From Pandoraea oxalativorans (GTDB taxonomy: Bacteria; Pseudomonadota; Gammaproteobacteria; Burkholderiales; Burkholderiaceae), in the NCBI RefSeq assembly GCF_000972785.3, contig NZ_CP011253.3, positions 2,170,001-2,234,000 of the forward strand: 64,000 nt of DNA. Direction: 5' to 3'. Of this stretch, positions 1 to 64,000 are shown one piece after another. Under the pieces are notes generated by a model that saw only the letters and a list, made by a program, of their open reading frames with translations, did no database searches and was not told where the DNA came from. The position numbers were made by a program, and so were the translations under genes. Numbering within the stretch: position 1 is the stretch's first letter; each line of letters starts with the position of its first letter.

Positions 1-2
1 GG

Positions 3-66
3 GTGGATGTCGAGCCACGAGAAGTATGCCGGATGCTTCGTGAGTTGAAGCGCCAAGTCGGCTATA
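3..66 (+). pseudogene. Possible 3' remnant of a gene cut by the IS3 element
   Basis: An open frame enters from the window edge and reads VDVEPREVCRMLRELKRQVG just before the left inverted repeat of the IS3-family element. Past the junction it continues only into element DNA and stops near 111. Its charged, helix-like composition looks coding, but only 21 residues are visible, so this may be chance. The family is not recognisable. Confidence 0.2.
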
Positions 67-79
67 GGGTAATGCCCCC
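67..79 (+). repeat. Left terminal inverted repeat of the IS3 element
   Basis: GGGTAATGCCCCC is the mirror of the sequence at 1249-1261. The match continues imperfectly inward to about position 108. Confidence 0.85.
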
Positions 80-106
80 GTTTTCCACGGTCAGCAGAAG
101 TAGAAA

Positions 107-907
107 CTAAGCGACCATGGCAAGCCGCTGCTTCGGGGTAAAACCGCCCAATGCCATATTCGGGCGCTCGTGATTGTAAATCCACATCCAGTCGGCCGCC
201 GCTTCGCGAACCTGCTCCAGGTCCTCCCACAGGTACTGCGACAGCCATTCGTATCGCGCAGTCCGGTTGAACCGTTCGATATACGCATTCTGCTGCGGCT
301 TGCCCGGCTCGATGTATTCCAGCCGGATGCCTTGCTTCTGCGTCCATGTCACGATGGCCGCACTCAAATATTCCGGGCCGTTGTCGCACCGGATGACCTT
401 CGGCTTGCCTCGCCATTCCATATGCTGCTTCAGCGTGCGAATCACCCGCTCGGATGGCAACGAGAAATCCACCTCGATGCCCAGCGCCTCGCGGTTGAAA
501 TCATCAATCACGTTCAGCGTCCGGATACTGCGCCCGTCAACCAGTTGGTCATGCATGAAGTCCATCGACCACACTTCATTGATGGCCTCCGGTACCGATA
601 GCGGCTGCGGCGTTTCGCGCACCAGCCGCTTTTTCGGCTTGATGCGCAGGTTCAGCTCCAGCTCCCGGTAAATCCGGTAAATGCGCTTGTGGTTCCAGCC
701 GAATCCCTTCACATTACGCAGGTAGAAGTAGCACAGCAGAAAACCCCAGTTGCGATGGCAGCCCGTAATACGCAGTAGCCAGTCGGCAATCTCTTCGTTC
801 TCCGTGTTCAACTTCGCCGCGTACCGGTAGCACGACTCGCTGATGCCGAGCACCGCGCACGCCACACGAATTGACACGCGCCGCTGTTGCACAACTTGCT
901 TTGCCAT
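107..907 (-). CDS. IS3-family transposase OrfB (integrase core)
   Basis: DDE recombinase half of the IS3 transposase, 266 residues if read alone. An N-terminal HTH_21-like stretch ([12 protein letters not shown]) is followed by the integrase core: the first Asp in [11 protein letters not shown], the second in [10 protein letters not shown], and the Glu in [12 protein letters not shown], spaced as expected for DDE enzymes. The C-terminus [15 protein letters not shown] is typical of the family. In IS3 elements this frame is normally made as an OrfAB fusion by -1 frameshifting. Here the -1 frame from orfA runs without a stop into the Met at 907, so the ATG at 907 is probably internal to the fusion. 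Confidence 0.95.
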
Positions 908-927
908 CTCGCGCCGACGAGATGGCT

Positions 928-1194
928 TCAGAACTTTTTTTGCAGGGCCTCCGAGGCAATCTCAGCCTTGAGCTTCTCCTCGATGTACATCTTGCGAAGC
1001 CGGGTATTCTCCGCCTCCAGCTCCTTCATGCGCGACATCATCGACGCGTCCATGCCGCCGTACTTCGAGCGCCACTTATAAAACGTTGCCGAACTGATGC
1101 CCAGTTCTCGGCACAGCTCCGGCACCGCCAGCCCAGCCTCCGCGCGCTTGAGCGCCTCCAGTATCTGGCTGTCCGTGAATCTCGACTTCTTCAT
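928..1194 (-). CDS. IS3-family transposase OrfA (helix-turn-helix)
   Basis: 88-residue DNA-binding subunit that recognises the element ends. It begins [20 protein letters not shown], has a helix-turn-helix of the HTH_Tnp_1 type ([20 protein letters not shown]) and ends in a leucine-zipper-like helix ([20 protein letters not shown]) used for multimerisation. The frame stops just after the A7 run at 936-942. It lies upstream of orfB and supplies the N-terminus of the OrfAB fusion transposase. Confidence 0.95.
936..942 (-). promoter_or_regulatory. Programmed -1 frameshift slippery run (A7)
   Basis: On the coding strand the orfA end reads CAAAAAAAGTTCTGA. Slipping back one base on the A run replaces the stop with [13 protein letters not shown] and enters orfB in frame. 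A runs of this kind are the standard IS3 frameshift signal. Confidence 0.8.
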
Positions 1195-1245
1195 CTGCAG
1201 AACTCCCTCTTAACGAGAAAATTCTACTTCTCCTAGCGGTGGATT

Positions 1246-1509
1246 TCAGGGGGCATTACCCATCCAGCCGCGCCCATCGTGCGGAAGTCCTGCTTCTGTT
1301 TCACCGACCATAGACAAGAACGGATCACCTGGCTGCGCACGACGTTGCGCACTATCACGCTCTGCACGCCATTGTTCCAACATCGAATGCGCAACCCGCA
1401 CCGCGCCGACGCACGCGCTGGCTGGCCGTATCTCAATGGGCTGCAACTCGTCGCCGGACTCCGTGCGGAATGTGGCGACGATAAATCTGGTTGCGCGTGG
1501 GTCTTGCAT
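1246..1509 (-). pseudogene. Small gene truncated by the IS3 element
   Basis: The frame starts at an ATG with a strong ribosome site (AAGGGAGG about 5 nt upstream) and reads MQDPRATRFIVATFRTESGD and on. It runs directly into the right end of the IS3 element and stops inside the inverted repeat, so about 82 residues are native and the true C-terminus is missing. The clear Shine-Dalgarno and codon use suggest a real gene before the insertion. I do not recognise the family. Confidence 0.55.
1249..1261 (-). repeat. Right terminal inverted repeat of the IS3 element
   Basis: GGGGGCATTACCC, inverted copy of positions 67-79. Confidence 0.85.
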
Positions 1510-1655
1510 GGCGGCCTCCCTTGTGGCGCTGGTGAGGGCGGTGAACTAGCATAAATTCTGTATAAGAAAACAGTATTCGTGTCCTTCAATTTGATGATGT
1601 GAAGGCCGGTTGCTGCGTCGTAGAATCTGCGAAAACACAGGCGGGGGGCGATCGA

Positions 1656-2336
1656 ATGCGAGGACTTATCGGGGGGAGCCTATTGGCCGTGTCGACGATT
1701 GCCTTTGGGCAGGGCACCAACTGCGACTGTCAACAAATTGTCGGCACATGCGCTGTGTCAGTGAGCCTCAGTCCTACCGAATCGACGAAAGGAAGTTATG
1801 GGGCGGACATTAAATTCACGTCCAGTGCCCCCATCTGCTCGAAGGTCGACTACTACGTTGACGGGACACCGTATTTCACAATTCTGAGTCAAGGAAACCG
1901 GGGCGAGGACAGGGTTTTCGGACAAAAGCCGATCACTCGCTCAACCGTCAGCGAAATTAGTTGCCGCGTGTGTCGCCGAGTGGATGGAAATGGAGATAAG
2001 TCGACCACCGGACCTAGACCCGCGTCAGGCGATTCCCAAGTCACGTTGTTCCGTCCTGCGGGAGAGCGAGGGTCGGCGGTTTCGAATCAGGTATTCGTTG
2101 ATGGATCTGCTGTCGGAGTTCTTGGAAACGGCCAAAGTGTTTCCGTGAATCTTCCCTCTGGTTCGCATACTTTCAAGAATGTTCGAATGTACCAGGGGGC
2201 TTGGCAGGGAGAGTGCAGCCAGACGGTCCAGATCGATGGGGTATCGCAGTACCGCTACGAGGTGAGGTTGGAGCAACTTGTAGGGACGACCGCTACCTCT
2301 TCGGCGGAGACATCATGCCAATTCGTCGTGCAATAA
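1656..2336 (+). CDS. Secreted protein of unknown function
   Basis: About 226 residues. The start at 1656 gives a clean signal peptide (MRGLIGGSLLAVSTIAFGQG, cleavage near the Gln-Gly). An upstream in-frame Met near 1599 would bury it, so I prefer 1656; a G-rich stretch (GGCGGGGGGCG) sits just upstream. The mature part has several Cys pairs (CDCQQIVGTC, CRVC) suited to periplasmic disulfides. A late segment, VFVDGSAVGVLGNGQSVSVN followed by LPSGSHTFK, resembles small beta-sandwich domains of the PEGA/DUF2846 sort, though this is only resemblance. By eye the gene is AT-richer than the core genes, which with the nearby IS elements suggests transfer. Confidence 0.65.
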   Translation: MRGLIGGSLLAVSTIAFGQGTNCDCQQIVGTCAVSVSLSPTESTKGSYGADIKFTSSAPICSKVDYYVDGTPYFTILSQGNRGEDRVFGQKPITRSTVSEISCRVCRRVDGNGDKSTTGPRPASGDSQVTLFRPAGERGSAVSNQVFVDGSAVGVLGNGQSVSVNLPSGSHTFKNVRMYQGAWQGECSQTVQIDGVSQYRYEVRLEQLVGTTATSSAETSCQFVVQ

Positions 2337-2518
2337 ATGCCCTCACATGTACACGAGCTGTCGCGTATCGACTGGCAGTTGTTTGGTGACGAGTACAGCA
2401 TTGGTCCGACGTCTCCCAACCTCTGGCTCCACAGTTTTTGGCTTGCCTGGGACTAACACGGAAACCATGAGTCCCTTACGCTTGACGGCTTGAATCAGCC
2501 GACAAATGGAGACTAGGC

Positions 2519-2983
2519 ATGACCGATTCGACGCTTGAAGTCCGCGCCATTAAGCGGGAAGATTTCGACGCATGGCGGCCGCTGTGGGATGGCTACAACC
2601 GCTTCTACGGCCGCTTCGATGCAACGGCGCTTCCGGAGCACATTACGCGCACAACCTGGTCACGCTTCTTCGATGGGTATGAGCCCATGCACGCGATCAT
2701 CGCCAAACGTGGCCAACACATGCTCGGTCTCGTTCACTTCCTCTATCACCGCAGCACGACGATGGAAGGGCCGATCTGCTACCTACAAGATTTGTTCACC
2801 GTCGAAGCGGCGCGCGGGCAAGGGGTAGGCCGCGCGCTGATCGAAGCCGTCTACGCACACGCGAAGGCATCCAATTCGTCGCGGGTGTACTGGCACACGC
2901 ACGAAACGAACCTCACCGCCATGCGGCTTTACGACGACGTCGCCGAGAAGCCGGGCTTCGTCATGTACCGCAAGAACCTTTGA
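2519..2983 (+). CDS. GNAT-family N-acetyltransferase
   Basis: 154 residues, one GNAT domain spanning nearly the whole protein. The acetyl-CoA pyrophosphate loop is visible as LFTVEAARGQGVGRALIEAV (R/Q-x-x-G-x-G/A type), after a beta strand CYLQD. The C-terminal part, ETNLTAMRLYDDVAEKPGFV, matches motif B, where a Tyr usually acts as the acid. The substrate cannot be told from sequence; small amines or amino acids are common. It stands alone between the exported orphan gene and the convergent DUF4157 gene, 5 bp from the end of the latter. Confidence 0.88.
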   Translation: MTDSTLEVRAIKREDFDAWRPLWDGYNRFYGRFDATALPEHITRTTWSRFFDGYEPMHAIIAKRGQHMLGLVHFLYHRSTTMEGPICYLQDLFTVEAARGQGVGRALIEAVYAHAKASNSSRVYWHTHETNLTAMRLYDDVAEKPGFVMYRKNL

Positions 2984-2988
2984 ATCGC

Positions 2989-4839
2989 TCAGGATCGGCT
3001 GAGTCCGAAAAGTTGGTCCCGCGTCAGGCGGATATCGCCGCTACGCAATCCCGCTCCGGCGGCAGCCACCGCCGCGAGCGTCGCCTTGTCTTCCGACGAA
3101 AGGTCGTGCAAATTCAAAGCCTCAGGCGGGATCGAGTACCACCACCGCACACCGGTAATCTGATTGCGAGATGCTTGCGTGGGCGTCAGCGGTGCTTTCG
3201 CGGTGTGCACCAGCGACGTCGATTTTTGCGAAAGGTACTTGTAAATCGTCTTCTGGTCCTGCTTGCCCGAGGTCTTGTTTTTCAGCGTATTCATGTCTTT
3301 GCCGTTCTCGATCAGATGCAGCACCCCCGCACCGTCGATATACGACACGTCGACATCCTTGTTCATTTCGGCGTTATCCGCATCGGTGTACTTCGAGCCG
3401 CTGAAGACCATCTCACCTTCGGCAAGTTCGTCGGGGTGAACGTTAAGGATGGCGTCAAGCTCAGACGTAATGCCCAGGAAGGACAGCGGAATCCCCCCTT
3501 GCTTTGAGACGCCGTAGAAAGCGTCAAAGCGCGGTCCGCCAAATGGGCTGTAGTCCTTCGGCGTACCTTGCAGATCGCTGGTGATCATGCTGAGCGTCGC
3601 GGCAATGCCGTGCCAGTCGTATGGCTGCCGGGTCTTGAAGGCTTGTCCTATGTCTACGACCCGACGGATGAACGCACGGGCAATATCGCGATTAAATTTC
3701 GCAACAAGCGCCAATCGGTAGCAGATCAGCAAGGCCTTTCTAGCCTCGACAATGCCTGCGAGCGATTTGCTCAGCGGAATCATTTCCGCCGCAAAGGCCT
3801 CCCAGTCACCTTCCCACGCATCCTCCGACGTCGCCGACTGATACCTCGTCACCTTCTCCTGAATCTTCGGCGCCTCATCTTCATTGCGCTTTTCCCGCGC
3901 CTCGGCCTTAGCGCCACGGATCTCGGCATTAATCGCGGCCGTCAGTGCCTTGATGTTGTGGAATTCGCGATCTTTCCAGGTCTCATCGATCAGTGTTTTC
4001 AGGGCGTCGGGCTCCGGGAACCGACGTTGATAGTTTGTGACTGGCAGTGCTTGAGAGAAGTCCTCAATTCCCATCAGTGTGGCGTAGCTCGTGGGAACGA
4101 AGGTCTTGGGCTCTTCGGTGCTCTTGATCTTGACGCGCTGAACAAGCGCTGACGTTGCCGAATCGGGGCGGGCGATAGAGAGTTGCCGCGGGGCGCCGTC
4201 ACTAGCCCCCTCGGAAGTGGCGGGATGCTCGACGTTCGCCGATAGAGAGGACGACGCACCGGAGAGACCGACGGCTGCGGCACGGCTTCCCATCGCGTCC
4301 GCTTCAGCTTCCAGGCCGACGTCGTCGTTCAGCGATTGGCCGTCGGCCATCTGCATCGTGGGTTTTACGCGGCCCTGAGCCTGCTGCACGACGTGCCATG
4401 CCTCGTGCGGTAAATGCTGTTCCTGGCCGGGCGCAAGGTGAATGTCGCTATCTTGCGCATACGCGTGGGCCTGCATCTGCGCCGGTCGGGACGAGTTGTA
4501 ATGCACGCGCACGTGATCCATGCGCTGGCCGGATAGGGATTCGATGCCCTGTTTGAGTCCGACTGGCAAACCGTCAGCTCGATCCGATGCCGAGGCCGCG
4601 CGCTGTACAGGCTGATGTTCCGACGACGTGTCCTGCTCGCCGAATAATGTCTGCATCCGCTGCCGTTGCGCGACCATGCGCGGACTGGCATCGACCAGCG
4701 TCTGCATCGACGCCGAAGGCCCCGCTTGCGAGCGATTGTCGGCGGGAAGATGCCCGTGGGAGGGCGTCTCCCGAGAGATCGCATGTGATTCTGGCAACCT
4801 CGACTGCGCTTGCTTCAGGGTTTCTTTGTGCGATCTCAC
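2989..4839 (-). CDS. DUF4157-domain protein, possible contractile-injection effector
   Basis: 616 residues from a GTG at 4839, chosen because AGGAGA lies 8 nt upstream; the frame stays open to 4977 without a better site. Residues about 90-165 form a DUF4157 domain with the zinc-protease-like motif HEAWHVVQQ (H145, E146, H149). DUF4157 is known from cargo proteins of extracellular contractile injection systems, where it is N-terminal to a toxin domain. The C-terminal 450 residues are not a family I can name. A stretch from about 495, DVSYIDGAGVLHLIENGKD, could be a PD-(D/E)xK-like nuclease core, but that is speculation. No injection-system structural genes or immunity gene are in the window. 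The gene sits next to an ISL3 element. Confidence 0.75.
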   Translation of the reverse strand: MRSHKETLKQAQSRLPESHAISRETPSHGHLPADNRSQAGPSASMQTLVDASPRMVAQRQRMQTLFGEQDTSSEHQPVQRAASASDRADGLPVGLKQGIESLSGQRMDHVRVHYNSSRPAQMQAHAYAQDSDIHLAPGQEQHLPHEAWHVVQQAQGRVKPTMQMADGQSLNDDVGLEAEADAMGSRAAAVGLSGASSSLSANVEHPATSEGASDGAPRQLSIARPDSATSALVQRVKIKSTEEPKTFVPTSYATLMGIEDFSQALPVTNYQRRFPEPDALKTLIDETWKDREFHNIKALTAAINAEIRGAKAEAREKRNEDEAPKIQEKVTRYQSATSEDAWEGDWEAFAAEMIPLSKSLAGIVEARKALLICYRLALVAKFNRDIARAFIRRVVDIGQAFKTRQPYDWHGIAATLSMITSDLQGTPKDYSPFGGPRFDAFYGVSKQGGIPLSFLGITSELDAILNVHPDELAEGEMVFSGSKYTDADNAEMNKDVDVSYIDGAGVLHLIENGKDMNTLKNKTSGKQDQKTIYKYLSQKSTSLVHTAKAPLTPTQASRNQITGVRWWYSIPPEALNLHDLSSEDKATLAAVAAAGAGLRSGDIRLTRDQLFGLSRS

Positions 4840-5149
4840 GGCATCATTCTCCTGCCCGGGCGGTGTACGCCCGGCGATAGAGTGGTGAACCAGCCTGAAA
4901 ACTCTCCGGATTCTCCCAATGTCCTCGATGGCAGGCGATTTGGGATGTCCGTTCAAATCGATGGCGTAGTATCGCAAAATCGATCGAAAATTGTTACAGA
5001 ACCGATTGCGACGTCAAAGTTTGATCTACATCTAATTCCGTGCTCGAAGGGTGCCGCGGGGTCGGTCAGCGCCGTCCATAATGGATTCGTCATGTTTCAT
5101 GACCCTGTCTTCCCGGTGCCCATGGTGCCCCATGCGTTCCGGTTTTTAC

Positions 5150-5177
5150 GCTCGCCTCCCTCAGGCGGGCTTTTTTT
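5150..5177 (+). terminator. Rho-independent terminator invaded by the ISL3 element
   Basis: Stem GCTCGCCT / AGGCGGGC (8 pairs, one G-U) with loop CCCTC, followed by T7. The T tract is itself the site of ISL3 insertion. No plus-strand gene ends just upstream, so what it once terminated is unclear. Confidence 0.6.
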
Positions 5178-5178
5178 A
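5171..5178. repeat. Target-site duplication, left copy
   Basis: TTTTTTTA, identical to 6486-6493 on the other side of the element. Eight-bp duplications are the rule for ISL3-family insertion. Confidence 0.9.
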
Positions 5179-6485
5179 GGTTCATTGAGCATTACCGGGG
5201 AAGGCGGCGCGGATTTTGAGGAAGAAGTATTCCTGGTCTCGGTAGCCGTAGGCGCGCCGCTTAATGACCTTGATAGTGTTGTTAATGCCCTCAACGATGC
5301 TGGTGTTTAGACGATGTCGGCATCTGGCCAGGATGCCATGCAGATAGCCTTTCAGACGCTGAGCGAAGGTGTTCAAGGGGGCTATTCCGCTTTGCTCGGC
5401 CTGCTCGCACCAGTGGTGCCAGGCTTGTTTTGCCCAGGCAGGTCTTCGGTAGAACCAGAGCCGCTTGAGTTCGTCCCTCAGGACATAGACCGTCAGCAGC
5501 GGCTGGTTGGCTTGCAGCAATTCGTCGAGCCGGACGGCCTGCTGCCGGTCTAGCTTGTCGCGGTTGCGCAATAACAGCCAGCGGCTCGATTTGATGACCC
5601 GGCGCGCGGGACGGTCCTGGCGCAGTTGGTTGGCCTGATCCACGCGCACCCGATCAATGACCTCTCGTCCGTACTTGGCCACGACATGGAACAAGTCATA
5701 GACGATCTCCGCCCGTGGGCAGTGGGCCTGGATTTCTAACTCGTAGGCCGTAGTCATGTCGATGGCTACGGCCTTGATGCGTTGGGCGACCCCACGCGGC
5801 AATTGCTCGAAGAACGCCCGAGCCGTCTCGCGTGAGCGTCCTGGGCCGATCCACAGCACCTGCCTGCTGATCGGATCGACGACTACCGTCGCGTACCGAT
5901 GCCCTTTATGCAGGGCGAACTCGTCCATCGCTAAATACTCGATCCTGGACCAATCCGGTTCGCGCACTGACGCTCGGAGCCGGGCCTTGTCCAGCGTCTT
6001 GACGGTATGCCAACCCAGCTCGAAGAACCTCGCCACCGCCTGCACGTTGCTCGATTGCAGCAATTGGCTGCAGGCCGCCGCAAGCCGATCCGTCACCCGC
6101 TGGTAGCGACCCAGCCAAGTAAGCCGCTCCAGGCGCGGGCCACCGCATTGCTCACACAACAAGCGCCGGCGTGGAACATGAAGAACAACCCGGTACTCAA
6201 ATAACGGCAGATCTCGCACCCGGCGCACCGTGGTCTCATGGACCTGGCGACATCGTGCGCCGCACTGCTCGCACAGCATCACCTTGGCGGTTGGCTTCAA
6301 ATAGATCGACAGCGTGCGCCCTGTGCCCTCGGGCCACTCCACGCGTTCGACGGCATAGCCCTGCCAGCCTCCCAGCGACTCCAGCAGCTTGCGATCCAGC
6401 ATCTCCACGCACTCCTGATGGCAAATTCCTGCCATCAAGAGTACGAAAACTTGTCAAATCCCTCCACGCTATTGCGCGATGAACC
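5179..6485 (-). mobile_element. ISL3-family insertion sequence, complete
   Basis: About 1.3 kb, one transposase gene. Its ends are imperfect inverted repeats, GGTTCATTGAGCATTACCGG on the left and GGTTCATCGCGCAATAGCGT read inward from the right. The perfect 8-bp duplication TTTTTTTA flanks it, so the boundaries are well fixed and the insertion is probably recent. It landed in the T tract of a terminator hairpin. Confidence 0.95.
5182..6402 (-). CDS. ISL3-family transposase
   Basis: 406 residues from the ATG at 6402 (AGGAG 9 nt upstream; a longer start at 6438 is possible). The N-terminus has a zinc-binding module, MLCEQCGARCRQVHE and then RRLLCEQCGG, typical of the zf-ISL3 domain, followed by a helix-turn-helix segment. 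The DDE core shows YLAMDEFALHKGHRYATVVV (first Asp), VAIDMTTAYELE (second Asp) and a late NTSIVEGINNTIKVIKRRAY (Glu). Length and layout match intact family members. The stop codon lies in the terminal repeat. Nothing suggests inactivation. Confidence 0.96.
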   Translation of the reverse strand: MLDRKLLESLGGWQGYAVERVEWPEGTGRTLSIYLKPTAKVMLCEQCGARCRQVHETTVRRVRDLPLFEYRVVLHVPRRRLLCEQCGGPRLERLTWLGRYQRVTDRLAAACSQLLQSSNVQAVARFFELGWHTVKTLDKARLRASVREPDWSRIEYLAMDEFALHKGHRYATVVVDPISRQVLWIGPGRSRETARAFFEQLPRGVAQRIKAVAIDMTTAYELEIQAHCPRAEIVYDLFHVVAKYGREVIDRVRVDQANQLRQDRPARRVIKSSRWLLLRNRDKLDRQQAVRLDELLQANQPLLTVYVLRDELKRLWFYRRPAWAKQAWHHWCEQAEQSGIAPLNTFAQRLKGYLHGILARCRHRLNTSIVEGINNTIKVIKRRAYGYRDQEYFFLKIRAAFPGNAQ

Positions 6486-6493
6486 TTTTTTTA
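6486..6493. repeat. Target-site duplication, right copy
   Basis: TTTTTTTA, direct repeat of 5171-5178 produced by ISL3 insertion. Confidence 0.9.
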
Positions 6494-6617
6494 TGTCACG
6501 AACGATTCGGAATGTGCGCTTTGCGTAACGCCACGACGTCCCCTATGAAATACGAACGTGCTACGATTTTTGGCAATGCAGGGCGTTTTCGACTTTCAGG
6601 ACAGTGTGGAGGCAGCA

Positions 6618-6872
6618 ATGAGTACCTTTTTGCACGGTGGCCTCGGCCTGGGGAGTGACGGCGAGTCCGTGCGTTTCAATGTGCATGTCGACGGCCGCGT
6701 CTGGACGTGCCGGATTCGTCGCGCGGCGCTCAATCGCCTGTCAGGCATCGATGCCGGGGGCGAAGCGCTATTCGATCAGTTCGTCGACTTCGAAGACGAA
6801 ATCGTCGACCTCGCCGCCAAGGCGATTGCGCAGGGTGCGAACGTCGAACCAATCGAAGTCGGCACGCAGTGA
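6618..6872 (+). CDS. DUF1488-like small protein
   Basis: 84 residues starting at the ATG at 6618, which has GGAGG six nt upstream; a longer frame from 6558 lacks such a site. The sequence VRFNVHVDGRVWTCRIRRAA followed by a Phe-rich helix (LFDQFVDFEDEIVDLAAKAI) resembles the DUF1488 family, small cytosolic proteins of unknown function common in Burkholderiaceae. The next small gene follows 82 bp downstream on the same strand, so the two may be co-transcribed. Confidence 0.7.
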   Translation: MSTFLHGGLGLGSDGESVRFNVHVDGRVWTCRIRRAALNRLSGIDAGGEALFDQFVDFEDEIVDLAAKAIAQGANVEPIEVGTQ

Positions 6873-6954
6873 GCGTTTGATATTCGGACGGAACGTTGCA
6901 GCACCTTGTCGCCAGTCAGGCGGCATCTCGCTAACCGGAAACACGGAGTCCTTC

Positions 6955-7203
6955 ATGAGCTACGCATCGCATGAGCAGGTCTACGATTACCGCGCAGGCT
7001 ATCGAATCCGCGTTCGGGCGTTTCAGAACGAGTACGCGGGGCCGTGGGACTATCTGGTGCAAGTGCTGCGACACGACAAGCCGGAAGGGCCGGAAGTGCG
7101 CTCTCCCGACGGTCATCGCGACAATCGGCTCGACGCCGAAATGGCCGGACGCAAGGCCGGTGAGCGCATCGTCGACGAACTGCTGGGTGACGGGGACGCG
7201 TGA
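6955..7203 (+). CDS. Conserved small hypothetical protein
   Basis: 82 residues from the ATG at 6955, preceded by a modest CGGAG site. It reads MSYASHEQVYDYRAGYRIRV and so on: a soluble, charged protein with no signal peptide or membrane segment. I do not recognise a named family. It lies 82 bp after the DUF1488-like gene and converges on the NUDIX-MBL gene. Codon use is like the core genes, so I take it as real. Confidence 0.6.
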   Translation: MSYASHEQVYDYRAGYRIRVRAFQNEYAGPWDYLVQVLRHDKPEGPEVRSPDGHRDNRLDAEMAGRKAGERIVDELLGDGDA

Positions 7204-7310
7204 CCGTTCCGGGCATTTCGCACGCATCGGGCATTCGCGTGCCGAGGGGTTAGCTGCGGCGCGCAACGCCATCGTGTAGCGAGCGCCCGTTGTCGGCGAA
7301 TCGCGCGCCC

Positions 7311-9065
7311 TTAGCCAGCCTCGGTCTCGCCACGCAAACGCCATACCCCGTCCGCCGAGACGACCGCACGGCCGTCCTCCGCGAGCTTATCGAGGTGCGC
7401 GCGCAGCGACCGTCGCGCGACACCGTGCCGCGTCGCTGGCACGTCCGCATAGACCACCGGTGTGAGTATGTCGATGCTCGCCGGACCGACGTCCGCGAGC
7501 GCCGCCAGCGTGCTCGCTTCGCGCGCAAGCCGATGTGCCACCAGCCGCGCGATGCGCTGCGCCGGACGATCCATCACGAAGCCATGCCCCGGCGCGAGCC
7601 ACTGCGGCGCTAACGCCGCCAGCTTTTCCAGCGATGCCAGATAGGTCGCCATGTGTCCATCCGGCGGGTTGATGACCACCGTCGAGCCTTGCATCACGTG
7701 ATCGCCGGTGAAGACCAGCTTTGCGTCGTCAAGCGAATAGCACAGATGATTCGCCGCATGCCCCGGCGTATGAATGGCGCGCAGCATGCGCCCATCCGGC
7801 AGTGTCACTTCATCATCGTCGGCAAGGGCAATGTCCGGCACGAATGCCGTGTCCTGCCCTTCGTCATGACGCGCTTGCATGCCATACGTCACAGCACCGG
7901 TCTTCGCCTTCAGTAGCCGCGCACCCGGCGAATGGTCGCGATGCGTATGCGTGACGAAAATCTGTCGGATGGCACCCGGCGCTGCACGCAGGATCGTCTC
8001 GGTGTGCACGGGATCCTCGGGGCCGGGGTCGATGACCGCCCATTCGTTCTGCGGCCCGCCGCCAATCAGATACGTGTTGGTGCCGGGGCCAGTCATCATC
8101 CCGGGATTCGACGCGGTGACGCGAAGCACGCCAGGCATAAGCGTCACGACGTTTCCCGGCACGATGTCGTAGCTGCCGGCGCCTTGCTCCTGTGGGTCGG
8201 TGAGCGCGAGTTCAGCCCACGCAGGTTCGTCCGGCGTGACGGGCCAGCGGCCGCGTTTGCCGTTGGCGAGGCGGGGCTGAATACGCGGGATTTCGCGCCT
8301 CGCGGCCAGCGACGATGCCGTCGCCATCGCCCGCACGGCAGTGCCCATACTTTCGAGCCACTGAACCAGTTTGCGTGTGGGCGGTAACAGACGGAGTTGG
8401 TCCGCGTGCTTCAACGCATAGTGTGGACGCATCCAACGGTGTGCCGCCGTCTCGATCTGATCGACTTCGACCGATTGGCCTTCGGGGAGCATCGCCAGGA
8501 AGAAGCGCGTGTCGAAACGCTTCGGCAACGCGAGCGGCGTGACCCAGTGACTTAGATAGTGCAGTCGGTCGGGCGTGAGCCGAACGTTGGACGCACGGCA
8601 CAACGACGCGATATCGATCTTGCCGTCGTGCAGCGCGTCACGTTGCGCGCGCATGTCGTCGAGCGCAGAGGTAGCGATGGGTCGCCCCCCAGCATCGACC
8701 GCGAACAGCACCCCCGTTTCCTCGAAGCATTCGCGTACGGCCGCGACGTAGTAGTCGAGGCCATGCTCGCTCAGTAGGAGACGTTCGCTCGCCGTGGCGT
8801 CGTCCAGCCCGATGCACACTGCGTGCCCTTGCCGATCGGCCGCATCGACGACACCACCGGGAAAGACATAGGCGTCGGAGCTGAAATCCCCAGCCCGGAC
8901 GGCGCGCCGTAGCAGCAGCACTTCCAGACCGCTCGGACGCTCGCGTAGTACGACGAGACTCGCCGCCATTCGCAGGGACGTTGGCGAGCGCCGTGAGGGC
9001 GGCTGGGCAGAAGAAGGATGCTGGCCGTCGGGCGGAGACGATTGCGCTTCGGGACGATCTGCCAT
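7311..9065 (-). CDS. NUDIX hydrolase / metallo-beta-lactamase-fold fusion protein
   Basis: 584 residues with two catalytic domains. Residues about 30-250 are a NUDIX domain: SLVVLRERPSGLEVLLLRRA, then VFPGGVVDAAD and the core of the NUDIX box AAVRECFEETGVLF (REUxEExGU form). Residues about 310-550 are an MBL-fold hydrolase with IFVTHTHRDHSPGARLLKAK (HxHxDH metal motif), a TPGHAANHL strand, FTGDHVM and PGHG. The C-terminal tail resembles the winged helix found after LACTB2-like MBL domains. NUDIX enzymes cleave nucleoside-diphosphate-linked compounds; the MBL partner's substrate is unknown. The start ATG has no clear Shine-Dalgarno. It lies downstream of the monooxygenase cluster with a 158-bp gap, so it need not be part of it. 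Confidence 0.88.
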   Translation of the reverse strand: MADRPEAQSSPPDGQHPSSAQPPSRRSPTSLRMAASLVVLRERPSGLEVLLLRRAVRAGDFSSDAYVFPGGVVDAADRQGHAVCIGLDDATASERLLLSEHGLDYYVAAVRECFEETGVLFAVDAGGRPIATSALDDMRAQRDALHDGKIDIASLCRASNVRLTPDRLHYLSHWVTPLALPKRFDTRFFLAMLPEGQSVEVDQIETAAHRWMRPHYALKHADQLRLLPPTRKLVQWLESMGTAVRAMATASSLAARREIPRIQPRLANGKRGRWPVTPDEPAWAELALTDPQEQGAGSYDIVPGNVVTLMPGVLRVTASNPGMMTGPGTNTYLIGGGPQNEWAVIDPGPEDPVHTETILRAAPGAIRQIFVTHTHRDHSPGARLLKAKTGAVTYGMQARHDEGQDTAFVPDIALADDDEVTLPDGRMLRAIHTPGHAANHLCYSLDDAKLVFTGDHVMQGSTVVINPPDGHMATYLASLEKLAALAPQWLAPGHGFVMDRPAQRIARLVAHRLAREASTLAALADVGPASIDILTPVVYADVPATRHGVARRSLRAHLDKLAEDGRAVVSADGVWRLRGETEAG

Positions 9066-9223
9066 GAGACGTGCGCACCGAGGGCGCGCGATATCGGAAA
9101 GTCCCTAGTGTGCCATCGGAATCGCGACGCCGCAGGCGGGGCGATCCCGAACTTGCGGCGCGCTGTGTGTTACGTCATCGAAGCGGAGAAATCGGGACGG
9201 GCATCGCGATGCTTTCGCGACGA

Positions 9224-10243
9224 TCAGGCGGCGTCGTTCGCGGCGTGCGTCGACACCCTCGTCACATCGTGGCGGGGGCGATAGTTGTGTGCAGACGGCA
9301 TGCGCGCCGCGACCTCGCTCAGCCACTGGGCGGTCAGCTCGGGCTGCGTGACAGGGAGCATGTGGCCGCCGTCGACGAGCGTCAGTTGCGCACGTGGGCT
9401 CGCCACCGGCAGGGTCTCGCCGTGCTGGCGGTAGTCGAGAACGCGGTCGCTGCGACCGTAAAGAATATCGACGGGCACCGTCAACTCGTCGTATCTCGCG
9501 GCCAGCCCGGGCATGTCCCGCTCCGCCGCGAGGATGTCGACGCTGCCTGCTTCGAAATTGCCGGGACGATAGCCCAGCACGCCGCCGCCGCGAATGAGAA
9601 AGTCTTCGGGCGCGTTTTCAGGGCCGAAGACATACGCGAGCGTCGTGCGCCCCGTCATCATGCCGATGGGGACGGCGAGCGTGCGTCCGACCCAGCGGCG
9701 CCACCACGCACTGCGAATGGCGAGGCCACGGAAGGGCGCAGGCACGTCGGACACTGGCTGCGTCAGCGGCGCGATCAATGCGAGCGCGCCCACGCGTTGC
9801 GGATGGTCGAGCGCGAGCGCCAGCGATACCGCTCCGCCCAGCGAATGGCCGACCACCAGTGGTCGATCCAGCGCGAGCGTGTCGATCAGCTGCGCGACGA
9901 CGTTCGCTTGCCACGCGATGGCGGCGTCGTGTTGCGGTCCACGTGTGGAGTAGCCGGCGCCGGGCCGGTCGACGAGCACCACGCGATGCGTGCGCGCCAG
10001 CGCGGCCAGCGGCAAATAAGCGAAGTTGCGCAACTGCCCGCAGAGCCCGTGAATGAACACGATGGCGGGGCCGTGCCCGAAATCGACGTAATGCAGGCGC
10101 TCGCCGTCGATGTCGAGAAACTGCCCATCCGGCGGCACGGCCGCTTCGGCGCGTTGGGCGACGCGACGTGTGAAACGCATTAGCACGAGCACCACAGCGG
10201 CGAAGGCGATGACGAGGCAGGCGAGCAAGTAGACGATGAGCAT
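9224..10243 (-). CDS. Membrane-anchored alpha/beta hydrolase
   Basis: 339 residues from the ATG at 10243; a TTG at 10267 would add eight residues. Residues 2-22 (MLIVYLLACLVIAFAAVVLV) form an N-terminal membrane anchor. The hydrolase fold follows: oxyanion strand IVFIHGLCGQ, nucleophile elbow VVGHSLGGAV (catalytic Ser), Asp near LYGRSDRVLDYRQ, and His in VDGGHMLPVTQP. It belongs to the epoxide hydrolase/esterase group. It follows the flavin monooxygenase by about 130 bp on the same strand, so it is a reasonable candidate to cleave the ester made by a Baeyer-Villiger enzyme, though that is inference. Confidence 0.88.
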   Translation of the reverse strand: MLIVYLLACLVIAFAAVVLVLMRFTRRVAQRAEAAVPPDGQFLDIDGERLHYVDFGHGPAIVFIHGLCGQLRNFAYLPLAALARTHRVVLVDRPGAGYSTRGPQHDAAIAWQANVVAQLIDTLALDRPLVVGHSLGGAVSLALALDHPQRVGALALIAPLTQPVSDVPAPFRGLAIRSAWWRRWVGRTLAVPIGMMTGRTTLAYVFGPENAPEDFLIRGGGVLGYRPGNFEAGSVDILAAERDMPGLAARYDELTVPVDILYGRSDRVLDYRQHGETLPVASPRAQLTLVDGGHMLPVTQPELTAQWLSEVAARMPSAHNYRPRHDVTRVSTHAANDAA

Positions 10244-10376
10244 GGTGTCGGGCCGAAGGGCAGGCAAAGAGGGATGCGCAAAACATGCGCCTCAAAACGC
10301 ATCCTAACAAGGGGTTGCGAGGTCCGACGATGCGACGACACGTCGCAGCGTTGCGTGGACCGCGGTCGGGCGGCGC

Positions 10377-12020
10377 TTAGCGATCCGGATAGGCCGGTGT
10401 TGCCACAGCGTTGACGTCACCCGGCGAAGCAGGCGACGCGCAAGCCTGCTTCGCCATGCTGCCTGTCGCTCGGGCAGCCTCCGTCGTCTGTGCGGTCTGT
10501 GCCGTCTGTGTCGCGCGACGCTCGAAACGCATCGCCCCGTCGTCGACACTGCCCCAGCGCATCAGTCGCAAGTCGCGCAGATAGTTCTGATAGAACACCC
10601 ACGGCTCGCGTCCGCCTTGCCGGGGCAGCGCACCGGCGGCGCGTTGAATGTACCCGGACGTCAGGCCGATAGCGGGCAGTTCGCCATGTTCGCCGTCGCG
10701 CAGATGGGGCACGCACGTGTCGGCGTCATGCGCATTCATGTGGTTGATGAGACGGCAGACGTACTGTGCGATCAGCTCTGCCTTGAGCGTCCACGAGGCA
10801 TTCGTATAGCCGAAGATCGACGCGAGATTCGGCACGCCGCTGTACATCATCCCCTTGTAGGCGACGGTGTCGGAGAGCGTCACGGGCTGTCCGTCGACCC
10901 GCAGGCGCGCACCGCCCATCAGTTGCACACGCAGGCCGGTTGCCGTCACCACGATGTCGGCGTCGAGCGTCTTGCCGCTCTTGAGCGCGAGACCGGAAGG
11001 GGTGAACGCCGCGATTTCGTCGGTGACGATGTCGGCACGCCCGCTGCGCAGCGCCTTGAAGATGTCGCCATTCGGTGCGAGGCACAGCCGCTGATCCCAC
11101 GGGTTGTAGCGCGGGGTGAGATCGCGCTCGACGTCCGCATGCCCCTGCGCTTGCTGAGCCGCGCGCTTGATCAATATGCGGCGGATGGCGTTCGGCCAGC
11201 GTCGCGCTGCATTGTAGAAGCCGAGTGTGATCAGCACGTTCTTCGTGCGCACGAGCCGGTGCGCGACACCTGCAGGCAGCCATTTGCGCAGACGCTCGGC
11301 AATGCCATCGCGCTGCGGCATCGACAGGATGTAGCTCGGCGAGCGCTGCAACATCGTGACGTGCGACGCACACGTCGCCATGCTCGGGAGTAGGGTGACG
11401 GCCGTCGCGCCGCTGCCGATGACGACGATGCGCTTGTCGCGATAGTCGAGATCGGCGGGCCAATGCTGCGGGTGGACCACGGTGCCGCCGAACGTCTCCA
11501 TACCGGGCCAGGTAGGGGCGTGACCGGCGTCGTATGCGTAGTAGCCGCTGCACATGAAGAGGAAGCGGCACGTGAGCGTTTCGGTGTCGCAACGACCGTC
11601 CTCGTGCGTGCGCTCGACGTCGAGCGTCCATCGGGCGATGCCGGAATCCCAGCGCGCTTCGCTCACCTTATGTCCATAGCGGATCGCGTCGTCGAGACCT
11701 TCTGCGTGGGCCGTCTCCTTGAGATAGTCGAGAATCTTGCCGCCCTCGGCGATAGTCTGATCGCTCGCCCACGGACGAAAACTGAAGCCGAGCGTGTACA
11801 TGTCGGAGTCGGAGCGCACGCCGGGGTAGCGGAACAGATCCCACGTGCCGCCCAGCGACTGACGCGCTTCGAGCATCGCGAATCGGGTGCCGGGGCAACG
11901 CTCGCGCAGATAATGCGCGGCGGCGATGCCCGAGAGTCCCGCGCCCACAATGATGACGTCCGGATCCTTCCGGATGCGGGACGCGCTGGCTATATCGGAA
12001 ACGGTCGTGTTTGCCGTCAT
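10377..12020 (-). CDS. Flavin-containing Baeyer-Villiger-type monooxygenase
   Basis: 547 residues; start at 12020 has GGAGG 8 nt upstream. FAD site VIIVGAGLSGIAAAHYLRER (GxGxxG) near residues 23-42, followed by QSLGGTWDLFRYPGVRSDSD, the GTW segment typical of class B flavoprotein monooxygenases. A second dinucleotide (NADPH) motif, RIVVIGSGATAVTLLP, lies in the middle. The best family match is the EthA/cyclohexanone-monooxygenase type, which inserts oxygen into ketones to give esters using NADPH and O2. It lies 25 bp downstream of the SDR gene and is surely co-transcribed. The real substrate is unknown. Confidence 0.92.
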   Translation of the reverse strand: MTANTTVSDIASASRIRKDPDVIIVGAGLSGIAAAHYLRERCPGTRFAMLEARQSLGGTWDLFRYPGVRSDSDMYTLGFSFRPWASDQTIAEGGKILDYLKETAHAEGLDDAIRYGHKVSEARWDSGIARWTLDVERTHEDGRCDTETLTCRFLFMCSGYYAYDAGHAPTWPGMETFGGTVVHPQHWPADLDYRDKRIVVIGSGATAVTLLPSMATCASHVTMLQRSPSYILSMPQRDGIAERLRKWLPAGVAHRLVRTKNVLITLGFYNAARRWPNAIRRILIKRAAQQAQGHADVERDLTPRYNPWDQRLCLAPNGDIFKALRSGRADIVTDEIAAFTPSGLALKSGKTLDADIVVTATGLRVQLMGGARLRVDGQPVTLSDTVAYKGMMYSGVPNLASIFGYTNASWTLKAELIAQYVCRLINHMNAHDADTCVPHLRDGEHGELPAIGLTSGYIQRAAGALPRQGGREPWVFYQNYLRDLRLMRWGSVDDGAMRFERRATQTAQTAQTTEAARATGSMAKQACASPASPGDVNAVATPAYPDR

Positions 12021-12045
12021 GACGAAATCCTCCGGCCGTCAATCT

Positions 12046-12948
12046 TCAGTGTGTGGATGATTCGGTCGCAGCGGTTCGCGCGCTTGCAGCGTCCGCGGAC
12101 CGTTTGCCCGACATGGCCGAGCGCCGGTAGAACCAGACGACCATCGCCTGGTAACTTGCGCCGAGCAGGCGCGCAAGCTTGTCGACGCGGCGTGCGTCGG
12201 CGCCTACGAGTACGCGTCGCGCATTGCGCTGGACCCCGGCGAGTATCTGACGCGCCGCCGCGTCGGCACTCGTCACGTCGATCAGCTTGTTGGCGCGGCG
12301 GCGATGCGTTTGCGCGTCGATGCCGGTGAACGCGGCAATGCTGTCGTCGATGCGCGACGCCGTCACGATATTGGTGGCCACGCCCCCCGGATGCACGCAC
12401 GTGCATGACACGGGGGCGCCCGCCAGTTCCAGCTCCATACGCAGCGCTTCGGTGAAGCCGCGCACGGCGAACTTGCTGGCGTTGTAGGCCGATTGCGTCG
12501 GCATGGCGATGATGCCGAAGAGACTCGATGTGTTGACGATGTGACCGTCGCCGGACGCGGTGAGGTAGGGGAGAAACGCCTGTGTGCCATGCACCACGCC
12601 CCAGAAGTTGATGTTCATCAGCCACTCGACGTCCTCAAAACGCGCGGTCGCGACCGGCACGGACAACGACACGCCTGCGTTATTGAAGACGAGGTTGACC
12701 TTGCCGTGTGCGGCGGCGGTGTCGCGTGCCCACGCAAAGACGGCGTCGCGATCGGCGACGTCGAGCCGTTGCGACGTCACGCGCGCGCCGAGCGCACGAC
12801 AGGCGATGGCGGTGTGCGTGAGGCTGGCCTCGTCGATGTCGGATAACGCGAGATGCGCACCCCGGCGCGCCAGTTCCAAGGCGAGCGAGCGTCCCATGCC
12901 CGATCCTGCTCCCGTGATGGCCGCCACCTTGTCCGTGAACGTCTTCAT
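12046..12948 (-). CDS. SDR-family oxidoreductase
   Basis: 300 residues from the ATG at 12948 (MKTFTDKVAAITGAGSGMGR), chosen over 12996 because GGAGA precedes it. Classical short-chain dehydrogenase: TGAGSGMGRS cofactor loop, NNAGVS strand, catalytic Ser in HIVNTSSLFG and the YNASK pair. The C-terminal extension of about 40 residues after the fold is seen in SDRs found beside flavin monooxygenases. First gene of the SDR-monooxygenase-hydrolase run; it may oxidise an alcohol to the ketone used by the monooxygenase. It is divergent from the tetR gene. Confidence 0.9.
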   Translation of the reverse strand: MKTFTDKVAAITGAGSGMGRSLALELARRGAHLALSDIDEASLTHTAIACRALGARVTSQRLDVADRDAVFAWARDTAAAHGKVNLVFNNAGVSLSVPVATARFEDVEWLMNINFWGVVHGTQAFLPYLTASGDGHIVNTSSLFGIIAMPTQSAYNASKFAVRGFTEALRMELELAGAPVSCTCVHPGGVATNIVTASRIDDSIAAFTGIDAQTHRRRANKLIDVTSADAAARQILAGVQRNARRVLVGADARRVDKLARLLGASYQAMVVWFYRRSAMSGKRSADAASARTAATESSTH

Positions 12949-13014
12949 CGTGCCGTCTCCGTGTCCCCCCAGCGGGGATGCTTGGCGCGTCGCCATTTAT
13001 GGTTTTGAGTCGTC

Positions 13015-13042
13015 TTGCGGCGGCGCTCGCGTTGCCTATAAT
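13015..13042 (+). promoter_or_regulatory. Predicted sigma-70 promoter of the tetR gene
   Basis: TTGCGG at 13015-13020 and a perfect TATAAT at 13037-13042, separated by 16 bp. Transcription would begin near 13049, just before the predicted operator. Confidence 0.5.
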
Positions 13043-13058
13043 GAGGTCACGCAAATTT

Positions 13059-13074
13059 GGTGTTACGTGTCACC
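13059..13074. promoter_or_regulatory. Candidate TetR operator
   Basis: GGTGTTACGTGTCACC, an imperfect palindrome (12 of 16 positions symmetric, arms GGTG/CACC around ACGT) between the divergent tetR and SDR genes and just downstream of the tetR promoter. Position and symmetry fit autoregulation plus control of the divergent operon. Confidence 0.4.
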
Positions 13075-13096
13075 ACTTTAGTTTTCCGTCCCGGTG

Positions 13097-13765
13097 ATGT
13101 CAAATAGCGAAATGGAACAAGGACTCGAATCGAAGGATGCCGCACCGATGGCCCGGGAAGGCGGGCGGCGCTATGGGGGCGTAGCGCAGGCGCAGCGGGA
13201 ACAGGCGCGCCGCACCGCGCTGATCGATGCTGCCACCGAGGTGTTCGGCACGGTCGGCTTTCGCCGCGCCACCGTGCGCTCCGTGTGCGGTCTGGCCAAG
13301 CTCAACGACCGGTACTTTTACGCGGCGTTCGACAACATGGAGGATCTGCTACGGGCGACGTACGCGCATCATGCGCAGACGCTGCTCGAACGGTTGCAGG
13401 CGGCCATCGCCGACAGTGCGCCAACGCTCGACGCGCGGCTCGACGCTGGCCTGAACGCCTTCTTCGCGTTCCTGCGTGAGCCACATGCGGCCCGCGTGCT
13501 GCTGCTTGAGGTGATGGGGGTGAGTCCGGAGACAGATCTGACGTATCAGCGCTACATCTTCGAATTCGCGAAGCTGATCCTCGCCATGGCCGAGACGCCG
13601 CCGCCGACCGGTGACGATGCACAGGCACAGGTCCGGATCGTCGGGCTGGCGCTGGTGGGTGCAATGACCAACGCAGGAACGGCGTGGGTCCTCATGGGCT
13701 ATCAGGACACGCAGGCGTGCATGGTGGCGAGCTGTCGTCGCGTGCTGCGAGGCGCGCTGATGTGA
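13097..13765 (+). CDS. TetR-family transcriptional regulator
   Basis: About 222 residues; a GTG directly before the ATG at 13097 is an alternative start. The N-terminal helix-turn-helix lies at residues about 35-85: RRTALIDAATEVFGTVGFRR, ATVRSVCGLAKLNDRYFYAAF, EDLLRATY. The unusual NDRYFYAAF in place of the common G-x-x-x-YYHF is still a plausible recognition helix. The C-terminal ligand domain is not assigned. It is divergent from the SDR-monooxygenase-hydrolase genes, the arrangement seen for EthR/EthA, so it probably represses them until a substrate-like ligand binds. Confidence 0.9.
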   Translation: MSNSEMEQGLESKDAAPMAREGGRRYGGVAQAQREQARRTALIDAATEVFGTVGFRRATVRSVCGLAKLNDRYFYAAFDNMEDLLRATYAHHAQTLLERLQAAIADSAPTLDARLDAGLNAFFAFLREPHAARVLLLEVMGVSPETDLTYQRYIFEFAKLILAMAETPPPTGDDAQAQVRIVGLALVGAMTNAGTAWVLMGYQDTQACMVASCRRVLRGALM

Positions 13766-13980
13766 TTTGCCCGACCCGGCTGACTGACCGGCCGACTGAG
13801 CGCGCGACGCTCTGCTGCGACCTGCGCGCAGGGTCGCCACCGATGCTGCGAGGCGCCGCAGCGACGGCATGGCTCGCTACAATACGGCTTTCACGTATGA
13901 CGGCCATGACGGCTATGGAGCGGCTGAGCGCTCGCCGTCCCCGTCGTCCTTCCTAATTTCTCACTCTCCAAAGGTCGCAA

Positions 13981-15183
13981 ATGACCACTATCGGAACCCC
14001 GCTGTCGCCGAGCGCGACGAAGGTCATGTTGTTGGGCGCTGGCGAACTCGGCCGTGAAGTGCTGATCGCCTTGCAGCGTCTCGGTGTCGAGACGATTGCC
14101 GTCGATCGCTACGAGAACGCCCCCGGTCAGCAGGTGGCGCATCATTCGCGCACCATCGCGATGACCGATCCCGAACAGCTCAAAGCCCTGATCGAAGCCG
14201 AGAAGCCCGATCTCGTCGTTCCGGAAATCGAAGCCATCGCCACGCCAATGCTCGAAGCGCTGGAAGCCGACGGCGTGGTGCGCGTCATTCCGACGGCGCG
14301 CGCGGCGCGTCTGACGATGGATCGCGAGGGCATTCGTCGTCTGGCCGCCGAAACGCTGGGCCTGCCTACGAGCCCATATCGGTTCTGCGATTCGCTGGAA
14401 GAACTGCAGGCCGCCATCGATGGTGGCATCGGCTATCCGTGCATCGTCAAGCCGGTGATGAGCAGTTCCGGCAAGGGGCAGAGCAAGATCGACAGCGCGG
14501 CCGACGTGAAAGCCGCCTGGGACTACGCCATGGCAGGCGGACGCGTGAGCCATGGCCGCATCATCGTCGAAGGCTTCATCGACTTCGATTACGAGATCAC
14601 GCTGCTGACCGTGCGTGCACGGGGCGCCGATGAGCAGGTCGAGACGCACTTCTGCGCACCGATCGGCCATAAGCAGGTGAGTGGCGATTACGTAGAGAGC
14701 TGGCAGCCGCATCCGATGTCGTCCGTCGCACTTGAGCGTGCGCGTCTCATTGCACGTGACGTGACAAACAACCTGGGCGGGCAGGGCATCTTCGGTGTCG
14801 AGTTGTTCGTGAAGGGCGACGACGTGTGGTTCAGCGAAGTCAGTCCGCGTCCACACGACACAGGCATGGTGACGATGATCACCCAGTGGCAGAACGAGTT
14901 CGAACTGCATGCGCGGGCGATCCTCGGTCTGCCGGTGAACACCACGCTGAAGACGCCGGGCGCGAGTGCCGTGATCTATGGCGGCGTGGACGCCAAGGGC
15001 ATCGTGTTCGACGGCGTCGATCGGGCCTTGCAGGTGCCGCAGACGGACATTCGTCTGTTCGGCAAGCCGGAGAGCTTCGTGAAGCGTCGGATGGGGGTGG
15101 CGCTGGCGTACGACGAGAATCTGGACGTCGCGCGCAGCAATGCAGTGGAAGCAGCGAGTCGGGTGAAACCGCGCGCTGTCTGA
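13981..15183 (+). CDS. purT: Formate-dependent GAR transformylase
   Basis: 400 residues, full length. PurT makes formylglycinamide ribonucleotide from GAR, formate and ATP in purine synthesis, an alternative to folate-dependent PurN. An ATP-grasp enzyme: N-terminal Rossmann-like part [23 protein letters not shown]-binding region [16 protein letters not shown], central ATP-grasp [16 protein letters not shown], and metal-binding FFVKGDD-type strand [20 protein letters not shown] followed by HDTGMVTM. Stand-alone gene with a strong terminator just after it, shared with the convergent cold-shock gene. Confidence 0.97.
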
Positions 15184-15210
15184 GCATCCGTCCGGTTGCA
15201 TCCCATAACG

Positions 15211-15236
15211 AAAAAACCCCGCTTTGGCGGGGTTTT
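15211..15236. terminator. Bidirectional terminator between purT and cspA
   Basis: Stem CCCCGC, loop TTTG, stem GCGGGG, flanked by A6 on the left and T4 on the right, so it can stop transcription from purT (plus) and from the cold-shock gene (minus). Confidence 0.85.
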
Positions 15237-15317
15237 CAGTTCGGGCAGTCGCTAGAGTTTAGCGTACTGCCCGAGGCGCGTCGATCGCGTTAGCGACCGC
15301 TCAGCGAATCGCAGACC

Positions 15318-15521
15318 TTAGATGGGCTGGATGTTGCTGGCTTGACGGCCCTTCGGTCCGTTCTTCACTTCGAAGCTGACCTTCTGGTTTTCTTGCAGCG
15401 ACTTGAAGCCCTTCGCTTGGATTTCCGAGAAGTGAGCGAAGAGATCTTCACCGCCTTCGTCCGGCGTAATAAAACCAAAACCCTTGGCGTCGTTGAACCA
15501 CTTGACGGTACCAGTTGCCAT
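15318..15521 (-). CDS. cspA: Cold-shock domain protein (CspA family)
   Basis: 67 residues, a single OB-fold cold-shock domain. Both RNA-binding motifs are present: RNP1 KGFGFITPD and RNP2 DLFAHFSEI. These proteins bind single-stranded RNA and DNA and melt structure during cold or growth transitions. AAGGA lies upstream of the ATG. The paralogue set of the genome cannot be seen, so the symbol is generic. Confidence 0.96.
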
Positions 15522-16433
15522 TTCTTAAATCCTTAAAGTTTTCAAATGAGCGAGCGAGATGCTCAGCGAGCGCATGACATTAAAAAGCTGATCAGGTACA
15601 ACCGAGTTGACGCAGAGGGCGACATTAGATGACACAAGACTCGCCATACAACGTTCATGCACCCGTTTTTTTACGGGAAAGGTGGGAAGGTGTCAAGCAG
15701 GGAAACTGTGGGATTGTTGATCCACGCCAGTTTCGAGCCGATTTTCGCTGCGTTGCGACATGCGGTCGGTCATGCCGGACGGCCGGACGTCGTCCTGTTC
15801 TCTGTCCTTTCCTCTCGCTCCACGATCCACATCCAGTCGCCTCGCTTTGACGTCATCCAGATTCCGAATCATCGGGTTGCGCGTCGACGCGTTTTGCATA
15901 GTCGGCAGGTAACGGGTTCCCGTTTTCCGGGAAGTTGGGATGACCAAGTGAGAAGCGGTCGATGTCTGCCTCCATTTCAGTGAATGCCCTAAACATTCGG
16001 CGAATATCCCATTCGACAGAGCATATGTGGCGTGGGCACAACGGGGCGTGACATCGCCATGTGTCACCGGGTCGTCACCGTGTTATGCCTCAGCGCAACC
16101 GACCGATAAGTGGCGATCGGTCAGGCGTCGAACGCAAGGCGGTCGACCGACCGCCCGGAAATCCCATGTCGGTCGGCACAGGGTTTTGTGCGTCGCGACA
16201 CGATTGTCATGGAGGGTAGGTATTTTCCCTAGTCAGACGGAATCCGCGCGCCAGTGCTCGTTTTCGAGACGTCAAAATAGATCCTCATTACCCTCAGTTT
16301 TGGTAAATGCCTGCCGTTAACGGCCTCATGGTCGCCTCAAGACGGCGTTGCAAGACGCGCATTTGCGAGGCCATCATCGTGGGGCAAACACGCTAGGCGG
16401 CCGCGCAGTGCCGCGTGTCTTTCGAGACCTTAC
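15522..16433. other. Gene-poor stretch between cspA and the diguanylate cyclase
   Basis: About 0.9 kb. The first 100-150 bp should hold the promoter and the long 5' leader usual for cold-shock genes. The rest is less GC-rich than the core and has short open frames on both strands; the only one with coding-like composition is the minus-strand 47-codon frame listed separately. The last part must carry the promoter of the cyclase gene. I see no RNA gene or repeat I can name. Confidence 0.5.
15853..15996 (-). CDS. Possible small protein, 47 residues
   Basis: Minus-strand frame from ATG at 15996 reading MFRAFTEMEADIDRFSLGHP and ending in an acidic tail (DDSESG). It can extend to a TTG at 16041. 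Composition is soluble and plausible, but there is no convincing ribosome site and no family I know. Treat as a weak candidate. Confidence 0.2.
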   Translation of the reverse strand: MFRAFTEMEADIDRFSLGHPNFPENGNPLPADYAKRVDAQPDDSESG

Positions 16434-17516
16434 GTGGCAACCAATCAGGCACCGACGCTCGACGCTTTGCAATCGCTGCTGGCAACCGTCCAGCGCAACG
16501 AGCGCTCGCTAAAACGTTTTCAGGACATCGAGCTGGCGCTCATGGGCGCGCCGGACTTCGGACAATTCCTGGAGGTGGTGCTCAATCGTCTGCGCCACGA
16601 CTTCGACCTGTCGGGGGTGCGTCTGATGCTGGCCGAGGTCGACGATACCCTTCGCGATCTCATCGACACGGCCGAAGGCATCCGCGCGCTCGATGACGGT
16701 CTGTGCATCGCGCAGGACCCCGGGACGTTTGCCGCTGTGTGCGGCGACGGTCAGCTCTGGATCGGCGCACCGCGCGAGCGTCACGCGGCGCTGTTCGGGC
16801 CGCGCGCACCGGCGAGTGCCGTCGTCATGCCGTTGGCGCGCAACGGACGTTACATCGGTGTGATTGCACTGGGCAGTCGCGACGCACGCCGCTTTGCCCC
16901 CGACATGGCCACCGACTTCCTCGAACGGTTCGGCGCAGTCGTCGCCGTGTGTCTCGAGAACATGTGGAATCGCGAGCGCCTCAAGCGTATCGGTCTGACG
17001 GACCCGCTCACGGGTTTGTCGAACCGTCGCTACTTCGATCAGCGTCTGCGAGAGGAGGTCGTTCGGGGGGCGCGCTATGGCGCACCGCTCGCGTGCCTGC
17101 TCATCGACATCGACCATTTCAAGCGTGTCAACGACAGCCACGGTCATGCGACCGGCGATCGCGCGTTGCGTGCCGCAAGTGTCTGCATGCGTGCGCAATT
17201 GCGGGTGACGGATACCCTCGCGCGATACGGCGGGGAAGAATTCGCCGCACTCCTGGTACAGACCGAGCAGAACTGGGCGGGGACGGTGGCCGAGCGGGTG
17301 CGTCGTGCGGTGGCGCGGCTGGAAGTGCCCGACGACGACGGGATTCTCGTGCCGCTTACCATTTCGATTGGATTGGCCAGCGTCGATCCGCGCGACATCG
17401 CCGATCCGGAATCGCTGCCCATGCGCCTGCTGAGCGCTGCGGACGCCGCGCTCTACGCCGCGAAGCGCTCGGGACGCGACCGCGTGGTCGTCGCCCCGAC
17501 GGCGAGCCTTCGTTAG
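16434..17516 (+). CDS. Diguanylate cyclase with GAF-like (DUF484) sensor domain
   Basis: 360 residues from a GTG start with a weak ribosome site. Residues about 10-175 resemble DUF484/GAF domains (ERSLKRFQDIELALMGAPDF, then SAVVMPLARNGRYIGVIALG). Residues about 185-355 are a GGDEF domain: LTDPLTGLSNRRYFDQRL, LIDIDHFKRVNDSHGH, and an intact active site GGEEF at 266-270. The inhibitory I-site RVTD sits at 257-260, exactly five residues before GGEEF, so product feedback is likely. It should make cyclic di-GMP from two GTP in the cytosol. No transmembrane segment is present. Confidence 0.95.
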   Translation: MATNQAPTLDALQSLLATVQRNERSLKRFQDIELALMGAPDFGQFLEVVLNRLRHDFDLSGVRLMLAEVDDTLRDLIDTAEGIRALDDGLCIAQDPGTFAAVCGDGQLWIGAPRERHAALFGPRAPASAVVMPLARNGRYIGVIALGSRDARRFAPDMATDFLERFGAVVAVCLENMWNRERLKRIGLTDPLTGLSNRRYFDQRLREEVVRGARYGAPLACLLIDIDHFKRVNDSHGHATGDRALRAASVCMRAQLRVTDTLARYGGEEFAALLVQTEQNWAGTVAERVRRAVARLEVPDDDGILVPLTISIGLASVDPRDIADPESLPMRLLSAADAALYAAKRSGRDRVVVAPTASLR

Positions 17517-17572
17517 CCGACCGTCCACCGCCCCCTACATCGATCCGGTCCGGGGCGTGTCAGACCGGGCGG

Positions 17573-18520
17573 TTATCGAACGCTGAACCAGCCGATCAGC
17601 AACGACACCGTCACCACCGACAACACCGTCGAGATCAGAATGGCGCGCGACGCCACGGCCGCCTCGCGGCCGTACAACTGCGCCAGCATGAACGGCCCGG
17701 TGCCGATGGGCAGCGCCGACAGCAGCAACGCGCTGTGCGCCCAGATCGTTGGCAGATCGAACACGCGAAACGCCAGAAACGCGGTAATGGCCGGTTGGAA
17801 AATCAGCTTGAGTCCGACGAGGCGTCCCACGGCGCGCGCCATCCGCGGCTCTTTTGCCGCGCCCGCGCTTTGTGCGAGGAACATGCCGATGGCCACCAGT
17901 GCGCACGGGCTGGCCGCGCCGCCGAGTAACGTCGTGAAGTGGAGGGCGGGGGCGGGCAGCGCGATGCCGAACGCCGCGAACGCCATACCGGCGAAGGGCG
18001 AGACGACCAGTGGATTGCGAATGAGCGCACGCGCAACGAAACCCGCCGTGCGACGCCAGTTCGGCGTGGCTTGCAGATCCGTTTCGATAATTCCGATGGA
18101 AATCGCGAAGAGCACCGTCGCCGTGAGCAGCATGGCCACGACGACGGCGGGCACGCTCGCCGGACCGAACGCTACGAGGCACAGCGGCAGCCCCATGAAG
18201 CCCGCGTTAGGGTACGCCGCGCCCATCCCCTCGATGCTTGCGTCGGTCAGGCGTCCGCGCACCGTCCGGTCGAGCAGGAAGGACAGCGCGAAGGTTGCGG
18301 CCATCCCGCCGCCGAACGCGCCCAGAAAGCCGGGATTGACGAGCTCGGCCCACGTGATCTGCGCCATCGACTGAAACAGAACGGCGGGCAGCGCAAGATA
18401 GACGACGAAGCGATTGAGCGCATCGAGCGCGGCATCGCCGAGCCAGGCCCTGCGGGCGCAAAGGTACCCCAGGAAGATCAGCCCGAACACGGGCAGGGCG
18501 GCAGAGATAACGGCTTGCAT
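17573..18520 (-). CDS. AEC-family (auxin efflux carrier-like) transporter
   Basis: 315 residues with about ten hydrophobic segments, e.g. VISAALPVFGLIFLGYLCAR at the N-terminus and VASRAILISTVLSVVTVSLL at the C-terminus. AEC/BASS-type permeases move organic acids such as malonate or malate across the inner membrane. The family repeat with conserved Asn/Gly in the fourth and ninth helices is plausible (FVVYLALPAVLFQSMAQITW). The GntR gene lies 19 bp upstream on the same strand, so regulator and carrier are probably one unit. Confidence 0.9.
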   Translation of the reverse strand: MQAVISAALPVFGLIFLGYLCARRAWLGDAALDALNRFVVYLALPAVLFQSMAQITWAELVNPGFLGAFGGGMAATFALSFLLDRTVRGRLTDASIEGMGAAYPNAGFMGLPLCLVAFGPASVPAVVVAMLLTATVLFAISIGIIETDLQATPNWRRTAGFVARALIRNPLVVSPFAGMAFAAFGIALPAPALHFTTLLGGAASPCALVAIGMFLAQSAGAAKEPRMARAVGRLVGLKLIFQPAITAFLAFRVFDLPTIWAHSALLLSALPIGTGPFMLAQLYGREAAVASRAILISTVLSVVTVSLLIGWFSVR

Positions 18521-18539
18521 GGGTTGCTTCGTCAGTTCG

Positions 18540-19316
18540 TCAGTTCGATTGCGTGAGACGGATCAGCCATTCGCGACGCGCGTTGCCACCGTCGGCTTCC
18601 GTATGTTCGCGGGCGGCGGTTTCGGCACCGTTGGCGTCACCGGCCGCAATGCGCGCGACGATTTCCCCATGCTCATGCCAGACGACTTCCTGCATCGGCA
18701 TCGCGCCCAGCGTGGCGGCCATCGCGCGCATGATGTGCGGCCACTGCGGGGCCACCGTCTGTGCAATCAGCGGGTTGCCCGACGCGTCGTGCAAGGCCGT
18801 GTGGAAGGCGACTTCGATACGGACCTGCCGCACCACCGGCGTGCCTTTGGTCATGGCCATGCCAGCGGCGACGGCGTCTTGCAGGCGGCGCAGCGCATCG
18901 TCCGGCAACGTGCCTTCGGCGCGGCGCATCGCGGCCAGTCGCGCCGCCAGGCTGTCGAGTGCGGTGCGCACCTGATAGAGCTGACGCAAATGGTCCGCGT
19001 CGATCGGGGCCACTTCGAGCCCCTGACGTCCACTGTCGCACACCAGTCCGTCGCGCTTGAGCAATTGCAATGCATGGCTCACGGGCTGACGCGATACGCC
19101 CAACGAGTCGGCCAGTTCGGCCTGGCGGATGCGCTCGCCGGGCGGCAGCGTGAGGTCGGCGATGGCGTCGCGCAGCCGCGAGTACACCTGATCGATGAGC
19201 ACCGGCGTGCTGGCGAGCGGCGCAAGCGGGGCCATCGGCGAGGGCATGGCGTCGGTCGTCGGCCCGTCGGTGGTATCCGCGGGGGATGAGGCGGAAGATG
19301 AACCGGGCTGTGGCAT
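18540..19316 (-). CDS. GntR-family regulator with FCD domain
   Basis: 258 residues from the ATG at 19316 (MPQPGSS). The frame is open further upstream but that part looks non-coding. A Pro/Ser/Asp-rich leader of about 35 residues precedes a winged helix: LIDQVYSRLRDAIADLTLPP, GERIRQAELADSLGVSRQPV. The all-helical FCD ligand domain follows, with metal-type ligands in VAFHTALHDASGNPLI and later His residues (WHEHGEIV, AREHTEA). FadR/FCD members usually sense organic acids. Likely controls the AEC carrier directly downstream. Confidence 0.92.
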   Translation of the reverse strand: MPQPGSSSASSPADTTDGPTTDAMPSPMAPLAPLASTPVLIDQVYSRLRDAIADLTLPPGERIRQAELADSLGVSRQPVSHALQLLKRDGLVCDSGRQGLEVAPIDADHLRQLYQVRTALDSLAARLAAMRRAEGTLPDDALRRLQDAVAAGMAMTKGTPVVRQVRIEVAFHTALHDASGNPLIAQTVAPQWPHIMRAMAATLGAMPMQEVVWHEHGEIVARIAAGDANGAETAAREHTEADGGNARREWLIRLTQSN

Positions 19317-19513
19317 GGCATTCCGGCGAAGGCCGGTATCCCTGATATCTGGAATTCCGAATTCTACGCGCGATGGCGGATGTCGACACGGTTTATTTCC
19401 GTGGACGTCCGTTTTGGGGGCGTGGAGGCGAGCGGGGGAAGGAGAGACGGAAAGTCGCGCGGCGGCGGCGCGGCGGGGAGAGGGAGACGGCGCTCTGCTG
19501 GCGCGCCCTGGAC

Positions 19514-19807
19514 TCACTCGCTCGGGTCAAGCTCCGGCGGCGAGCTGGACGTGGCGCGCGCGGGCGTCTGAAGCAGCGTCTGCATGGTGATGCGCGTGCG
19601 CTGGAGACGCCGGGCCAGGGCCCAGGCTTCGGCTTCGGTCTCGAACAGGCCCACGATCAGATGCGGTTCGGCGGCGAAGCCATCTGAAAACAGGCCGATG
19701 TTCTTGGCGATCATCTCACTCGCCCGCTCGATCGAGACAGTGTATTGACGCGGCGAACGGTACTGGTTGACGACGACGGCAAAGGCGCGGGAGAACGCGT
19801 CGGACAT
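19514..19807 (-). CDS. Small conserved hypothetical protein
   Basis: 97 residues; the ATG at 19807 has AGGGGG 7 nt upstream, whereas the longer frame to 20032 has none. It reads MSDAFSRAFAVVVNQYRSPR, with a later segment LIVGLFETEAEAWALARRLQ typical of small alpha/beta domains and a Ser/Pro-rich acidic tail. No signal peptide. I do not recognise a named family. Confidence 0.6.
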   Translation of the reverse strand: MSDAFSRAFAVVVNQYRSPRQYTVSIERASEMIAKNIGLFSDGFAAEPHLIVGLFETEAEAWALARRLQRTRITMQTLLQTPARATSSSPPELDPSE

Positions 19808-20269
19808 TCGGAAACCCCCTCTGTCTGCGTGGCGCGACACCCCCGGCGTGACCAGTCGAAGGCACGCACACGGCGTTGCACTTCCGGTGATTGTAGGCGA
19901 TGGGGCGGCGCCTGTCGGGGCAAAACGATGACGGTGGAAGCACCAATGCAGCAGGCGGTCGATTCCCTCGCACATCCCCACAAAAAAAGCCGCGAGCGGG
20001 TCGGCGGCGCAACAGAGAGGGTGACAGCGCAACCGGAGTTGCCGTAATTCAGATCAAATCGTGGCGATGACAATGCCGTGACCGACGCACGTGCAGGGTC
20101 GGTCGACAGCCCACGCGTTCCACACGCGTTACACCTCGCAAACCGCAGGCGGCTTGCGAAGGGTCATCGAGGAACGAGGTTGGGAAAATCCTGGAGGAAA
20201 AGCTATCCGCCGCGCGCAACGCGCGTCCTTCACCCTGCCTCGTTCGGTGCGGACTGACGCGTGCGCCGA
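19808..20269. other. 460-bp stretch without a clear gene
   Basis: Open frames here lack ribosome sites and coding-like composition. It should include the promoter of the 97-residue gene. I see no RNA gene, repeat array or riboswitch. Confidence 0.4.
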
Positions 20270-20458
20270 CTACACCAGCACGGGCAACGCCTCCACCACG
20301 AGGAACGCGACGAGCGCCCCAACCATCGCACCGACGGCACGCAGACCGTAGCGGGTCGAGCGCGTGGCCACAGGAATACCGCCAACGAGTAGCGCACCGG
20401 CCACTGCCATCGGCAGGAACAAGGTCAGGTCGTAGAGATTGAAGTGGATTGCGGGCAT
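20270..20458 (-). CDS. Small two-helix membrane protein (paralogue A)
   Basis: 62 residues from ATG at 20458 (MPAIHFNLYDLTLFLPMAVA), preceded by AGGAGAG. Two hydrophobic helices, LTLFLPMAVAGALLVGGIPV and RAVGAMVGALVAFLVVEALP, joined by a basic loop, with a short C-terminus PVLV. The length, helix spacing and ending (VGALVAFLVVEALPVLV) match the protein at 34240-34425 (VGSVLAVLAFEVVPLFA), so the two look paralogous. Function unknown; an inner-membrane location is likely. Confidence 0.65.
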   Translation of the reverse strand: MPAIHFNLYDLTLFLPMAVAGALLVGGIPVATRSTRYGLRAVGAMVGALVAFLVVEALPVLV

Positions 20459-20551
20459 CTTTCTTCTCTCCTCTCCTATGTGCCTTTCCACTATAGAACG
20501 GTCTTCGAGGATGCCCAAGTTTGGCGCAATGCAGCATGTTGCTGCGCCTGT

Positions 20552-20758
20552 TCAGTCTTCCTGACGAACGGCGTGCATCTTGCGACGTGCGTTCCACATC
20601 GCCATGTCCTTACGGGTGCGGATGCGTTCGCCGACGTTGATGCCCGCAGGTTGCGAGCGCGGTGAAGAGGCGGCAACTTCGTTGGCTTCGCTGCGCGCCT
20701 GTACCATCATGACGAGCGTGAACAACGAGGCGGCAAGCGCCAGCAGGATCAGTTTCAT
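20552..20758 (-). CDS. Small membrane-anchored basic protein
   Basis: 68 residues from ATG at 20758, with GGGGGC just upstream. Residues 1-18 (MKLILLALAASLFTLVMMV) are a single membrane anchor or uncleaved signal; no lipobox. The rest is short and basic: INVGERIRTRKDMAMWNARR. No family recognised. It could be a periplasm-facing accessory protein, but there is no direct support. Confidence 0.55.
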   Translation of the reverse strand: MKLILLALAASLFTLVMMVQARSEANEVAASSPRSQPAGINVGERIRTRKDMAMWNARRKMHAVRQED

Positions 20759-21158
20759 AGGGCCCCCGGTCAATCTCTGGTGAATCTGGTCTGTCTTTTG
20801 TTTGTCGTACGTCGCGGCCATCGTCCTGACCGGCCCGCCTCAAAAGGGGGCCGTGCCGGCGATCATGCCGCAACGCTTCGGTCATGCACTGCTGAGGGAC
20901 TTCGGTGCCGCAACTGCCTGATGGGGCGGGGGCCTCGGGACGTCTCGCATCGACGGCATCATAGTCTGTCAATGTGACAACTTTCCCGGACTTCCCAAAC
21001 GCAGGGCGTGCAGCGGCGCAGCACGCTCTGAAACGTATAGCGACACGCGCCGCGAAAAGTTTAGCGATCATGACAATTTTTTGACGACACGGGCCGATGG
21101 CGCGACAGCGACGCCCCTTCGGCCCGTGCCAAACCCGTCACATGCGGGCAAAGCAGGC
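20759..21158. other. 400-bp stretch without a clear gene
   Basis: Lies between the small anchored protein and the holin-like gene, all on the minus strand. It probably holds the promoter of the former and the end of the chitinase transcript. The frames across it (for instance 20610-21071) look like chance. Near 20955-20990 it has a less GC-rich patch that could be a promoter. Confidence 0.4.
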
Positions 21159-21359
21159 TTACGGCTGTCGGGAAATGCCGTCGTTCGGGCGAGCGCGCAC
21201 CGCATTCTCCGGTAATGCCATGGCCGCGAGCGACGCCAGTGCCGCTCCTGCCTGCGCCAGCTCGTGCATGACGTCAGGCGAGGTGCCGAGCGAAACCGCG
21301 AGGCCTGTGAGGCCCGCCCACGTCGACGGTTCCAGCAGCCGGGACAAGAGGAAGCGCAT
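21159..21359 (-). CDS. Holin-like small membrane protein next to chitinase
   Basis: 66 residues. The start ATG at 21359 lies 2 nt after the chitinase stop, and its GGAGG site is inside the chitinase 3' end, so the two are translationally linked. The sequence MRFLLSRLLEPSTWAGLTGL is followed by AVSLG, a short polar turn and a second hydrophobic helix (HELAQAGAALASLAAMALPE), then a charged tail. Size and layout match small phage-type holins that form inner-membrane holes. No other phage genes are near. In Serratia and Yersinia, holins of this kind are needed to release chitinases (type 10 secretion). That role here is inference. Confidence 0.6.
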   Translation of the reverse strand: MRFLLSRLLEPSTWAGLTGLAVSLGTSPDVMHELAQAGAALASLAAMALPENAVRARPNDGISRQP

Positions 21360-21361
21360 GG

Positions 21362-22933
21362 TCAGTCCTCCGTCGAGGAATCGTCCAGCGACGTCTTCCC
21401 GATGAAGTAAAACGGCGTCATGTCGATATGCGATGCCGTCGCTTTCTGCCCAAGCCCCTCATGTGCCGCATTCGCCAGCACGCCGTTGTCCTGGTCGACG
21501 GTCCAGGTGAACAGGCCGCCAAGCCCGTTGCGCCTGACGTAGTCGCCCTTGGCTCGCACGGTACGTGGCGTGTCGAGCGACATGAACATGCCCGTCGAAG
21601 GCTGGTACAGGAAGTCGGCATCGGCCACCGTATCGGTGTACAGAACGAAGCCGTTGCGCGCCGTACCGTGTTCGAGATCGAGGTAATTGCGCAGCACGTC
21701 GTAATACTCCGTTGTCCCCGATTCGAAGGTGCCGGTGGTGATGTCGTCGCCCGGGGAGTAGGTGCCGGAAAGCGCAGCGACCTGTGCAATCTGCGCCTGA
21801 AGCGCGTTGCGCGAGTAGGCTGCGTAACCGATGTGCACCTTGGCGAGCGGAACGCCTGCCTGACGTAGCCAGTTCACCGCGCGATCGATCGAGTAGCCGT
21901 CGGGCGCGGCCGGGTCCGTGTCGTGAAGATTCGTGTGATGAGCGAGCGCGGGCGCCCACGGCGTGCCGAAGAAGTCGTACGTCATCAGATTCAGACGTGA
22001 GACGCCCGCCGCGATCAGGCCCGGCAGGTTGGCCTTTTGCATGTCGGCCACGCTGGCCGACGCCGCAATCGAGATTTCGACGTCACGGCGACCGGCGGCC
22101 ACCAGCGCCCGCTTCAGATCGCTCACGAGCGCGACGTAGTTCGGTCCGTCCGAGTCGTCGTAGAGGTTGCCGTCGTCACCCGGCGAGCCGGGATACTCCC
22201 AGTCGATGTCGATCCCGGTGAACATTGGGAAGCGGCGCAGCAGATCGACGACGCTCGCGCAGAACGTCTTGCGTCGCGCGCTGCTGCCCGCCAGTCCATG
22301 AAACGCCTGGCTCATCGTCCAGCCGCCGATGGCGATGGCGAGTTTGAGTGCCGGGTTCTTCGCGTGCAGCAGACGCAAACCGCCGAGTACGCCCTGTGCC
22401 CGCGACTGCTGGAACATCGGCGTCACGTCGTTGCTCACCCAGCCGGGAAAGCCGCAGTTACGATAGGAGAGCACGTCCCCCCAACTGTCGACGAAGGTGG
22501 CCTGATCCGGCTTGCGTACGAAGTCGGTGGCTGCGCGGGCGATGGTCTGCGCCTTCTCGCCCTGATCGCCTACGATGCCCGCGAATCCGATGATCAGCCG
22601 GTCGTAGGCAAACGGATCGAGCAGCATCAGATCGACGCCGCGTCCGGCCGCGTCGTTGCTGAAGTCGCCGTCGAGGCGTCCATCGTATTGCGACCAGTCG
22701 GTGTAATAGCCGGAGACTTCGAATGCGTTTTTCGCATATCGGTTGTAGACGCGCCTGGCGACACGCGCCGACGTGTACGACAGTTGTGTCGTGCTCGTCG
22801 CCGGATCGAATCCGTTCTGCGCATAGGTGGTTTCCGTCGCGCCGTCGAGCGGGTCCGTGGGGTAGACGAGTGCGCTGAGGGCGTCGGTGGCGCATGCAGC
22901 GCAAGCGGGAGACGAATTGCACGGTGCAGTCAT
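21362..22933 (-). CDS. GH18-family chitinase without signal peptide
   Basis: 523 residues; start at 22933 with AGGAG upstream. A glycoside hydrolase family 18 barrel: the SxGG-type strand LAIAIGGWTMSQ near 198-209 and the catalytic DxxDxDxE form GIDIDWEYPGS with Glu at 246. The Met-Tyr-Asp strand LNLMTYDFFG and the late Trp strand LGGLFTWTVDQDN complete the substrate cleft. GH18 enzymes hydrolyse chitin with retention through the N-acetyl group. The N-terminus (MTAPCNSSPACAACATDALS) is not a signal peptide, so Sec/Tat export is unlikely. The wHTH gene lies 94 bp upstream and the holin-like gene follows immediately. Confidence 0.93.
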   Translation of the reverse strand: MTAPCNSSPACAACATDALSALVYPTDPLDGATETTYAQNGFDPATSTTQLSYTSARVARRVYNRYAKNAFEVSGYYTDWSQYDGRLDGDFSNDAAGRGVDLMLLDPFAYDRLIIGFAGIVGDQGEKAQTIARAATDFVRKPDQATFVDSWGDVLSYRNCGFPGWVSNDVTPMFQQSRAQGVLGGLRLLHAKNPALKLAIAIGGWTMSQAFHGLAGSSARRKTFCASVVDLLRRFPMFTGIDIDWEYPGSPGDDGNLYDDSDGPNYVALVSDLKRALVAAGRRDVEISIAASASVADMQKANLPGLIAAGVSRLNLMTYDFFGTPWAPALAHHTNLHDTDPAAPDGYSIDRAVNWLRQAGVPLAKVHIGYAAYSRNALQAQIAQVAALSGTYSPGDDITTGTFESGTTEYYDVLRNYLDLEHGTARNGFVLYTDTVADADFLYQPSTGMFMSLDTPRTVRAKGDYVRRNGLGGLFTWTVDQDNGVLANAAHEGLGQKATASHIDMTPFYFIGKTSLDDSSTED

Positions 22934-23027
22934 GAGGTGGCTCCTGAGAGTGAATGGACAGGTGCCGTTGCCGGGCGATGAAACATGAGGCTCGCGGCGA
23001 CATCGGCGTGACCAGCGTCGCGTTCGC

Positions 23028-23936
23028 TCAGCGGCTTCGCCAGCGCAAATGCCGTGTCAGTGTGCGCAAGGCGCGTGGGAGCGTCGTCGGCAGCCAGTCC
23101 CGGAGCCGACCGGGCCTGCCTGTCGACGGGCGGGGTGGGGAGGGCGTGGGTGACGTATCCGGTGCCTCGGGCATGAGCGCGGTGTCAGCGTCGACGCAAG
23201 ACTCGAAGCGATAGCCGATGCGCGGCACCGTCACAATGTGGCGATGCAATCCGAGCGGAATCAGCTTGCGGCGCAGGCGCGAGACCACCTGCATCAGATT
23301 GGTGTCGTCCTGATCGGGACGCGTCGGCCACAGCATCGCGATCAGCGTACGTTTGTCATGGGCGACATTGGCCGGGGAGCGCAACGCACACAGCAAGCGG
23401 TACTCGATCTGCGGGATCCGGACGGTCACGCCGTGTCGCCGCACCTCGCCGTGCCCGTCGCATGCGACACCGTGCGAGAGCGGCGGTGCGCACGATGCGG
23501 AGGCCGTGGCGTCGACGACCGTCACGCCGTCGTGGCTGCTGTTTAAGCACACCGACGACGTTTCGCGCGCTGCTTCGTCTGAAGGGTTCATATCGGAAGG
23601 GGTCATGGAAGCGTTCATGGAATCGATCGCGGAGGTGGACGACGGGACGTCGAAGCGATAGCCGACGCGCGCCACCGTCACGATGGCGCGTTGCAGGCCG
23701 AGCGGGGCGAGCGAGCGTCGCAAGCGGGAGACGAGTTGCACGAGCGCGGCGTCTTCCATCCACTGCGCGCGTTTGCCCCACAGCGCCGACATCAGCGCGT
23801 GCTTGTCGAGCGCGGTGCCCGCACGGGCGGCGAGCAGGACCAATAAACGCTTTTCCTGCTCAGACAGGCGCGCGGCGATGCCGTCGCGTTTTACGAGATT
23901 GGTGACCTCGTCCAGATCGAATGGTGACATCGGCAT
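23028..23936 (-). CDS. Regulator with two OmpR/PhoB-type winged helices
   Basis: 302 residues; AGGAG lies 7 nt before the ATG. Two Trans_reg_C-type DNA-binding domains occur in tandem with no receiver domain. The first, about residues 10-95, ends LVSRLRRSLAPLGLQRAIVT with VARVGYRFDV. The second, about 165-255, ends VVSRLRRKLIPLGLHRHIVT with VPRIGYRFES. A Ser-rich linker of about 70 residues joins them, and a Pro/Arg-rich tail follows. The near-repeat shows an internal duplication. There is no membrane segment of the ToxR/CadC kind. It is the first gene before chitinase and holin on the same strand, so it is the likely regulator of that unit. Confidence 0.85.
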   Translation of the reverse strand: MPMSPFDLDEVTNLVKRDGIAARLSEQEKRLLVLLAARAGTALDKHALMSALWGKRAQWMEDAALVQLVSRLRRSLAPLGLQRAIVTVARVGYRFDVPSSTSAIDSMNASMTPSDMNPSDEAARETSSVCLNSSHDGVTVVDATASASCAPPLSHGVACDGHGEVRRHGVTVRIPQIEYRLLCALRSPANVAHDKRTLIAMLWPTRPDQDDTNLMQVVSRLRRKLIPLGLHRHIVTVPRIGYRFESCVDADTALMPEAPDTSPTPSPPRPSTGRPGRLRDWLPTTLPRALRTLTRHLRWRSR

Positions 23937-24136
23937 GGGCTGCTCCTGGTATCGAATAGCGGAGGCTCACCGTAGCGATGCGCGCTCACCTGTCGCAAGA
24001 CAACAAGCGACGACAAGCGCGACATAGCCGTCGCCGTTCGGTACGTTGATCGGCGAGATGCGCTCGTCGAGTGCCTAGCCAATGTCACGCGTCACATCGC
24101 GAGGTAAGATAGCAGCCACATTTCCTGGATTTCGCC

Positions 24137-24991
24137 ATGCTCGAACTCATTTCCGAACACCGCTGCTTTGGTGGCGTGCAGCGCTTCTATCGCCACACTT
24201 CGTCCGTGATCGGGCTGCCGATGCGTTTTTCCGTGTTTGTGCCGCCGCAGGCGCGTGACGGACGCGCCGTGCCCGCGCTGTTCTATCTCGCGGGCCTCAC
24301 GTGTACGGAAGAAACGTTCATGATCAAGGGCGGGGCGCAGTGGCTCGCCGCAGAACACGGGGTGGCGATCATCACCCCGGACACCAGCCCGCGAGGCGCG
24401 GGCGTGCCCGGCGAGACGGACGCGTGGGATTTCGGCGTCGGCGCAGGTTTCTATCTCGACGCGACGCAAGACCCGTGGTCGAAGCACTACCGGATGTACA
24501 GCTACATCGTCGACGAACTGTACGGCCTCGTCACCCAGTCGCTACCCATCGACGCGGACCGTATCGGCATCTTCGGCCACTCGATGGGCGGTCATGGCGC
24601 GCTGACGCTGGCGCTTCGCAATCCCGGCAAATTCCGCTCGGTGTCCGCTTTCGCACCGATCGCCGCGCCGATGCATTGCCCGTGGGGCGAAAAAGCGTTC
24701 ACCGGCTATCTGGGGACGGATCGCGAGACGTGGCGTCAGTACGATGCCAGCGAACTGATCGCCAAGGCGGGAACGGTGGTGTTTCCGGGCGGCATTCTGA
24801 TCGATCAGGGGTTGAACGACCCGTTCCTCGAAGCGCAATTGCATCCGGACATCTTCGAGCGCGCCTGTCAGAAGGCGGGGCAGCCGTTGAATCTGCGCCG
24901 CCACAATGGCTACGATCACGGCTACTACTTCATCCAGACGTTCATGGCAGATCATCTGTCGCATCACGCCGAGCATCTGCGCGCGTACTGA
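24137..24991 (+). CDS. fghA: S-formylglutathione hydrolase
   Basis: 284 residues, esterase D family. It hydrolyses S-formylglutathione to formate and glutathione in formaldehyde detoxification. Seen in sequence: FYLAGLTCTEETFMIKGGAQ, the nucleophile elbow IFGHSMGGHGAL (catalytic Ser), Asp in LIDQGLNDPFL and His in RHNGYDHGYYFIQTF. The family signature PDTSPRGAGVPGE is present. The glutathione-dependent formaldehyde dehydrogenase gene that often sits beside it is not in view. Confidence 0.96.
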   Translation: MLELISEHRCFGGVQRFYRHTSSVIGLPMRFSVFVPPQARDGRAVPALFYLAGLTCTEETFMIKGGAQWLAAEHGVAIITPDTSPRGAGVPGETDAWDFGVGAGFYLDATQDPWSKHYRMYSYIVDELYGLVTQSLPIDADRIGIFGHSMGGHGALTLALRNPGKFRSVSAFAPIAAPMHCPWGEKAFTGYLGTDRETWRQYDASELIAKAGTVVFPGGILIDQGLNDPFLEAQLHPDIFERACQKAGQPLNLRRHNGYDHGYYFIQTFMADHLSHHAEHLRAY

Positions 24992-25022
24992 CCCGCCGTC
25001 TTCCTTTCGTTGTATTGCGACG

Positions 25023-25880
25023 TCACACCGCCCGCGCTTCGTAATAGCGCGGCGGCGTGACGATCCCGTCCTGCGCGCGCACGATCTCCAACTCGTAGCG
25101 TCCGGCGAGGTGTGTCACGGACAGTACTGCATCGACCGCAGCGAGCGTATGTTCGAACGCAGCCCGCACCGTATCGCCCTTGAGCAGGCGCGCCAGAAAA
25201 ACGCCCGACGTCAGATCGCCGACCCCGACCGGGTGACGCGAGAAAGGGTAGAGCGGACGCGAACCGTGCCAGGCTTCGTCGCGCGTCACCACCAGCATGT
25301 CGAAGCGATCCGCAGGCTTACCGGTGTACTCCAGATGCTTGACGAGCACCATCCTCGGTCCGCGCGCGAGCAGGGCACGGCAAGCGGCGACGGCGTCGTC
25401 GAACGAATCGATGGGATGCTCCGAGAGCTTTTCGAGTTCGAGATGGTTGGGCGTCATGATGTCCGCCATCTCGGGCATGTGCTCGACCAGATACCGTTCG
25501 ATGCCGGGCTTGACCTGACATCCTTTCTCCGGATGGCCCATCACCGGGTCGCAGAGATATATCGCCGCCGGATTGGCCTGCTTGACGCGCTGTACCGCCG
25601 CGCGCACGAAGCCCGCCTGCTCCGGGGCGCCGAGGTAGCCCGAGAGCACGGCGTCGCAGTTGCCCAGTTCGCCGATGTCCGCGATGCCCTCGACGAGTCG
25701 CAGAATCTCGTCGCTCGGCAACGCCTGCCCCGTCCATTTGCCGTATTGCGTGTGGTTCGAGAACTGCACGGTGTTGATCGGCCAGACGTTCACGCCGAGA
25801 CGTCGCATCGGAAACTCGGCGGCGCTGTTGCCCGCGTGGCCGAATACGACGTGGGACTGGATGCTGAGGACGTTTTTCAT
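25023..25880 (-). CDS. pdxY: Pyridoxal kinase
   Basis: 285 residues from ATG at 25880 ([20 protein letters not shown]). A ribokinase-like enzyme that phosphorylates pyridoxal in vitamin B6 salvage. Characteristic segments: [50 protein letters not shown], and the anion-hole loop [15 protein letters not shown] with the catalytic Asp. The leader before the ATG is a run of C with single G breaks and has no Shine-Dalgarno; a TTG at 25910 would add [10 protein letters not shown]. It is convergent with fghA, and fusA lies upstream of it on the same strand. Confidence 0.93.
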
Positions 25881-25951
25881 GTTGACGGGGGCGGGGGCGG
25901 GGGGCGGCAAGGGCGTGGCGCGAAGCCATCGCCCTTGCCGTTAGTCGATGA

Positions 25952-28045
25952 TTACTTCTTCGACGTCACGGCCTCGGCCACGTTCTTCGGGGCTTCGGTG
26001 TAGTGCTTGAACTCCATCGTGTACGTGGCGCGTCCTTGCGTGAGCGAGCGCAGTGAGGTGGAGTACCCGAACATCTCGGAGAGCGGCACTTCCGCGCGCA
26101 CGATCTTGCCGCCGCCCACGATGTCGTCCATGCCTTGCATGATGCCGCGACGCCCGGAGAGGTCGCCCATCACGTTGCCCATGAACTCCTCGGGCGTCTC
26201 GACTTCCACCGCCATCATCGGTTCGAGCAGCACCGGCCCGGCGCGGCGCATGGCCTCCTTGAAGGCCATCGAACCGGCCATGCGGAACGCGTTTTCGTTC
26301 GAGTCGACGTCGTGGTACGAACCGAACGTCAGCGTGACCTTCACGTTCACGACCGGATAGCCGGCGACGACACCGTTGTTGAGCGTGTCGCGAATGCCCT
26401 TGTCGACCGCCGGGATGTACTCGCGCGGCACCACGCCGCCCTTGATGGCGTCGACGAATTCGTACAGCTTTTCCTTGTCCGGTTCGAGCGTGATGACCAC
26501 GTCGCCATACTGGCCGCGTCCGCCCGACTGCTTGACGAATTTGCCCTGCACGTTCTCGACTTTCTTGCGGACGGTTTCGCGATACGCGACCTGCGGCTTA
26601 CCGACGGTCGCTTCCACACCGAACTCACGGCGCATGCGGTCGACCAGAATTTCCAGGTGCAGCTCGCCCATGCCGGAGATGATCGTCTGGCCCGACTCTT
26701 CGTCGGACTTCACGCGAAACGACGGATCTTCCTGCGCCAGACGGTTGAGCGCGATGCCCATCTTTTCCTGGTCGGCCTTGGTCTTCGGCTCGACCGCCTG
26801 CGAGATCACCGGCTCCGGAAACTCCATCTTTTCCAGAATGATGATGTGGTTCGGATCGCACAGCGTATCGCCGGTCGTCGCTTCCTTCAGGCCCACGGCG
26901 GCGGCGATGTCGCCCGCGCGCACTTCCTTGAGTTCCTGGCGCGTGTTCGCGTGCATCTGCAAGATGCGGCCCAGACGTTCCTTCTTGCCCTTGAGCGGGT
27001 TAAGCACGGTGCCGCCCGACTCGATCACGCCGGAATATACGCGGAAGAAGATCAACTGACCGACAAACGGGTCGGTCATGATCTTGAAGGCGAGTGCCGA
27101 GAACGGCTCGTCGTCCGACGGATGGCGCTCGATCTCTTTGTCGTTCTCGTCGTGACCCGCGATGGCGGGCACGTCGACGGGCGAAGGCAGGTACTCGATG
27201 ACGGCGTCGAGCATGGCCTGCACGCCCTTGTTCTTGAAGGCCGTGCCGCACAGCATGGGCACGATCTCACCGGCGACCGTGCGCTTGCGCAGCCCGGCCT
27301 TGATCTCGTCCTCGGTCAGCGTTTCGCCGCCCAGATACTTTTCGAGCAACGTCTCATCGGCTTCGGCGGCCGCCTCGATCATCTTCTCGTGCCATTCTTG
27401 TGCGAGGTCCTTGAGGTCGTCGGGTATATCGACGTACTCGAACTTCACGCCTTTCGATTCTTCGTCCCAGACGATGCCTTTCATCTTCACGAGATCGACC
27501 ACGCCCTGGAAGTGATCTTCGGCGCCGATGGGGATCTGAAGCGGCACGGCATTGCCACGCAGACGTTCGTGAATCTGCTTGTGTACGCGGAAGAAGTCGG
27601 CGCCCACGCGGTCCATCTTGTTGACGAACGCGATGCGCGGCACCTTGTACTTGTTGGCTTGACGCCAGACGGTTTCCGACTGCGGCTGCACGCCGCCGAC
27701 CGAGTCGTAAACCATACAGGCACCATCGAGCACACGCATCGAGCGCTCGACTTCAATGGTGAAGTCGACGTGTCCCGGCGTGTCGATGATGTTGATGCGG
27801 TGTTCGGGGAAGTTGCCGGCCATGCCGCGCCAGAAGCAGGTCGTCGCGGCGGACGTGATCGTGATGCCGCGCTCTTGTTCCTGCTCCATCCAGTCCATCG
27901 TGGCAGCGCCTTCGTGGACTTCGCCCAGCTTGTGATTGACGCCCGTGTAGAACAGGATCCGCTCGGTCGTCGTAGTCTTGCCAGCGTCGATGTGAGCGCT
28001 GATGCCGATATTTCGGTAGCGCTCGATGGGGGTCTTTCGGGCCAC
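25952..28045 (-). CDS. fusA: Elongation factor G, stand-alone copy
   Basis: 697 residues from a GTG at 28045, chosen because it gives the family N-terminus (V)[17 protein letters not shown] and has AGAGGTG upstream. GTPase that drives translocation and helps recycle ribosomes. All G motifs are intact: [37 protein letters not shown]. Domains II-V follow (GRGQYGDVV in domain IV). The neighbours pdxY and a chemoreceptor are not the str operon (rpsL-rpsG-fusA-tufA), so this is probably a second EF-G gene, as known in several Burkholderiaceae. I see nothing that marks it as a specialised paralogue. Confidence 0.96.
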
Positions 28046-28201
28046 AGTGCACCTCTTTTCAGACGGTGAGGAAAAAGAACGGGAGCAGCCATCATACTCC
28101 AATGTCCCGATACCTCGCTGACGGTCACATCGTCCGCAAGTCCAGCGCAGACGGGGCTTTGCGGCAAGGACGCAGACACGCGTCGCACGATGCCCGAGTG
28201 C

Positions 28202-28237
28202 AAAAAAGCAAAGCCCCGGCGGGGCGGCCGGGGCTTT
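28202..28237 (-). terminator. Terminator of the chemoreceptor gene
   Basis: Perfect 11-bp stem AAAGCCCCGGC / GCCGGGGCTTT at 28210-28220 and 28227-28237 with a 6-nt loop. On the minus strand it is followed by a T-rich run (GCTTTTTTG), so it stops the chemoreceptor transcript before fusA. Confidence 0.85.
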
Positions 28238-28306
28238 GGCGGTGAGGGCCAGGTCGACGTCTAGGCGACCACTAATGCGGCAGGCTGTGCCGCAAAGAAC
28301 GCGACG

Positions 28307-29953
28307 TCAGGCAACCTGGCGCTCACGCGAAAAGGCCAGTACGGCACCACGCGGGCCATTGGACGCGATAGCAGCGGCGTCGTCGTAACCGGCGTCTGCC
28401 GTGTCGCCGCCCGGCAGACGGAAGACCGCCACGGCCTCGCGCAGATTGCGCGCCTGATCTTCGAGGGAGCCAGCGGCCGCCGTCGCTTCCTCGACCAGCG
28501 CGGCATTTTGCTGCGTGACCTGATCCATCTGCATCACGGCCGTGTTGACTTGCTCGATACCCCCCGACTGTTCGCTCGATGCGGCCGAGATTTCACCCAT
28601 GATGTCCGTCACGCGCTGCACCGCCTGCACGATTTCCGTCATCGTGCGCCCTGCATCGCGCACTTGCGACGAACCGTCTTCGACCTTGCCCACCGACGTT
28701 TCGATGAGCGACTTGATCTCCTTGGCCGCCGCAGCACTGCGTTGGGCGAGGGTGCGCACTTCACCGGCGACGACGGCGAAACCGCGTCCCTGTTCACCGG
28801 CGCGCGCCGCTTCTACTGCCGCATTCAGGGCGAGGATGTTGGTCTGGAAGGCGATGCCGTCGATCACGCCGATGATGTCGTTGATCTTCGTCGAACTGGC
28901 CGCGATTTCCTGCATCGAGCTGACGGCACGTTCGACCACGCGCCCGCCCTCGCCAGCGATCTCCGAGGCGTTCGCCGCGAGTTGGCTCGCCTGGCGCGCA
29001 TTGTCGGCGTTCTGTTTGACGGTGGCCGTCAACTGCTCCATGGACGACGCCGTTTCTTCGAGCGACGCGGCTTGCTCCTCAGTGCGCGACGAAAGATCGG
29101 TGTTGCCCGCCAGCAGTTCGCCTGAGGCCGATGCGATGGCGGCGGTGCCGCTGCGCACACGTCGCACGATCTGATCGAGGCTTTCGTTCATGTGTTTGAG
29201 GGCCGCCATCAGTTGGCCGGTTTCGTCGCGGCTGGTGACTTCGATGCGGCTCGTCAGGTCGCCTTGTGCGACGCGCTCGGCCACTTCGACGGCGCGCGCG
29301 ATCGGACGCGTGATGCTGCGTGTCACCGAGTACGCTGCGCCGATGCCGACGACTGCGGCCACCGCGCCGAGCGCCACCAGCAGCCATTTGGCGAAGGCGA
29401 TGTCGGCGGCGGTGGCGGCACCCGTGTCGTCCACGATCTTTTGTTGCAACGTGACGAGATTGGCGGCTTCGGTCTGCATGGCGTCGAGTGCGGGCAGCGC
29501 TTCGCGTTCCACGAGACCGATGGCGTCCGCGCGCTGGTCGGCGTTCAGCTCGGCGACGACCGTGTTGCGCGACTTTCGGAACGCCTCGTTGTGCTGACGC
29601 AGGCTCGCGACCAACTCCTTACCGCGTACCGACGTCACATATTTATCGAGCACTTCCTGCGCCGCAGCAATGCGCCCGAGATTGGCGTCGATGCGCTCGT
29701 CGAAGGCTTTACGTTGCGCAGGATCCTGCGCGGTGGCGACCTCGAGTATGCGACGGGCGTTGCCGCGCACCATGGCGTCGATACTGTGGGCGGCGTCGGC
29801 TTTCGCCCACGCGCGGGTGAGCAACTCTTCGTTGGAACGTTCGATGGCGATGAAGCGTATCAGCGCAATGACGAGCATGGTGAGCAGCAGCAACAGCAGG
29901 GTGCCGAAGCCGATGGCCAGCCGGGTTCGGATCTTCAGGTCGGCGATTCGCAT
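28307..29953 (-). CDS. Methyl-accepting chemotaxis protein
   Basis: 548 residues from the ATG at 29953 ([20 protein letters not shown]), which has AAGGAG 9 nt upstream. Topology: first membrane helix about 10-32, periplasmic four-helix-bundle sensor about 33-187, second helix about 188-210, a HAMP domain, then the signalling domain. The signalling hairpin tip is the canonical [20 protein letters not shown] with [20 protein letters not shown]. The glutamate-rich methylation helices are present. There is no C-terminal NWETF-type CheR tether (it ends FSRERQVA). The ligand is unknown. Isolated from che genes in this window. Confidence 0.95.
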
Positions 29954-30359
29954 AGGGAGAGACTCCTTGTAGTGATTTGATGCCAGGACAACACGGATGA
30001 CGTGTAACTGTCGGCGTTTTCGAGGAGTGGTCGCCGGTCTGCTGCGTAAAAGCATCGGTACCCGGATCAGGCGCGACGCCACGCAGCTCACGCGCCGGGA
30101 GCGACACGTGTGACATGTCCGGCGACGCGTGACGGGGGGGATTCGATGAAGCCAGTCCGTCTGATTTCGTATACGACAGGAAATATGCGAACTGAAGGCT
30201 GCTTTTAGCGCGGCGGGGTAAACGACGAGTTGAGCAGAAAATCGGGACGCGCAGCGGGCGACGCTCGCGATGGCGACAAACGCCACGATTCAGGCGGCGG
30301 GGTGCAATGAGGCCGCCGAATTCGTGCGCTTCGATGCACCCGCGTGCGAGTTAGAGCTA
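29954..30359. other. Intergenic region upstream of the chemoreceptor
   Basis: About 400 bp between the end of the BNR-protein gene and the chemoreceptor start, both on the minus strand. It should contain the chemoreceptor promoter. I looked for a flagellar sigma-28 promoter and did not find a convincing one. No gene seen. Confidence 0.4.
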
Positions 30360-31523
30360 TCACACAAAACGCACGGCATAGATCGGCGGCAAGTGAGCCG
30401 ACAGCGATTGCCATTGCTCGCCCGCGTTGTCGCTGATCCATAGCGCGCCGGTGGTCGAACCCATCGCGAGCGTGCGACCGGTGGCGTCGATGTCGAGTCC
30501 GTGCCGGTAGATAAGATCGTAGGAGGGCGTCTCCGGCAAACCGTGCGAGAGCGCGGTGAACGACTCGCCACCATCGCGTGTGCGTGTGACGACGAGACGC
30601 GCGTCGACGGGAATGCGGCATGCGTCGCGCTGCGCGGGCGCAAACCACGCGACGTCGGGGTCATGCGGATCGACCGCCACTGCGAAGCCGAAACTCGACG
30701 GTGCCGCCTGAATGCGTCGCCACGTCGCGCCGTAGTCGAGGGTGCGGAAGATGCCGTTGTGATGTTGGGCCCACAACGCATTGGGGGCGTCGCGACACTG
30801 CACGAGACGGTGAACGTCCTGCGCATTCGGATCGAGTCGTCGCTCGGGCGGCATGTAGTCGGCTTCCATGCCCGATGCGGCGAGCGCCCAAGTCTGACCA
30901 TCGTCGCGCGTGCGCCAGACGCCGCCCGTCGACACGGCGACCATCACCTGTCGGCTGTCGTGCGGATCGATGCAGATCGAATGGATGCCCGCGTGATCGT
31001 AGCCGCCGCCCATCCATTCGGCACGTTCCGGCCGATCCCACAAACTCTCGATCAGTTGCCAGCTTTGCCCGTGATCGCGTGAGCGAAACAGGCCGCCGGG
31101 AATGGTGCCTGCCCACAGCACGCCGGGTGCGTCGGGGCCTGCCGCTTCGAGGGACCAGAGAAGCGCCACCGAAGGCGCTTGTGTCGCTTGTGTCGCTTGT
31201 GCCGCTTGCGCCGCTTGTGCCGCCGATGCGGCGGGCTCGGACGGCGGGGCTTGCGTATCGGATGCTTGCGCGAACGCGGGCGGCGCCAGTTCCGTCCACG
31301 TGCTTGCGTCACGCGCGCGGCACCAAAGCTTCACGCCGAAGTGACCGAGGTTGAGCGCCGCGTAGTCCGTGCCGTCGCGGGCGTCGTGCAACACCATGCT
31401 GACCGGCTCGCCGGGAAAGTCCGGTGTACTCGACGTCAAGCGCCATTCGGCGCCTTCACGCTGCCATGTGAACAAACCCTTGCGTGTGGCGACCAGGAGG
31501 GTGGCGCCAATGACGTGTTCCAT
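30360..31523 (-). CDS. BNR/Asp-box beta-propeller protein (sialidase-like fold)
   Basis: 387 residues, no signal peptide. At least five Asp-box turns are visible: SRDHGQSW, TRDDGQTW, TLDYGATW, TRDGGESF and SDNAGEQW, each capping a propeller blade. The catalytic residues of true sialidases (Arg triad, Tyr/Glu) are not evident, so an enzyme role is doubtful despite the usual label. Residues about 101-118 are an AQA/TQA tandem made by a 9-bp DNA repeat and form an inserted loop. The MoaD/ThiS-like gene lies 12 bp upstream on the same strand, a recurrent pairing in proteobacteria whose purpose is not known to me. Confidence 0.85.
   Translation of the reverse strand: MEHVIGATLLVATRKGLFTWQREGAEWRLTSSTPDFPGEPVSMVLHDARDGTDYAALNLGHFGVKLWCRARDASTWTELAPPAFAQASDTQAPPSEPAASAAQAAQAAQATQATQAPSVALLWSLEAAGPDAPGVLWAGTIPGGLFRSRDHGQSWQLIESLWDRPERAEWMGGGYDHAGIHSICIDPHDSRQVMVAVSTGGVWRTRDDGQTWALAASGMEADYMPPERRLDPNAQDVHRLVQCRDAPNALWAQHHNGIFRTLDYGATWRRIQAAPSSFGFAVAVDPHDPDVAWFAPAQRDACRIPVDARLVVTRTRDGGESFTALSHGLPETPSYDLIYRHGLDIDATGRTLAMGSTTGALWISDNAGEQWQSLSAHLPPIYAVRFV
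31176..31220. repeat. Five 9-bp tandem repeats inside the BNR gene
   Basis: Units CGCTTGTGT, CGCTTGTGT, CGCTTGTGC, CGCTTGCGC, CGCTTGTGC. They encode the AQA/TQA run and keep the frame when copy number changes. Confidence 0.85.
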
Positions 31524-31535
31524 GTTGTCTCTCCC

Positions 31536-31805
31536 TCATCCGCCCGAAAGCGCCTGCGCGACGTAGATGCTGCTCGCACCGGTCAGTGCATCGCCCAGGG
31601 TGTGACGATCGCGAATCAGCCGACCGTCCACAAAGACGGCGACATGCGGGCGCAAACGTCCCTGATCGTTGAACAGATAACCGCGCAGGGCAGGGGTCTG
31701 CGCCACACATTGCGCCAGCGCGTCGTGCACGTTCAAGCCCTCGACGTGTTGTTCGTCGACGGGCACATGACGCTGTATTGCGGGCGCAAAGATGACGGTC
31801 GCCAT
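31536..31805 (-). CDS. MoaD/ThiS-family ubiquitin-like protein
   Basis: 89 residues from ATG at 31805 (MATVIFAPAIQRHVPVDEQH). A beta-grasp fold is suggested by the strand LRGYLFNDQGRLRPHVAVFV and the DRHTLGDALTGASSIYVAQA end. It finishes in Ser-Gly-Gly, the tail needed for adenylation and thiocarboxylation in sulfur carriers. No moa, thi or E1-like partner is near; the only neighbour is the BNR propeller protein 12 bp downstream. A sulfur-carrier or protein-modifier role is inferred. Confidence 0.85.
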   Translation of the reverse strand: MATVIFAPAIQRHVPVDEQHVEGLNVHDALAQCVAQTPALRGYLFNDQGRLRPHVAVFVDGRLIRDRHTLGDALTGASSIYVAQALSGG

Positions 31806-32213
31806 GTCGGGCTCGTGGGTGTTTTGTAAGTCGTGGCTCGCTTGTGCGTTGTCTTGCTGCCGACAAACGTTCGAAAGATTTGCGTGTGCGGCCATCCATC
31901 GTCGGCAGTCAGACTTGCAGTGTAGACAATGAGGATCAACTGCGGCGGAAGCGTCCCGGATTCATGCGCGAGTGTTGCGTGTGCGCCGCGCTATGTATGC
32001 CGGGAAATAACGTATGTTGCGGACGAGCGCGATATGCGGGGCGCGATTTGGTGTCCTTTGCATGACGGCCGACGAGTTTCGATGCGCGTGAAGCGTGATC
32101 GTAGGGTGCGGCCTCGCATATCGGACACTCCCCAACCCCATTCACCCCGTTATGTTTCACCATTATCGGAGTGCCCGCGAGTGCGGTGCCGCAACCGAAA
32201 CCAGGAGGACACA
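31806..32213. other. Divergent intergenic region
   Basis: About 410 bp between the minus-strand MoaD-like gene and the plus-strand gene at 32214. It must hold both promoters. The ORFs crossing it have no ribosome sites. No RNA gene or repeat seen. Confidence 0.4.
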
Positions 32214-32612
32214 ATGGCGAGAGCGAAAGGAAAGGACATCGGGATGGGACGTTGGCCGGAAAGCGCGGCCAAGCGTCAATGGCGTTTGCACAAGGAAGGC
32301 GAGCCGTCGTCCAAGGAAGACCCGACGGTACGGCGTCCGCCTGAACTGGCGAAGTGCGAAGGGCATTTCGTCTGGAGCGTGCGACAGGCGGCCTTCATCG
32401 GTCGCGACGACGATACGCGTGACACTCGTGAATCGCGCGATTCGCGGGGCCTGCCCAAAGGCGGCGTGCGTCACTATGTGCCCTGTACGGCGCACGCGCA
32501 ACGCTATGGCAGCGTGGCGCAAGCGAGGGCGGCGGGAGATACGCTGGTGGGCGACGTGCTCATCATGTACGGCTACGCCGCCAACGGCCCGCTATACATC
32601 GTAGGGCGATGA
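32214..32612 (+). CDS. Hypothetical basic protein
   Basis: 132 residues. The ATG at 32214 has a perfect AGGAGG nearby (AGGAGGACACA), which fixes the start; the longer upstream frame is ignored. Lys/Arg-rich N-terminus (MARAKGKDIGMGRWPESAAK), a middle part with Asp/Arg repeats (DDDTRDTRESRDSRG) and a C-terminus LIMYGYAANGPLYIVGR. No signal peptide, helix hairpin or known domain. The basic character could mean nucleic-acid binding, but this is a guess. Confidence 0.65.
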   Translation: MARAKGKDIGMGRWPESAAKRQWRLHKEGEPSSKEDPTVRRPPELAKCEGHFVWSVRQAAFIGRDDDTRDTRESRDSRGLPKGGVRHYVPCTAHAQRYGSVAQARAAGDTLVGDVLIMYGYAANGPLYIVGR

Positions 32613-32685
32613 CGGTGTAGCCGATCCGGGTGCGCGGACCGGCATGGTTGGGCGGCGACGGATCGATTCGGCGGGTTGCTTGGGA

Positions 32686-32874
32686 TCACTTGCCGAGTTC
32701 GTGGCCGATCACGCCGCCGACGACGGCGCCGCCGATGGTGCCGGCGGTGCTGCCACCGGTGGCTTCGTGACCGATGACGCCGCCTGCCGCTGCGCCACCC
32801 AGCGTGCACCCGATGATGGACGAACCCATCGCAAGCGCGGTGATGACAACGAGAATCGACTTGGCCATTTTCAT
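32686..32874 (-). CDS. Glycine-zipper lipoprotein (OsmB-like)
   Basis: 62 residues. Signal peptide MKMAKSILVVITALAMGSSI ends in a lipobox (SIIGC), so the mature protein starts at Cys and is lipid-anchored. The rest is a glycine zipper: LGGAAAGGVIGHEATGGSTA, then GTIGGAVVGGVIGHELGK. Similar small outer-membrane lipoproteins are induced by osmotic or envelope stress. Which leaflet it faces is not shown by sequence. Confidence 0.85.
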   Translation of the reverse strand: MKMAKSILVVITALAMGSSIIGCTLGGAAAGGVIGHEATGGSTAGTIGGAVVGGVIGHELGK

Positions 32875-33011
32875 GATGCGTCTCCTGTAGCAATTGCCGG
32901 GCGCGCTTTGCGCGGCAGCACGACCTCAGCGTAGTGCGCAGGTGTTTTGCGCACTATCGGCAGCGACTGAATCGGCTGTAGGAATCGGACGACATGGAGC
33001 GAGGCTTCGGG

Positions 33012-33599
33012 CTACCGGCCCATGAGCCATCCGACGACGCCCGCCCGATGGCCTGACACCATGCGACTGACTTGATGCAGAACACAGCTAGGAAAAGCCA
33101 CCACGCTCCCTCTTGCCCGAAACGCCGGATCGATTAGCTCGGCATGGCTCGCATCCCGGAGCATAAAGTCGCCCCCTTCGTAACTTCCCCCGTCAGAGAG
33201 CATGATGATCACCGTCACGACTCTTCGCGGTGGTGTGGGAGCGGCGTGTGGTTGATCCGCGCCAGGGGCGCTGTCGCGATGCCAGTTGAAGAAGTCACCC
33301 GCTTCGTAAGTGCTGAATTGTGTGCCCTGCATTTCGGCGATGTCGTACTGCCAGAGGTCGCGGTTTGCGAGACATCCGTAATGAAGGCAGATCTGAGAAA
33401 TCCAGTGGGCTTTGTCGAAGAATCCGACTTTCGCTTTTCTGACCTTGTCGTTGTGCACGAGGCCGGAGGTCGCGGATACGACAGCGGCGTCCGATAAAGT
33501 GATCGCACGTCCGGTGTCGTACAAAAGGTCACAGAATTCGTCGGGCAGGTGCGATGGCCATACGCGATAGAGCGCGGGTGGATGGGGCGGGCGTGTCAT
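33012..33599 (-). CDS. 2-oxoglutarate/Fe(II)-dependent oxygenase
   Basis: 195 residues. The double-stranded beta-helix metal triad is visible: His107 and Asp109 in FFNWHRDS, and His175 in FPSCVLHQVSRM, with Arg185 (GHRAGV) placed to bind 2-oxoglutarate. The order fits the prolyl-4-hydroxylase/PKHD group. Substrate unknown; small stand-alone members often hydroxylate proteins or free amino acids. The start ATG has a modest site (CCAGGG). Confidence 0.88.
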   Translation of the reverse strand: MTRPPHPPALYRVWPSHLPDEFCDLLYDTGRAITLSDAAVVSATSGLVHNDKVRKAKVGFFDKAHWISQICLHYGCLANRDLWQYDIAEMQGTQFSTYEAGDFFNWHRDSAPGADQPHAAPTPPRRVVTVIIMLSDGGSYEGGDFMLRDASHAELIDPAFRARGSVVAFPSCVLHQVSRMVSGHRAGVVGWLMGR

Positions 33600-33782
33600 C
33601 CCTGGTCCTCGAGAGCGTGCGGTGGCGGCCCTTCGGCAAGGGGCTTAAGCGTGCCACGCAGTGTATGAGCACACTCGGCGCCGCGAAGCACATGCGCGCT
33701 TTTTTCGGGAGGATGTCAGGGGGAATCCGATGCTCACTTCCCAAGGGCCGGATCACGCCTGGCGAAGTTTCGCGTGGAAACG

Positions 33783-33812
33783 AAAAAGGGTCTGCAAGCG
33801 CAGACCCTTTTT
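33783..33812 (-). terminator. Terminator after tRNA-Lys copy 1
   Basis: Perfect 13-bp inverted repeat AAAAAGGGTCTGC / GCAGACCCTTTTT with loop AAGC. Works in both directions; on the minus strand it ends the last tRNA-Lys transcript. Confidence 0.9.
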
Positions 33813-33827
33813 CGTTACATCAATACT

Positions 33828-33903
33828 TGGTGGGGCGTGAGTGACTCGAACACTCGACCTACGGATTAAGAGTCCGCTGCTCTACCAACTGAGCTAACGC
33901 CCC
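33828..33903 (-). tRNA. tRNA-Lys (anticodon CTT), copy 1
   Basis: 76 nt with encoded CCA. Acceptor GGGGCGT, D arm AGCTCAGTTGGTAGAGC, anticodon loop CTCTTAA (anticodon CTT, reads AAG), T loop GTTCGAGTC. The mature sequence is identical in all three tandem copies. Confidence 0.97.
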
Positions 33904-33918
33904 GGTGCGACCGGGAAC

Positions 33919-33943
33919 AAAAAAGGCTGCAAGCGTCGCAGCC
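33919..33943 (-). terminator. Terminator after tRNA-Lys copy 2
   Basis: Stem GGCTGC / GCAGCC with a 7-nt loop, followed by T6 on the minus strand. It sits between tRNA copies 2 and 1. Confidence 0.8.
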
Positions 33944-33957
33944 TTCCTGTAATGCTG

Positions 33958-34033
33958 TGGTGGGGCGTGAGTGACTCGAACACTCGACCTACGGATTAAG
34001 AGTCCGCTGCTCTACCAACTGAGCTAACGCCCC
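33958..34033 (-). tRNA. tRNA-Lys (anticodon CTT), copy 2
   Basis: 76 nt, identical to copy 1, CCA encoded. Spacing to copy 1 is 54 bp and includes a terminator. Confidence 0.97.
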
Positions 34034-34048
34034 GATGCTACCGGGAAT

Positions 34049-34080
34049 AAAAAAGGCTGCACGGCATCGCAGCCTTTTTT
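34049..34080 (-). terminator. Terminator after tRNA-Lys copy 3
   Basis: Perfect 12-bp inverted repeat AAAAAAGGCTGC / GCAGCCTTTTTT with an 8-nt loop. It sits between tRNA copies 3 and 2 and is closely related to the hairpin at 33919-33943. Confidence 0.9.
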
Positions 34081-34091
34081 AACAATTCGTT

Positions 34092-34167
34092 TGGTGGGGC
34101 GTGAGTGACTCGAACACTCGACCTACGGATTAAGAGTCCGCTGCTCTACCAACTGAGCTAACGCCCC
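34092..34167 (-). tRNA. tRNA-Lys (anticodon CTT), copy 3
   Basis: 76 nt, identical to copies 1 and 2. It is the first in the direction of transcription. Confidence 0.97.
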
Positions 34168-34239
34168 AACGAGACCGAGATAATATCGGCTCTTCCGCAT
34201 GGGGTCAACCCTTAATGGTGAAAATCCGCAAAAAAGGTC

Positions 34240-34425
34240 TCAGGCGAAAAGCGGAACCACCTCGAACGCCAGGACCGCGAGCACCGAGCCCACGACCACG
34301 AGCAGCGATCGCCAGCACATTCGAACGGTCCCTTTGCACGGCATTGCGCCGACAACGATCGCGCCGAATACCGCGATCGCAAACATGCAGACCAGTTGGG
34401 CATTGGAAAGGTGGGGCGCGATCAT
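34240..34425 (-). CDS. Small two-helix membrane protein (paralogue B)
   Basis: 61 residues from ATG at 34425 (MIAPHLSNAQLVCMFAIAVF); GGGAG (GACAGGGAGATCCAGC) lies upstream. Two membrane helices separated by a basic loop (CKGTVRMCWR), ending VVVGSVLAVLAFEVVPLFA. The plan and ending resemble the protein at 20270-20458. It lies just upstream of the tRNA-Lys array on the same strand. Function unknown. Confidence 0.65.
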   Translation of the reverse strand: MIAPHLSNAQLVCMFAIAVFGAIVVGAMPCKGTVRMCWRSLLVVVGSVLAVLAFEVVPLFA

Positions 34426-34644
34426 GCTGGATCTCCCTGTCGCCACCAGGCGATGCACGAGGTTAGTCGCGTCTCCAGTATAGAAAACGGCTTCCCTCAA
34501 GCAAAGCGGCGCGACAACCGGGGTTTCCCCAGTGGCCGCGCCGTGCTTTCCGGACAGGTCTGCGATCCGTCCGAATCAACGGCAGGCGCTTCGGCTGCCG
34601 ATGCTTCGGACGGATCGCATGCCCCTCAGGGGGGGACGTCGTCG

Positions 34645-34884
34645 TTATTCCGGAAGATCCAGGATCAGGATGATCGTCCAGGCGTCTTCGCCTTCGTGGT
34701 GGTACTGACGCTCCACCACAACGAACGGTTGCTTCTTATCGCCCTTGCCGAGGAACATCACGTCACCTTCCTGCGGCAGGCATTCGAGCGGCGGCAACCC
34801 GAGCGGGGTGTCTTTCGGAACGAGTCGCTCGGCCTTCTTCGCTGCGCGCTCGGTCCACTCGATATCTAGTTGGATGTCACTCAC
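34645..34884 (-). CDS. Small acidic hypothetical protein
   Basis: 79 residues from a GTG at 34884 (VSDIQLDIEWTERAAKKAER), chosen because AGGA lies 7 nt before it and the upstream frame overlaps a terminator-like hairpin, so cannot be coding. It reads on through LECLPQEGDVMFLGKGDKKQ to a beta-rich end VVERQYHHEGEDAWTIILIL. Looks like a small beta-barrel domain. No named family recognised. Confidence 0.6.
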   Translation of the reverse strand: MSDIQLDIEWTERAAKKAERLVPKDTPLGLPPLECLPQEGDVMFLGKGDKKQPFVVVERQYHHEGEDAWTIILILDLPE

Positions 34885-34970
34885 CGGATGATCCTGTCTA
34901 TGCAAATTGAAACGGCTGCATGGTAGCACGCAGCCTGCGCAGTCCACCGCCGTCCACCAACGCCGCCATG

Positions 34971-35004
34971 AAAAAAGCCCGCACTCCAGGGCGGGAGCGC
35001 GGGC
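34971..35004 (-). terminator. Strong minus-strand terminator in gene-free region
   Basis: Stem GCCCGCACTCC / GGAGCGCGGGC (11 pairs, one mismatch) with a 6-nt loop, followed on the minus strand by T6. No protein gene ends upstream of it, which is the main reason to suspect an RNA gene. Confidence 0.75.
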
Positions 35005-35160
35005 GAAAGTCCCATGCGATGACGGGGAACGCATGGCGACAGGAGATGCGCCCGTGGGAAGCCGTGCGTGACTGCCGGGCCAGAGGGGAAGCACTGGACC
35101 GACGCACCACAGATCGCCCGGTAAAACGTCGTTGGGCGGGGGCGCGCGCCTGTCGGCGGG
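34971..35160 (-). ncRNA. Candidate structured small RNA
   Basis: A minus-strand transcript of about 150-190 nt would end at the terminator at 34971-35004. Its body folds as a long imperfect rod: CGACAGG pairs with CCTGTCG at the base, GCGCCC with GGGCGC inside, and TGCGT with ACGCA near the tip. A 6S-RNA-like hairpin is one possibility, but I could not match conserved 6S sequence. The 5' end is approximate and no promoter is convincing. Confidence 0.35.
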
Positions 35161-35175
35161 ACTAGGGAGGAATAA

Positions 35176-35227
35176 GGTGACGCAACGCAGGCCGACGATG
35201 CCATTCGGCCTGCGCGCGTCGGTCACA
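35176..35227. repeat. Large inverted repeat
   Basis: Inner stem CGCAGGCCGA / TCGGCCTGCG (10 perfect pairs, 9-nt loop), extended outward by GACGC / GCGTC and GTGAC / GTCAC. No T tract follows on either strand, so it is not a simple terminator. Copies of CTAGGGAGG flank it on both sides. Confidence 0.7.
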
Positions 35228-35271
35228 CCGCCCTAGGGAGGCGGCATGACGAGGGCCGGTTTGGCGGTAGC

Positions 35272-35616
35272 TTACGGATTCGAGTACTTCATCTCGCCGT
35301 TCTGGCGCGCACGCACGAGTTCGTCATAGACCTGTGCACGCGTCTTGCCCGGCACGTTGGCGTTGCTCATCGTGTTGAACGCCGGGTAGTCGTAGTCGTT
35401 CTGCGGAATCAAGCCCTTGGCGCGCGCGTCGACCAGTTCCTCACGCACCTGTGCGCGGGTGAGTTGCGACGTTTGCGGCACCCAGCCGAACGGCGAACCG
35501 TCGGGGTAAGCGTCGCTCGATAACTGCGATTGTGCGAAAACGGAACCTGCTGCGGTGGCCATCGTGGCCGAGATCAGTGCCGATGCAATGAGTTTGCGAT
35601 TGAGGGTGCGATTCAT
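35272..35616 (-). CDS. DUF4148-domain exported protein
   Basis: 114 residues from ATG at 35616. Signal peptide MNRTLNRKLIASALISATMA, cleavage after VFA. The mature part has two copies of a short helical motif: SQLTRAQVREELVDARAKGL and PGKTRAQVYDELVRARQNGE. This TRAQV-x-x-EL pattern defines DUF4148, a periplasmic family abundant in Burkholderiaceae, of unknown function. It supports the taxonomic guess. Confidence 0.92.
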   Translation of the reverse strand: MNRTLNRKLIASALISATMATAAGSVFAQSQLSSDAYPDGSPFGWVPQTSQLTRAQVREELVDARAKGLIPQNDYDYPAFNTMSNANVPGKTRAQVYDELVRARQNGEMKYSNP

Positions 35617-35840
35617 GACGTCAATTCCTGTTCTTCTGTGTTGCGGGGGCGCGCAATGCATCGGTATCGAGCGACTGTTGGTAGGACGCGGTATGCGTTG
35701 TGCGCGACCGGTGAAGCCAGTCTATGCCCCGGGCTATCACAGAAAAACGGCAATTAAGCGAATGCATCATTACGCGAGCCGCAATAATGCGACGCGCGTT
35801 CTCACTCGATGAGAGGCGCTCGGCGACGCGGCATCAATAA

Positions 35841-35864
35841 AAAACGCCACCCGAAGATGGCGTT
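35841..35864 (-). terminator. Terminator of the LysE-type gene
   Basis: Stem AACGCCA / TGGCGTT with an 8-nt loop; on the minus strand it is followed by a T run. It lies about 50 bp after the exporter gene's stop. Confidence 0.85.
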
Positions 35865-35911
35865 CGTCATGCGGTGGCGATGCGGAGATAGCGGAGATGC
35901 TTCGGATGCCT

Positions 35912-36529
35912 TCAGCGAGTGGCGATGGCAACCGCCGCACCAGCCATCACGGTGCCCGTCGCGCGATTCAGGCGTTTCACGGCGCGCGCTGAACTGAGTA
36001 GTCGCCGTGCGCGCGACGCCAGCGCGATATAGCTGCCGAACACGATCGCGAGAACCGTCAGTGTGACGCCGACGACTTCGACATAACCGAGTGCCGTCAC
36101 GCGTTGGAGATCGAGCAAGTTGGGCAGTAATGCGAAATAGAACACGACGACCTTCGGGTTGCCCATCGTGACCGACAGTCCGCCCAGAAACAGACGCCAG
36201 GACTTCTCGCGCGGTGCGGCGGCGAGCGGCTCCGTCGGCGCAATGGCCGGTGCGTGCCACATCTTCCAGGCGAGATAGAGGAGGTACGCCGCGCCAGCGT
36301 ACTTGATCGCGAGGAACACGCCGGAGAATGTGTGCGCCAGCGCAGCGACGCCCAGCACGGCGAGCGTGAGCCAGACGACGTCGCCGATGGCGACGCCTGC
36401 AGAGAAGGCAATCGCGCCTTGCGTGCCACGTCCGAGTACGCGTGCGACGATGGCAGCGATACCGGGGCCCGGCGTGCCCGCGCCCACAAACAGGGCGAGC
36501 GCGAAAGTCAACAAGTGAGTCCAGTCCAT
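35912..36529 (-). CDS. LysE/RhtB-family amino acid exporter
   Basis: 205 residues, about six membrane helices, full length for the family. The N-terminus MDWTHLLTFALALFVGAGTP with PGP is the family signature (TPGPG before helix 2), and LGGLSVTMGNPKVVVFYFAL is the conserved mid-protein motif (x-N-PK). These permeases expel amino acids such as homoserine, threonine or lysine by proton exchange. No LysR/Lrp-type regulator sits beside it. Confidence 0.93.
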   Translation of the reverse strand: MDWTHLLTFALALFVGAGTPGPGIAAIVARVLGRGTQGAIAFSAGVAIGDVVWLTLAVLGVAALAHTFSGVFLAIKYAGAAYLLYLAWKMWHAPAIAPTEPLAAAPREKSWRLFLGGLSVTMGNPKVVVFYFALLPNLLDLQRVTALGYVEVVGVTLTVLAIVFGSYIALASRARRLLSSARAVKRLNRATGTVMAGAAVAIATR

Positions 36530-36643
36530 CGCTGCGTCTCCTCGCGTTGATGTCGTTCTGAGTGATCTATGTGTTGTCTACACGATGCTGCCCCGCCCAT
36601 CGCTCACTGTCCGGGCGATGACCGATGTCCCGATGTCCCGATC

Positions 36644-37111
36644 TCACGCACCGAACCACGGCAGGCCGCGGAAGCACCAGCCGCTCACATTCTTGCGGTG
36701 ACCGTTGCTGTCCTTGTCGCCTTCGAAGCCTTCGAGGATATCGAACGATTGTGTGAAGCCGGCTTCGTAGGCGCGCGTTGCGGCGGCCTTCGAGCGGGCA
36801 GCACTGCGGCACAGGAACAGCAGCGGCGCTGCCTTGTCCGTCGTCTGCGACGTCAGTTGTTCGAGGAAGTGTTCGTTGGGCACGCCTCCGGGATAGCGCA
36901 CCCATTCGACGTTTGCGTACTGCCCGTCCGGCACTTGGGGGCGCCCGACCCAATCGAGTTCAGCGCGCGTACGCACGTCGATCAGACGAACGTTCGCATC
37001 GGCGTTGAGCAATGCCAGCGCCTCTTCCGGCGTGAGCGCGCCTGTGTAGGCGAGCTGGCCCGTGGCGCGACGCTCCGTAGCTTGGTCGAGAATGGCTTTT
37101 GCGCTTGTCAT
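36644..37111 (-). CDS. Rhodanese-like sulfurtransferase
   Basis: 155 residues, one rhodanese domain. LIDVRTRAELDWVGR is the CH2A-like entry and LFLCRSAARSKAAATRAYEA carries the catalytic Cys101 with the cradle loop CRSAARS, as in active enzymes. It can hold a persulfide and pass sulfur to acceptors. The C-terminus (NVSGWCFRGLPWFGA) is typical of small cytosolic rhodaneses. No sulfur-pathway genes are adjacent. Confidence 0.92.
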   Translation of the reverse strand: MTSAKAILDQATERRATGQLAYTGALTPEEALALLNADANVRLIDVRTRAELDWVGRPQVPDGQYANVEWVRYPGGVPNEHFLEQLTSQTTDKAAPLLFLCRSAARSKAAATRAYEAGFTQSFDILEGFEGDKDSNGHRKNVSGWCFRGLPWFGA

Positions 37112-37320
37112 ATTGCTGTGATCTCGTTAGTCGATGGTTGTCCTTCATTCTAGCGTGCAGCACACGCAAAGATGCGCTTTAAGTGACATCGCGCGGCATT
37201 GGGAGTCGTCTGGATATTCTGCGGTCCGAATCCACCGCGCCCGACGACGGTGCAATATGGCGCACAACTTCGGGCCGACGATGCGGCCCGACAGCACTTA
37301 AAAGGTGCATAATCTGCAAA

Positions 37321-37357
37321 TGCACCAATATGGTGATATTTTGGTGCGATGTGCACC
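37321..37357 (+). promoter_or_regulatory. NtrC-binding enhancer upstream of glnA
   Basis: TGCACCAATATGGTG fits the NtrC dyad GCACC-N5-GGTGC with one changed base in the right arm. A second dyad of the same half-sites, GGTGC-N5-GCACC, lies at 37343-37357. Both are about 115-150 bp upstream of the sigma-54 element, a normal enhancer distance. Confidence 0.7.
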
Positions 37358-37470
37358 GAAATAGAGAATTAAAGCCCGCGAGCGGGAATTCGGCGCTGGC
37401 CGCACCAGCATCGAATATTTCCTTAGAAATCAGTGGGTGAGGGTGAGGCACAGCAGTGAAGCGATGCGTT

Positions 37471-37484
37471 GGCACGCTTCCTGC
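37471..37484 (+). promoter_or_regulatory. Sigma-54 promoter of glnA (-24/-12)
   Basis: TTGGCACGCTTCCTGCTT has GG at 37471-37472 and GC at 37483-37484 with exactly 10 bp between, matching the sigma-54 consensus TGGCACG-N4-TTGC. Transcription should start near 37495, leaving a leader of about 90 nt before glnA. Confidence 0.85.
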
Positions 37485-37582
37485 TTATCATTGGCGAATT
37501 CGAACACGGAGTTCGTTAAGAGGGTGCGGCGACGCGGGCGATGAGCGCCAGCAGCGCCAGATTGAATCTTTCGGGAGATAGC

Positions 37583-38998
37583 ATGAGCAAATCTGTGGCA
37601 GATGTGATGAACCTGGTTAAGGAAGAAGACGTCAAGTTCGTCGACTTCCGCTTTACGGACACGCGCGGCAAAGAGCAGCACGTCTCGGTGCCCGTGTCGC
37701 ACTTCGACGCCGACAAGTTCGAGAGCGGTCACGCTTTCGACGGTTCGTCGATCGCTGGCTGGAAGGGCATCGAAGCCTCGGACATGCTGTTGGTGCCGGA
37801 CGCCAACACCGCTTACATCGACCCGTTCTACGAAGAAAACACGCTGGTCCTGACCTGCGACGTGATCGAACCGGCCGACGGCAAGGGCTACGACCGCGAT
37901 CCGCGCTCCATCGCCAAGCGCGCTGAAGCCTACCTGAAGAGCACGGGCCTGGGCGACACCGCCTTCTTCGGTCCGGAGCCGGAATTCTTCATTTTCGACT
38001 CGGTCCAGTGGAACACGGACATGTCGGGCACCTCCGTGAAGATCAACTCCGAAGAAGCCCCGTGGTCTTCGTCGAAGGACTTCGACGGCGGCAACACCGG
38101 CCACCGTCCGGGCACGAAGGGTGGCTACTTCCCGGTCGCACCGGTCGACACGTTCCAGGACATGCGCTCGGAAATGTGCCTGTTGCTCGAACAACTCGGC
38201 GTGCCGGTTGAAGTGCACCACCACGAAGTGGCTGGCCAGGGCCAGAACGAAATCGGCACGAAGTTCTCGACGCTGGTCGAGCGCGCCGACTGGACGCAGA
38301 TCCTGAAGTACGTCGTGCACAACGTGGCGCACAGCTACGGCAAGACGGCCACGTTCATGCCGAAGCCGATCGTTGGCGACAACGGTTCGGGCATGCACAT
38401 CCACCAGTCGGTCTGGAAGGACGGTCAGAACCTGTTCGCAGGCAATGGCTACGGCGGTCTGTCGGAATTCGCGCTGTATTACATCGGCGGCATCATCAAG
38501 CACGCCCGTGCCCTGAACGCGATCACGAATCCGTCGACGAACTCGTACAAGCGTCTCGTGCCGCACTTCGAAGCCCCGGTGAAGCTGGCCTACTCGGCCC
38601 GTAATCGTTCGGCATCGATCCGTATTCCGTACGTTGCCAACCCGAAGGGTCGCCGCATCGAAGCGCGCTTCCCGGACCCGATGGCCAACCCGTACCTGGC
38701 CTTCTCGGCCATGCTGATGGCCGGTCTGGATGGCGTGCAGAACAAGATCCACCCGGGCGAAGCCGCCGACAAGAACCTGTACGACCTGCCGCCGGAAGAG
38801 GACGCAAAGATCCCGACCGTGTGCTCGAGCCTCGAACAGGCGCTGGAATACCTGAACGAAGACCGCGAGTTCCTGACCCGTGGCGGTGTGTTCACCGACG
38901 GCATGCTCGACTCGTACATCGCACTGAAGACGGACGAAGCTCGCCGCGTGGCCATGACCACGCACCCGCTCGAGTTCGAACTGTACTACTCGCTGTAA
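37583..38998 (+). CDS. glnA: Glutamine synthetase, type I
   Basis: 471 residues from ATG at 37583 ([20 protein letters not shown]), with GGGAGA upstream; an in-frame Met at 37541 would lie ahead of it without support. It condenses glutamate and ammonia to glutamine using ATP as a dodecamer. Motifs: [12 protein letters not shown] near the N-terminus, [10 protein letters not shown] (metal Glu), the [15 protein letters not shown] segment, [13 protein letters not shown], and the [12 protein letters not shown] loop. The adenylylation site is present as NLYDLPPEE with Tyr400, so GlnE control is expected. First gene of the glnA-glnL-glnG locus and the target of its own regulators. Confidence 0.98.
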
Positions 38999-39068
38999 TC
39001 GGGTCGCTGCGCAGCAATGCGCCGGCATGACGGAACGCCTGCGGCCGACCGTCATGCCCGACAAGCAC

Positions 39069-39099
39069 GGGGGGATGGCCGCGGCCGTCCCCCTTTTTT
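39069..39099 (+). terminator. Terminator after glnA
   Basis: GGGGGGATGGCC GCGGCC GTCCCCC, a GC-rich hairpin followed by T6. It limits readthrough from glnA into glnL, so the regulator genes are made at a lower level or from their own promoter. Confidence 0.85.
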
Positions 39100-39177
39100 A
39101 TCCGCAGCGCGCGCGCCATGCATCCCCAATGTGCATTGCGCTAGCCGCCTGCCACGAACTTAACGCCTAGATCCTTG

Positions 39178-40398
39178 ATGAAAAGTGTCCGCGCTGGTGA
39201 GAAAGGGCAGACGAAGCGGGCCTCGCATTCCGCTGATGCCGTCGATGTTGCTGCCGATGTGACGGTTGACGCCGCAGGCATCGCCGCACCGCTGTCCGCG
39301 GTGCCTGCCCTGGTCGACCCGTGGGAAGCGAAGCTTGCCGCGACCGGCATTCTGCCCGGCCTGGAAGCGTTGCCGACCGTGCTGCTGGTGCTGGAAAAGC
39401 ACTCGTTGCGCGTGGTCTTCGCAAATCCGGCCGCCGAAGCGTTGCTGGCCTTGTCGCGTCGCTCGCTCTCGCAGATGACGTGGAACGATGTGTTCACGAA
39501 CGGCGAAGTGCTGTCGTCGACGATGACGGAGCTCATCGCGAATCACTTCCAGACCACGCGCCTCGATCTGGTGCTGGAACGCACCGCACAGGAGCCGTTG
39601 CACACGCACGCGATTGTGGCGGCCCCCGAGGCAGCGCCCGATTTCGTGATCGTCGAGCTGATCGAGAACGAGCAAAAGCTCAAGAACGAGCGCGAGGAGC
39701 GGATCATCGATCAGGCGTTGATGAACAAGCAGCTCATCCGCAACCTGGCGCACGAGATCAAGAACCCGCTCGGCGGCATTCGCGGTGCGGCACAGTTGCT
39801 GGAATTCGAGCTGGATCAGCGCGAATTGCGCGAATACACGCAGGTGATCATCAAGGAGTCCGACAGGCTTCAGACGTTGGTGGATCGCTTGCTGGAGCCG
39901 CATCGCCATCCGTATATCGCGACGGACGTGAACATCCACGAAGTCTGCGAGCGCGTGCGTTCGGTGGTGCTCGCCGAATTCCCGCAAGGCCTGTCGATCG
40001 AGCGGGACTACGACGTCAGCCTGCCCGATTTTCGGGGCGATAAAGAGCAACTCATTCAAGCGCTACTCAATATCGTGCGCAACGGTGCCGAGGCGCTGCG
40101 CGAGCAGATCGCGCGTGGCGACGCACGCATCGTATTGCGCACACGCGTGGCGCGAAAGATCACGATTGCCAAGCGATTGCACAAGCTGGCATTGGAATTG
40201 CATGTGATCGATAACGGGCCAGGCATCCCTGCCGACATTCGAGATCGCATCTTCTATCCGCTCGTCTCCGGGCGAGAGGGGGGAAGCGGTCTGGGACTCA
40301 CACTGGCGCAATCGTTCATTCAGCGCCACGACGGTCTGATCGAATGCGAAAGCCGGCCCGGACGGACGGATTTCCGAATCCTGCTGCCCCTGGGCTGA
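39178..40398 (+). CDS. glnL: Nitrogen regulation sensor kinase NtrB
   Basis: About 406 residues; a TTG sits directly before the ATG at 39178, and no strong ribosome site is seen. Soluble kinase/phosphatase that sets the phosphorylation state of NtrC in response to PII. An N-terminal PAS domain (LPTVLLVLEKHSLRVVFANP) precedes the dimerisation helix with the phosphorylated His192 in RNLAHEIKNPLGGIRGAAQL. The HATPase domain shows the N box LLNIVRNGAEAL, G1 DNGPGIP and G2 GGSGLGLTLA. The roughly 45-residue N-terminal extension before the PAS domain is rather Ala/Val-rich and may be shorter in reality. Confidence 0.96.
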   Translation: MKSVRAGEKGQTKRASHSADAVDVAADVTVDAAGIAAPLSAVPALVDPWEAKLAATGILPGLEALPTVLLVLEKHSLRVVFANPAAEALLALSRRSLSQMTWNDVFTNGEVLSSTMTELIANHFQTTRLDLVLERTAQEPLHTHAIVAAPEAAPDFVIVELIENEQKLKNEREERIIDQALMNKQLIRNLAHEIKNPLGGIRGAAQLLEFELDQRELREYTQVIIKESDRLQTLVDRLLEPHRHPYIATDVNIHEVCERVRSVVLAEFPQGLSIERDYDVSLPDFRGDKEQLIQALLNIVRNGAEALREQIARGDARIVLRTRVARKITIAKRLHKLALELHVIDNGPGIPADIRDRIFYPLVSGREGGSGLGLTLAQSFIQRHDGLIECESRPGRTDFRILLPLG

Positions 40399-40460
40399 AG
40401 CGGCCCTCACGCCGTCGGCCGTAACACCTGCGGCCGGGCATAGACGTTACACGGTGAACA

Positions 40461-42038
40461 ATGAAGCCGATCTGGATAGTAGACGACGACCAATCCATCC
40501 GATGGGTGCTGGAAAAGGCACTCTCGCGAGCCAATCTGCCGGTGCGCAGCTTTACCGGCCCGCGCGAAGCCAGCGCCGCGCTCGAACACGATTCGCCGCA
40601 AGTGCTGGTGTCGGACATCCGCATGGCGGGCGGCTCCGGCCTCGAATTGCTGCAAACCGTCAAGCAACGGCATCCCGGCCTGCCCGTCATCATCATGACG
40701 GCGTTCTCGGATCTGGATAGCGCCGTCGCCGCGTTTCAGGGCGGTGCGTTCGAGTATCTGGCCAAGCCGTTCGACGTGGATCGTGCGGTCGAGCTGATTC
40801 TGCGCGCCGTCGAAGAAAGCCTGCGCGAAGCGACGGACGACGAACGGATTACCGAAGAGCCCGAGATTCTCGGACAGGCGAGTGCGATGCAGGACGTGTT
40901 CCGCGCCATCGGCCGTCTGTCGCATTCGAGCGCGACGGTGCTCATCACCGGCGAGTCGGGCTCGGGCAAGGAACTGGTCGCACGCGCATTGCATCGACAT
41001 TCGCCGCGCGCTTCGGGACCGTTCATTGCGCTGAACACGGCGGCCATTCCGAAAGACTTGCTCGAGTCCGAGCTGTTCGGACATGAGCGCGGCGCGTTTA
41101 CCGGGGCGCAGGCAACGCGTCGCGGACGCTTCGAGCAAGCGGAGAGCGGCACGCTGTTTCTCGACGAAATCGGCGATATGCCGCTGGACTTGCAGACGCG
41201 GCTGTTGCGCGTGCTCTCCGACGGCAACTATTACCGTGTCGGCGGCCACAGTCCGATCAAGGCGAACGTTCGCGTGATCGCGGCCACCCACCAGAACCTG
41301 GAAGATCGCGTGCGTCAGGGACTGTTCCGCGAGGACCTGTATCACCGTCTGAACGTGATCCGGTTGCGCTTGCCGTCATTGCGCGAGCGTAACGAAGACA
41401 TTCCGCTGCTCGTGCGTCACTTTCTGCAGAAGAGCGCCCGCGAACTGGGCGTCGAAACCAAACGCATCAGCGAGGCGGCGCTCACGCATCTGACGCGCTT
41501 CCCGTTCCCGGGCAACGTGCGTCAGTTGGAAAACCTCAGCAACTGGCTGACGGTGATGGCGCCGGCGCAGACCGTCGAGATCAAGGATTTGCCGCCGGAA
41601 TTTCAGACGACGGCCGCGCCTGCTGCGGTGGTGGCAGGTGTGCCTGCGTACGCGAACGGTGCGCCGCATGGCGGCGCCGCGACGCCGGGGAGTATCGATC
41701 CGACGCAGGGCACGGCGGGATACGGCGGCGTGGGTGCGGTGCCGTCGGTGCCCGTCGGTGGCATGGGCGGCATGGGCGGTAGTGCGGGCGAAGTGGCAGG
41801 CATCCCGGGCGTACAGAACGTGGAGAGCTGGGAGCCGATCCTGCGCCGCGAGGTCGCGCGACTGTTGCGCTCGGCCTCGCCGGACGTGATGGATCAGCTC
41901 ACGCGTCGCTTCGAGACCGCGCTGATCAACGAAGCGCTGGACTTCACGCGCGGGCGTAAGGTCGAAGCCGCCAGCCGTCTGGGGATCGGGCGCAACACGA
42001 TCACGCGCAAGATCCAGGAGCTCGGGCTGGAAACCTGA
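40461..42038 (+). CDS. glnG: Nitrogen response regulator NtrC
   Basis: 525 residues. Receiver domain 1-120: acidic pocket VDDD, phosphorylated Asp52 in VSDIRMAGGSG, conserved Lys102 in LAKPFD. AAA+ domain about 138-375: Walker A GESGSGKE (164-171), sigma-54 contact loop GAFTGA (211-216), Walker B LFLDEIGDMP, R finger region. The C-terminal Fis-type helix-turn-helix ends AASRLGIGRNTITRKIQELG. Between AAA+ and HTH (about 380-455) lies an unusually long Gly/Ala/Val/Pro-rich linker with GGMGGMGGSAG. Activates sigma-54 promoters such as glnA. Starts 62 bp after glnL. Confidence 0.97.
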   Translation: MKPIWIVDDDQSIRWVLEKALSRANLPVRSFTGPREASAALEHDSPQVLVSDIRMAGGSGLELLQTVKQRHPGLPVIIMTAFSDLDSAVAAFQGGAFEYLAKPFDVDRAVELILRAVEESLREATDDERITEEPEILGQASAMQDVFRAIGRLSHSSATVLITGESGSGKELVARALHRHSPRASGPFIALNTAAIPKDLLESELFGHERGAFTGAQATRRGRFEQAESGTLFLDEIGDMPLDLQTRLLRVLSDGNYYRVGGHSPIKANVRVIAATHQNLEDRVRQGLFREDLYHRLNVIRLRLPSLRERNEDIPLLVRHFLQKSARELGVETKRISEAALTHLTRFPFPGNVRQLENLSNWLTVMAPAQTVEIKDLPPEFQTTAAPAAVVAGVPAYANGAPHGGAATPGSIDPTQGTAGYGGVGAVPSVPVGGMGGMGGSAGEVAGIPGVQNVESWEPILRREVARLLRSASPDVMDQLTRRFETALINEALDFTRGRKVEAASRLGIGRNTITRKIQELGLET

Positions 42039-42093
42039 AGCGAAACCGGGTAGGCTCCCTTGTTTCCTCACATCGCGACAAGGGAGCCGTATC

Positions 42094-42984
42094 ATGGCAA
42101 GACGCATCCTGCTGACGGGCGCTACCGGACAAGTGGGCTGGGAATTGGCACGTTGCCTGCAAGGCATGGGAGACGTGCACGCCCCCGGACGCAGCGAAAT
42201 GGATCTGCTGGACACCGACAGCGTGGTGCGGACCGTGCGCGACTTCGCGCCCGACATGATCATCAATCCGGCCGCTTACACGGCCGTCGACCGTGCCGAG
42301 ACGGAAGAAGCGGCGGCCTATCAGGTGAACGCCGTGGTGCCCGGCATCATGGCGGAAGAGGCGAAGCGTTTAGGCGCGCTCGTCGTTCACTACTCCACCG
42401 ACTACGTGTTCGACGGCACGTCATCCACCCCGTATCGCGAAGACGAACCGACCAATCCGCAAAACGCTTACGGCCGTACCAAGCTTGCCGGTGAAGCGGC
42501 TATTGCTGCGAGCGGCGCCAACCATCTGGTGCTGCGTACGAGCTGGGTGTACGGCGCGCGCGGCGCGAACTTTCTGCTGACGGTTCAGCGGCTGGCCCGC
42601 GAGCGCGACGAACTGCGTATCGTTGCCGATCAGCACGGCGCACCGACCTGGTGCCGTACGATTGCGGAACTCACGTCGCAGGTGCTGGTGCAAGGGTTGG
42701 GCCATGCCGGTGAGCGTGGCATCGATGCCGACTTCTGGCGCGAGCGCGGTGGCCTCTATCATCTGACGGCCGCCGGCCAGACGACGTGGCACGGTTTCAC
42801 CGAAGCCATTCTCGATCTCACCGCACCGGAGAAGCGCCCGAACGTTGTGCCGATTCCGACATCCGCCTATCCGCTGCCCGCCAAACGTCCGGCCTTCTCC
42901 GTACTCGACAACGACAAGCTCGCGCGTAACTTCGGCGTTCGTGCGCCCGACTGGCGCGACGCCCTCCAACTCTGTCTCGCCTGA
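42094..42984 (+). CDS. rfbD: dTDP-4-dehydrorhamnose reductase
   Basis: 296 residues; AAGGGAG upstream. Last enzyme of dTDP-L-rhamnose synthesis, reducing the 4-keto group with NAD(P)H. N-terminal Rossmann motif ILLTGATGQVGWELARCLQG, the catalytic region HYSTDYVFDGTSSTPYRE and the YxxxK pair in NAYGRTKLAGE. The C-terminal part has PAKRPAFSVLDNDKLARNFG, typical of RfbD/RmlD. The rfbA, B and C genes are not beside it, so it is a stand-alone copy here. It follows glnG by 55 bp but is functionally unrelated. Confidence 0.95.
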   Translation: MARRILLTGATGQVGWELARCLQGMGDVHAPGRSEMDLLDTDSVVRTVRDFAPDMIINPAAYTAVDRAETEEAAAYQVNAVVPGIMAEEAKRLGALVVHYSTDYVFDGTSSTPYREDEPTNPQNAYGRTKLAGEAAIAASGANHLVLRTSWVYGARGANFLLTVQRLARERDELRIVADQHGAPTWCRTIAELTSQVLVQGLGHAGERGIDADFWRERGGLYHLTAAGQTTWHGFTEAILDLTAPEKRPNVVPIPTSAYPLPAKRPAFSVLDNDKLARNFGVRAPDWRDALQLCLA

Positions 42985-43062
42985 GGCGACGACCGTCCCC
43001 TTCGGGGCTGTGCGACTAATTCGGAAATTCCTTAGCGCGCAGCCCCGGGTTCTTTCGGCAAC

Positions 43063-46041
43063 ATGGTGGCTTTTTGCGCATGCGCCCAAGCGTGTGCCGA
43101 GGAGCGATGCATCACGTGGTCTCAGTCCGCTGTCATTCGTGGCGCACACACGCAGGCAGGCGCTACGGCCCCGTTTCCTTCGGCCCGCGTCGAGGGTGCC
43201 CCAAACGCCAATGGCGGCTTGGCGTCGTCCTGTTCGACATCCTTTGGCGAAGCGCCCCCCGAAGCCCCCCACGAAGCCCCGCCCGAAGCATTACGTTGCG
43301 CAATCCTGCGCGCCGACCCGGCCGAGCGCCGTGCGATCGCATTGCTGGTCTCGTGGCTGACACACGCACTTGCGCGGGATGCGGCGCGGGGAGGGGGCTG
43401 CGGCAGCATCGAACGCTTGTGTGCGAGCGCCCACGCCGTACGAGGCGACTTACCCTTCGATAAGGCCGCGTTGACGCGGGCGTGGAACACGCGATATTCG
43501 CATCTGTTGTACGGCGCGCGCGCCGCGGACGTTGCGCGAGACATGGTGACGTGGTGTTCGCCGTCTCGCGACGGCCACGCGCGCGCGCCGCAGTGGCATT
43601 GGCTGCCTTCGGCGGATGCCGTCGCATTTGACGCAGCGGCAATGGCCGATTTGCCACTGCGCGAGTGGCCACCGGACATTCTGGGCACGGCGTTGGCGCT
43701 GACCAATCTACGGGACGGCGTGCTGCCGGATCTGTCGCTGTCGAACAGCGACCTGCGGGGGGTTCACGCACCGGGCGCACAGTTTTGCGGCGGGCAGTTC
43801 AACGGAACGGTCTGGGCGGCGGCGCGGCTGCGTCGCGCCGGGTTCGCACACTCCAATCAGGTGAATGCCGACTTCGAGCGGACGGATTTGCGTGACGCGT
43901 GCTTTCGCGCGGCGGTGCTGAGCGGCGCCCGCATGGTGGGGGCCGATCTTCGTGGCGCAGAGTTCCTGCATACCGTGATGAGCGGGGTCGATCTAAGCGA
44001 GACGCAGTGTCAGGGGGTGACGTTCGAGAAGGTGCGCCTCGACGACGCGTCCTTTCATCGGGCGAGAATGGACGGTGCGTGTTTCACGAACGGCAGTGCG
44101 CGCCGCATGATGCTCGTGGGCGCCCGGGCGAGACGTTCGAGATGGACCTCGGTCACGATGAGCCATGGGCGGGCAGCCGGTGCGGACTTGCGGGATGCCG
44201 AATTTCGTCGGTGCGACGTCGTCGCGTGGGATGCGCGAGGTGCTCGGCTCAATGGCGCGTTCTTCGAGTCGTGCGACATGCGCCGCGCACGTTTTTGCGG
44301 TGCCAGTCTCAAGCGCGTGTGCATCGGCCGCGACTGCGATCTGAGCGCGACGCAATGGCAAGGTGCCCGGCTTCGGCTGAACGAGACTTGGCTCCGCCGA
44401 CTGACCCCATTCGAACTGGCCCAGGTGGTCCGGTCCCTGATGACCTTTCCTGTGGATCAACCGACGATGCGTGCAGACATCTTCCTGCAATTGCTGAATG
44501 CGCTGCGGCATCGGTCTGCGGTGTCGGCTGTCACCGAGACTTCCTACGACAGGGCGCCGCCATTGCATCGCTTGCCGGAGCACGTTCAGCGCAGCGACTG
44601 GCTTGGACATCTGTTGGCTGCGCCGGGGGAGGCGGGCGGCCTGGCGGATCATGCGTGTTTCGCGACGCTGCGCGCGCAATGGCTGGCGCGCAAAATCGAT
44701 GCGCTGAACGAGGTGCGTCTGACGCACGATGAGACTGTGTGGGTGATCGAAGCGCTGATCGCTACGTTGCACCGCTTGTGTCTGACGGCGTCTCCCGAGA
44801 CTGTCTGGTCGCACGCCGGTGCGATCTGCCAGACGCTTTATTGGGGGGAGGAGGGGCTGGGCAGCGTCGGCGATTCGCGCACGGCGGCCTTGCGCGCGGC
44901 GTGGTTCAACATGCTGCCCGAGCAGGTGCATGTCGCGCTGTCGGCGGACGGCATCGATGCGCTGGATCCGGCCTACCTCGTGTGGATTCGGGCCGACGGC
45001 GAGGTGGCGGCGCGTCTGCCGAAAGCATTGACGGCGGGCGTATGGGGCGTGTGGGGCGCGGCGGGTACAAGCCAGCCGAAGGAGGGGGAGGTGGGCTTCG
45101 CGGGCGACCCGCTCCCCGGCTGGCGCTGGGCGGGCACGCGGGTGGTCGTGCGCGATCTGATGTCTCCCGGCGACTTCGTGCCCGGGACCATGCGGCAACT
45201 TCAGGGTTTGCTCAGGGAGTTCGGGTGCCTCGCCGGTCTATGGCCGGTGGAGCGACCGCTCGCTGCATTTGTCCGGCTCACTGGCCGGTGGCTTGGCGAT
45301 GAGGGCGAGGTGCGAGCCCATGCCGCACTCCAGGGCGGATGGTCACCCGCCGTCGGCGCTCGGGTCGGTCCGCTGGCGGACACGGCGAGTGAACTGCCCG
45401 TGGCGGTGCCGTCGTCACGACATGCCGCATTGAGTTCGGCCAAATTGAGTCCGGCGGAGCGTCTCGACGCCACGGTCGGCACATCCCTGTCGTCCACCTA
45501 TGTGCGACTGCATTCCGCTGGCCGCGCCGATATCGACGAAGTGTTTCGCGACCATCCGCTCTCGACGTCAGCCCCCGATGTGACGTTGGGCATCTCCCTG
45601 TCACGCCGTGTCCGGCTCGTTTCCGTCGCAGCCGGTCTGGCCTGGCTGGCGACGCAGCCGGAGTGGCATCTCTCGCTGCCGTCGATCGATGTGGGCCGGG
45701 AGAGCGCAGACGGCGTGCGCCTTGCCTGCCGCCGCTATGCACTTGCGGTGCTCAACGAGACGATGACCGAAGAGGCCAGGTGGCGCGCGTTACCGCAGGC
45801 GATTGCCCTACGGGCCTGTCTGTCGGACGATGCCATCGCGTCGCGGCACCTGGCCGAACGATTGGCGCAATGGCTGACCTGCCCTGAGATCATGGCACTT
45901 CCCGGACTGGCAGAGGCCTGTCGTCAGACGCTCCCGTGGTTCTGGGCCATCCGATTTCCGCTTCCTGCCCACATCGTCACTGAAGCGACCCACACCGGTG
46001 TTTCGCCCCCGCAAGGCTCGGATGGGGTTGCGATGGATTGA
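43063..46041 (+). CDS. Large pentapeptide-repeat protein, possible effector
   Basis: 992 residues; the start ATG has only a weak ribosome site. No signal peptide or membrane helix. Residues 1-200 are Cys/Ala-rich and helical. Residues about 225-440 are pentapeptide repeats (A[D/N]LxX pattern): LSLSNSDLRGVHAPGAQFCG, then ADFERTDLRDACFRAAVLSG, ADLRGAEFLHTVMSGVDLSE, ADLRDAEFRRCDVVAWDARG. These form a right-handed quadrilateral beta-helix. Residues about 440-992 are a long helical region with no family I can name. The plan (beta-helix then large C-terminal domain) recalls the HECT-like type III effectors SopA and NleL, but a catalytic Cys is not identified. No secretion genes are in view. Confidence 0.75.
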   Translation: MVAFCACAQACAEERCITWSQSAVIRGAHTQAGATAPFPSARVEGAPNANGGLASSCSTSFGEAPPEAPHEAPPEALRCAILRADPAERRAIALLVSWLTHALARDAARGGGCGSIERLCASAHAVRGDLPFDKAALTRAWNTRYSHLLYGARAADVARDMVTWCSPSRDGHARAPQWHWLPSADAVAFDAAAMADLPLREWPPDILGTALALTNLRDGVLPDLSLSNSDLRGVHAPGAQFCGGQFNGTVWAAARLRRAGFAHSNQVNADFERTDLRDACFRAAVLSGARMVGADLRGAEFLHTVMSGVDLSETQCQGVTFEKVRLDDASFHRARMDGACFTNGSARRMMLVGARARRSRWTSVTMSHGRAAGADLRDAEFRRCDVVAWDARGARLNGAFFESCDMRRARFCGASLKRVCIGRDCDLSATQWQGARLRLNETWLRRLTPFELAQVVRSLMTFPVDQPTMRADIFLQLLNALRHRSAVSAVTETSYDRAPPLHRLPEHVQRSDWLGHLLAAPGEAGGLADHACFATLRAQWLARKIDALNEVRLTHDETVWVIEALIATLHRLCLTASPETVWSHAGAICQTLYWGEEGLGSVGDSRTAALRAAWFNMLPEQVHVALSADGIDALDPAYLVWIRADGEVAARLPKALTAGVWGVWGAAGTSQPKEGEVGFAGDPLPGWRWAGTRVVVRDLMSPGDFVPGTMRQLQGLLREFGCLAGLWPVERPLAAFVRLTGRWLGDEGEVRAHAALQGGWSPAVGARVGPLADTASELPVAVPSSRHAALSSAKLSPAERLDATVGTSLSSTYVRLHSAGRADIDEVFRDHPLSTSAPDVTLGISLSRRVRLVSVAAGLAWLATQPEWHLSLPSIDVGRESADGVRLACRRYALAVLNETMTEEARWRALPQAIALRACLSDDAIASRHLAERLAQWLTCPEIMALPGLAEACRQTLPWFWAIRFPLPAHIVTEATHTGVSPPQGSDGVAMD

Positions 46042-46241
46042 GGCGCGTTTTGCCTGATATTCCGCCATCAGCGCGATCCCACTTTCGTGGTAAAAATACG
46101 TACGCGCCTTACGTTGCATTACGTCAGACATGCGTCAGACGACGTCGCAAAACGTCTTACCGAGCGTCATGAAGCCACATTGCGTACGTCGCGCCTCCTT
46201 AATCCGAGACTTTCCGGGGTGTTACGCCCCTTTCAGGCATC

Positions 46242-47225
46242 ATGCACTCGACTTGTATTGCGTCAGGCTATCCGGGGTTCGTGGCGGTCAATCGTCGCGA
46301 GCTTGACGCTCACGTCCCACTCTCCTGGCCACTGTTCGACGCCGACGGCACACCGTTGCTTGCGGAGGGCGAGCGTCTGCCGTCCGAGGCCGATCTCGAC
46401 TGGCTTTTCACGATGTTTGCGCCTCACCGGCCGCTGCCCGAGGGCGCGACAACGGGGGAAGCCGCCGGTCGGACGGAGGCTGCGAATTCGGCGTCGTCGC
46501 TCGATGCAGGCGCATCGACCGTCTATTTGCACGGTTTGCCCGTTCCGCTGCCGATCGGTGCGTGGATTCAGGTGCGAGTGGCGCCGGACGCCGAGATGAC
46601 GCGCGTGCGTGCCCGCCTGATTGGCCGGGCACCCAACGGCATGCTGATCGTCACGCTTCCGACGGCGGGAGACGCGCGCATGCCGATGGAAGCGGGGGAT
46701 CGGCTGGCGCTCTGGACGTTCCCGGGCGACAACCTCTACGAATTTACGTGCGACGTGCATAGCGTGCATCACGGCCCGTTCGATTACGTGGTGCTGTCGC
46801 GTCCGTCGCAGGTGCGGGAGACGCCGGTGCGTCGTACGCCGCGCGTCGACACACGACTCGTGGCGCGGCTGTCGCCTATCGACGAGACGTCACGCGCGTC
46901 GCTTACGCGCATGCTGGCCGATCCGCAGGATACGCCGGAGTGGCTCGTACTGGTGCGCGACATCAGTGCAGACGGGGCGGGCATCGTGGCGAAGGCCCCG
47001 TTGCCGGAGGGATGCCTTCACGTCGCGGTGCAGTTTCGGGTGCCGATCGGCGCGGATATCGTACCGATTGTCGGGCGGGCGGCGGTACGCAGCGTCGAAG
47101 GGCCACGGGCGGACGGCACGTGGGCTTATGGTCTCGAGTTCATGCAGATGGAGACGCGCAACAAGGCCGCGATTCGTTGCTTCGTCTATGAATCGCGTCT
47201 CACGGATCCGCGCGCGGGCCAGTAG
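46242..47225 (+). CDS. YcgR-like PilZ-domain protein
   Basis: 327 residues. The N-terminal half has the PilZN/YcgR pattern (TVYLHGLPVPLPIGAWIQVR, then LYEFTCDVHSVHH). From about residue 190 a PilZ domain shows the cyclic-di-GMP motif RRTPR followed by RDISADGAGIV (RxxxR...[D/N]xSxxG). YcgR-type proteins bind cyclic di-GMP and slow the flagellar motor. A downstream GTG (VAVNRREL) is an alternative start, as upstream ribosome signals are weak. No flagellar genes adjoin it. Confidence 0.88.
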   Translation: MHSTCIASGYPGFVAVNRRELDAHVPLSWPLFDADGTPLLAEGERLPSEADLDWLFTMFAPHRPLPEGATTGEAAGRTEAANSASSLDAGASTVYLHGLPVPLPIGAWIQVRVAPDAEMTRVRARLIGRAPNGMLIVTLPTAGDARMPMEAGDRLALWTFPGDNLYEFTCDVHSVHHGPFDYVVLSRPSQVRETPVRRTPRVDTRLVARLSPIDETSRASLTRMLADPQDTPEWLVLVRDISADGAGIVAKAPLPEGCLHVAVQFRVPIGADIVPIVGRAAVRSVEGPRADGTWAYGLEFMQMETRNKAAIRCFVYESRLTDPRAGQ

Positions 47226-47288
47226 TGCGGACGTCGCGAACTGCGACGCGACAAGCACGTGCCGAGGCGACGTCACGGCGAGAAAGAA

Positions 47289-47310
47289 AACGGCACCCAC
47301 GGGTGCCGTT
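47289..47310 (-). terminator. Terminator of xthA
   Basis: Perfect 9-bp stem AACGGCACC / GGTGCCGTT with loop CACG, followed on the minus strand by TTTTCTTTCT. It also lies just after the YcgR gene on the plus strand. Confidence 0.85.
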
Positions 47311-47350
47311 GCGCTATCGGGCCGCTGCCCGACAACGGGCAAGCGCGGCG

Positions 47351-48130
47351 TCAGTCCTTGAACGTGGCGACGACCGGCGTGTGGTCCGACGGCTGTTCCC
47401 AGGTGCGCGGCACGCGATCGATCTCGCAGCCGGTGCAGCGCTCGGCCAGTGCGGCGGAGGCGAGCACGTGATCGATGCGCAGTCCGGCGTTGCGTCGGAA
47501 TGCGCCCATGCGGTAATCCCACCAACTGAACGTCTTTTCCGGCTGCTCGAACATGCGGAACGTGTCACGCAAACCGAGCCCTTGCAGGCGCGCGAACGCC
47601 TGGCGCTCCTGAGGCGACACCAGGTTGCAGCCTTCCCATTTCGCCGGATCGTGCACATCGCGGTCTTCCGGCGCGATGTTGTAATCGCCGAGCAGCGCGA
47701 GTTGCGGGTGACGCTGCAATTCGTCCGACAGCCAGTGGGTGAGCGCGTCGAGCCAGTTGAGCTTGTAGACGAACTTGTCCGATTCGAGCGACTGACCGTT
47801 CGGGAAGTAGCCGCACACGACCCGCACGCCGCCAATGGTCGCCGTGATCAGACGTTGCTGTTCGTCGGGGAAATTCGGCAGGTTCTTGACGAGGTCGGTG
47901 GCCTCCCCGACCTTGGTGTGATTCACGAGCAGCGCAACGCCGTTATACGTCTTCTGTCCGGTGAAGTGCGACGTGTAGCCGAGCGCAGCGATTTCGGTGA
48001 TCGGAAAGTTCTCGTCGGTGAGCTTCAGTTCCTGAAGGCAGAGGACGTCGACGGGGTTACTGCGCAGCCAGTCCTGCACATGTCCGAGACGAACCTTGAG
48101 CGAGTTGACGTTCCAGGTGGCGAGTTGCAT
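47351..48130 (-). CDS. xthA: Exodeoxyribonuclease III
   Basis: 259 residues, full length. AP endonuclease and 3'-5' exonuclease of base-excision repair. EEP-fold motifs in order: TWNVNSLKVRL, LCLQELKLTDENFP (metal Glu), YNGVALLV, GYFPNG, LLGDYNIAPEDRDVHDP (catalytic Asp/Asn), WWDYR, LRIDHVLAS and SDHTPV (catalytic His). Sits 52 bp downstream of ribE on the same strand, possibly co-transcribed. Confidence 0.97.
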   Translation of the reverse strand: MQLATWNVNSLKVRLGHVQDWLRSNPVDVLCLQELKLTDENFPITEIAALGYTSHFTGQKTYNGVALLVNHTKVGEATDLVKNLPNFPDEQQRLITATIGGVRVVCGYFPNGQSLESDKFVYKLNWLDALTHWLSDELQRHPQLALLGDYNIAPEDRDVHDPAKWEGCNLVSPQERQAFARLQGLGLRDTFRMFEQPEKTFSWWDYRMGAFRRNAGLRIDHVLASAALAERCTGCEIDRVPRTWEQPSDHTPVVATFKD

Positions 48131-48182
48131 GAAAGTCCTTTGAAAGTGAACGCAGGGCTCGGGTCTTACCCCTGATGCCGAC

Positions 48183-48896
48183 TTATGCCTTGTCGGAGGG
48201 CAACTTCGGCACGCCGACGAAGTCGTCGAGCGAGAGTCCCTTTTCCTTGAGCAGGGCTTCGAGCACCGGTTGCAGGCGGCCGAGGCTTTCCTGCACCGCT
48301 TCGCGGACCGTGTCGACGACCACCTGCGTGCTACGTTCGATTTCGATATTGACGCGCGAACCGGTACCCTTGTCCTCGAACGTCGTCATGCGGCGCGTTT
48401 CCGGAATCAGCCACACCTCGAACCAGCCTTCCTGCCGGTTCACTTCGGAGACCGTCAGGCTCGCGCCGTTGATGGCGATGTAGCCCTTGGCGAAGACATA
48501 CTTGCGGAACGCTTCGGGGATCGCGATGCGCAGCACGCGGTTCGTATCCGAGGTGCGCACGCTGAGGATCTCGGTGGAGAAGTCGATATGGCCGGAGAGC
48601 GGATGGCCGCCGATTTCCGCGCCATCCTTGGCCGCGCGCTCCACGTTGACCTGTGCGCCCGTGCCGAAGCTGCCAAGCGTCGTCACGTTAAGACTTTGGA
48701 GAATGACGTCGAACGACGCGGCGGTGGGCGAGAGCAGTTGCGTGACCGTCAGGCAGCAGCCGTCGACCGAGACGCTGGCGCCGAGGGTCAGGTCTTCGCA
48801 GAAGCCTTCGGGAAACGCCAGCTCGAGCGTGCGCATGCCGTCGCGATCTTCGATGGACGACAGCGTGGCCGTGCCTTGAACAATTCCGGTGAACAT
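48183..48896 (-). CDS. ribE: Riboflavin synthase
   Basis: 237 residues. It dismutates two 6,7-dimethyl-8-ribityllumazines to riboflavin. The N-terminus MFTGIVQGTATLSSIED is diagnostic. Two lumazine-binding beta-barrels are visible, each with a family signature: SVSVDGCCLTVTQL and GYIAINGASLTVSEV, and LSGHIDFSTEI marks the inter-barrel segment. The C-terminus extends about 20 residues beyond usual with an acidic tail. It resembles the E. coli RibC type. Lies apart from other rib genes. I see no FMN riboswitch in the short divergent leader. Confidence 0.95.
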   Translation of the reverse strand: MFTGIVQGTATLSSIEDRDGMRTLELAFPEGFCEDLTLGASVSVDGCCLTVTQLLSPTAASFDVILQSLNVTTLGSFGTGAQVNVERAAKDGAEIGGHPLSGHIDFSTEILSVRTSDTNRVLRIAIPEAFRKYVFAKGYIAINGASLTVSEVNRQEGWFEVWLIPETRRMTTFEDKGTGSRVNIEIERSTQVVVDTVREAVQESLGRLQPVLEALLKEKGLSLDDFVGVPKLPSDKA

Positions 48897-49020
48897 CGTG
48901 ATGTCGGTATAAAGAGTCGTAGGTTGCTATGCCGCAGTATTCTACTGCGTAGCGACGGTATGCCGCTCGTCGTGCGTCGTGCTACGATGCCGCCTTTTCA
49001 CGGGATCTCGACGGATCGCT

Positions 49021-49275
49021 ATGGGTTTCGAAGGCTGCCTGCTGGCGGAAGACTTTTATTACTGGGCGGAGACGTCGCCCGCGCCGCAAGGACAGTTCTA
49101 CGGGGTGGTGCACTTTACCGGATGGCGAGACGTGGACGACGTCATCGAATCGCTCGATCCGCCGCTCACCTATACCACGCCCGACGCCTACCGCTGGGCA
49201 AGCGACGCGCTCGAAGCCGCGCACGCGCTGGCCAGGAAGCTGGCGGCCGAGGGTGACCTGGGCATCGAACCCTGA
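49021..49275 (+). CDS. Small hypothetical protein
   Basis: 84 residues, starting MGFEGCLLAEDFYYWAETSP at 49021. Aromatic-rich and acidic, no signal peptide; contains GVVHFTGWRDVDDVIESLDP. No named family recognised. It is divergent from ribE and followed 27 bp later by another small gene, so they may form a unit. Confidence 0.6.
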   Translation: MGFEGCLLAEDFYYWAETSPAPQGQFYGVVHFTGWRDVDDVIESLDPPLTYTTPDAYRWASDALEAAHALARKLAAEGDLGIEP

Positions 49276-49302
49276 AGTAACGGACAACACGCGGACAACA
49301 CC

Positions 49303-49536
49303 ATGACACAGACTAAATTTGAGATTCAGAAGCGTCGCGGCCTGAAAATCGACGCCGGTGTGCGTCGCGGCCCGCCGACGGGCAAGGGGGTGGGTGCACA
49401 GGGCAAGCGCGGTGGCGGTGGCAGCAAGCTGCTGGGTGCGCTGCTCGGCACGCCGTCGGATGCGGCGGAATCGACTGACGCCAATGACGTCAAAGATGAC
49501 GCGGCCACGGCGGACCGGAAGGCGTCCAAGGCTTGA
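49303..49536 (+). CDS. Small basic hypothetical protein
   Basis: 77 residues: MTQTKFEIQKRRGLKIDAGV, a Gly/Arg/Lys-rich middle (RGPPTGKGVGAQGKRGGGG), then a hydrophobic patch KLLGALLG and an Asp/Ala-rich tail. Looks largely disordered. Follows the previous small gene at 27 bp. The start has only a weak site (GGACAACACC). Family unknown. Confidence 0.5.
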   Translation: MTQTKFEIQKRRGLKIDAGVRRGPPTGKGVGAQGKRGGGGSKLLGALLGTPSDAAESTDANDVKDDAATADRKASKA

Positions 49537-49566
49537 ACGGCTGGGACACTGAAGCACGAAGCGCTG

Positions 49567-49598
49567 GCGGCCTAACGGCCTAGCGGCCTAGCGGCCTA
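49567..49598. repeat. Four 8-bp tandem repeats
   Basis: GCGGCCTA, ACGGCCTA, GCGGCCTA, GCGGCCTA in the intergenic space before the antiporter's end. A short simple repeat, likely variable in copy number. Confidence 0.85.
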
Positions 49599-49637
49599 AC
49601 ACGGGCCAACGCTTCGGGACAGGAACGCATCACCGCA

Positions 49638-50720
49638 TCACGGCACGATCGCCAGGAACAGGAACGCCGCGAACAGCACCAGGTGGACGGCACCTTGCAA
49701 CACGGTCGTGCGTCCGGTACCGAGCGTGAGCACGCTCACCAACAGCGTGATGGCAAGCAGTACCGTCTCCTTCGGCGCGAGACCCAGTTCGATCTGCTGA
49801 TCGAGCACGAGCGACACCGCAGCCACCGTCGGAATCGTCAGGCCGATACTGGCCAGGGCCGAGCCGAGCGCCAGATTCAGACTCGTCTGAAGCTTGTTGG
49901 CACGGGCAGCGCGCAGCGCGGCCAGCCCTTCGGGCAGCAGCACCAGCGCAGCAATCACGATCCCCACCACCGCCTTCGGCGCCCCTGCCGTTGCCACCGC
50001 CTGTTCCACGGCGGGCGAGAGCTTCTTCGCCAGTCCCACCACGGCCACCAGCGCCACGACCAGCAAGCCGAGACTCAACACTGCCGTACGGCGCGAGGGC
50101 GGCGGCACGTGGACTTCTTCGCTCGGCGCTTTCGCCAGGAAGTAATCGCGGTGGCTCACCGTTTGCACGAACACGAACACCATATAGAGCACCAGCGAGA
50201 TCACGCCTTCGAACGCCAGCTGCGACGCCGTGAGGCCCGGTCCAACCACGGAATTCGTGTAGTTCGGCAGCACCAGTGTGAGGACGGACAGCGCGCACAG
50301 CACGGCGAGCGCAGCGCTCGCACCTTCCACATGAAAGCCCTGCGTGTGGTGACGCACCCCGCCGAAGAGCAGGCATAAGCCGACGATCCCCGTCGAGACG
50401 ATCATGATGGCGGCGAACACTGTGTCGCGTGCCAGCCCGGCCTTGTCCGGTCCGCCGGAGAGCATCACCGAGACGATCAGCGCCACTTCGATGATGGTGA
50501 CGGCCACGGCAAGAACCAGCGTACCGAACGGCTCGCCGACCTTGTGAGCGACGGTCTCGGCATGGTGCACGGCCGAGAACACGGCCCCGGCGAGCGCTGC
50601 TGCACATAACGTAAGCGCCGCGGCGTTCGGCAAAAACGCGGCAACACCGAGGGCAACGAGGGCCAGGATTGGCATGTACGCCGTCCAGTGGCCCAGCTTG
50701 GCGGTCTTTGAGGAGGACAT
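49638..50720 (-). CDS. Calcium/cation:proton antiporter (ChaA/CaCA family)
   Basis: 360 residues from the ATG at 50720 (MSSSKTAKLGHWTAYMPILA); the longer open frame to 50996 is unlikely to be translated. About eleven hydrophobic segments in two related halves. Each half has the acidic alpha-repeat helix: GTLVLAVAVTIIEVALIVSV in the first and LLPEGLAALRAARANKLQTS with LNLALGSALASIGLTIPTVA in the second. Family members exchange Ca2+, Na+ or K+ for H+ across the inner membrane. Full length for ChaA. Confidence 0.92.
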   Translation of the reverse strand: MSSSKTAKLGHWTAYMPILALVALGVAAFLPNAAALTLCAAALAGAVFSAVHHAETVAHKVGEPFGTLVLAVAVTIIEVALIVSVMLSGGPDKAGLARDTVFAAIMIVSTGIVGLCLLFGGVRHHTQGFHVEGASAALAVLCALSVLTLVLPNYTNSVVGPGLTASQLAFEGVISLVLYMVFVFVQTVSHRDYFLAKAPSEEVHVPPPSRRTAVLSLGLLVVALVAVVGLAKKLSPAVEQAVATAGAPKAVVGIVIAALVLLPEGLAALRAARANKLQTSLNLALGSALASIGLTIPTVAAVSLVLDQQIELGLAPKETVLLAITLLVSVLTLGTGRTTVLQGAVHLVLFAAFLFLAIVP

Positions 50721-51098
50721 CGTCGGAGACTCCAGAATTTCGGGGAACGGATGCAGCCAGGGGCACGGCAGATCAAGCGACGGCGGGAACATTGCCCCAA
50801 TGAGAACCTCGGAGCGGCAGATCATGGTCGCAGAAAAGTGACACCCAGACAACAAGAAGGCGTTGACTTGCGACGCAGTGCACTCTCGCAATGCAAATTT
50901 ACGGAGATCCGCATGAACAAACGATCTTGCGCGATCGCGTGTTTGACTACGAGTCGGAAACGTCCGATAAATTCCGATGACTTTGTCAAAAATCAAAAGC
51001 CCGCGATGCCGTCGATGGGGTAGGTGAAATTTTGCGTTGACACTCGATAGGTGACGGGGGCAACATGGCGTTCATTGGTCTTACCACTGAACGGCATC
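50721..51098. other. Divergent intergenic region
   Basis: About 380 bp between the minus-strand antiporter and the plus-strand GntR gene. It must hold both promoters. From about 50930 it is clearly less GC-rich, which suits a promoter for the GntR gene. No gene or named RNA motif seen. Confidence 0.4.
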
Positions 51099-51854
51099 AT
51101 GTCATTCGATCCCATCGTGCAGCTTTCCGTCTCGGAGCAGGTCGCGCAGCGCTTGCTCACGATGATCCGCACCGGCCTGCTCAAGCCCGGCCAGCAACTG
51201 CCGCCCGAGCGCGACCTCGCCAGCATGCTGGGCGTTGGCCGCCCGGCCGTGCGAGAAGCGATTCGCGGGCTGGCGCTGCTGGGGTTGCTGCGCATTCGGC
51301 AGGGTGAGGGGACGTTCGTCGGTTCGCTCGAGATGCGGGAGTTGCTCGAACCACTGGAGATGGTCATCGAGCTTAACGCGGGCACGCTGGAATCCCTGTT
51401 CGACGCGCGTCTGGTGATCGAGCCCGGCGTGGCCGCGCTGGCGGCGACGCACATCAGTGACGAGGATATCGCACGTCTGCATGCGCTCGTCGAAGACGAA
51501 CAGGCGCTGCTGGGCAATCCCGAAACGTTCTCGGCGGCCGATATGGCCTTTCACGAGACCATCATCGACGCTTGCGAGAACCCTTTCCTGCAAAGCATCG
51601 CGAACAGTCTGTATTTGCTGGGCAAGAAGAGTCGCCGCGTGACGTCGCAGGTCGAGGGGGTGCTCGAGCGCAGCTTGCAGGATCATCGCCACATTCTCGA
51701 CGCGCTGGAGGCGCGAGACCCGGAACGGGCCGCGCTGGCAATGCGCCAGCATCTGTGCCGCGTGCGCGACGCCTATGCTGTGTCCGTCACGTCGAGCGTG
51801 ACTGCGAATGACGAAGACGCCGCTGTAGCCACGCACGCGGCCACGAACATCTGA
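51099..51854 (+). CDS. GntR/FadR-family regulator with FCD domain
   Basis: 251 residues from ATG at 51099 (MSFDPIVQLSVSEQVAQRLL); an earlier GTG at 51051 is possible. Winged helix about 10-75: LKPGQQLPPERDLASMLGVG, RPAVREAIRGLALLGLLRIR. The FCD domain carries a metal-type set of His/Asp (DMAFHETIIDACENPFLQSI, LQDHRHILDAL, MRQHLCRV). It begins a plus-strand run of sugar-acid genes and probably represses them until the sugar-acid ligand appears. Confidence 0.92.
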   Translation: MSFDPIVQLSVSEQVAQRLLTMIRTGLLKPGQQLPPERDLASMLGVGRPAVREAIRGLALLGLLRIRQGEGTFVGSLEMRELLEPLEMVIELNAGTLESLFDARLVIEPGVAALAATHISDEDIARLHALVEDEQALLGNPETFSAADMAFHETIIDACENPFLQSIANSLYLLGKKSRRVTSQVEGVLERSLQDHRHILDALEARDPERAALAMRQHLCRVRDAYAVSVTSSVTANDEDAAVATHAATNI

Positions 51855-51915
51855 GTCGGCTCATCCGGCACATCCCTAAATCCCCAACGACCCACAGGCT
51901 CACGAGGAGACACTC

Positions 51916-52671
51916 ATGACTGGCCGACTGACGGGCAAAACCGCCGTCATTACTGCTGCGGCACAAGGCATCGGACGCGCCTGCGTCGAGGCCTATCTGC
52001 GTGAAGGCGCGCGCGTGATCGCTACCGATCTGAACGCCGACGCGCTCGCGCAACTGGACGACCACCCGAACCTGACGCGGCGAACACTCGACGTGACCGA
52101 CGGCGCGGCCGTGACCACGCTCGCGAGCGAACTCGGCGCGATCGACGTGCTGTTTAACTGCGCCGGCTACGTGCATCACGGCTCGATTCTCGAGTGCGAC
52201 GAAGCCGCGTGGGACTTCTCGTTCGATCTGAACGTGAAGAGCATGTACCGCACAACGCGGGCGTTCCTGCCCGCGATGCTGGCCGCAGGCGGCGGGGCGA
52301 TCATCAATATGTCGTCGGCGGCGTCCAGCGTTAAGGGGGTGGCCAATCGTTGCGTCTACGGTACGAGCAAGGCGGCCGTGATCGGGCTGACGAAGTCCGT
52401 GGCAGCCGATTTCGTCGCGCGCGGCATCCGCTGCAACGCGATCTGCCCGGGCACGGTCGAGTCGCCGTCGCTGCGTCAGCGCATTGCCGCGCAGGCCGAC
52501 GCGGCGGGCGCGAGTCTGACCGCCGTACGCGAGCAGTTCGTGGCGCGTCAGCCGATAGGGCGTGTGGGCACGCCAGAAGAAATTGCGGCACTCGCCATCT
52601 ATCTGGGTTCGGACGAATCCTCGTTCACCACCGGCGCCATCCATCTGATCGACGGCGGCTGGTCCAACTGA
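51916..52671 (+). CDS. SDR dehydrogenase, likely 2-keto-3-deoxy-L-fuconate type
   Basis: 251 residues; GAGGAGA upstream. Classical SDR: TAVITAAAQGIGRACVEAYL (the TAAAQGIG variant of the cofactor loop), NCAGYVHHGSILE, INMSSAASS with the catalytic Ser, YGTSKAA with Tyr/Lys, and CNAICPGTVESPSLRQRI. The TAAAQGIG and PGTVESPSL features are those of 2-keto-3-deoxy-L-fuconate dehydrogenase in the L-fucose oxidative pathway. It lies between the GntR regulator and a fumarylacetoacetase-family hydrolase, which fits that step. Confidence 0.85.
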   Translation: MTGRLTGKTAVITAAAQGIGRACVEAYLREGARVIATDLNADALAQLDDHPNLTRRTLDVTDGAAVTTLASELGAIDVLFNCAGYVHHGSILECDEAAWDFSFDLNVKSMYRTTRAFLPAMLAAGGGAIINMSSAASSVKGVANRCVYGTSKAAVIGLTKSVAADFVARGIRCNAICPGTVESPSLRQRIAAQADAAGASLTAVREQFVARQPIGRVGTPEEIAALAIYLGSDESSFTTGAIHLIDGGWSN

Positions 52672-52690
52672 TTTCGCAAGGAGATTTGCT

Positions 52691-53551
52691 TTGAAACTGC
52701 TGCGTTACGGCCCGAAGGGCCAGGAAAAGCCGGGACTGCTCGATGCGGATGGCCAGGTGCGTGATCTCTCCGGCGTGATGGCCGACATCACGCCGCAAAC
52801 GCTGAGCCCGCAGGGGCTGGCGGCGCTGCGCGCGCTCGATGTCACGACGTTGCCGGTGGTGGCGTCGCCGGGCCGGTTGGGCGTGCCGTTCTTGGGGCTG
52901 GGCAAGTTTCTCGCCGTCGGTCTGAACTACAGCGATCATGCGGCAGAGTCGGGGCTGGCCGTGCCGTCGGAACCGGTGCTCTTCACCAAGTGGGACAACT
53001 GCCTGACGGGACCCAACGACCCCGTGGTGCTGCCCAAGGACTCGGTCAAGGGCGACTGGGAAGTCGAACTGGGCTTCGTGATCGGCACGACGGCGCGTTA
53101 CGTGCCACTGGAGCGTGCGCTCGATTACGTCGCCGGGTATTGCGTGGTCAACGATGTCTCCGAGCGCGAGTACCAGATCGAGCGCGGTGGCACATGGGAC
53201 AAGGGCAAGGGTTTCGACACCTTCGGTCCGGTCGGTCCGTGGCTGGTGACGACCGACGAAATCCGCGACCCGCAGCAACTCGGCCTGTGGCTCGACCTCA
53301 ACGGTGTTCGCCGCCAGACGGGCAATACGTCGACCATGATTTTCAGCGTGGCCTATCTGGTGCATTACATCAGCCAGTTCACCACGCTCAAGCCGGGCGA
53401 TCTCGTGACGACGGGCACGCCTCCGGGCGTCGGTCTTGGTCAGAAGCCACCGGTCTTCCTGAAGCCGGGCGACGTCATGCGACTTGGCATCGACGGACTG
53501 GGCGAGCAGACGCAGCAAGTGCACGCGTACGACGCACGCTTGCTCGACTGA
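52691..53551 (+). CDS. Fumarylacetoacetate-hydrolase-family protein, likely diketo-deoxy-fuconate hydrolase
   Basis: 286 residues from a TTG start with AAGGAGA 6 nt upstream. FAH fold with the metal residues in GDWEVELGFVIG (ExE) and a distal Asp, and the family segment FLAVGLNYSDHAAESGLAVP. The TGTPPGVGLGQKPPVFLKPG loop is typical. In the L-fucose/L-rhamnose pathways this enzyme splits 2,4-diketo-3-deoxy-sugar acid to pyruvate (or acetopyruvate) and lactate. Ureidoglycolate lyase is the other common label, less likely beside this SDR. Confidence 0.88.
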   Translation: MKLLRYGPKGQEKPGLLDADGQVRDLSGVMADITPQTLSPQGLAALRALDVTTLPVVASPGRLGVPFLGLGKFLAVGLNYSDHAAESGLAVPSEPVLFTKWDNCLTGPNDPVVLPKDSVKGDWEVELGFVIGTTARYVPLERALDYVAGYCVVNDVSEREYQIERGGTWDKGKGFDTFGPVGPWLVTTDEIRDPQQLGLWLDLNGVRRQTGNTSTMIFSVAYLVHYISQFTTLKPGDLVTTGTPPGVGLGQKPPVFLKPGDVMRLGIDGLGEQTQQVHAYDARLLD

Positions 53552-53724
53552 ACGCGTGTCCGATGCTTTTCACATCCATCCCGTAAGTTGATGGGCACGG
53601 AGGGCGGCGCAAGCGGCCTCCCGCTGACATGGCGAACGACGCCGGGCGCACCGATCGTGCTGCCGTGCGCGGCTTTGCAACGTCAGGCACAGCCCATCGA
53701 CGACATTCTTCGGAGCGATTCATC

Positions 53725-54486
53725 ATGCAAGATTTGAAAGGCAAGTTCGTGCTGATCACGGGCGCGAGTACCGGCATCGGGGCGGCAGCGGCGACGGCGT
53801 TTGCCGCGCAGGGCGCGAACGTGGCGGTGCACTTCAACCGCTCGGCCGACAAGGCGCAAGCCGTGGCCGAAGCGGTGCGCGCGCATGGCGTGAAAGCCAT
53901 GACGGTCGCGGCCGACGTGCAGGACACCGGCGCCATCGATGCCGCTGTGGCCCACGTGCTCGACGGCTTCGGCCGCATCGACGTGCTGATCAACAACGCG
54001 GGCAGTCTCGTCAAACGCACCCCGTTCACGGAAGTGACGGACGCCTATTTCGATGACGTCCTCAACGTCAATGCACGCTCGGTCGTGGCGTTCTCGCGCG
54101 CGGTCGTGCCCGCCATGCGTAAGCAGGGCGGCGGCGCGATCGTCAACGTGACGTCGATTGCGGCGCGCCACGGTGGCGGTCCGGGCGCACTGATTTACGC
54201 AGCGGCGAAGGGTTTCGTGAGCACGCTCACGCGAGGCATGGCCAAAGAGTTGATGCCCGACCGTATTCGCGTGAATGCCGTCTCGCCGGGCGTGATCATG
54301 ACGCCGTTCCACGAGCAATTCAGCACGCAGGCGCAGATCGACGCCTTCCGTCAGAGCATTCCGATGGGGCGCCTTGGCGAGCCCGACGAGTGTTCGGGGG
54401 CGTTCCTGTATCTCGCGTCTGAGACGCTGGCGAGCTATGTGACCGGTCAGATCATCGAGGTCAATGGCGGACAACTGATGCTGTAA
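53725..54486 (+). CDS. SDR-family dehydrogenase, possible sugar dehydrogenase
   Basis: 253 residues from ATG at 53725 with GGAG upstream. Motifs: VLITGASTGIGAAAATAFAA, VLINNAGSLVKRTPF, IVNVTSIAARHGGG (Ser), LIYAAAKGFVSTLTRGMAKE (Tyr/Lys), NAVSPGVIMTPFHEQF and the C-terminal ASYVTGQIIEVNGG. Could be a sugar or sugar-acid dehydrogenase belonging to the GntR-led group, 173 bp after the hydrolase. The substrate is not determinable from sequence, and generic 3-oxoacyl reductase labels are possible. Confidence 0.85.
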   Translation: MQDLKGKFVLITGASTGIGAAAATAFAAQGANVAVHFNRSADKAQAVAEAVRAHGVKAMTVAADVQDTGAIDAAVAHVLDGFGRIDVLINNAGSLVKRTPFTEVTDAYFDDVLNVNARSVVAFSRAVVPAMRKQGGGAIVNVTSIAARHGGGPGALIYAAAKGFVSTLTRGMAKELMPDRIRVNAVSPGVIMTPFHEQFSTQAQIDAFRQSIPMGRLGEPDECSGAFLYLASETLASYVTGQIIEVNGGQLML

Positions 54487-54666
54487 CACGCAGGGGCGGC
54501 CGATGTCGGAGGCTCGGAAAATTCCGCATCGGCATTGCCTGGCGGCCCAATTTCGCGGAGGATGCGGGGTTGCGGGTTCGCTTCTTCGGTAATTGCTGGC
54601 ACACTTGCCCCATTCGTCCGCATGCCTCGGTCACGTCGAGGCGCGAGCACAACTATCGAGGGGCAA

Positions 54667-55329
54667 ATGGAACGCTGTCCGTGGAGTGAAGGCTTCGAGC
54701 AATATCGTCAGTATCACGATCAGGAATGGGGCGTGCCGTTGCGCGACTCCCGCGAGTTGTTCGAATTGCTCATGCTCGAAGGGGCGCAGGCCGGGTTGTC
54801 GTGGTCCACGATCCTGAAGAAGCGCGAGACCTACCGCAAGGCCTTCGACAATTTCGACCCGGCCCGTATTGCGAAGTACGGACCGGAGGACGAAGCGCGG
54901 CTGATGGCCGATCCCGGCATCGTGCGCAATCGTCTGAAGGTCAATGGCGTCATCAAGGGGGCCAAAGCGTATCTGGCGATGGAAGCCTCGGGGACGCGCT
55001 TCAGTGACTTCGTCTGGCAGTTCGTGGGCGGTGAGACGTTGCAAAACCGCTGGACGTCCCTTAGCGAAGTCCCGGCAACGTCCGCCGCGTCGGACGCCAT
55101 GAGTCGTGCGCTGAAGAAGGCGGGATTCACGTTCGTGGGATCCACCATCTGCTATTCGTTCATGCAGGCCGCTGGCATGGTGAACGATCATCTGGTCGCG
55201 TGCCCGCGTCATAAAGCGGTGAAGACGCTGGCGGCCAACGGGGCAAAAAACAGCGACGCACCGGCCCGGAAACGCCGGGCAGGGGCGTCGTCGGCTACAA
55301 TCGCGCCTGACGAATCAGGATCTGCCTAA
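54667..55329 (+). CDS. tag: DNA-3-methyladenine glycosylase I
   Basis: 220 residues from ATG at 54667 (GAGGGG just upstream). Excises 3-methyladenine in base-excision repair. The family zinc snap is visible: Cys4 and His17 in MERCPWSEGF...YHDQEWG, and the later pair in MVNDHLVACPRH. Catalytic-pocket segments LMLEGAQAGLSWSTILKKRE and STICYSFMQAAGMVNDH are conserved. The C-terminal tail is longer and more basic than E. coli Tag. Its stop overlaps the rlmJ start (TAATG). Confidence 0.96.
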   Translation: MERCPWSEGFEQYRQYHDQEWGVPLRDSRELFELLMLEGAQAGLSWSTILKKRETYRKAFDNFDPARIAKYGPEDEARLMADPGIVRNRLKVNGVIKGAKAYLAMEASGTRFSDFVWQFVGGETLQNRWTSLSEVPATSAASDAMSRALKKAGFTFVGSTICYSFMQAAGMVNDHLVACPRHKAVKTLAANGAKNSDAPARKRRAGASSATIAPDESGSA

Positions 55330-56201
55330 TGTTTAGCTACCGCCACGCCTTCCACGCCGGCAACCATGCCGACGTACTGAAACACTTCATCGCCGTTGAA
55401 TGCATCGATTACATGCGCCAGAAAGACACGGCGTTCTGGTATATCGACACGCACGCCGGCGCGGGCGGCTACGCGCTCGACGGCAAGTGGGCCGACAAGA
55501 CGGGCGAGTACGAGACGGGCATCGGCCGTCTGTGGGCGCGTAACGATCTGCCTCCGGCGTTGGCGGACTACGTTGCGCTGGTCCGTGAGTTCAATCCGGA
55601 CGGCAAGCTGAGCTACTACCCCGGCTCGCCGTACTTTGCGCTGCAACTGCTGGGCGACCGCGACCGTCTGCGCTTGTTCGAGGCGCATCCGACCGAACAG
55701 GAAGTGCTGCGCGAGAACTTCGAAGCGCAGGGGCGTGCCGTCGCACGCCGCACCATGATTTTCGGGGCCGACGGATTTGCCGGTCTCAAGACGATTCTGC
55801 CGCCGGCGCCGCGCCGGGGGTTCACGCTCATCGACCCGTCCTACGAGGACAAGCGCGATTACACGCGCACCACGCAGACCGTGCAGGAAGGGCTCGACCG
55901 CTTCCCGACCGGCATGTACGCCGTGTGGTATCCGCTCGTGCAACGTCGGGAGGCTGCGCAATTGCCGGAGCGCATGAAGCGGCTGACGATCGACGAGAAG
56001 CCGATCAAGAACTGGCTGCACGTTGCGCTGACGGTCTGCAATCCCGTGCCGGGTGGTATGGGGTTGCACGGCAGCGGCATGTTCATCGTGAACCCGCCGT
56101 ACATGCTGCAAGACACGCTCAAGACGACGATGCCGTATCTCGTCAAGGCGCTCGGACAGGACAAGGGCGCGCAGTTCCTGTTGGAAGGTAAGCAGAGCTG
56201 A
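55329..56201 (+). CDS. rlmJ: 23S rRNA (adenine-2030-N6) methyltransferase
   Basis: 290 residues. Uses S-adenosylmethionine to methylate A2030 of 23S rRNA. The N-terminus MFSYRHAFHAGNHADVLKHF is the family signature; YIDTHAGAGGYAL is the SAM-binding loop and FTLIDPSYEDKRDY the DPPY-type catalytic motif (DPSYE). It overlaps the tag stop codon by one base, so translation is coupled. A strong terminator follows. Confidence 0.97.
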   Translation: MFSYRHAFHAGNHADVLKHFIAVECIDYMRQKDTAFWYIDTHAGAGGYALDGKWADKTGEYETGIGRLWARNDLPPALADYVALVREFNPDGKLSYYPGSPYFALQLLGDRDRLRLFEAHPTEQEVLRENFEAQGRAVARRTMIFGADGFAGLKTILPPAPRRGFTLIDPSYEDKRDYTRTTQTVQEGLDRFPTGMYAVWYPLVQRREAAQLPERMKRLTIDEKPIKNWLHVALTVCNPVPGGMGLHGSGMFIVNPPYMLQDTLKTTMPYLVKALGQDKGAQFLLEGKQS

Positions 56202-56235
56202 GGCTGTCCGCGCGAATATCGGCGAACCCAAAGGG

Positions 56236-56277
56236 AAACGCCCAACGCTGGCATGCGTACCGGCGTTGGGCGTTTTT
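56236..56277 (+). terminator. Terminator after rlmJ
   Basis: Perfect 13-bp stem AAACGCCCAACGC / GCGTTGGGCGTTT with a 14-nt loop, ending in T5. Because of the left-hand AAA it may also serve the convergent rsuA gene weakly. Confidence 0.9.
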
Positions 56278-56321
56278 GCGTTTGGACGCGATCGGAGGAG
56301 GGGTCGCATCCCCAAGTCCGA

Positions 56322-57041
56322 TCACTTGGCGGACAGCGGAACCTCGTACGGCAACGACAGCAATTCGTCCGGCGACAGGTAACGCCATTCACCGAGTCCG
56401 AGCGTGCCCATCGGCAAGCCGCCGATGGCGGTTCTCACCAGACCTTCCACGCGATTGCCTGCGGCGGCCACCATCCGCTTGACCTGATGGTATTTCCCTT
56501 GTGTGATCGTGAGAGCGATTTCGTGCGATGACGGGCTCATGACGTCTGTTGCAGAGAGCGGCTCGGTCTCGTCGCGCAACAGTACGCCGTCGCGCAATGC
56601 CTGCAACATCTCGTCCGTCACTGGGTGCTTGGTCGTCGCGACATACCGTTTGGGCACGTGGCGGCGTGGAGACATCATGGCATGCAGGAAGGGACCGTCA
56701 TCGGAGAGCAGCAGCATGCCGGTGGTGTCCTGATCGAGACGGCCGGCCGGTTGCACGCCACGTACGGCGAGCGGGAGCGGCAACAGCGAATGCACGCCCT
56801 CGTGATGCGTCGGGCTCGTCGAGCACTCGAAGCCTTCAGGTTTGTTGAGCAGAATGTAGACGTGCTCGCGGTAGTCCCAGGACTCGCCGTCCAGCGTGAA
56901 CTGAAGGCCCTTCGGATCCACCGATTCCCGGAAGTTGTCGTGCACAACGCCGTCGATGGCGAAAGCACCGGATTGAATGAGCTTGCGGCACATCTTGCGA
57001 CTGCCGAAGCCCTGCGATTGCAGTAAACGATCTAGCTCGAT
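56322..57041 (-). CDS. rsuA: 16S rRNA pseudouridine-516 synthase, apparent AUC start
   Basis: About 239 residues. RsuA converts U516 of 16S rRNA to pseudouridine. Catalytic Asp in PAGRLDQDTTGMLLLS (Asp103 with the start used here), and TQGKYHQVKRMVAAAGNRVE is the family's C-terminal signature. The first ATG (56993) would delete half of the N-terminal S4 domain. The frame upstream encodes its expected beginning, (I)ELDRLLQSQGFGSRK, but between the preceding in-frame TGA and that ATG there is no ATG, GTG or TTG. An ATC at 57041 has GGAG 7 nt upstream and is my preferred start. A sequencing error is the alternative. Confidence 0.9.
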   Translation of the reverse strand: MELDRLLQSQGFGSRKMCRKLIQSGAFAIDGVVHDNFRESVDPKGLQFTLDGESWDYREHVYILLNKPEGFECSTSPTHHEGVHSLLPLPLAVRGVQPAGRLDQDTTGMLLLSDDGPFLHAMMSPRRHVPKRYVATTKHPVTDEMLQALRDGVLLRDETEPLSATDVMSPSSHEIALTITQGKYHQVKRMVAAAGNRVEGLVRTAIGGLPMGTLGLGEWRYLSPDELLSLPYEVPLSAK

Positions 57042-57124
57042 GATGCGTCTCCGTCAGGCATCTGGATTCAGGTCGCTATTGTAACGGCCTGTCCGCGTGT
57101 ATGCCCGTTGAGCCTATTGGCCCG

Positions 57125-57991
57125 CTACTCGTCCTGCATTGCGCCACTGAAGCGCCGGTAGATGAAGCGTGCTGCCCAGTCGAGCGCGAAGCCAAGCACA
57201 CCGATCACCAGAATGACGGCGGTCAGTTCCGAGTACGCCAGCCGGTCACGCGTATCGAGGATGAGATACCCCAGACCTGCATTCACGCCCAGCATCTCTG
57301 CGGGCACCAGTACGATCCACAAGATTCCGATGGCTAACCGCACACCCGTGAGGACATGCGCTGCAATGCCTGGCACATAGACATGCCAGAGCATTTCCCA
57401 GCGGGTCGCCGCCAGACTTTCACCGAGTTGTACCCAGCGTCGGTCGATATGCGTCACACCGGCCGCCGTGCTCATCACCAGCGGCCACAAGGCGGCGAAG
57501 GCCAAGAGAAAATACACGGCAGGGTCGCCCACGCCGAGCGACATGACGGCAATCGGCATCCACGACAGCGGCGACACCATGCGCAGGAATTGCAACGATG
57601 GTGTGAGGGCCTTGTCCAGCCAGCGCACGCGCCCGATCAGAAAGCCCAGCGGTACGCCCAGCACCACAGCCCACGCCAGCCCGACCGCAATACGTCGCAA
57701 GCTGGCGAGGATGTGCAGGCCAAGCTGCTCGTCGCGGATCAGGTCGGGCAGGGCGTTCAGTGCGGCCGCAGGCGAGAACTGCGACGCGAGAGAGCCGGGC
57801 GTGGTGAGTAGCGAAATGCCCAGCCACCAGATCAGTACGATGCCTGCGAGCCCCGCAAGGCCGAGCCACGCGTGGCGCGCAGAGCGGGGCGTCACTGTGC
57901 CTGCGTTCGACGCGGAGGGGGCGGTGGCGCCGGAGGCAGACTCCACCGAACCGACCGGTTGCTGCACGCGGCTGGGCGCGAAATCAGACAA
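57125..57991 (-). CDS. ABC transporter permease (SsuC/TauC type)
   Basis: 288 residues, about six membrane helices after a Ser/Ala-rich cytosolic leader. The BPD_transp_1 core has the EAA loop: VQLGESLAATRWEMLWHVYV with PGIAAHVLTGVRLAIG, which contacts the ATPase. Family members carry sulfonates, taurine, nitrate or pyrimidine precursors. Last gene of the operon; its start overlaps the binding-protein stop by 8 nt, so translation is coupled. Confidence 0.94.
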   Translation of the reverse strand: MSDFAPSRVQQPVGSVESASGATAPSASNAGTVTPRSARHAWLGLAGLAGIVLIWWLGISLLTTPGSLASQFSPAAALNALPDLIRDEQLGLHILASLRRIAVGLAWAVVLGVPLGFLIGRVRWLDKALTPSLQFLRMVSPLSWMPIAVMSLGVGDPAVYFLLAFAALWPLVMSTAAGVTHIDRRWVQLGESLAATRWEMLWHVYVPGIAAHVLTGVRLAIGILWIVLVPAEMLGVNAGLGYLILDTRDRLAYSELTAVILVIGVLGFALDWAARFIYRRFSGAMQDE

Positions 57992-59168
57992 CGATCACCT
58001 CCTGACGGGTGAAACCATCCGGCAGCCCGAAAGCCTTCATGCCACCGGCGGCGGCAATGCTCTTTTTCACGAAGCGGTCGTCGACGAGATCGCGTGCGAC
58101 GAACGACGGGTCGAGCTTCGCAAGGAACTGCGCATTCCCTTCGACCTGCGTCTTCTGCATGTGACGCACAAGCGCCTCCGTGTAGCTTGGATAGGGATAG
58201 GGCTGGAAGTCGATGCGTTTCTCGTGCCAGTCGGCATGCAAGATGGCCTTGTCGGCGAGATAGCGGCCCTGCTCGGAAGCATCCGGCGCCAGCACGCGCT
58301 GCAACACCTGGAACGGGTGCGGTGTGTAGCGGTTCTGACCTTCCTTGGACAGCAGGCGCGCGGCATCTGCGGGGTGCTCGCGTGTCCACGCCTGCGCCTT
58401 GACGATGGCGTCGACGACCTTCTGCGACCATTCCGGGCGCGAGGTCAGGTCGCGCTCGTGCATCGTCACGACACAGCACGCATGGTTCTTCCAGACGTCG
58501 CCGGTAAAGCGCAGCACTTTGCCGACCTTGAGGTTCTCGGCTGCCGCATTGAACGGCTCGGCGACGATATAGCCCGCGATCTGTTTTGCGGCGAGGGCGG
58601 GCGGCATGTCCGACGGTGCCATCACGATCAGATTGACCTCGTTGGCGGCGGGCGTTCCGCTCTTCTTGAGTACCGGCGTCAGGCCGTTCGCGGCAAGCAA
58701 TCCCTGCAGCACCACGTTATGAATCGAGTACCAGAACGGCACCGCAAAGGTCTTGCCGCCCAGATCCCCAATCTTGTCGACGTCGTTGGCCACCGTGATG
58801 GCGCTGCCGTTGACGTGATTCCAGGCGACGACCTTGGCCTGTGCCTGACTGCCGTACCGCGCCCAGACCGTCATCGGCGAGAGCAGGTGAACGACGTTGA
58901 CCTGTCCGGACAGAAACGCTTCGATCAGTTGCGCCCAACTGCGCAACAAGGTCGGCTTTTCCGCCTTGATGCCCGCTTGTTCGAAATAGCCGTTGTTATG
59001 CGCGACGAGAAGGGGCGTGGCGTCGGTAATCGGCAGATAGCCGATGCGCAAGGGCGCGTCCGGCTCGGCGGCGGCACGCGCAGCGGCCGATGCGAGCAAC
59101 GGGGCCGCTCCTGCGACGGTCATCATAGAAGCGAGCTTGAGCCATTCGCGGCGGGAAATTTGGCACAT
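57984..59168 (-). CDS. ABC transporter substrate-binding protein (NrtA/SsuA-like, Tat signal)
   Basis: 394 residues. The N-terminus MCQISRREWLKLASMMTVAG has a twin-arginine motif (SRREWLK), followed by an AxA site near ASAAARAAA, so it is exported folded by Tat. The mature part is an NMT1/NrtA-type periplasmic-binding protein: LRIGYLPITDATPLLVAHNN, then EQAGIKAEKPTL, and QIAGYIVAEPFNAAAENLKV. Family ligands include nitrate, bicarbonate, sulfonates and thiamine precursors. The Tat route suggests a bound cofactor or metal, or early folding, but this is inferred. Confidence 0.93.
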   Translation of the reverse strand: MCQISRREWLKLASMMTVAGAAPLLASAAARAAAEPDAPLRIGYLPITDATPLLVAHNNGYFEQAGIKAEKPTLLRSWAQLIEAFLSGQVNVVHLLSPMTVWARYGSQAQAKVVAWNHVNGSAITVANDVDKIGDLGGKTFAVPFWYSIHNVVLQGLLAANGLTPVLKKSGTPAANEVNLIVMAPSDMPPALAAKQIAGYIVAEPFNAAAENLKVGKVLRFTGDVWKNHACCVVTMHERDLTSRPEWSQKVVDAIVKAQAWTREHPADAARLLSKEGQNRYTPHPFQVLQRVLAPDASEQGRYLADKAILHADWHEKRIDFQPYPYPSYTEALVRHMQKTQVEGNAQFLAKLDPSFVARDLVDDRFVKKSIAAAGGMKAFGLPDGFTRQEVIVV

Positions 59169-59195
59169 GGTCTGAGAATCCCCGAAGGTGGGTGC

Positions 59196-60083
59196 TTAAC
59201 GTGTGTGAGGTGATGTGTGAAGTGCCGCCTGAGCGGATGTTGTGTCGCGGGACATCGCAAGTTGCAGTGCTTCCAGAATTTCGATGCGCAGGGCGCCAAG
59301 CGCCTGTACCTGGGCTTCGCGCGGAGAGGGGACATCGATCTGCCATTGCGCGAGCGTGCGACCTTGATTGCCAAGCAGCACGATCCGGTCGGAGACCAGC
59401 AACGCCTCGTCGATGTCGTGCGTGACAAGGACCGTCGCCGCGCCGGTGTCGCGCACCACGGTCACCAGCAGACGTTGCATATCGGCGCGTGTGACTTCGT
59501 CAAGTGCGCCAAACGGCTCATCGAGGAGCAGCGCACGCGGTTGACGCGCGAGACAACGCGCGAGTGCCACGCGCTGCGCCATGCCGCCGGAAAGCTGGCG
59601 AGGATGCAGATGATGCGCATGGGACAAGCCGACTTCGGTCAGCGCGGCGTCGATACGCGTGCGCCGCGTTTCACGCGAGAGTGCGGGCTGTCGTGCGAAC
59701 GTCAGGCCGAACGCCACGTTGCGCTCCACCGACAGCCAGGGCAGCAGACACGGGTCCTGAAAGGCGAGCGCCACGTCGGGGCGTGGACCCGTGAGCGGGG
59801 TGCCATCCACAATGACGGTGCCGTCGCTCGGTGCAAGCAGTCCGGCGGCAATGCGCAACAACGTGGATTTGCCTGAACCGCTTGGGCCGAGTACGGAGAC
59901 GAGTTCGCCCGGCGCGACCGCGAGGTCGACGCCGCGAAGGATTGCCCGTTCGCCGTACGACAGGCAGATATTGCGCAGCGTCAGGAATGACGATGCGCGC
60001 GAGGTGCCCTCGCGCGCTGCGGCGAAATGTGCGTACTCGTGGGCGGTTGCGTGCGCGCGTTGCGTCGCCGTGGGTTGGGTCAT
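59196..60083 (-). CDS. ABC transporter ATP-binding protein (SsuB/TauB type)
   Basis: 295 residues from ATG at 60083. After a 37-residue variable leader comes the nucleotide-binding domain: Walker A VLGPSGSGKSTLLR, Q loop ALAFQDPCLLPW, signature LSGGMAQRVALARCLA, Walker B ALLLDEPFGALD, and the switch His in VTHDIDEAL. Energises the downstream permease. The ATG overlaps the stop of the acyl-CoA-dehydrogenase-like gene as ATGA, so the two are coupled. Confidence 0.95.
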   Translation of the reverse strand: MTQPTATQRAHATAHEYAHFAAAREGTSRASSFLTLRNICLSYGERAILRGVDLAVAPGELVSVLGPSGSGKSTLLRIAAGLLAPSDGTVIVDGTPLTGPRPDVALAFQDPCLLPWLSVERNVAFGLTFARQPALSRETRRTRIDAALTEVGLSHAHHLHPRQLSGGMAQRVALARCLARQPRALLLDEPFGALDEVTRADMQRLLVTVVRDTGAATVLVTHDIDEALLVSDRIVLLGNQGRTLAQWQIDVPSPREAQVQALGALRIEILEALQLAMSRDTTSAQAALHTSPHTR

Positions 60084-61228
60084 GTAACCGTTCCGGTCTT
60101 GAGTTGCCGTGCGCTTTGCGCCGCCAGTTGGTTCTTTAGTTGCACGAGACTCGGCGTCACGATAGGCACGAAAGCGGCCTCGCGTTGACGTCGGGCAACG
60201 CCCGAGAGTCCGCGCAGATAACCCCGTCCGCCCGCGGTCTGCACTTCCAGTGTGGCGGCGTCGTGAACCAGTTCCGCGAGCGAGATGCGCAATTTGAACA
60301 GGGTTGCTGGCGTGTCGACAAATTCGCCTTGCAGGACGCCCGATTTCAGACGCGTTGTGAGGGACGCGAGATGATCGGTGAGCGCGGCCACGTCGTCCGC
60401 CACCGCAGCACGGGCTGCCGGGCCGCCTGCGCTGGTGGCGTCGAGGCTGCGCCGCGCGAGACCCAGCGACATGCCGCATTGCAGCCCGAGAAAGGCCGGG
60501 CGCACGCGCACGAGCCACGCCGGTGCATTGTCGGTGATGCGGTCATCATCGCTCAGCGGTGTGTCCGTCATCTGAAGTGCGGCGGTGTTGGTCCCGCGCA
60601 GACCGATCAGATCCAGGTCGTCGCTGCGTTGCACCCCCGGCGCGTTGTGTGCGATGGCGAAGATCGACGGAGGCCCGCCCGCCTCGTGGTCGATGGCTGC
60701 GGCGGCAACGAAGCCTTGCTTGCGCAGGTTCGTGATCCACGGCAAGCCACCGTTCACGCGCCACGACGATGCGGCGCTACCGGCGCCAGACGAGGCCACG
60801 GTGGGCACGTCCGTCGCCCGGATTTGCAACGGCTCGATGGTCGACAGGTATTTCATCGCGTTCGACAGGCCGGTCGCGCCCGCCAGGTCTCCGCGGAGCA
60901 AGGCAGGCAGCAGACGATCGCGCAACGCCTGATTCGGGCTTTGCAGCAGGTACTCGATGAACGTGCGTTGTCCCCAGAAGACGAAGGCCGCCGCGAACGA
61001 ATGCGCGGCAACGTCGGCAACGCTTTCGATCGCATCGCCAATCGTGCCACCGGTACCGCCCAGCTCAACCGGAACGCCAACGCGCAGTAATCCGGCGCTG
61101 GCGAGTTGCGGCACCACTTCACCGCAAAGCGTGGCGTCCGTGTCGAGCGTCTCCGAGTGAGCGTCGAGCCACGTTGCGAGTGCCGGTGCGCGGGCGGCGA
61201 GACCCTGCTGGCTGGCGGAGGTACTCAT
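60080..61228 (-). CDS. Acyl-CoA-dehydrogenase-family flavoprotein
   Basis: 382 residues from ATG at 61228 (MSTSASQQGLAARAPALATW). Two-domain acyl-CoA dehydrogenase plan: N-terminal helices with GVPVELGGTGGTIGDAIESV, a middle beta domain with WRVNGGLPWITNLRKQGFVA, and a C-terminal four-helix bundle ending YLRGLSGVARRQREAAFVPI. The family's catalytic Glu is not obvious, as in the monooxygenase-like branch (DszC/SfnB), so a flavin-dependent oxygenation is possible. Its start and stop both overlap neighbours by 4 nt. Probably acts on the transported compound. Confidence 0.88.
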   Translation of the reverse strand: MSTSASQQGLAARAPALATWLDAHSETLDTDATLCGEVVPQLASAGLLRVGVPVELGGTGGTIGDAIESVADVAAHSFAAAFVFWGQRTFIEYLLQSPNQALRDRLLPALLRGDLAGATGLSNAMKYLSTIEPLQIRATDVPTVASSGAGSAASSWRVNGGLPWITNLRKQGFVAAAAIDHEAGGPPSIFAIAHNAPGVQRSDDLDLIGLRGTNTAALQMTDTPLSDDDRITDNAPAWLVRVRPAFLGLQCGMSLGLARRSLDATSAGGPAARAAVADDVAALTDHLASLTTRLKSGVLQGEFVDTPATLFKLRISLAELVHDAATLEVQTAGGRGYLRGLSGVARRQREAAFVPIVTPSLVQLKNQLAAQSARQLKTGTVT

Positions 61229-61791
61229 GCCGCCTGCGCCTTCGGTTCCCAGCGATAAGCCGCCAGTTGCGGGTTCAGTTCGTTTTGCGAAAGATTGTTC
61301 GCGAAGTTGCACAGCGTGGCGAGCGAGACGCCAAGCACCACTTCGAGGGCGGCGGCATCGTCGAAACCCGCAGATTTGAAGGCGGTGAATTCGGCATCCG
61401 ACACCGCGCCGCGCGTGGCGATCACGGCGCGCGTGAAATTCGCGACGGCGTCGAGGCGGGCATCGGAGAGTTTGGCCTGATCGCGGATTTCATTCACGAG
61501 GGCTTCGGGGAGTTGCGCCTTCTTCAGCGCCACGGCCGTATGCCCGGCAACGCAAAAGCCGCAGCCGTGAATCCCGGCCGCCGTGATCTGCACGACCTCG
61601 CGCTCGGCCAGTGTCAGGCTCGCGCGACCATTGATCGCGCCCACCGTCAGATAGGTTTCGAGTGCCGTCGGTGCGTTCGCCAGCGACGCCACCAGATTAG
61701 GCAGGAAACCATTCGCCGCCAGTGACTTCTCCAAAAACGGACGGCTCGCCTCCGGGGCTGTCTCAACAGTGTGCAATGGCAGTCGGCTCAT
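61225..61791 (-). CDS. AhpD/carboxymuconolactone-decarboxylase-family protein
   Basis: 188 residues. The AhpD-like fold has the redox motif AGIHGCGFCVAGHTAVALKK (CxxC followed by His), used for peroxidase activity in AhpD. LTLAEREVVQITAA and VLGVSLATLCNFANN complete the family pattern. First gene of the five-gene operon; its stop overlaps the next start (ATGA). It may protect against peroxide from flavin turnover or take part in substrate conversion. Both are inferred. Confidence 0.93.
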   Translation of the reverse strand: MSRLPLHTVETAPEASRPFLEKSLAANGFLPNLVASLANAPTALETYLTVGAINGRASLTLAEREVVQITAAGIHGCGFCVAGHTAVALKKAQLPEALVNEIRDQAKLSDARLDAVANFTRAVIATRGAVSDAEFTAFKSAGFDDAAALEVVLGVSLATLCNFANNLSQNELNPQLAAYRWEPKAQAA

Positions 61792-62018
61792 ATCGGGCTC
61801 CTTACAGTCGAGCCTCCATTGTGCGCAAGCCCGGGCGCATGCTCAATGCGCGCCCGTCTGGAAATTCTGCGGATTCGTCTCATCGGGGGACGGAATTTTC
61901 CGAGGTGGCAGGGAGGCGCGCGCTCGAAGAACCCATTTGGGCCTGATCGGAGGGTGGCAAACCATTGCACGCGAAGCCACGATGGTGCAGCGTTGGCCGG
62001 TGACGGCCTTCGCTGGCG

Positions 62019-62981
62019 TTAGTGCACCGGGTACGTGGCGACGGCGGTTGCCGCGGGCTGAGCGCCCGCGCTGGCCGCCTGCCGACGCCATGCCCCCGGC
62101 TGGATGCCGATCACACGTTTGAAAGCCTGTGCAAAGGCCGACTCCGACTGGTAACCCACCTGCTCGGCCGCCTCCGGCAAAGAGACGCCCGCGCGTAGGA
62201 GTGCAGCCGCCGTCTTCATTCGGACCAACGTTACGAAGTGCGCTGGCGGCTGTCCGCCAACCTCCGCAAATTGCTTGCAGAATCGCGCGCGCGACATGTG
62301 CACGAAGTCCGCCATGCTGTCCGTCGTCCAACGCTCGCCCGGGGACTCGATAATCGCCGCCGCCAGTCGGCCGAAGGCGTCGCGGCGCATTAAACGCCAC
62401 ATCCCTGGGGCAACGTCCTCTGCGTGTACCGCTTCGCGCAATGCGTAGTAGAAGAGCAGGTCGGTGAGACGGGCGAGTAGTGGGGAGGGCGTGTCGCCAG
62501 GGCGGCGTGCTTCTGCCTGGATTAACGCGAAAACCTGCGTCATGCCGTCGAGTCGACCGCTCGCGTGACGCGCAATGATCGGGTTCGGCAGCAAGCCAAG
62601 TACCAGCATGTCGAGATCGGTGCGGAATTCGAAGAAGCCGCAAGCGAGGGCAACAGAAGATCTGGAGGCTGATCGGATGGGTTCGTGCGGCGCAGGCGGT
62701 AGCGGCGTCATCTTGCCTAATCTGACGCTCAGGTCCGCCGGAGGTGTCGCGGATGGCGTCAACGCGTGAGGAACGTCAGAAAGCAGGAAAACAGCATCCC
62801 CCGCACTCAACTCGGTCGTGCTTGCCTCGCGGCCCCCGTCGGCACCCACGTGCAAATAACACCCGCCATCCAGCACCACATGGAAACTCGCCCGCTGATG
62901 CCCACCCGTCGACGCCTGATACACGCCACAGTACTCACCCACATGGAACAGCGTGCTCTTTAATTCCAACCCCGCCAGCAA
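62019..62981 (-). CDS. AraC-family regulator, 5' end abuts an IS element
   Basis: 320 residues from a TTG at 62981. N-terminal cupin sensor (YCGVYQASTGGHQRASFHVV, then LSAGDAVFLLSDVPHALTPS) and two helix-turn-helix units: MADFVHMSRARFCKQFAEVG and LPEAAEQVGYQSESAFAQAF with KRVIGIQPGAWRR. The frame continues upstream as LASETDRVADWLLAGLELKS, which looks like native sequence, but stops at TAA (63015) at the edge of the IS256 element. No ATG or GTG precedes, so the original start and promoter were probably removed by the insertion. It lies upstream of the five-gene operon on the same strand and may have controlled it. Confidence 0.85.
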   Translation of the reverse strand: MLAGLELKSTLFHVGEYCGVYQASTGGHQRASFHVVLDGGCYLHVGADGGREASTTELSAGDAVFLLSDVPHALTPSATPPADLSVRLGKMTPLPPAPHEPIRSASRSSVALACGFFEFRTDLDMLVLGLLPNPIIARHASGRLDGMTQVFALIQAEARRPGDTPSPLLARLTDLLFYYALREAVHAEDVAPGMWRLMRRDAFGRLAAAIIESPGERWTTDSMADFVHMSRARFCKQFAEVGGQPPAHFVTLVRMKTAAALLRAGVSLPEAAEQVGYQSESAFAQAFKRVIGIQPGAWRRQAASAGAQPAATAVATYPVH

Positions 62982-63014
62982 CCAGTCGGCAACGCGGTCG
63001 GTCTCGCTCGCGAG

Positions 63015-64000
63015 TTAAAGTCAAATCTGGTGTACGGGGCGTGAGCAAGATTAGGCGGCCAGGGGCTGCTGAGCCGGTGTGCTGTCGGTCACCGGCTCTC
63101 CATCCTTGAACGTCATCCCGTCAAGCATCGTCGCGATCTTTTCGGGGGCGCGGATGCGCCGCCACGAGTCTTCGGCCGACTCGATCAGCTTGAATGCCAG
63201 GCCGAGGAACGTCGCGCGCGAGACGCAGTTACGCGTGCGCTTGGTGCGGTGACGCACCGTCGCGAAGGTCGATTCAATCGGATTCGTCGTGCGCAGATGC
63301 TGCCAGTGTTCGGCCGGGAAATCGTAAAATGCCAGCAGCTCGTCGCGATCTTGCGTCAGCTTTTCGACCACCTTCGGATACTTTGCCGAGTGGGTATCAA
63401 CGAAGTGATTGAAGGCAACCAGCGCTTCGGCACGCGTGGCGGCCATCCAAATGTCCTGCATCGCCTTTTTGGCGCGGGCCTGCTGCGATTTCGGCAGCGC
63501 GTTGAGCACGTTGCCCATCTTGTGGAACCAGCAGCGCTGATGCTTGGTCTGCGGGAACACTTCTTCCATCGCTGCCCAGAATCCCATCGCACCATCTCCG
63601 CAAGCCAGCAGCGGCCCTGACTGCAGACCGCGCTTTTTCAGATCGAGCAGCAGTTCGGCCCACGACGCCTTCGATTCCCGATACCCGTCACTGATCGCCA
63701 CACGCTCTTTCGTTCCGTCCGGTTTGACACCAATGATCACCAACAGGCACTGGCCGTCGGAATCGTCGCTGCGCACGCCGGTGTGAATGCCGTCAGCCCA
63801 CCAGTACACCCAGCGCGCCAACGACAACTCACGCTGATTCCACTGAGCATGCTCATCGGCCCATTGCGCCTTCAGACGACTCACCACATTTGGCGACAGG
63901 CCGCTGACCTGGCCGCCCAGCATGATGCCCATGGCTTCGCTCATGTCGCCCGTCGAGATGCCTCGCAGGTACAGCCACGGTAGTGCGGCCGACACGCGTG
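63015..64000 (-). mobile_element. IS256-family insertion sequence, right part only
   Basis: From about 63015 the sequence is element DNA: a short noncoding end (GTCAAATCTGGTGTACGGGG) and then the transposase gene, which runs off the window. The other end and the target duplication are not visible, so the boundary is approximate (within about 10 bp). Confidence 0.85.
63051..64000 (-). CDS. IS256-family transposase, N-terminus outside window
   Basis: At least 316 residues of the roughly 400 usual. Mutator-type DDE enzyme: VYWWADGIHTGVRSDDSDGQ (first Asp), LLACGDGAMGFWAAMEEVFP (second Asp), the C-x2-H pair in HQRCWFHKMGNVLNALPKSQ and the Glu in TTNPIESTFATVRHRTKRTR. The frame is open through the window edge (RVSAALPWLYLRGISTGDMS), which is internal sequence, so the gene is partial only because of the window. 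No inactivating change seen. Confidence 0.95.
   Translation of the reverse strand, partial: RVSAALPWLYLRGISTGDMSEAMGIMLGGQVSGLSPNVVSRLKAQWADEHAQWNQRELSLARWVYWWADGIHTGVRSDDSDGQCLLVIIGVKPDGTKERVAISDGYRESKASWAELLLDLKKRGLQSGPLLACGDGAMGFWAAMEEVFPQTKHQRCWFHKMGNVLNALPKSQQARAKKAMQDIWMAATRAEALVAFNHFVDTHSAKYPKVVEKLTQDRDELLAFYDFPAEHWQHLRTTNPIESTFATVRHRTKRTRNCVSRATFLGLAFKLIESAEDSWRRIRAPEKIATMLDGMTFKDGEPVTDSTPAQQPLAA

Follow-up and report, generated by a model that had tools for sequence, protein, structure and literature searches.

A regulator, a Chi1/Chi2-type chitinase and a small phage-type protein are co-inherited in Pandoraea as a candidate chitinase release unit

Introduction

Several chitinases leave the cell by way of holin-type systems. 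In Serratia marcescens, ChiB and ChiC are described as having no obvious signal peptides and as needing a holin-like protein for export; in the account of this chiWXYZ system, ChiW has three predicted membrane segments, export cannot do without the ChiX endopeptidase and the regulator is described as LysR-type (PMC5778951). The Salmonella Typhimurium chiA operon, as reported, holds a holin (STM0015), a TtsA-like peptidoglycan hydrolase (STM0016), the ToxR-like winged-helix regulator ChiR (STM0017), which has a membrane segment, and ChiA (PMC10109510). In Yersinia entomophaga, Chi1 and Chi2, which are components of a Tc complex, are described as exoproteins released via a type 10 cassette, YenLC, under RoeA, a PhoB-like regulator of 15 kDa without a phosphorylation domain (PMC10101115, PMC10847048). 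YenLC is reported to comprise a holin, an endolysin and two spanins, and to be separate from the YenTc island and unlinked to its cargo (PMC10847048).

Here we describe three adjacent genes in a window of 64,000 nt, the whole stretch of DNA analyzed, from a Pandoraea genome. As in the Salmonella operon, a chitinase is accompanied by a winged-helix regulator and, in this case, by a candidate holin-type gene, but no peptidoglycan hydrolase was found here and the regulator consists of two winged-helix domains in tandem. The trio shares with the Yersinia system the type of chitinase and a PhoB-like regulator without a phosphorylation domain, whereas the Pandoraea genes are contiguous and the regulator, at 302 residues, differs from the 15 kDa RoeA. 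The likeness to Serratia lies in tying chitinase export to a holin-like protein, an export that we infer for Pandoraea. Finally, the small protein resembles a family of phage proteins in sequence, length and motif, although the phage copies are more hydrophobic and lie in viral contigs, whereas the Pandoraea gene is chromosomal and beside a chitinase. Among the papers searched, we found none joining type 10 secretion with Pandoraea, and no title among the Pandoraea and chitinase matches listed names the unit.

Results

Layout of the unit

The regulator, the chitinase and the small gene lie on one strand at the positions given by the initial annotation (Table 1), and the close spacing it reported was borne out, with the ATG of the small gene 2 nt past the chitinase stop codon and a GGAGG 7 nt ahead of this ATG, within the chitinase frame. 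The junction is tight in 20 of 21 orthologues, as an ATGA overlap in 9 and as TGA-NN-ATG in 11, with a 24-nt gap in the exception (G028). A candidate promoter or operator upstream of the regulator, CTTGYGACAGG ... GCTACGGT, is conserved in an alignment of 17 of the 21 upstream regions (the pattern used by the script did not extract the other four); a consensus promoter scan gave no match at this block. Terminator matches were not above those in shuffled sequences, and no tandem repeats were found. Genes around the trio are also syntenic across genomes.

Table 1. Features of the Pandoraea unit (positions in the 64,000-nt window)
Feature	Position	Strand	Description and basis
Regulator	23028..23936	minus	302 aa, two PhoB/OmpR-type winged-helix domains; Pfam Trans_reg_C, E 9e-27
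GH18 chitinase, Chi1/Chi2 type	21362..22933	minus	523 aa; PF00704, E 3.4e-56
Small gene, holin-like candidate	21159..21359	minus	66-aa helical-hairpin protein of the phage 'EPSTWAG' family; profile kin, phage lysis contexts, model
Coupling junction	21360..21371	minus	chitinase stop, 2-nt gap and small-gene ribosome site GGAGG; read from sequence
Conserved block upstream of regulator	23969..24000	minus	candidate promoter/operator of the unit; alignment of upstream regions

Co-inheritance within Pandoraea

The gene order is conserved: the chitinase is present in 21 of 32 Pandoraea genomes, and the regulator and small gene adjoin it in all 21. Moreover, seven genomes without the chitinase (G008, G010, G011, G012, G014, G020 and G029) retain the flanks on either side but none of the three genes in intact form, a 38-residue regulator match in L176 (E 0.11) being disregarded. 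In G014 a frameshifted small gene remains together with a chitinase end of 16 residues, and in G010 a chitinase piece of 51 residues. Likewise, of the 23 small-gene matches within the genus, 21 adjoin the chitinase, the other two being the frameshifted remnant in G014 and a prophage copy in G016. Thus, the three genes are more than chance neighbors, and their standing as one unit is well supported by their co-occurrence, their loss as a block, the tight junction and the presence of regulator kin beside the same type of chitinase elsewhere. This much of the earlier proposal that the three work together stands; a joint role in release is a further step that we infer.

The chitinase and its regulator

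We assign the enzyme by sequence to the Chi1/Chi2 type of GH18 chitinases. The PF00704 match scores 191.7 bits (cut-off 29.6), and residues 30-514, near the full length, align to Y. entomophaga Chi2 (E 2e-118; Chi1, E 2.6e-113), Chi1 and Chi2 being the nearest chitinases of solved structure (the chitinase tree has 27 hand-chosen rows). Its mass, estimated from length, is about 57 kDa. The GH18 catalytic motif is DxxDxDxE. The catalytic residues, described initially as intact, are so for D-x-D-x-E in the window chitinase (IDIDWE) but not for the first Asp of the motif, which is replaced by Thr and is also absent from Chi1 and Chi2. At the next Asp, the first of D-x-D-x-E, 18 of 21 orthologues have Asn, and the final D-W-E is kept in all 21.

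None of the 21 orthologues has a signal-like segment at the chitinase N-terminus, as no 11-residue Kyte-Doolittle mean exceeds 1.8 (highest 1.77), in a scan that also took in the in-frame region upstream of the chitinase start; all 21 have a ribosome-site-like motif ahead of an ATG there. By this measure of hydrophobicity, the chitinase is without a signal peptide, as the initial annotation had it, and the type 10 cargo arrangement is present, with a chitinase without a signal-like segment directly upstream of the small gene.

The regulator, predicted earlier to be a tandem winged-helix protein, indeed has two Trans_reg_C stretches by Pfam and no Pfam match to a receiver domain. Its sequence places it as a receiver-less tandem PhoB-type winged helix of the RoeA/ChiR kind.

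The small protein and its phage relatives

Class II holins have two membrane helices and both ends in the cytoplasm. The AlphaFold model of the small protein has main helices at 11-24 and 28-48, with modest confidence (pLDDT 73, pTM 0.32), and to this extent agrees with its description as a two-helix membrane protein. The membrane part of that description fares less well: across 20 Pandoraea sequences, the best 17-residue hydrophobicity means have medians of 0.94 and 1.51, and a value of at least 1.6 is reached by the first helix in 0/20 and by the second in 6/20, compared to 15/53 and 48/53 in the viral kin. Net charge is +1 to +2 ahead of the EPST motif and -2 in the loop in 20/20 sequences, and -1 to +2 in the C-tail. 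A search for holin kinship by family models came back empty, with no significant match in Pfam, NCBIfam or PHROGs and none to a holin model. Purifying selection acts on the gene, with a median dN/dS of 0.147 (190 pairs among 20 sequences, a set that omits G028) and 0.077 in the core. The signature EPSTWAG, from which we coined the name of the family, is found in 20 of 21 Pandoraea sequences (EPSTWAA in G028).

A profile of the small protein gathered 2608 homologues. The nearest PHROGs to this family, 38447 and 8494, are unnamed and match weakly. In viral contigs, members of the family often have an endolysin, holin or spanin gene close by. Directly beside a family member we found an endolysin (L144, L170), a holin (L150, L159) or an Rz-like spanin (L137; a weak match, E 0.0006), and in Klebsiella phage vB_VIPKPNMC05 an annotated holin lies near a family match that is itself weak (E 0.2). 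The prophage copy in G016 has an endolysin-like gene nearby, with two ORFs between, and has a marginal hit (E 0.035) to a holin family of PHROGs. This closeness to lysis genes speaks for a lysis-type origin of the small protein. Within the genus, the small gene keeps to chitinases; the wide family, in contrast, is of phage type, and no member outside Pandoraea was seen beside a chitinase, so the objection foreseen in the initial annotation, that homologues might lie mainly away from chitinases, has a mixed outcome.

These neighborhoods were read from HMM scans of 131 of 185 listed neighbor ORFs, from 48 of 62 viral loci, making 132 with the prophage endolysin; loci that were near-identical or redundant were omitted, as were some extra ORFs, one member can match several families, and the results come from the best 25 of 124 and the best 25 of 32 families. 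A further neighbor scan took ten hand-picked, non-random proteins, and loci L002-L020 are the best 19 of at least 80. A regular-expression search for endolysins around the viral kin (6 of 53 loci) was dropped as insensitive in favor of the HMM scans. Against annotated phages, tblastn of the small protein and the prophage copy gave weak matches or none, and the viral family members gave mostly weak matches, with the L115 member matching Rhizobium phage RHph_I20 at E 5e-6.

Hydrolases and spanins

No peptidoglycan hydrolase was found in the seven window ORFs scanned around the unit, and neither endopeptidase nor spanin was found with it, in line with the initial annotation. Genome-wide searches for M15_4, M15_3 and GH24 were also empty, each with a positive control, as was that for the Phage_lysis (Rz) spanin, which covers the Rz type only and had a positive control in E. 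coli. GH108 likewise had no match in the genome, but its control search was also silent, so the absence of a hydrolase elsewhere in the genome is not proven. As far as tested, the unit thus lacks the hydrolase of a type 10 system and the spanin that the Serratia and Yersinia examples have.

Discussion

We put it at about an even chance that the three co-inherited genes, which are probably transcribed together, form a unit that releases a cytosolic chitinase by way of a holin-like small protein, in the manner of a stripped-down type 10 system. The receiver-less PhoB-type regulator would turn the unit on, the chitinase would be made and folded in the cytosol, and the coupled 66-residue hairpin protein would build up in the inner membrane and permeabilize or depolarize the producing cell, releasing the enzyme. 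Release would probably come about through controlled lysis in part of the population, the cell wall being opened by housekeeping autolysins or an unlinked hydrolase. Of the holin-dependent, type 10-like secretion proposed initially, the unit has held up, and the small protein is kin to phage proteins that lie near lysis genes; the lack of a holin match, the weak hydrophobicity and the failure to find a hydrolase or spanin weigh against it.

We considered that the small protein might instead be a phage-derived accessory (antiholin-like, a holin modulator or a membrane adaptor) rather than a pore, with a holin and a hydrolase elsewhere in the genome effecting release. Its low hydrophobicity fits such a role, the annotated holins near the same family in L150, L159 and the Klebsiella phage indicate that the family may be accessory, and the Yersinia cassette is a reported precedent for unlinked release genes (PMC10847048). 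The empty genome-wide searches for M15_4, M15_3, GH24 and Rz argue the other way, although these families are part of all hydrolases, and we hold this explanation to be somewhat unlikely. Somewhat less probable still is that the protein was put to a use unconnected with release, for instance to hold or regulate the chitinase, while the enzyme exits by general lysis or in vesicles. Both helices are indeed less hydrophobic in Pandoraea than in viral sequences, and in other Burkholderiales the regulator and chitinase occur together without the small gene, but the near-invariant EPSTWAG and the strongly constrained core speak against this explanation.

The kinship to Chi1 and Chi2 also raises the prospect that the chitinase is part of a Tc toxin shell and the small gene a bystander, particularly since the same genome has a TcA-type gene (C1:2761714), about 570 kb off. 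However, 16 of the 21 genomes with the chitinase lack a TcA match, and the chitinase is missing from 3 of the 8 genomes with TcA; we set this role aside as very improbable. That the three genes are chance neighbors in a conserved stretch of chromosome, as the surrounding synteny might suggest, is scarcely credible given that the flanks remain where the trio has been lost, and lost together.

Returning to the release unit, a stricter form of it, holin-only export, would have one 66-residue hairpin, with no dedicated hydrolase or spanin, deliver a folded chitinase outside under a tandem PhoB-type switch, in a unit kept or lost whole within one genus; this form we consider decidedly doubtful. If true, it would provide a natural three-gene system that parts the holin step from the hydrolase step of type 10 secretion, would allow testing whether a small phage-type protein can by itself release a folded enzyme or must be assisted by a wall enzyme, and would assign a cellular role to a family of phage proteins that is very large but unnamed.

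The regulator reaches beyond the genus. In three other Burkholderiales the regulator and chitinase are paired, with no small gene of this kind in the flanks examined, and for 9 of the 17 chitinase relatives from outside Pandoraea no regulator of this type lies nearby. Regulator kin do lie beside 7 of the 17, suggesting that the association of Chi-type chitinases with receiver-less PhoB-type regulators spans two bacterial orders.

A chitinase unit inherited as a block

The regulator, the GH18 chitinase and the small gene lie in the same direction, as the initial annotation described (see table), and occur in 21, 21 and 22, respectively, of the 32 Pandoraea genomes searched. The chitinase and regulator genomes are the identical 21; every one of them has the small gene next to the pair, which upholds the gene order in relatives. 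The additional genome (G014, locus L107) has a frameshifted small gene beside a 16-residue chitinase end and, to all appearances, the opening codons of the regulator; a 23rd small-gene match is a second copy in genome G016, within a prophage.

Features of the unit, its surroundings and related loci
Feature	Coordinates	Strand	Remarks
Regulator, 302 aa	23936-23028	minus	first of trio
GH18 chitinase, 523 aa	22933-21362	minus	second of trio
GH18 motif	22196-22210		within chitinase
Small protein, 66 aa	21359-21159	minus	third of trio
68-aa protein	20552-20755		N-terminal hydrophobic segment; downstream of unit site; in 28/32 Pandoraea genomes
82-aa ORF	20270-20518	same strand	two hydrophobic stretches
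Small-gene paralogue in prophage	L108:8844-9005 = G016:C1:2935846-2936004		
TcA-type gene	G000:C1:2761714-2762613		own genome, about 570 kb from unit

The unit is flanked upstream by an esterase gene on the opposite strand (Pfam Esterase), which we take to be of the S-formylglutathione hydrolase kind, and downstream by the gene for the 68-aa protein. Family searches gave no significant match for the 89-aa ORF containing this latter gene, nor for the nearby 82-aa ORF. The esterase is present in 29 of the 32 genomes, and each flank occurs in most of them, with or without the unit. Of the 11 chitinase-less genomes, 7 (G008, G010, G011, G012, G014, G020 and G029, the other four being G018, G023, G025 and G030) keep both flanks at a spacing of 0.6 to 4.1 kb, and in these 7 no gene of the trio is intact. 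A 51-residue chitinase piece is left in G010 (L176), and this piece and those in G014 are remnants of the unit after deletion. Other long ORFs lie between the flanks in G008, G011 and G029. Since the flanks persist without the unit, and no intact member is found in these seven genomes, the trio behaves as a sharply bordered block. Together the genes form one conserved unit.

The chitinase and the small gene overlap by 4 nt (ATGA) in 9 of the 21 genomes and meet in a TGA-NN-ATG junction in 11, with a 24-nt gap in G028. The median dN/dS of the small gene is 0.147 (190 pairs, 20 sequences), and 0.077 in the first 52 alignment columns (189 usable pairs). As judged from these sequences, the small gene is a real gene with its core under constraint.

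The chitinase and its regulator

The unit chitinase is the sole GH18 match in its 6.5-Mb genome, in which the window spans G000:C1:2170001-2234000. Among the matches listed, the nearest named loci are those of Pandoraea capi, at 91% identity, and P. nosoerga, at 86%; the best solved relatives, over nearly the whole length, are Chi2 (E 2e-118) and Chi1 (E 2.6e-113) from the Tc complex of Yersinia entomophaga. A tree of 27 chosen rows places the Pandoraea sequences in one group (support 91/99, short of the tool's star), separate both from Trinickia, Paraburkholderia and Cupriavidus and from the Enterobacterales forms. The Trinickia and Cupriavidus relatives (L004 and L006) are much longer C-terminally (ORFs of 917 and 957 aa), possibly through an added C-terminal domain.

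A strongly hydrophobic N-terminal segment is absent from all 21 Pandoraea orthologues, in agreement with the proposed lack of a signal peptide. D-W-E is kept in all 21. The claim of intact catalytic residues holds for P. oxalativorans, which has D-x-D-x-E, but the first Asp is replaced by Asn in 18 of the 21 orthologues (a set including L083-L102), remaining Asp in our genome, L087 and L102.

The regulator contains two Trans_reg_C stretches and no Pfam match to a receiver domain. Using a profile of 17 Pandoraea regulators, we searched around the 19 best of 80 chitinase relatives (L002-L020), and found a regulator-type neighbor (E below 1e-9) in 9 of the 19. This neighbor has the same direction as the chitinase in the two Pandoraea loci, is a divergent two-domain protein in Trinickia, Paraburkholderia and Cupriavidus, and is divergent with one domain and a hydrophobic C-terminal segment in Chimaeribacter, Rahnella, Superficieibacter and Enterobacillus. 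The match in Yersinia nurmii is weak (E 0.0022). Near the nine loci from Photorhabdus, Xenorhabdus and Iodobacter the regulator profile matches nothing. Trans_reg_C was detected in 7 of 8 scanned non-Pandoraea regulator-type proteins (3 of these under Pfam's curated cut-off); the Rahnella protein had no Pfam match. The regulator-chitinase pairing spans two orders. Upstream of the regulator, a block CTTGYGACAGG...GCTACGGT is conserved in most of the aligned regions (17 of 21 aligned).

In the Enterobacterales Chi2-like loci L007, L009, L011 and L015, the divergent regulator (at about 5.0-5.6 kb in each) resembles Salmonella ChiR in having a single winged helix and a hydrophobic segment at the C-terminus.

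Phage relatives of the small protein

The 19 close relatives of the small protein include 8 under a Pandoraea name and 11 without an organism name; one carries the UniRef label 'Holin', its evidence unstated. A profile including the G016 prophage copy matched 2608 proteins (E 0.01 or lower; 120 of them listed) and 62 viral-contig loci. The G016 prophage encodes a coat protein of the PM2-like double-jelly-roll type (P2_N, P2_C) and a GPA-type replication protein. Two ORFs from the small-gene copy lies an endolysin-like gene, hydrophobic at the N-terminus of its product; the copy itself matches PHROG holin family 297 weakly (E 0.035).

We scanned 132 proteins around the viral copies (131 of 185 neighbor ORFs from 48 of the 62 loci, plus the G016 endolysin). 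Among the matches listed, lysis enzymes are the commonest named ones (Phage_lysozyme, 5; Peptidase_M15_3 and M15_4, 2 each; GH108, SLT, Amidase_2 and CHAP, 1 each), and GTA_holin_3TM (3) and Phage_holin_3_5 (1) also occur; lysis matches are a minority, most neighbors having none listed. Of ten hand-picked neighbors scanned singly, four had no named match and six were of lysis type: the one in L137 matches an Rz-like spanin (E 0.0006), those in L141, L144 and L170 match endolysin families, and those in L150 and L159 match holins. In Rhizobium phage RHph_I20 a relative (E 5e-6) directly follows a lysozyme-named gene, and in Klebsiella phage vB_VIPKPNMC05 a weak relative (E 0.2, motif EPSTW kept) follows a holin-holin-endolysin series; a Microcystis phage record has no lysis gene directly beside its relative. 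From these scans and annotated phages, the family is often in lysis cassettes, where it may act either as a holin or as a partner.

Comparison with type 10 systems

The unit has no linked hydrolase or spanin, as had been noted initially, and Peptidase_M15_4, Peptidase_M15_3, Phage_lysozyme and Rz are likewise unmatched in the whole genome, with each control detected. GH108 also gave no match there, but its control was silent too; thus, a TtsA-type muramidase may be present. Moreover, Pfam searches can miss lysis enzymes: the endolysin-like product encoded in the G016 prophage matches no Pfam family.

RoeA of Y. entomophaga is PhoB-like, without a phosphorylation domain, and controls the lysis cassette and exoproteins (PMC10101115); ChiR of Salmonella, a winged-helix protein of the ToxR-like kind, carries a membrane segment (PMC10109510); and the Serratia regulator is described as LysR-type. 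The Pandoraea unit resembles chitinase type 10 systems in its cargo, its regulator type and the phage lysis-cassette kinship of its small protein, but differs in the identity of that protein and in having no linked hydrolase or spanin. Because the hydrolase and spanin families searched gave no match, we do not file the unit as a type 10 system.

In what we consider the likeliest reading, with about an even chance of being correct, the chitinase unit works like a type 10 system because the small protein permeabilizes. The AlphaFold model of the small protein is a helical hairpin of modest confidence. The Pandoraea small proteins are less hydrophobic than their viral kin: the best 17-residue hydrophobicity means of the two helices are 0.94 and 1.51 (n=20), versus 1.49 and 2.04 (n=53). 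The main rival, that the small protein has an accessory role, seems to us rather unlikely.

The unit is not tied to Tc: 8 of the 32 Pandoraea genomes have a TcA-type gene, 5 with the chitinase and 3 without, and in our genome this gene lies far from the unit.
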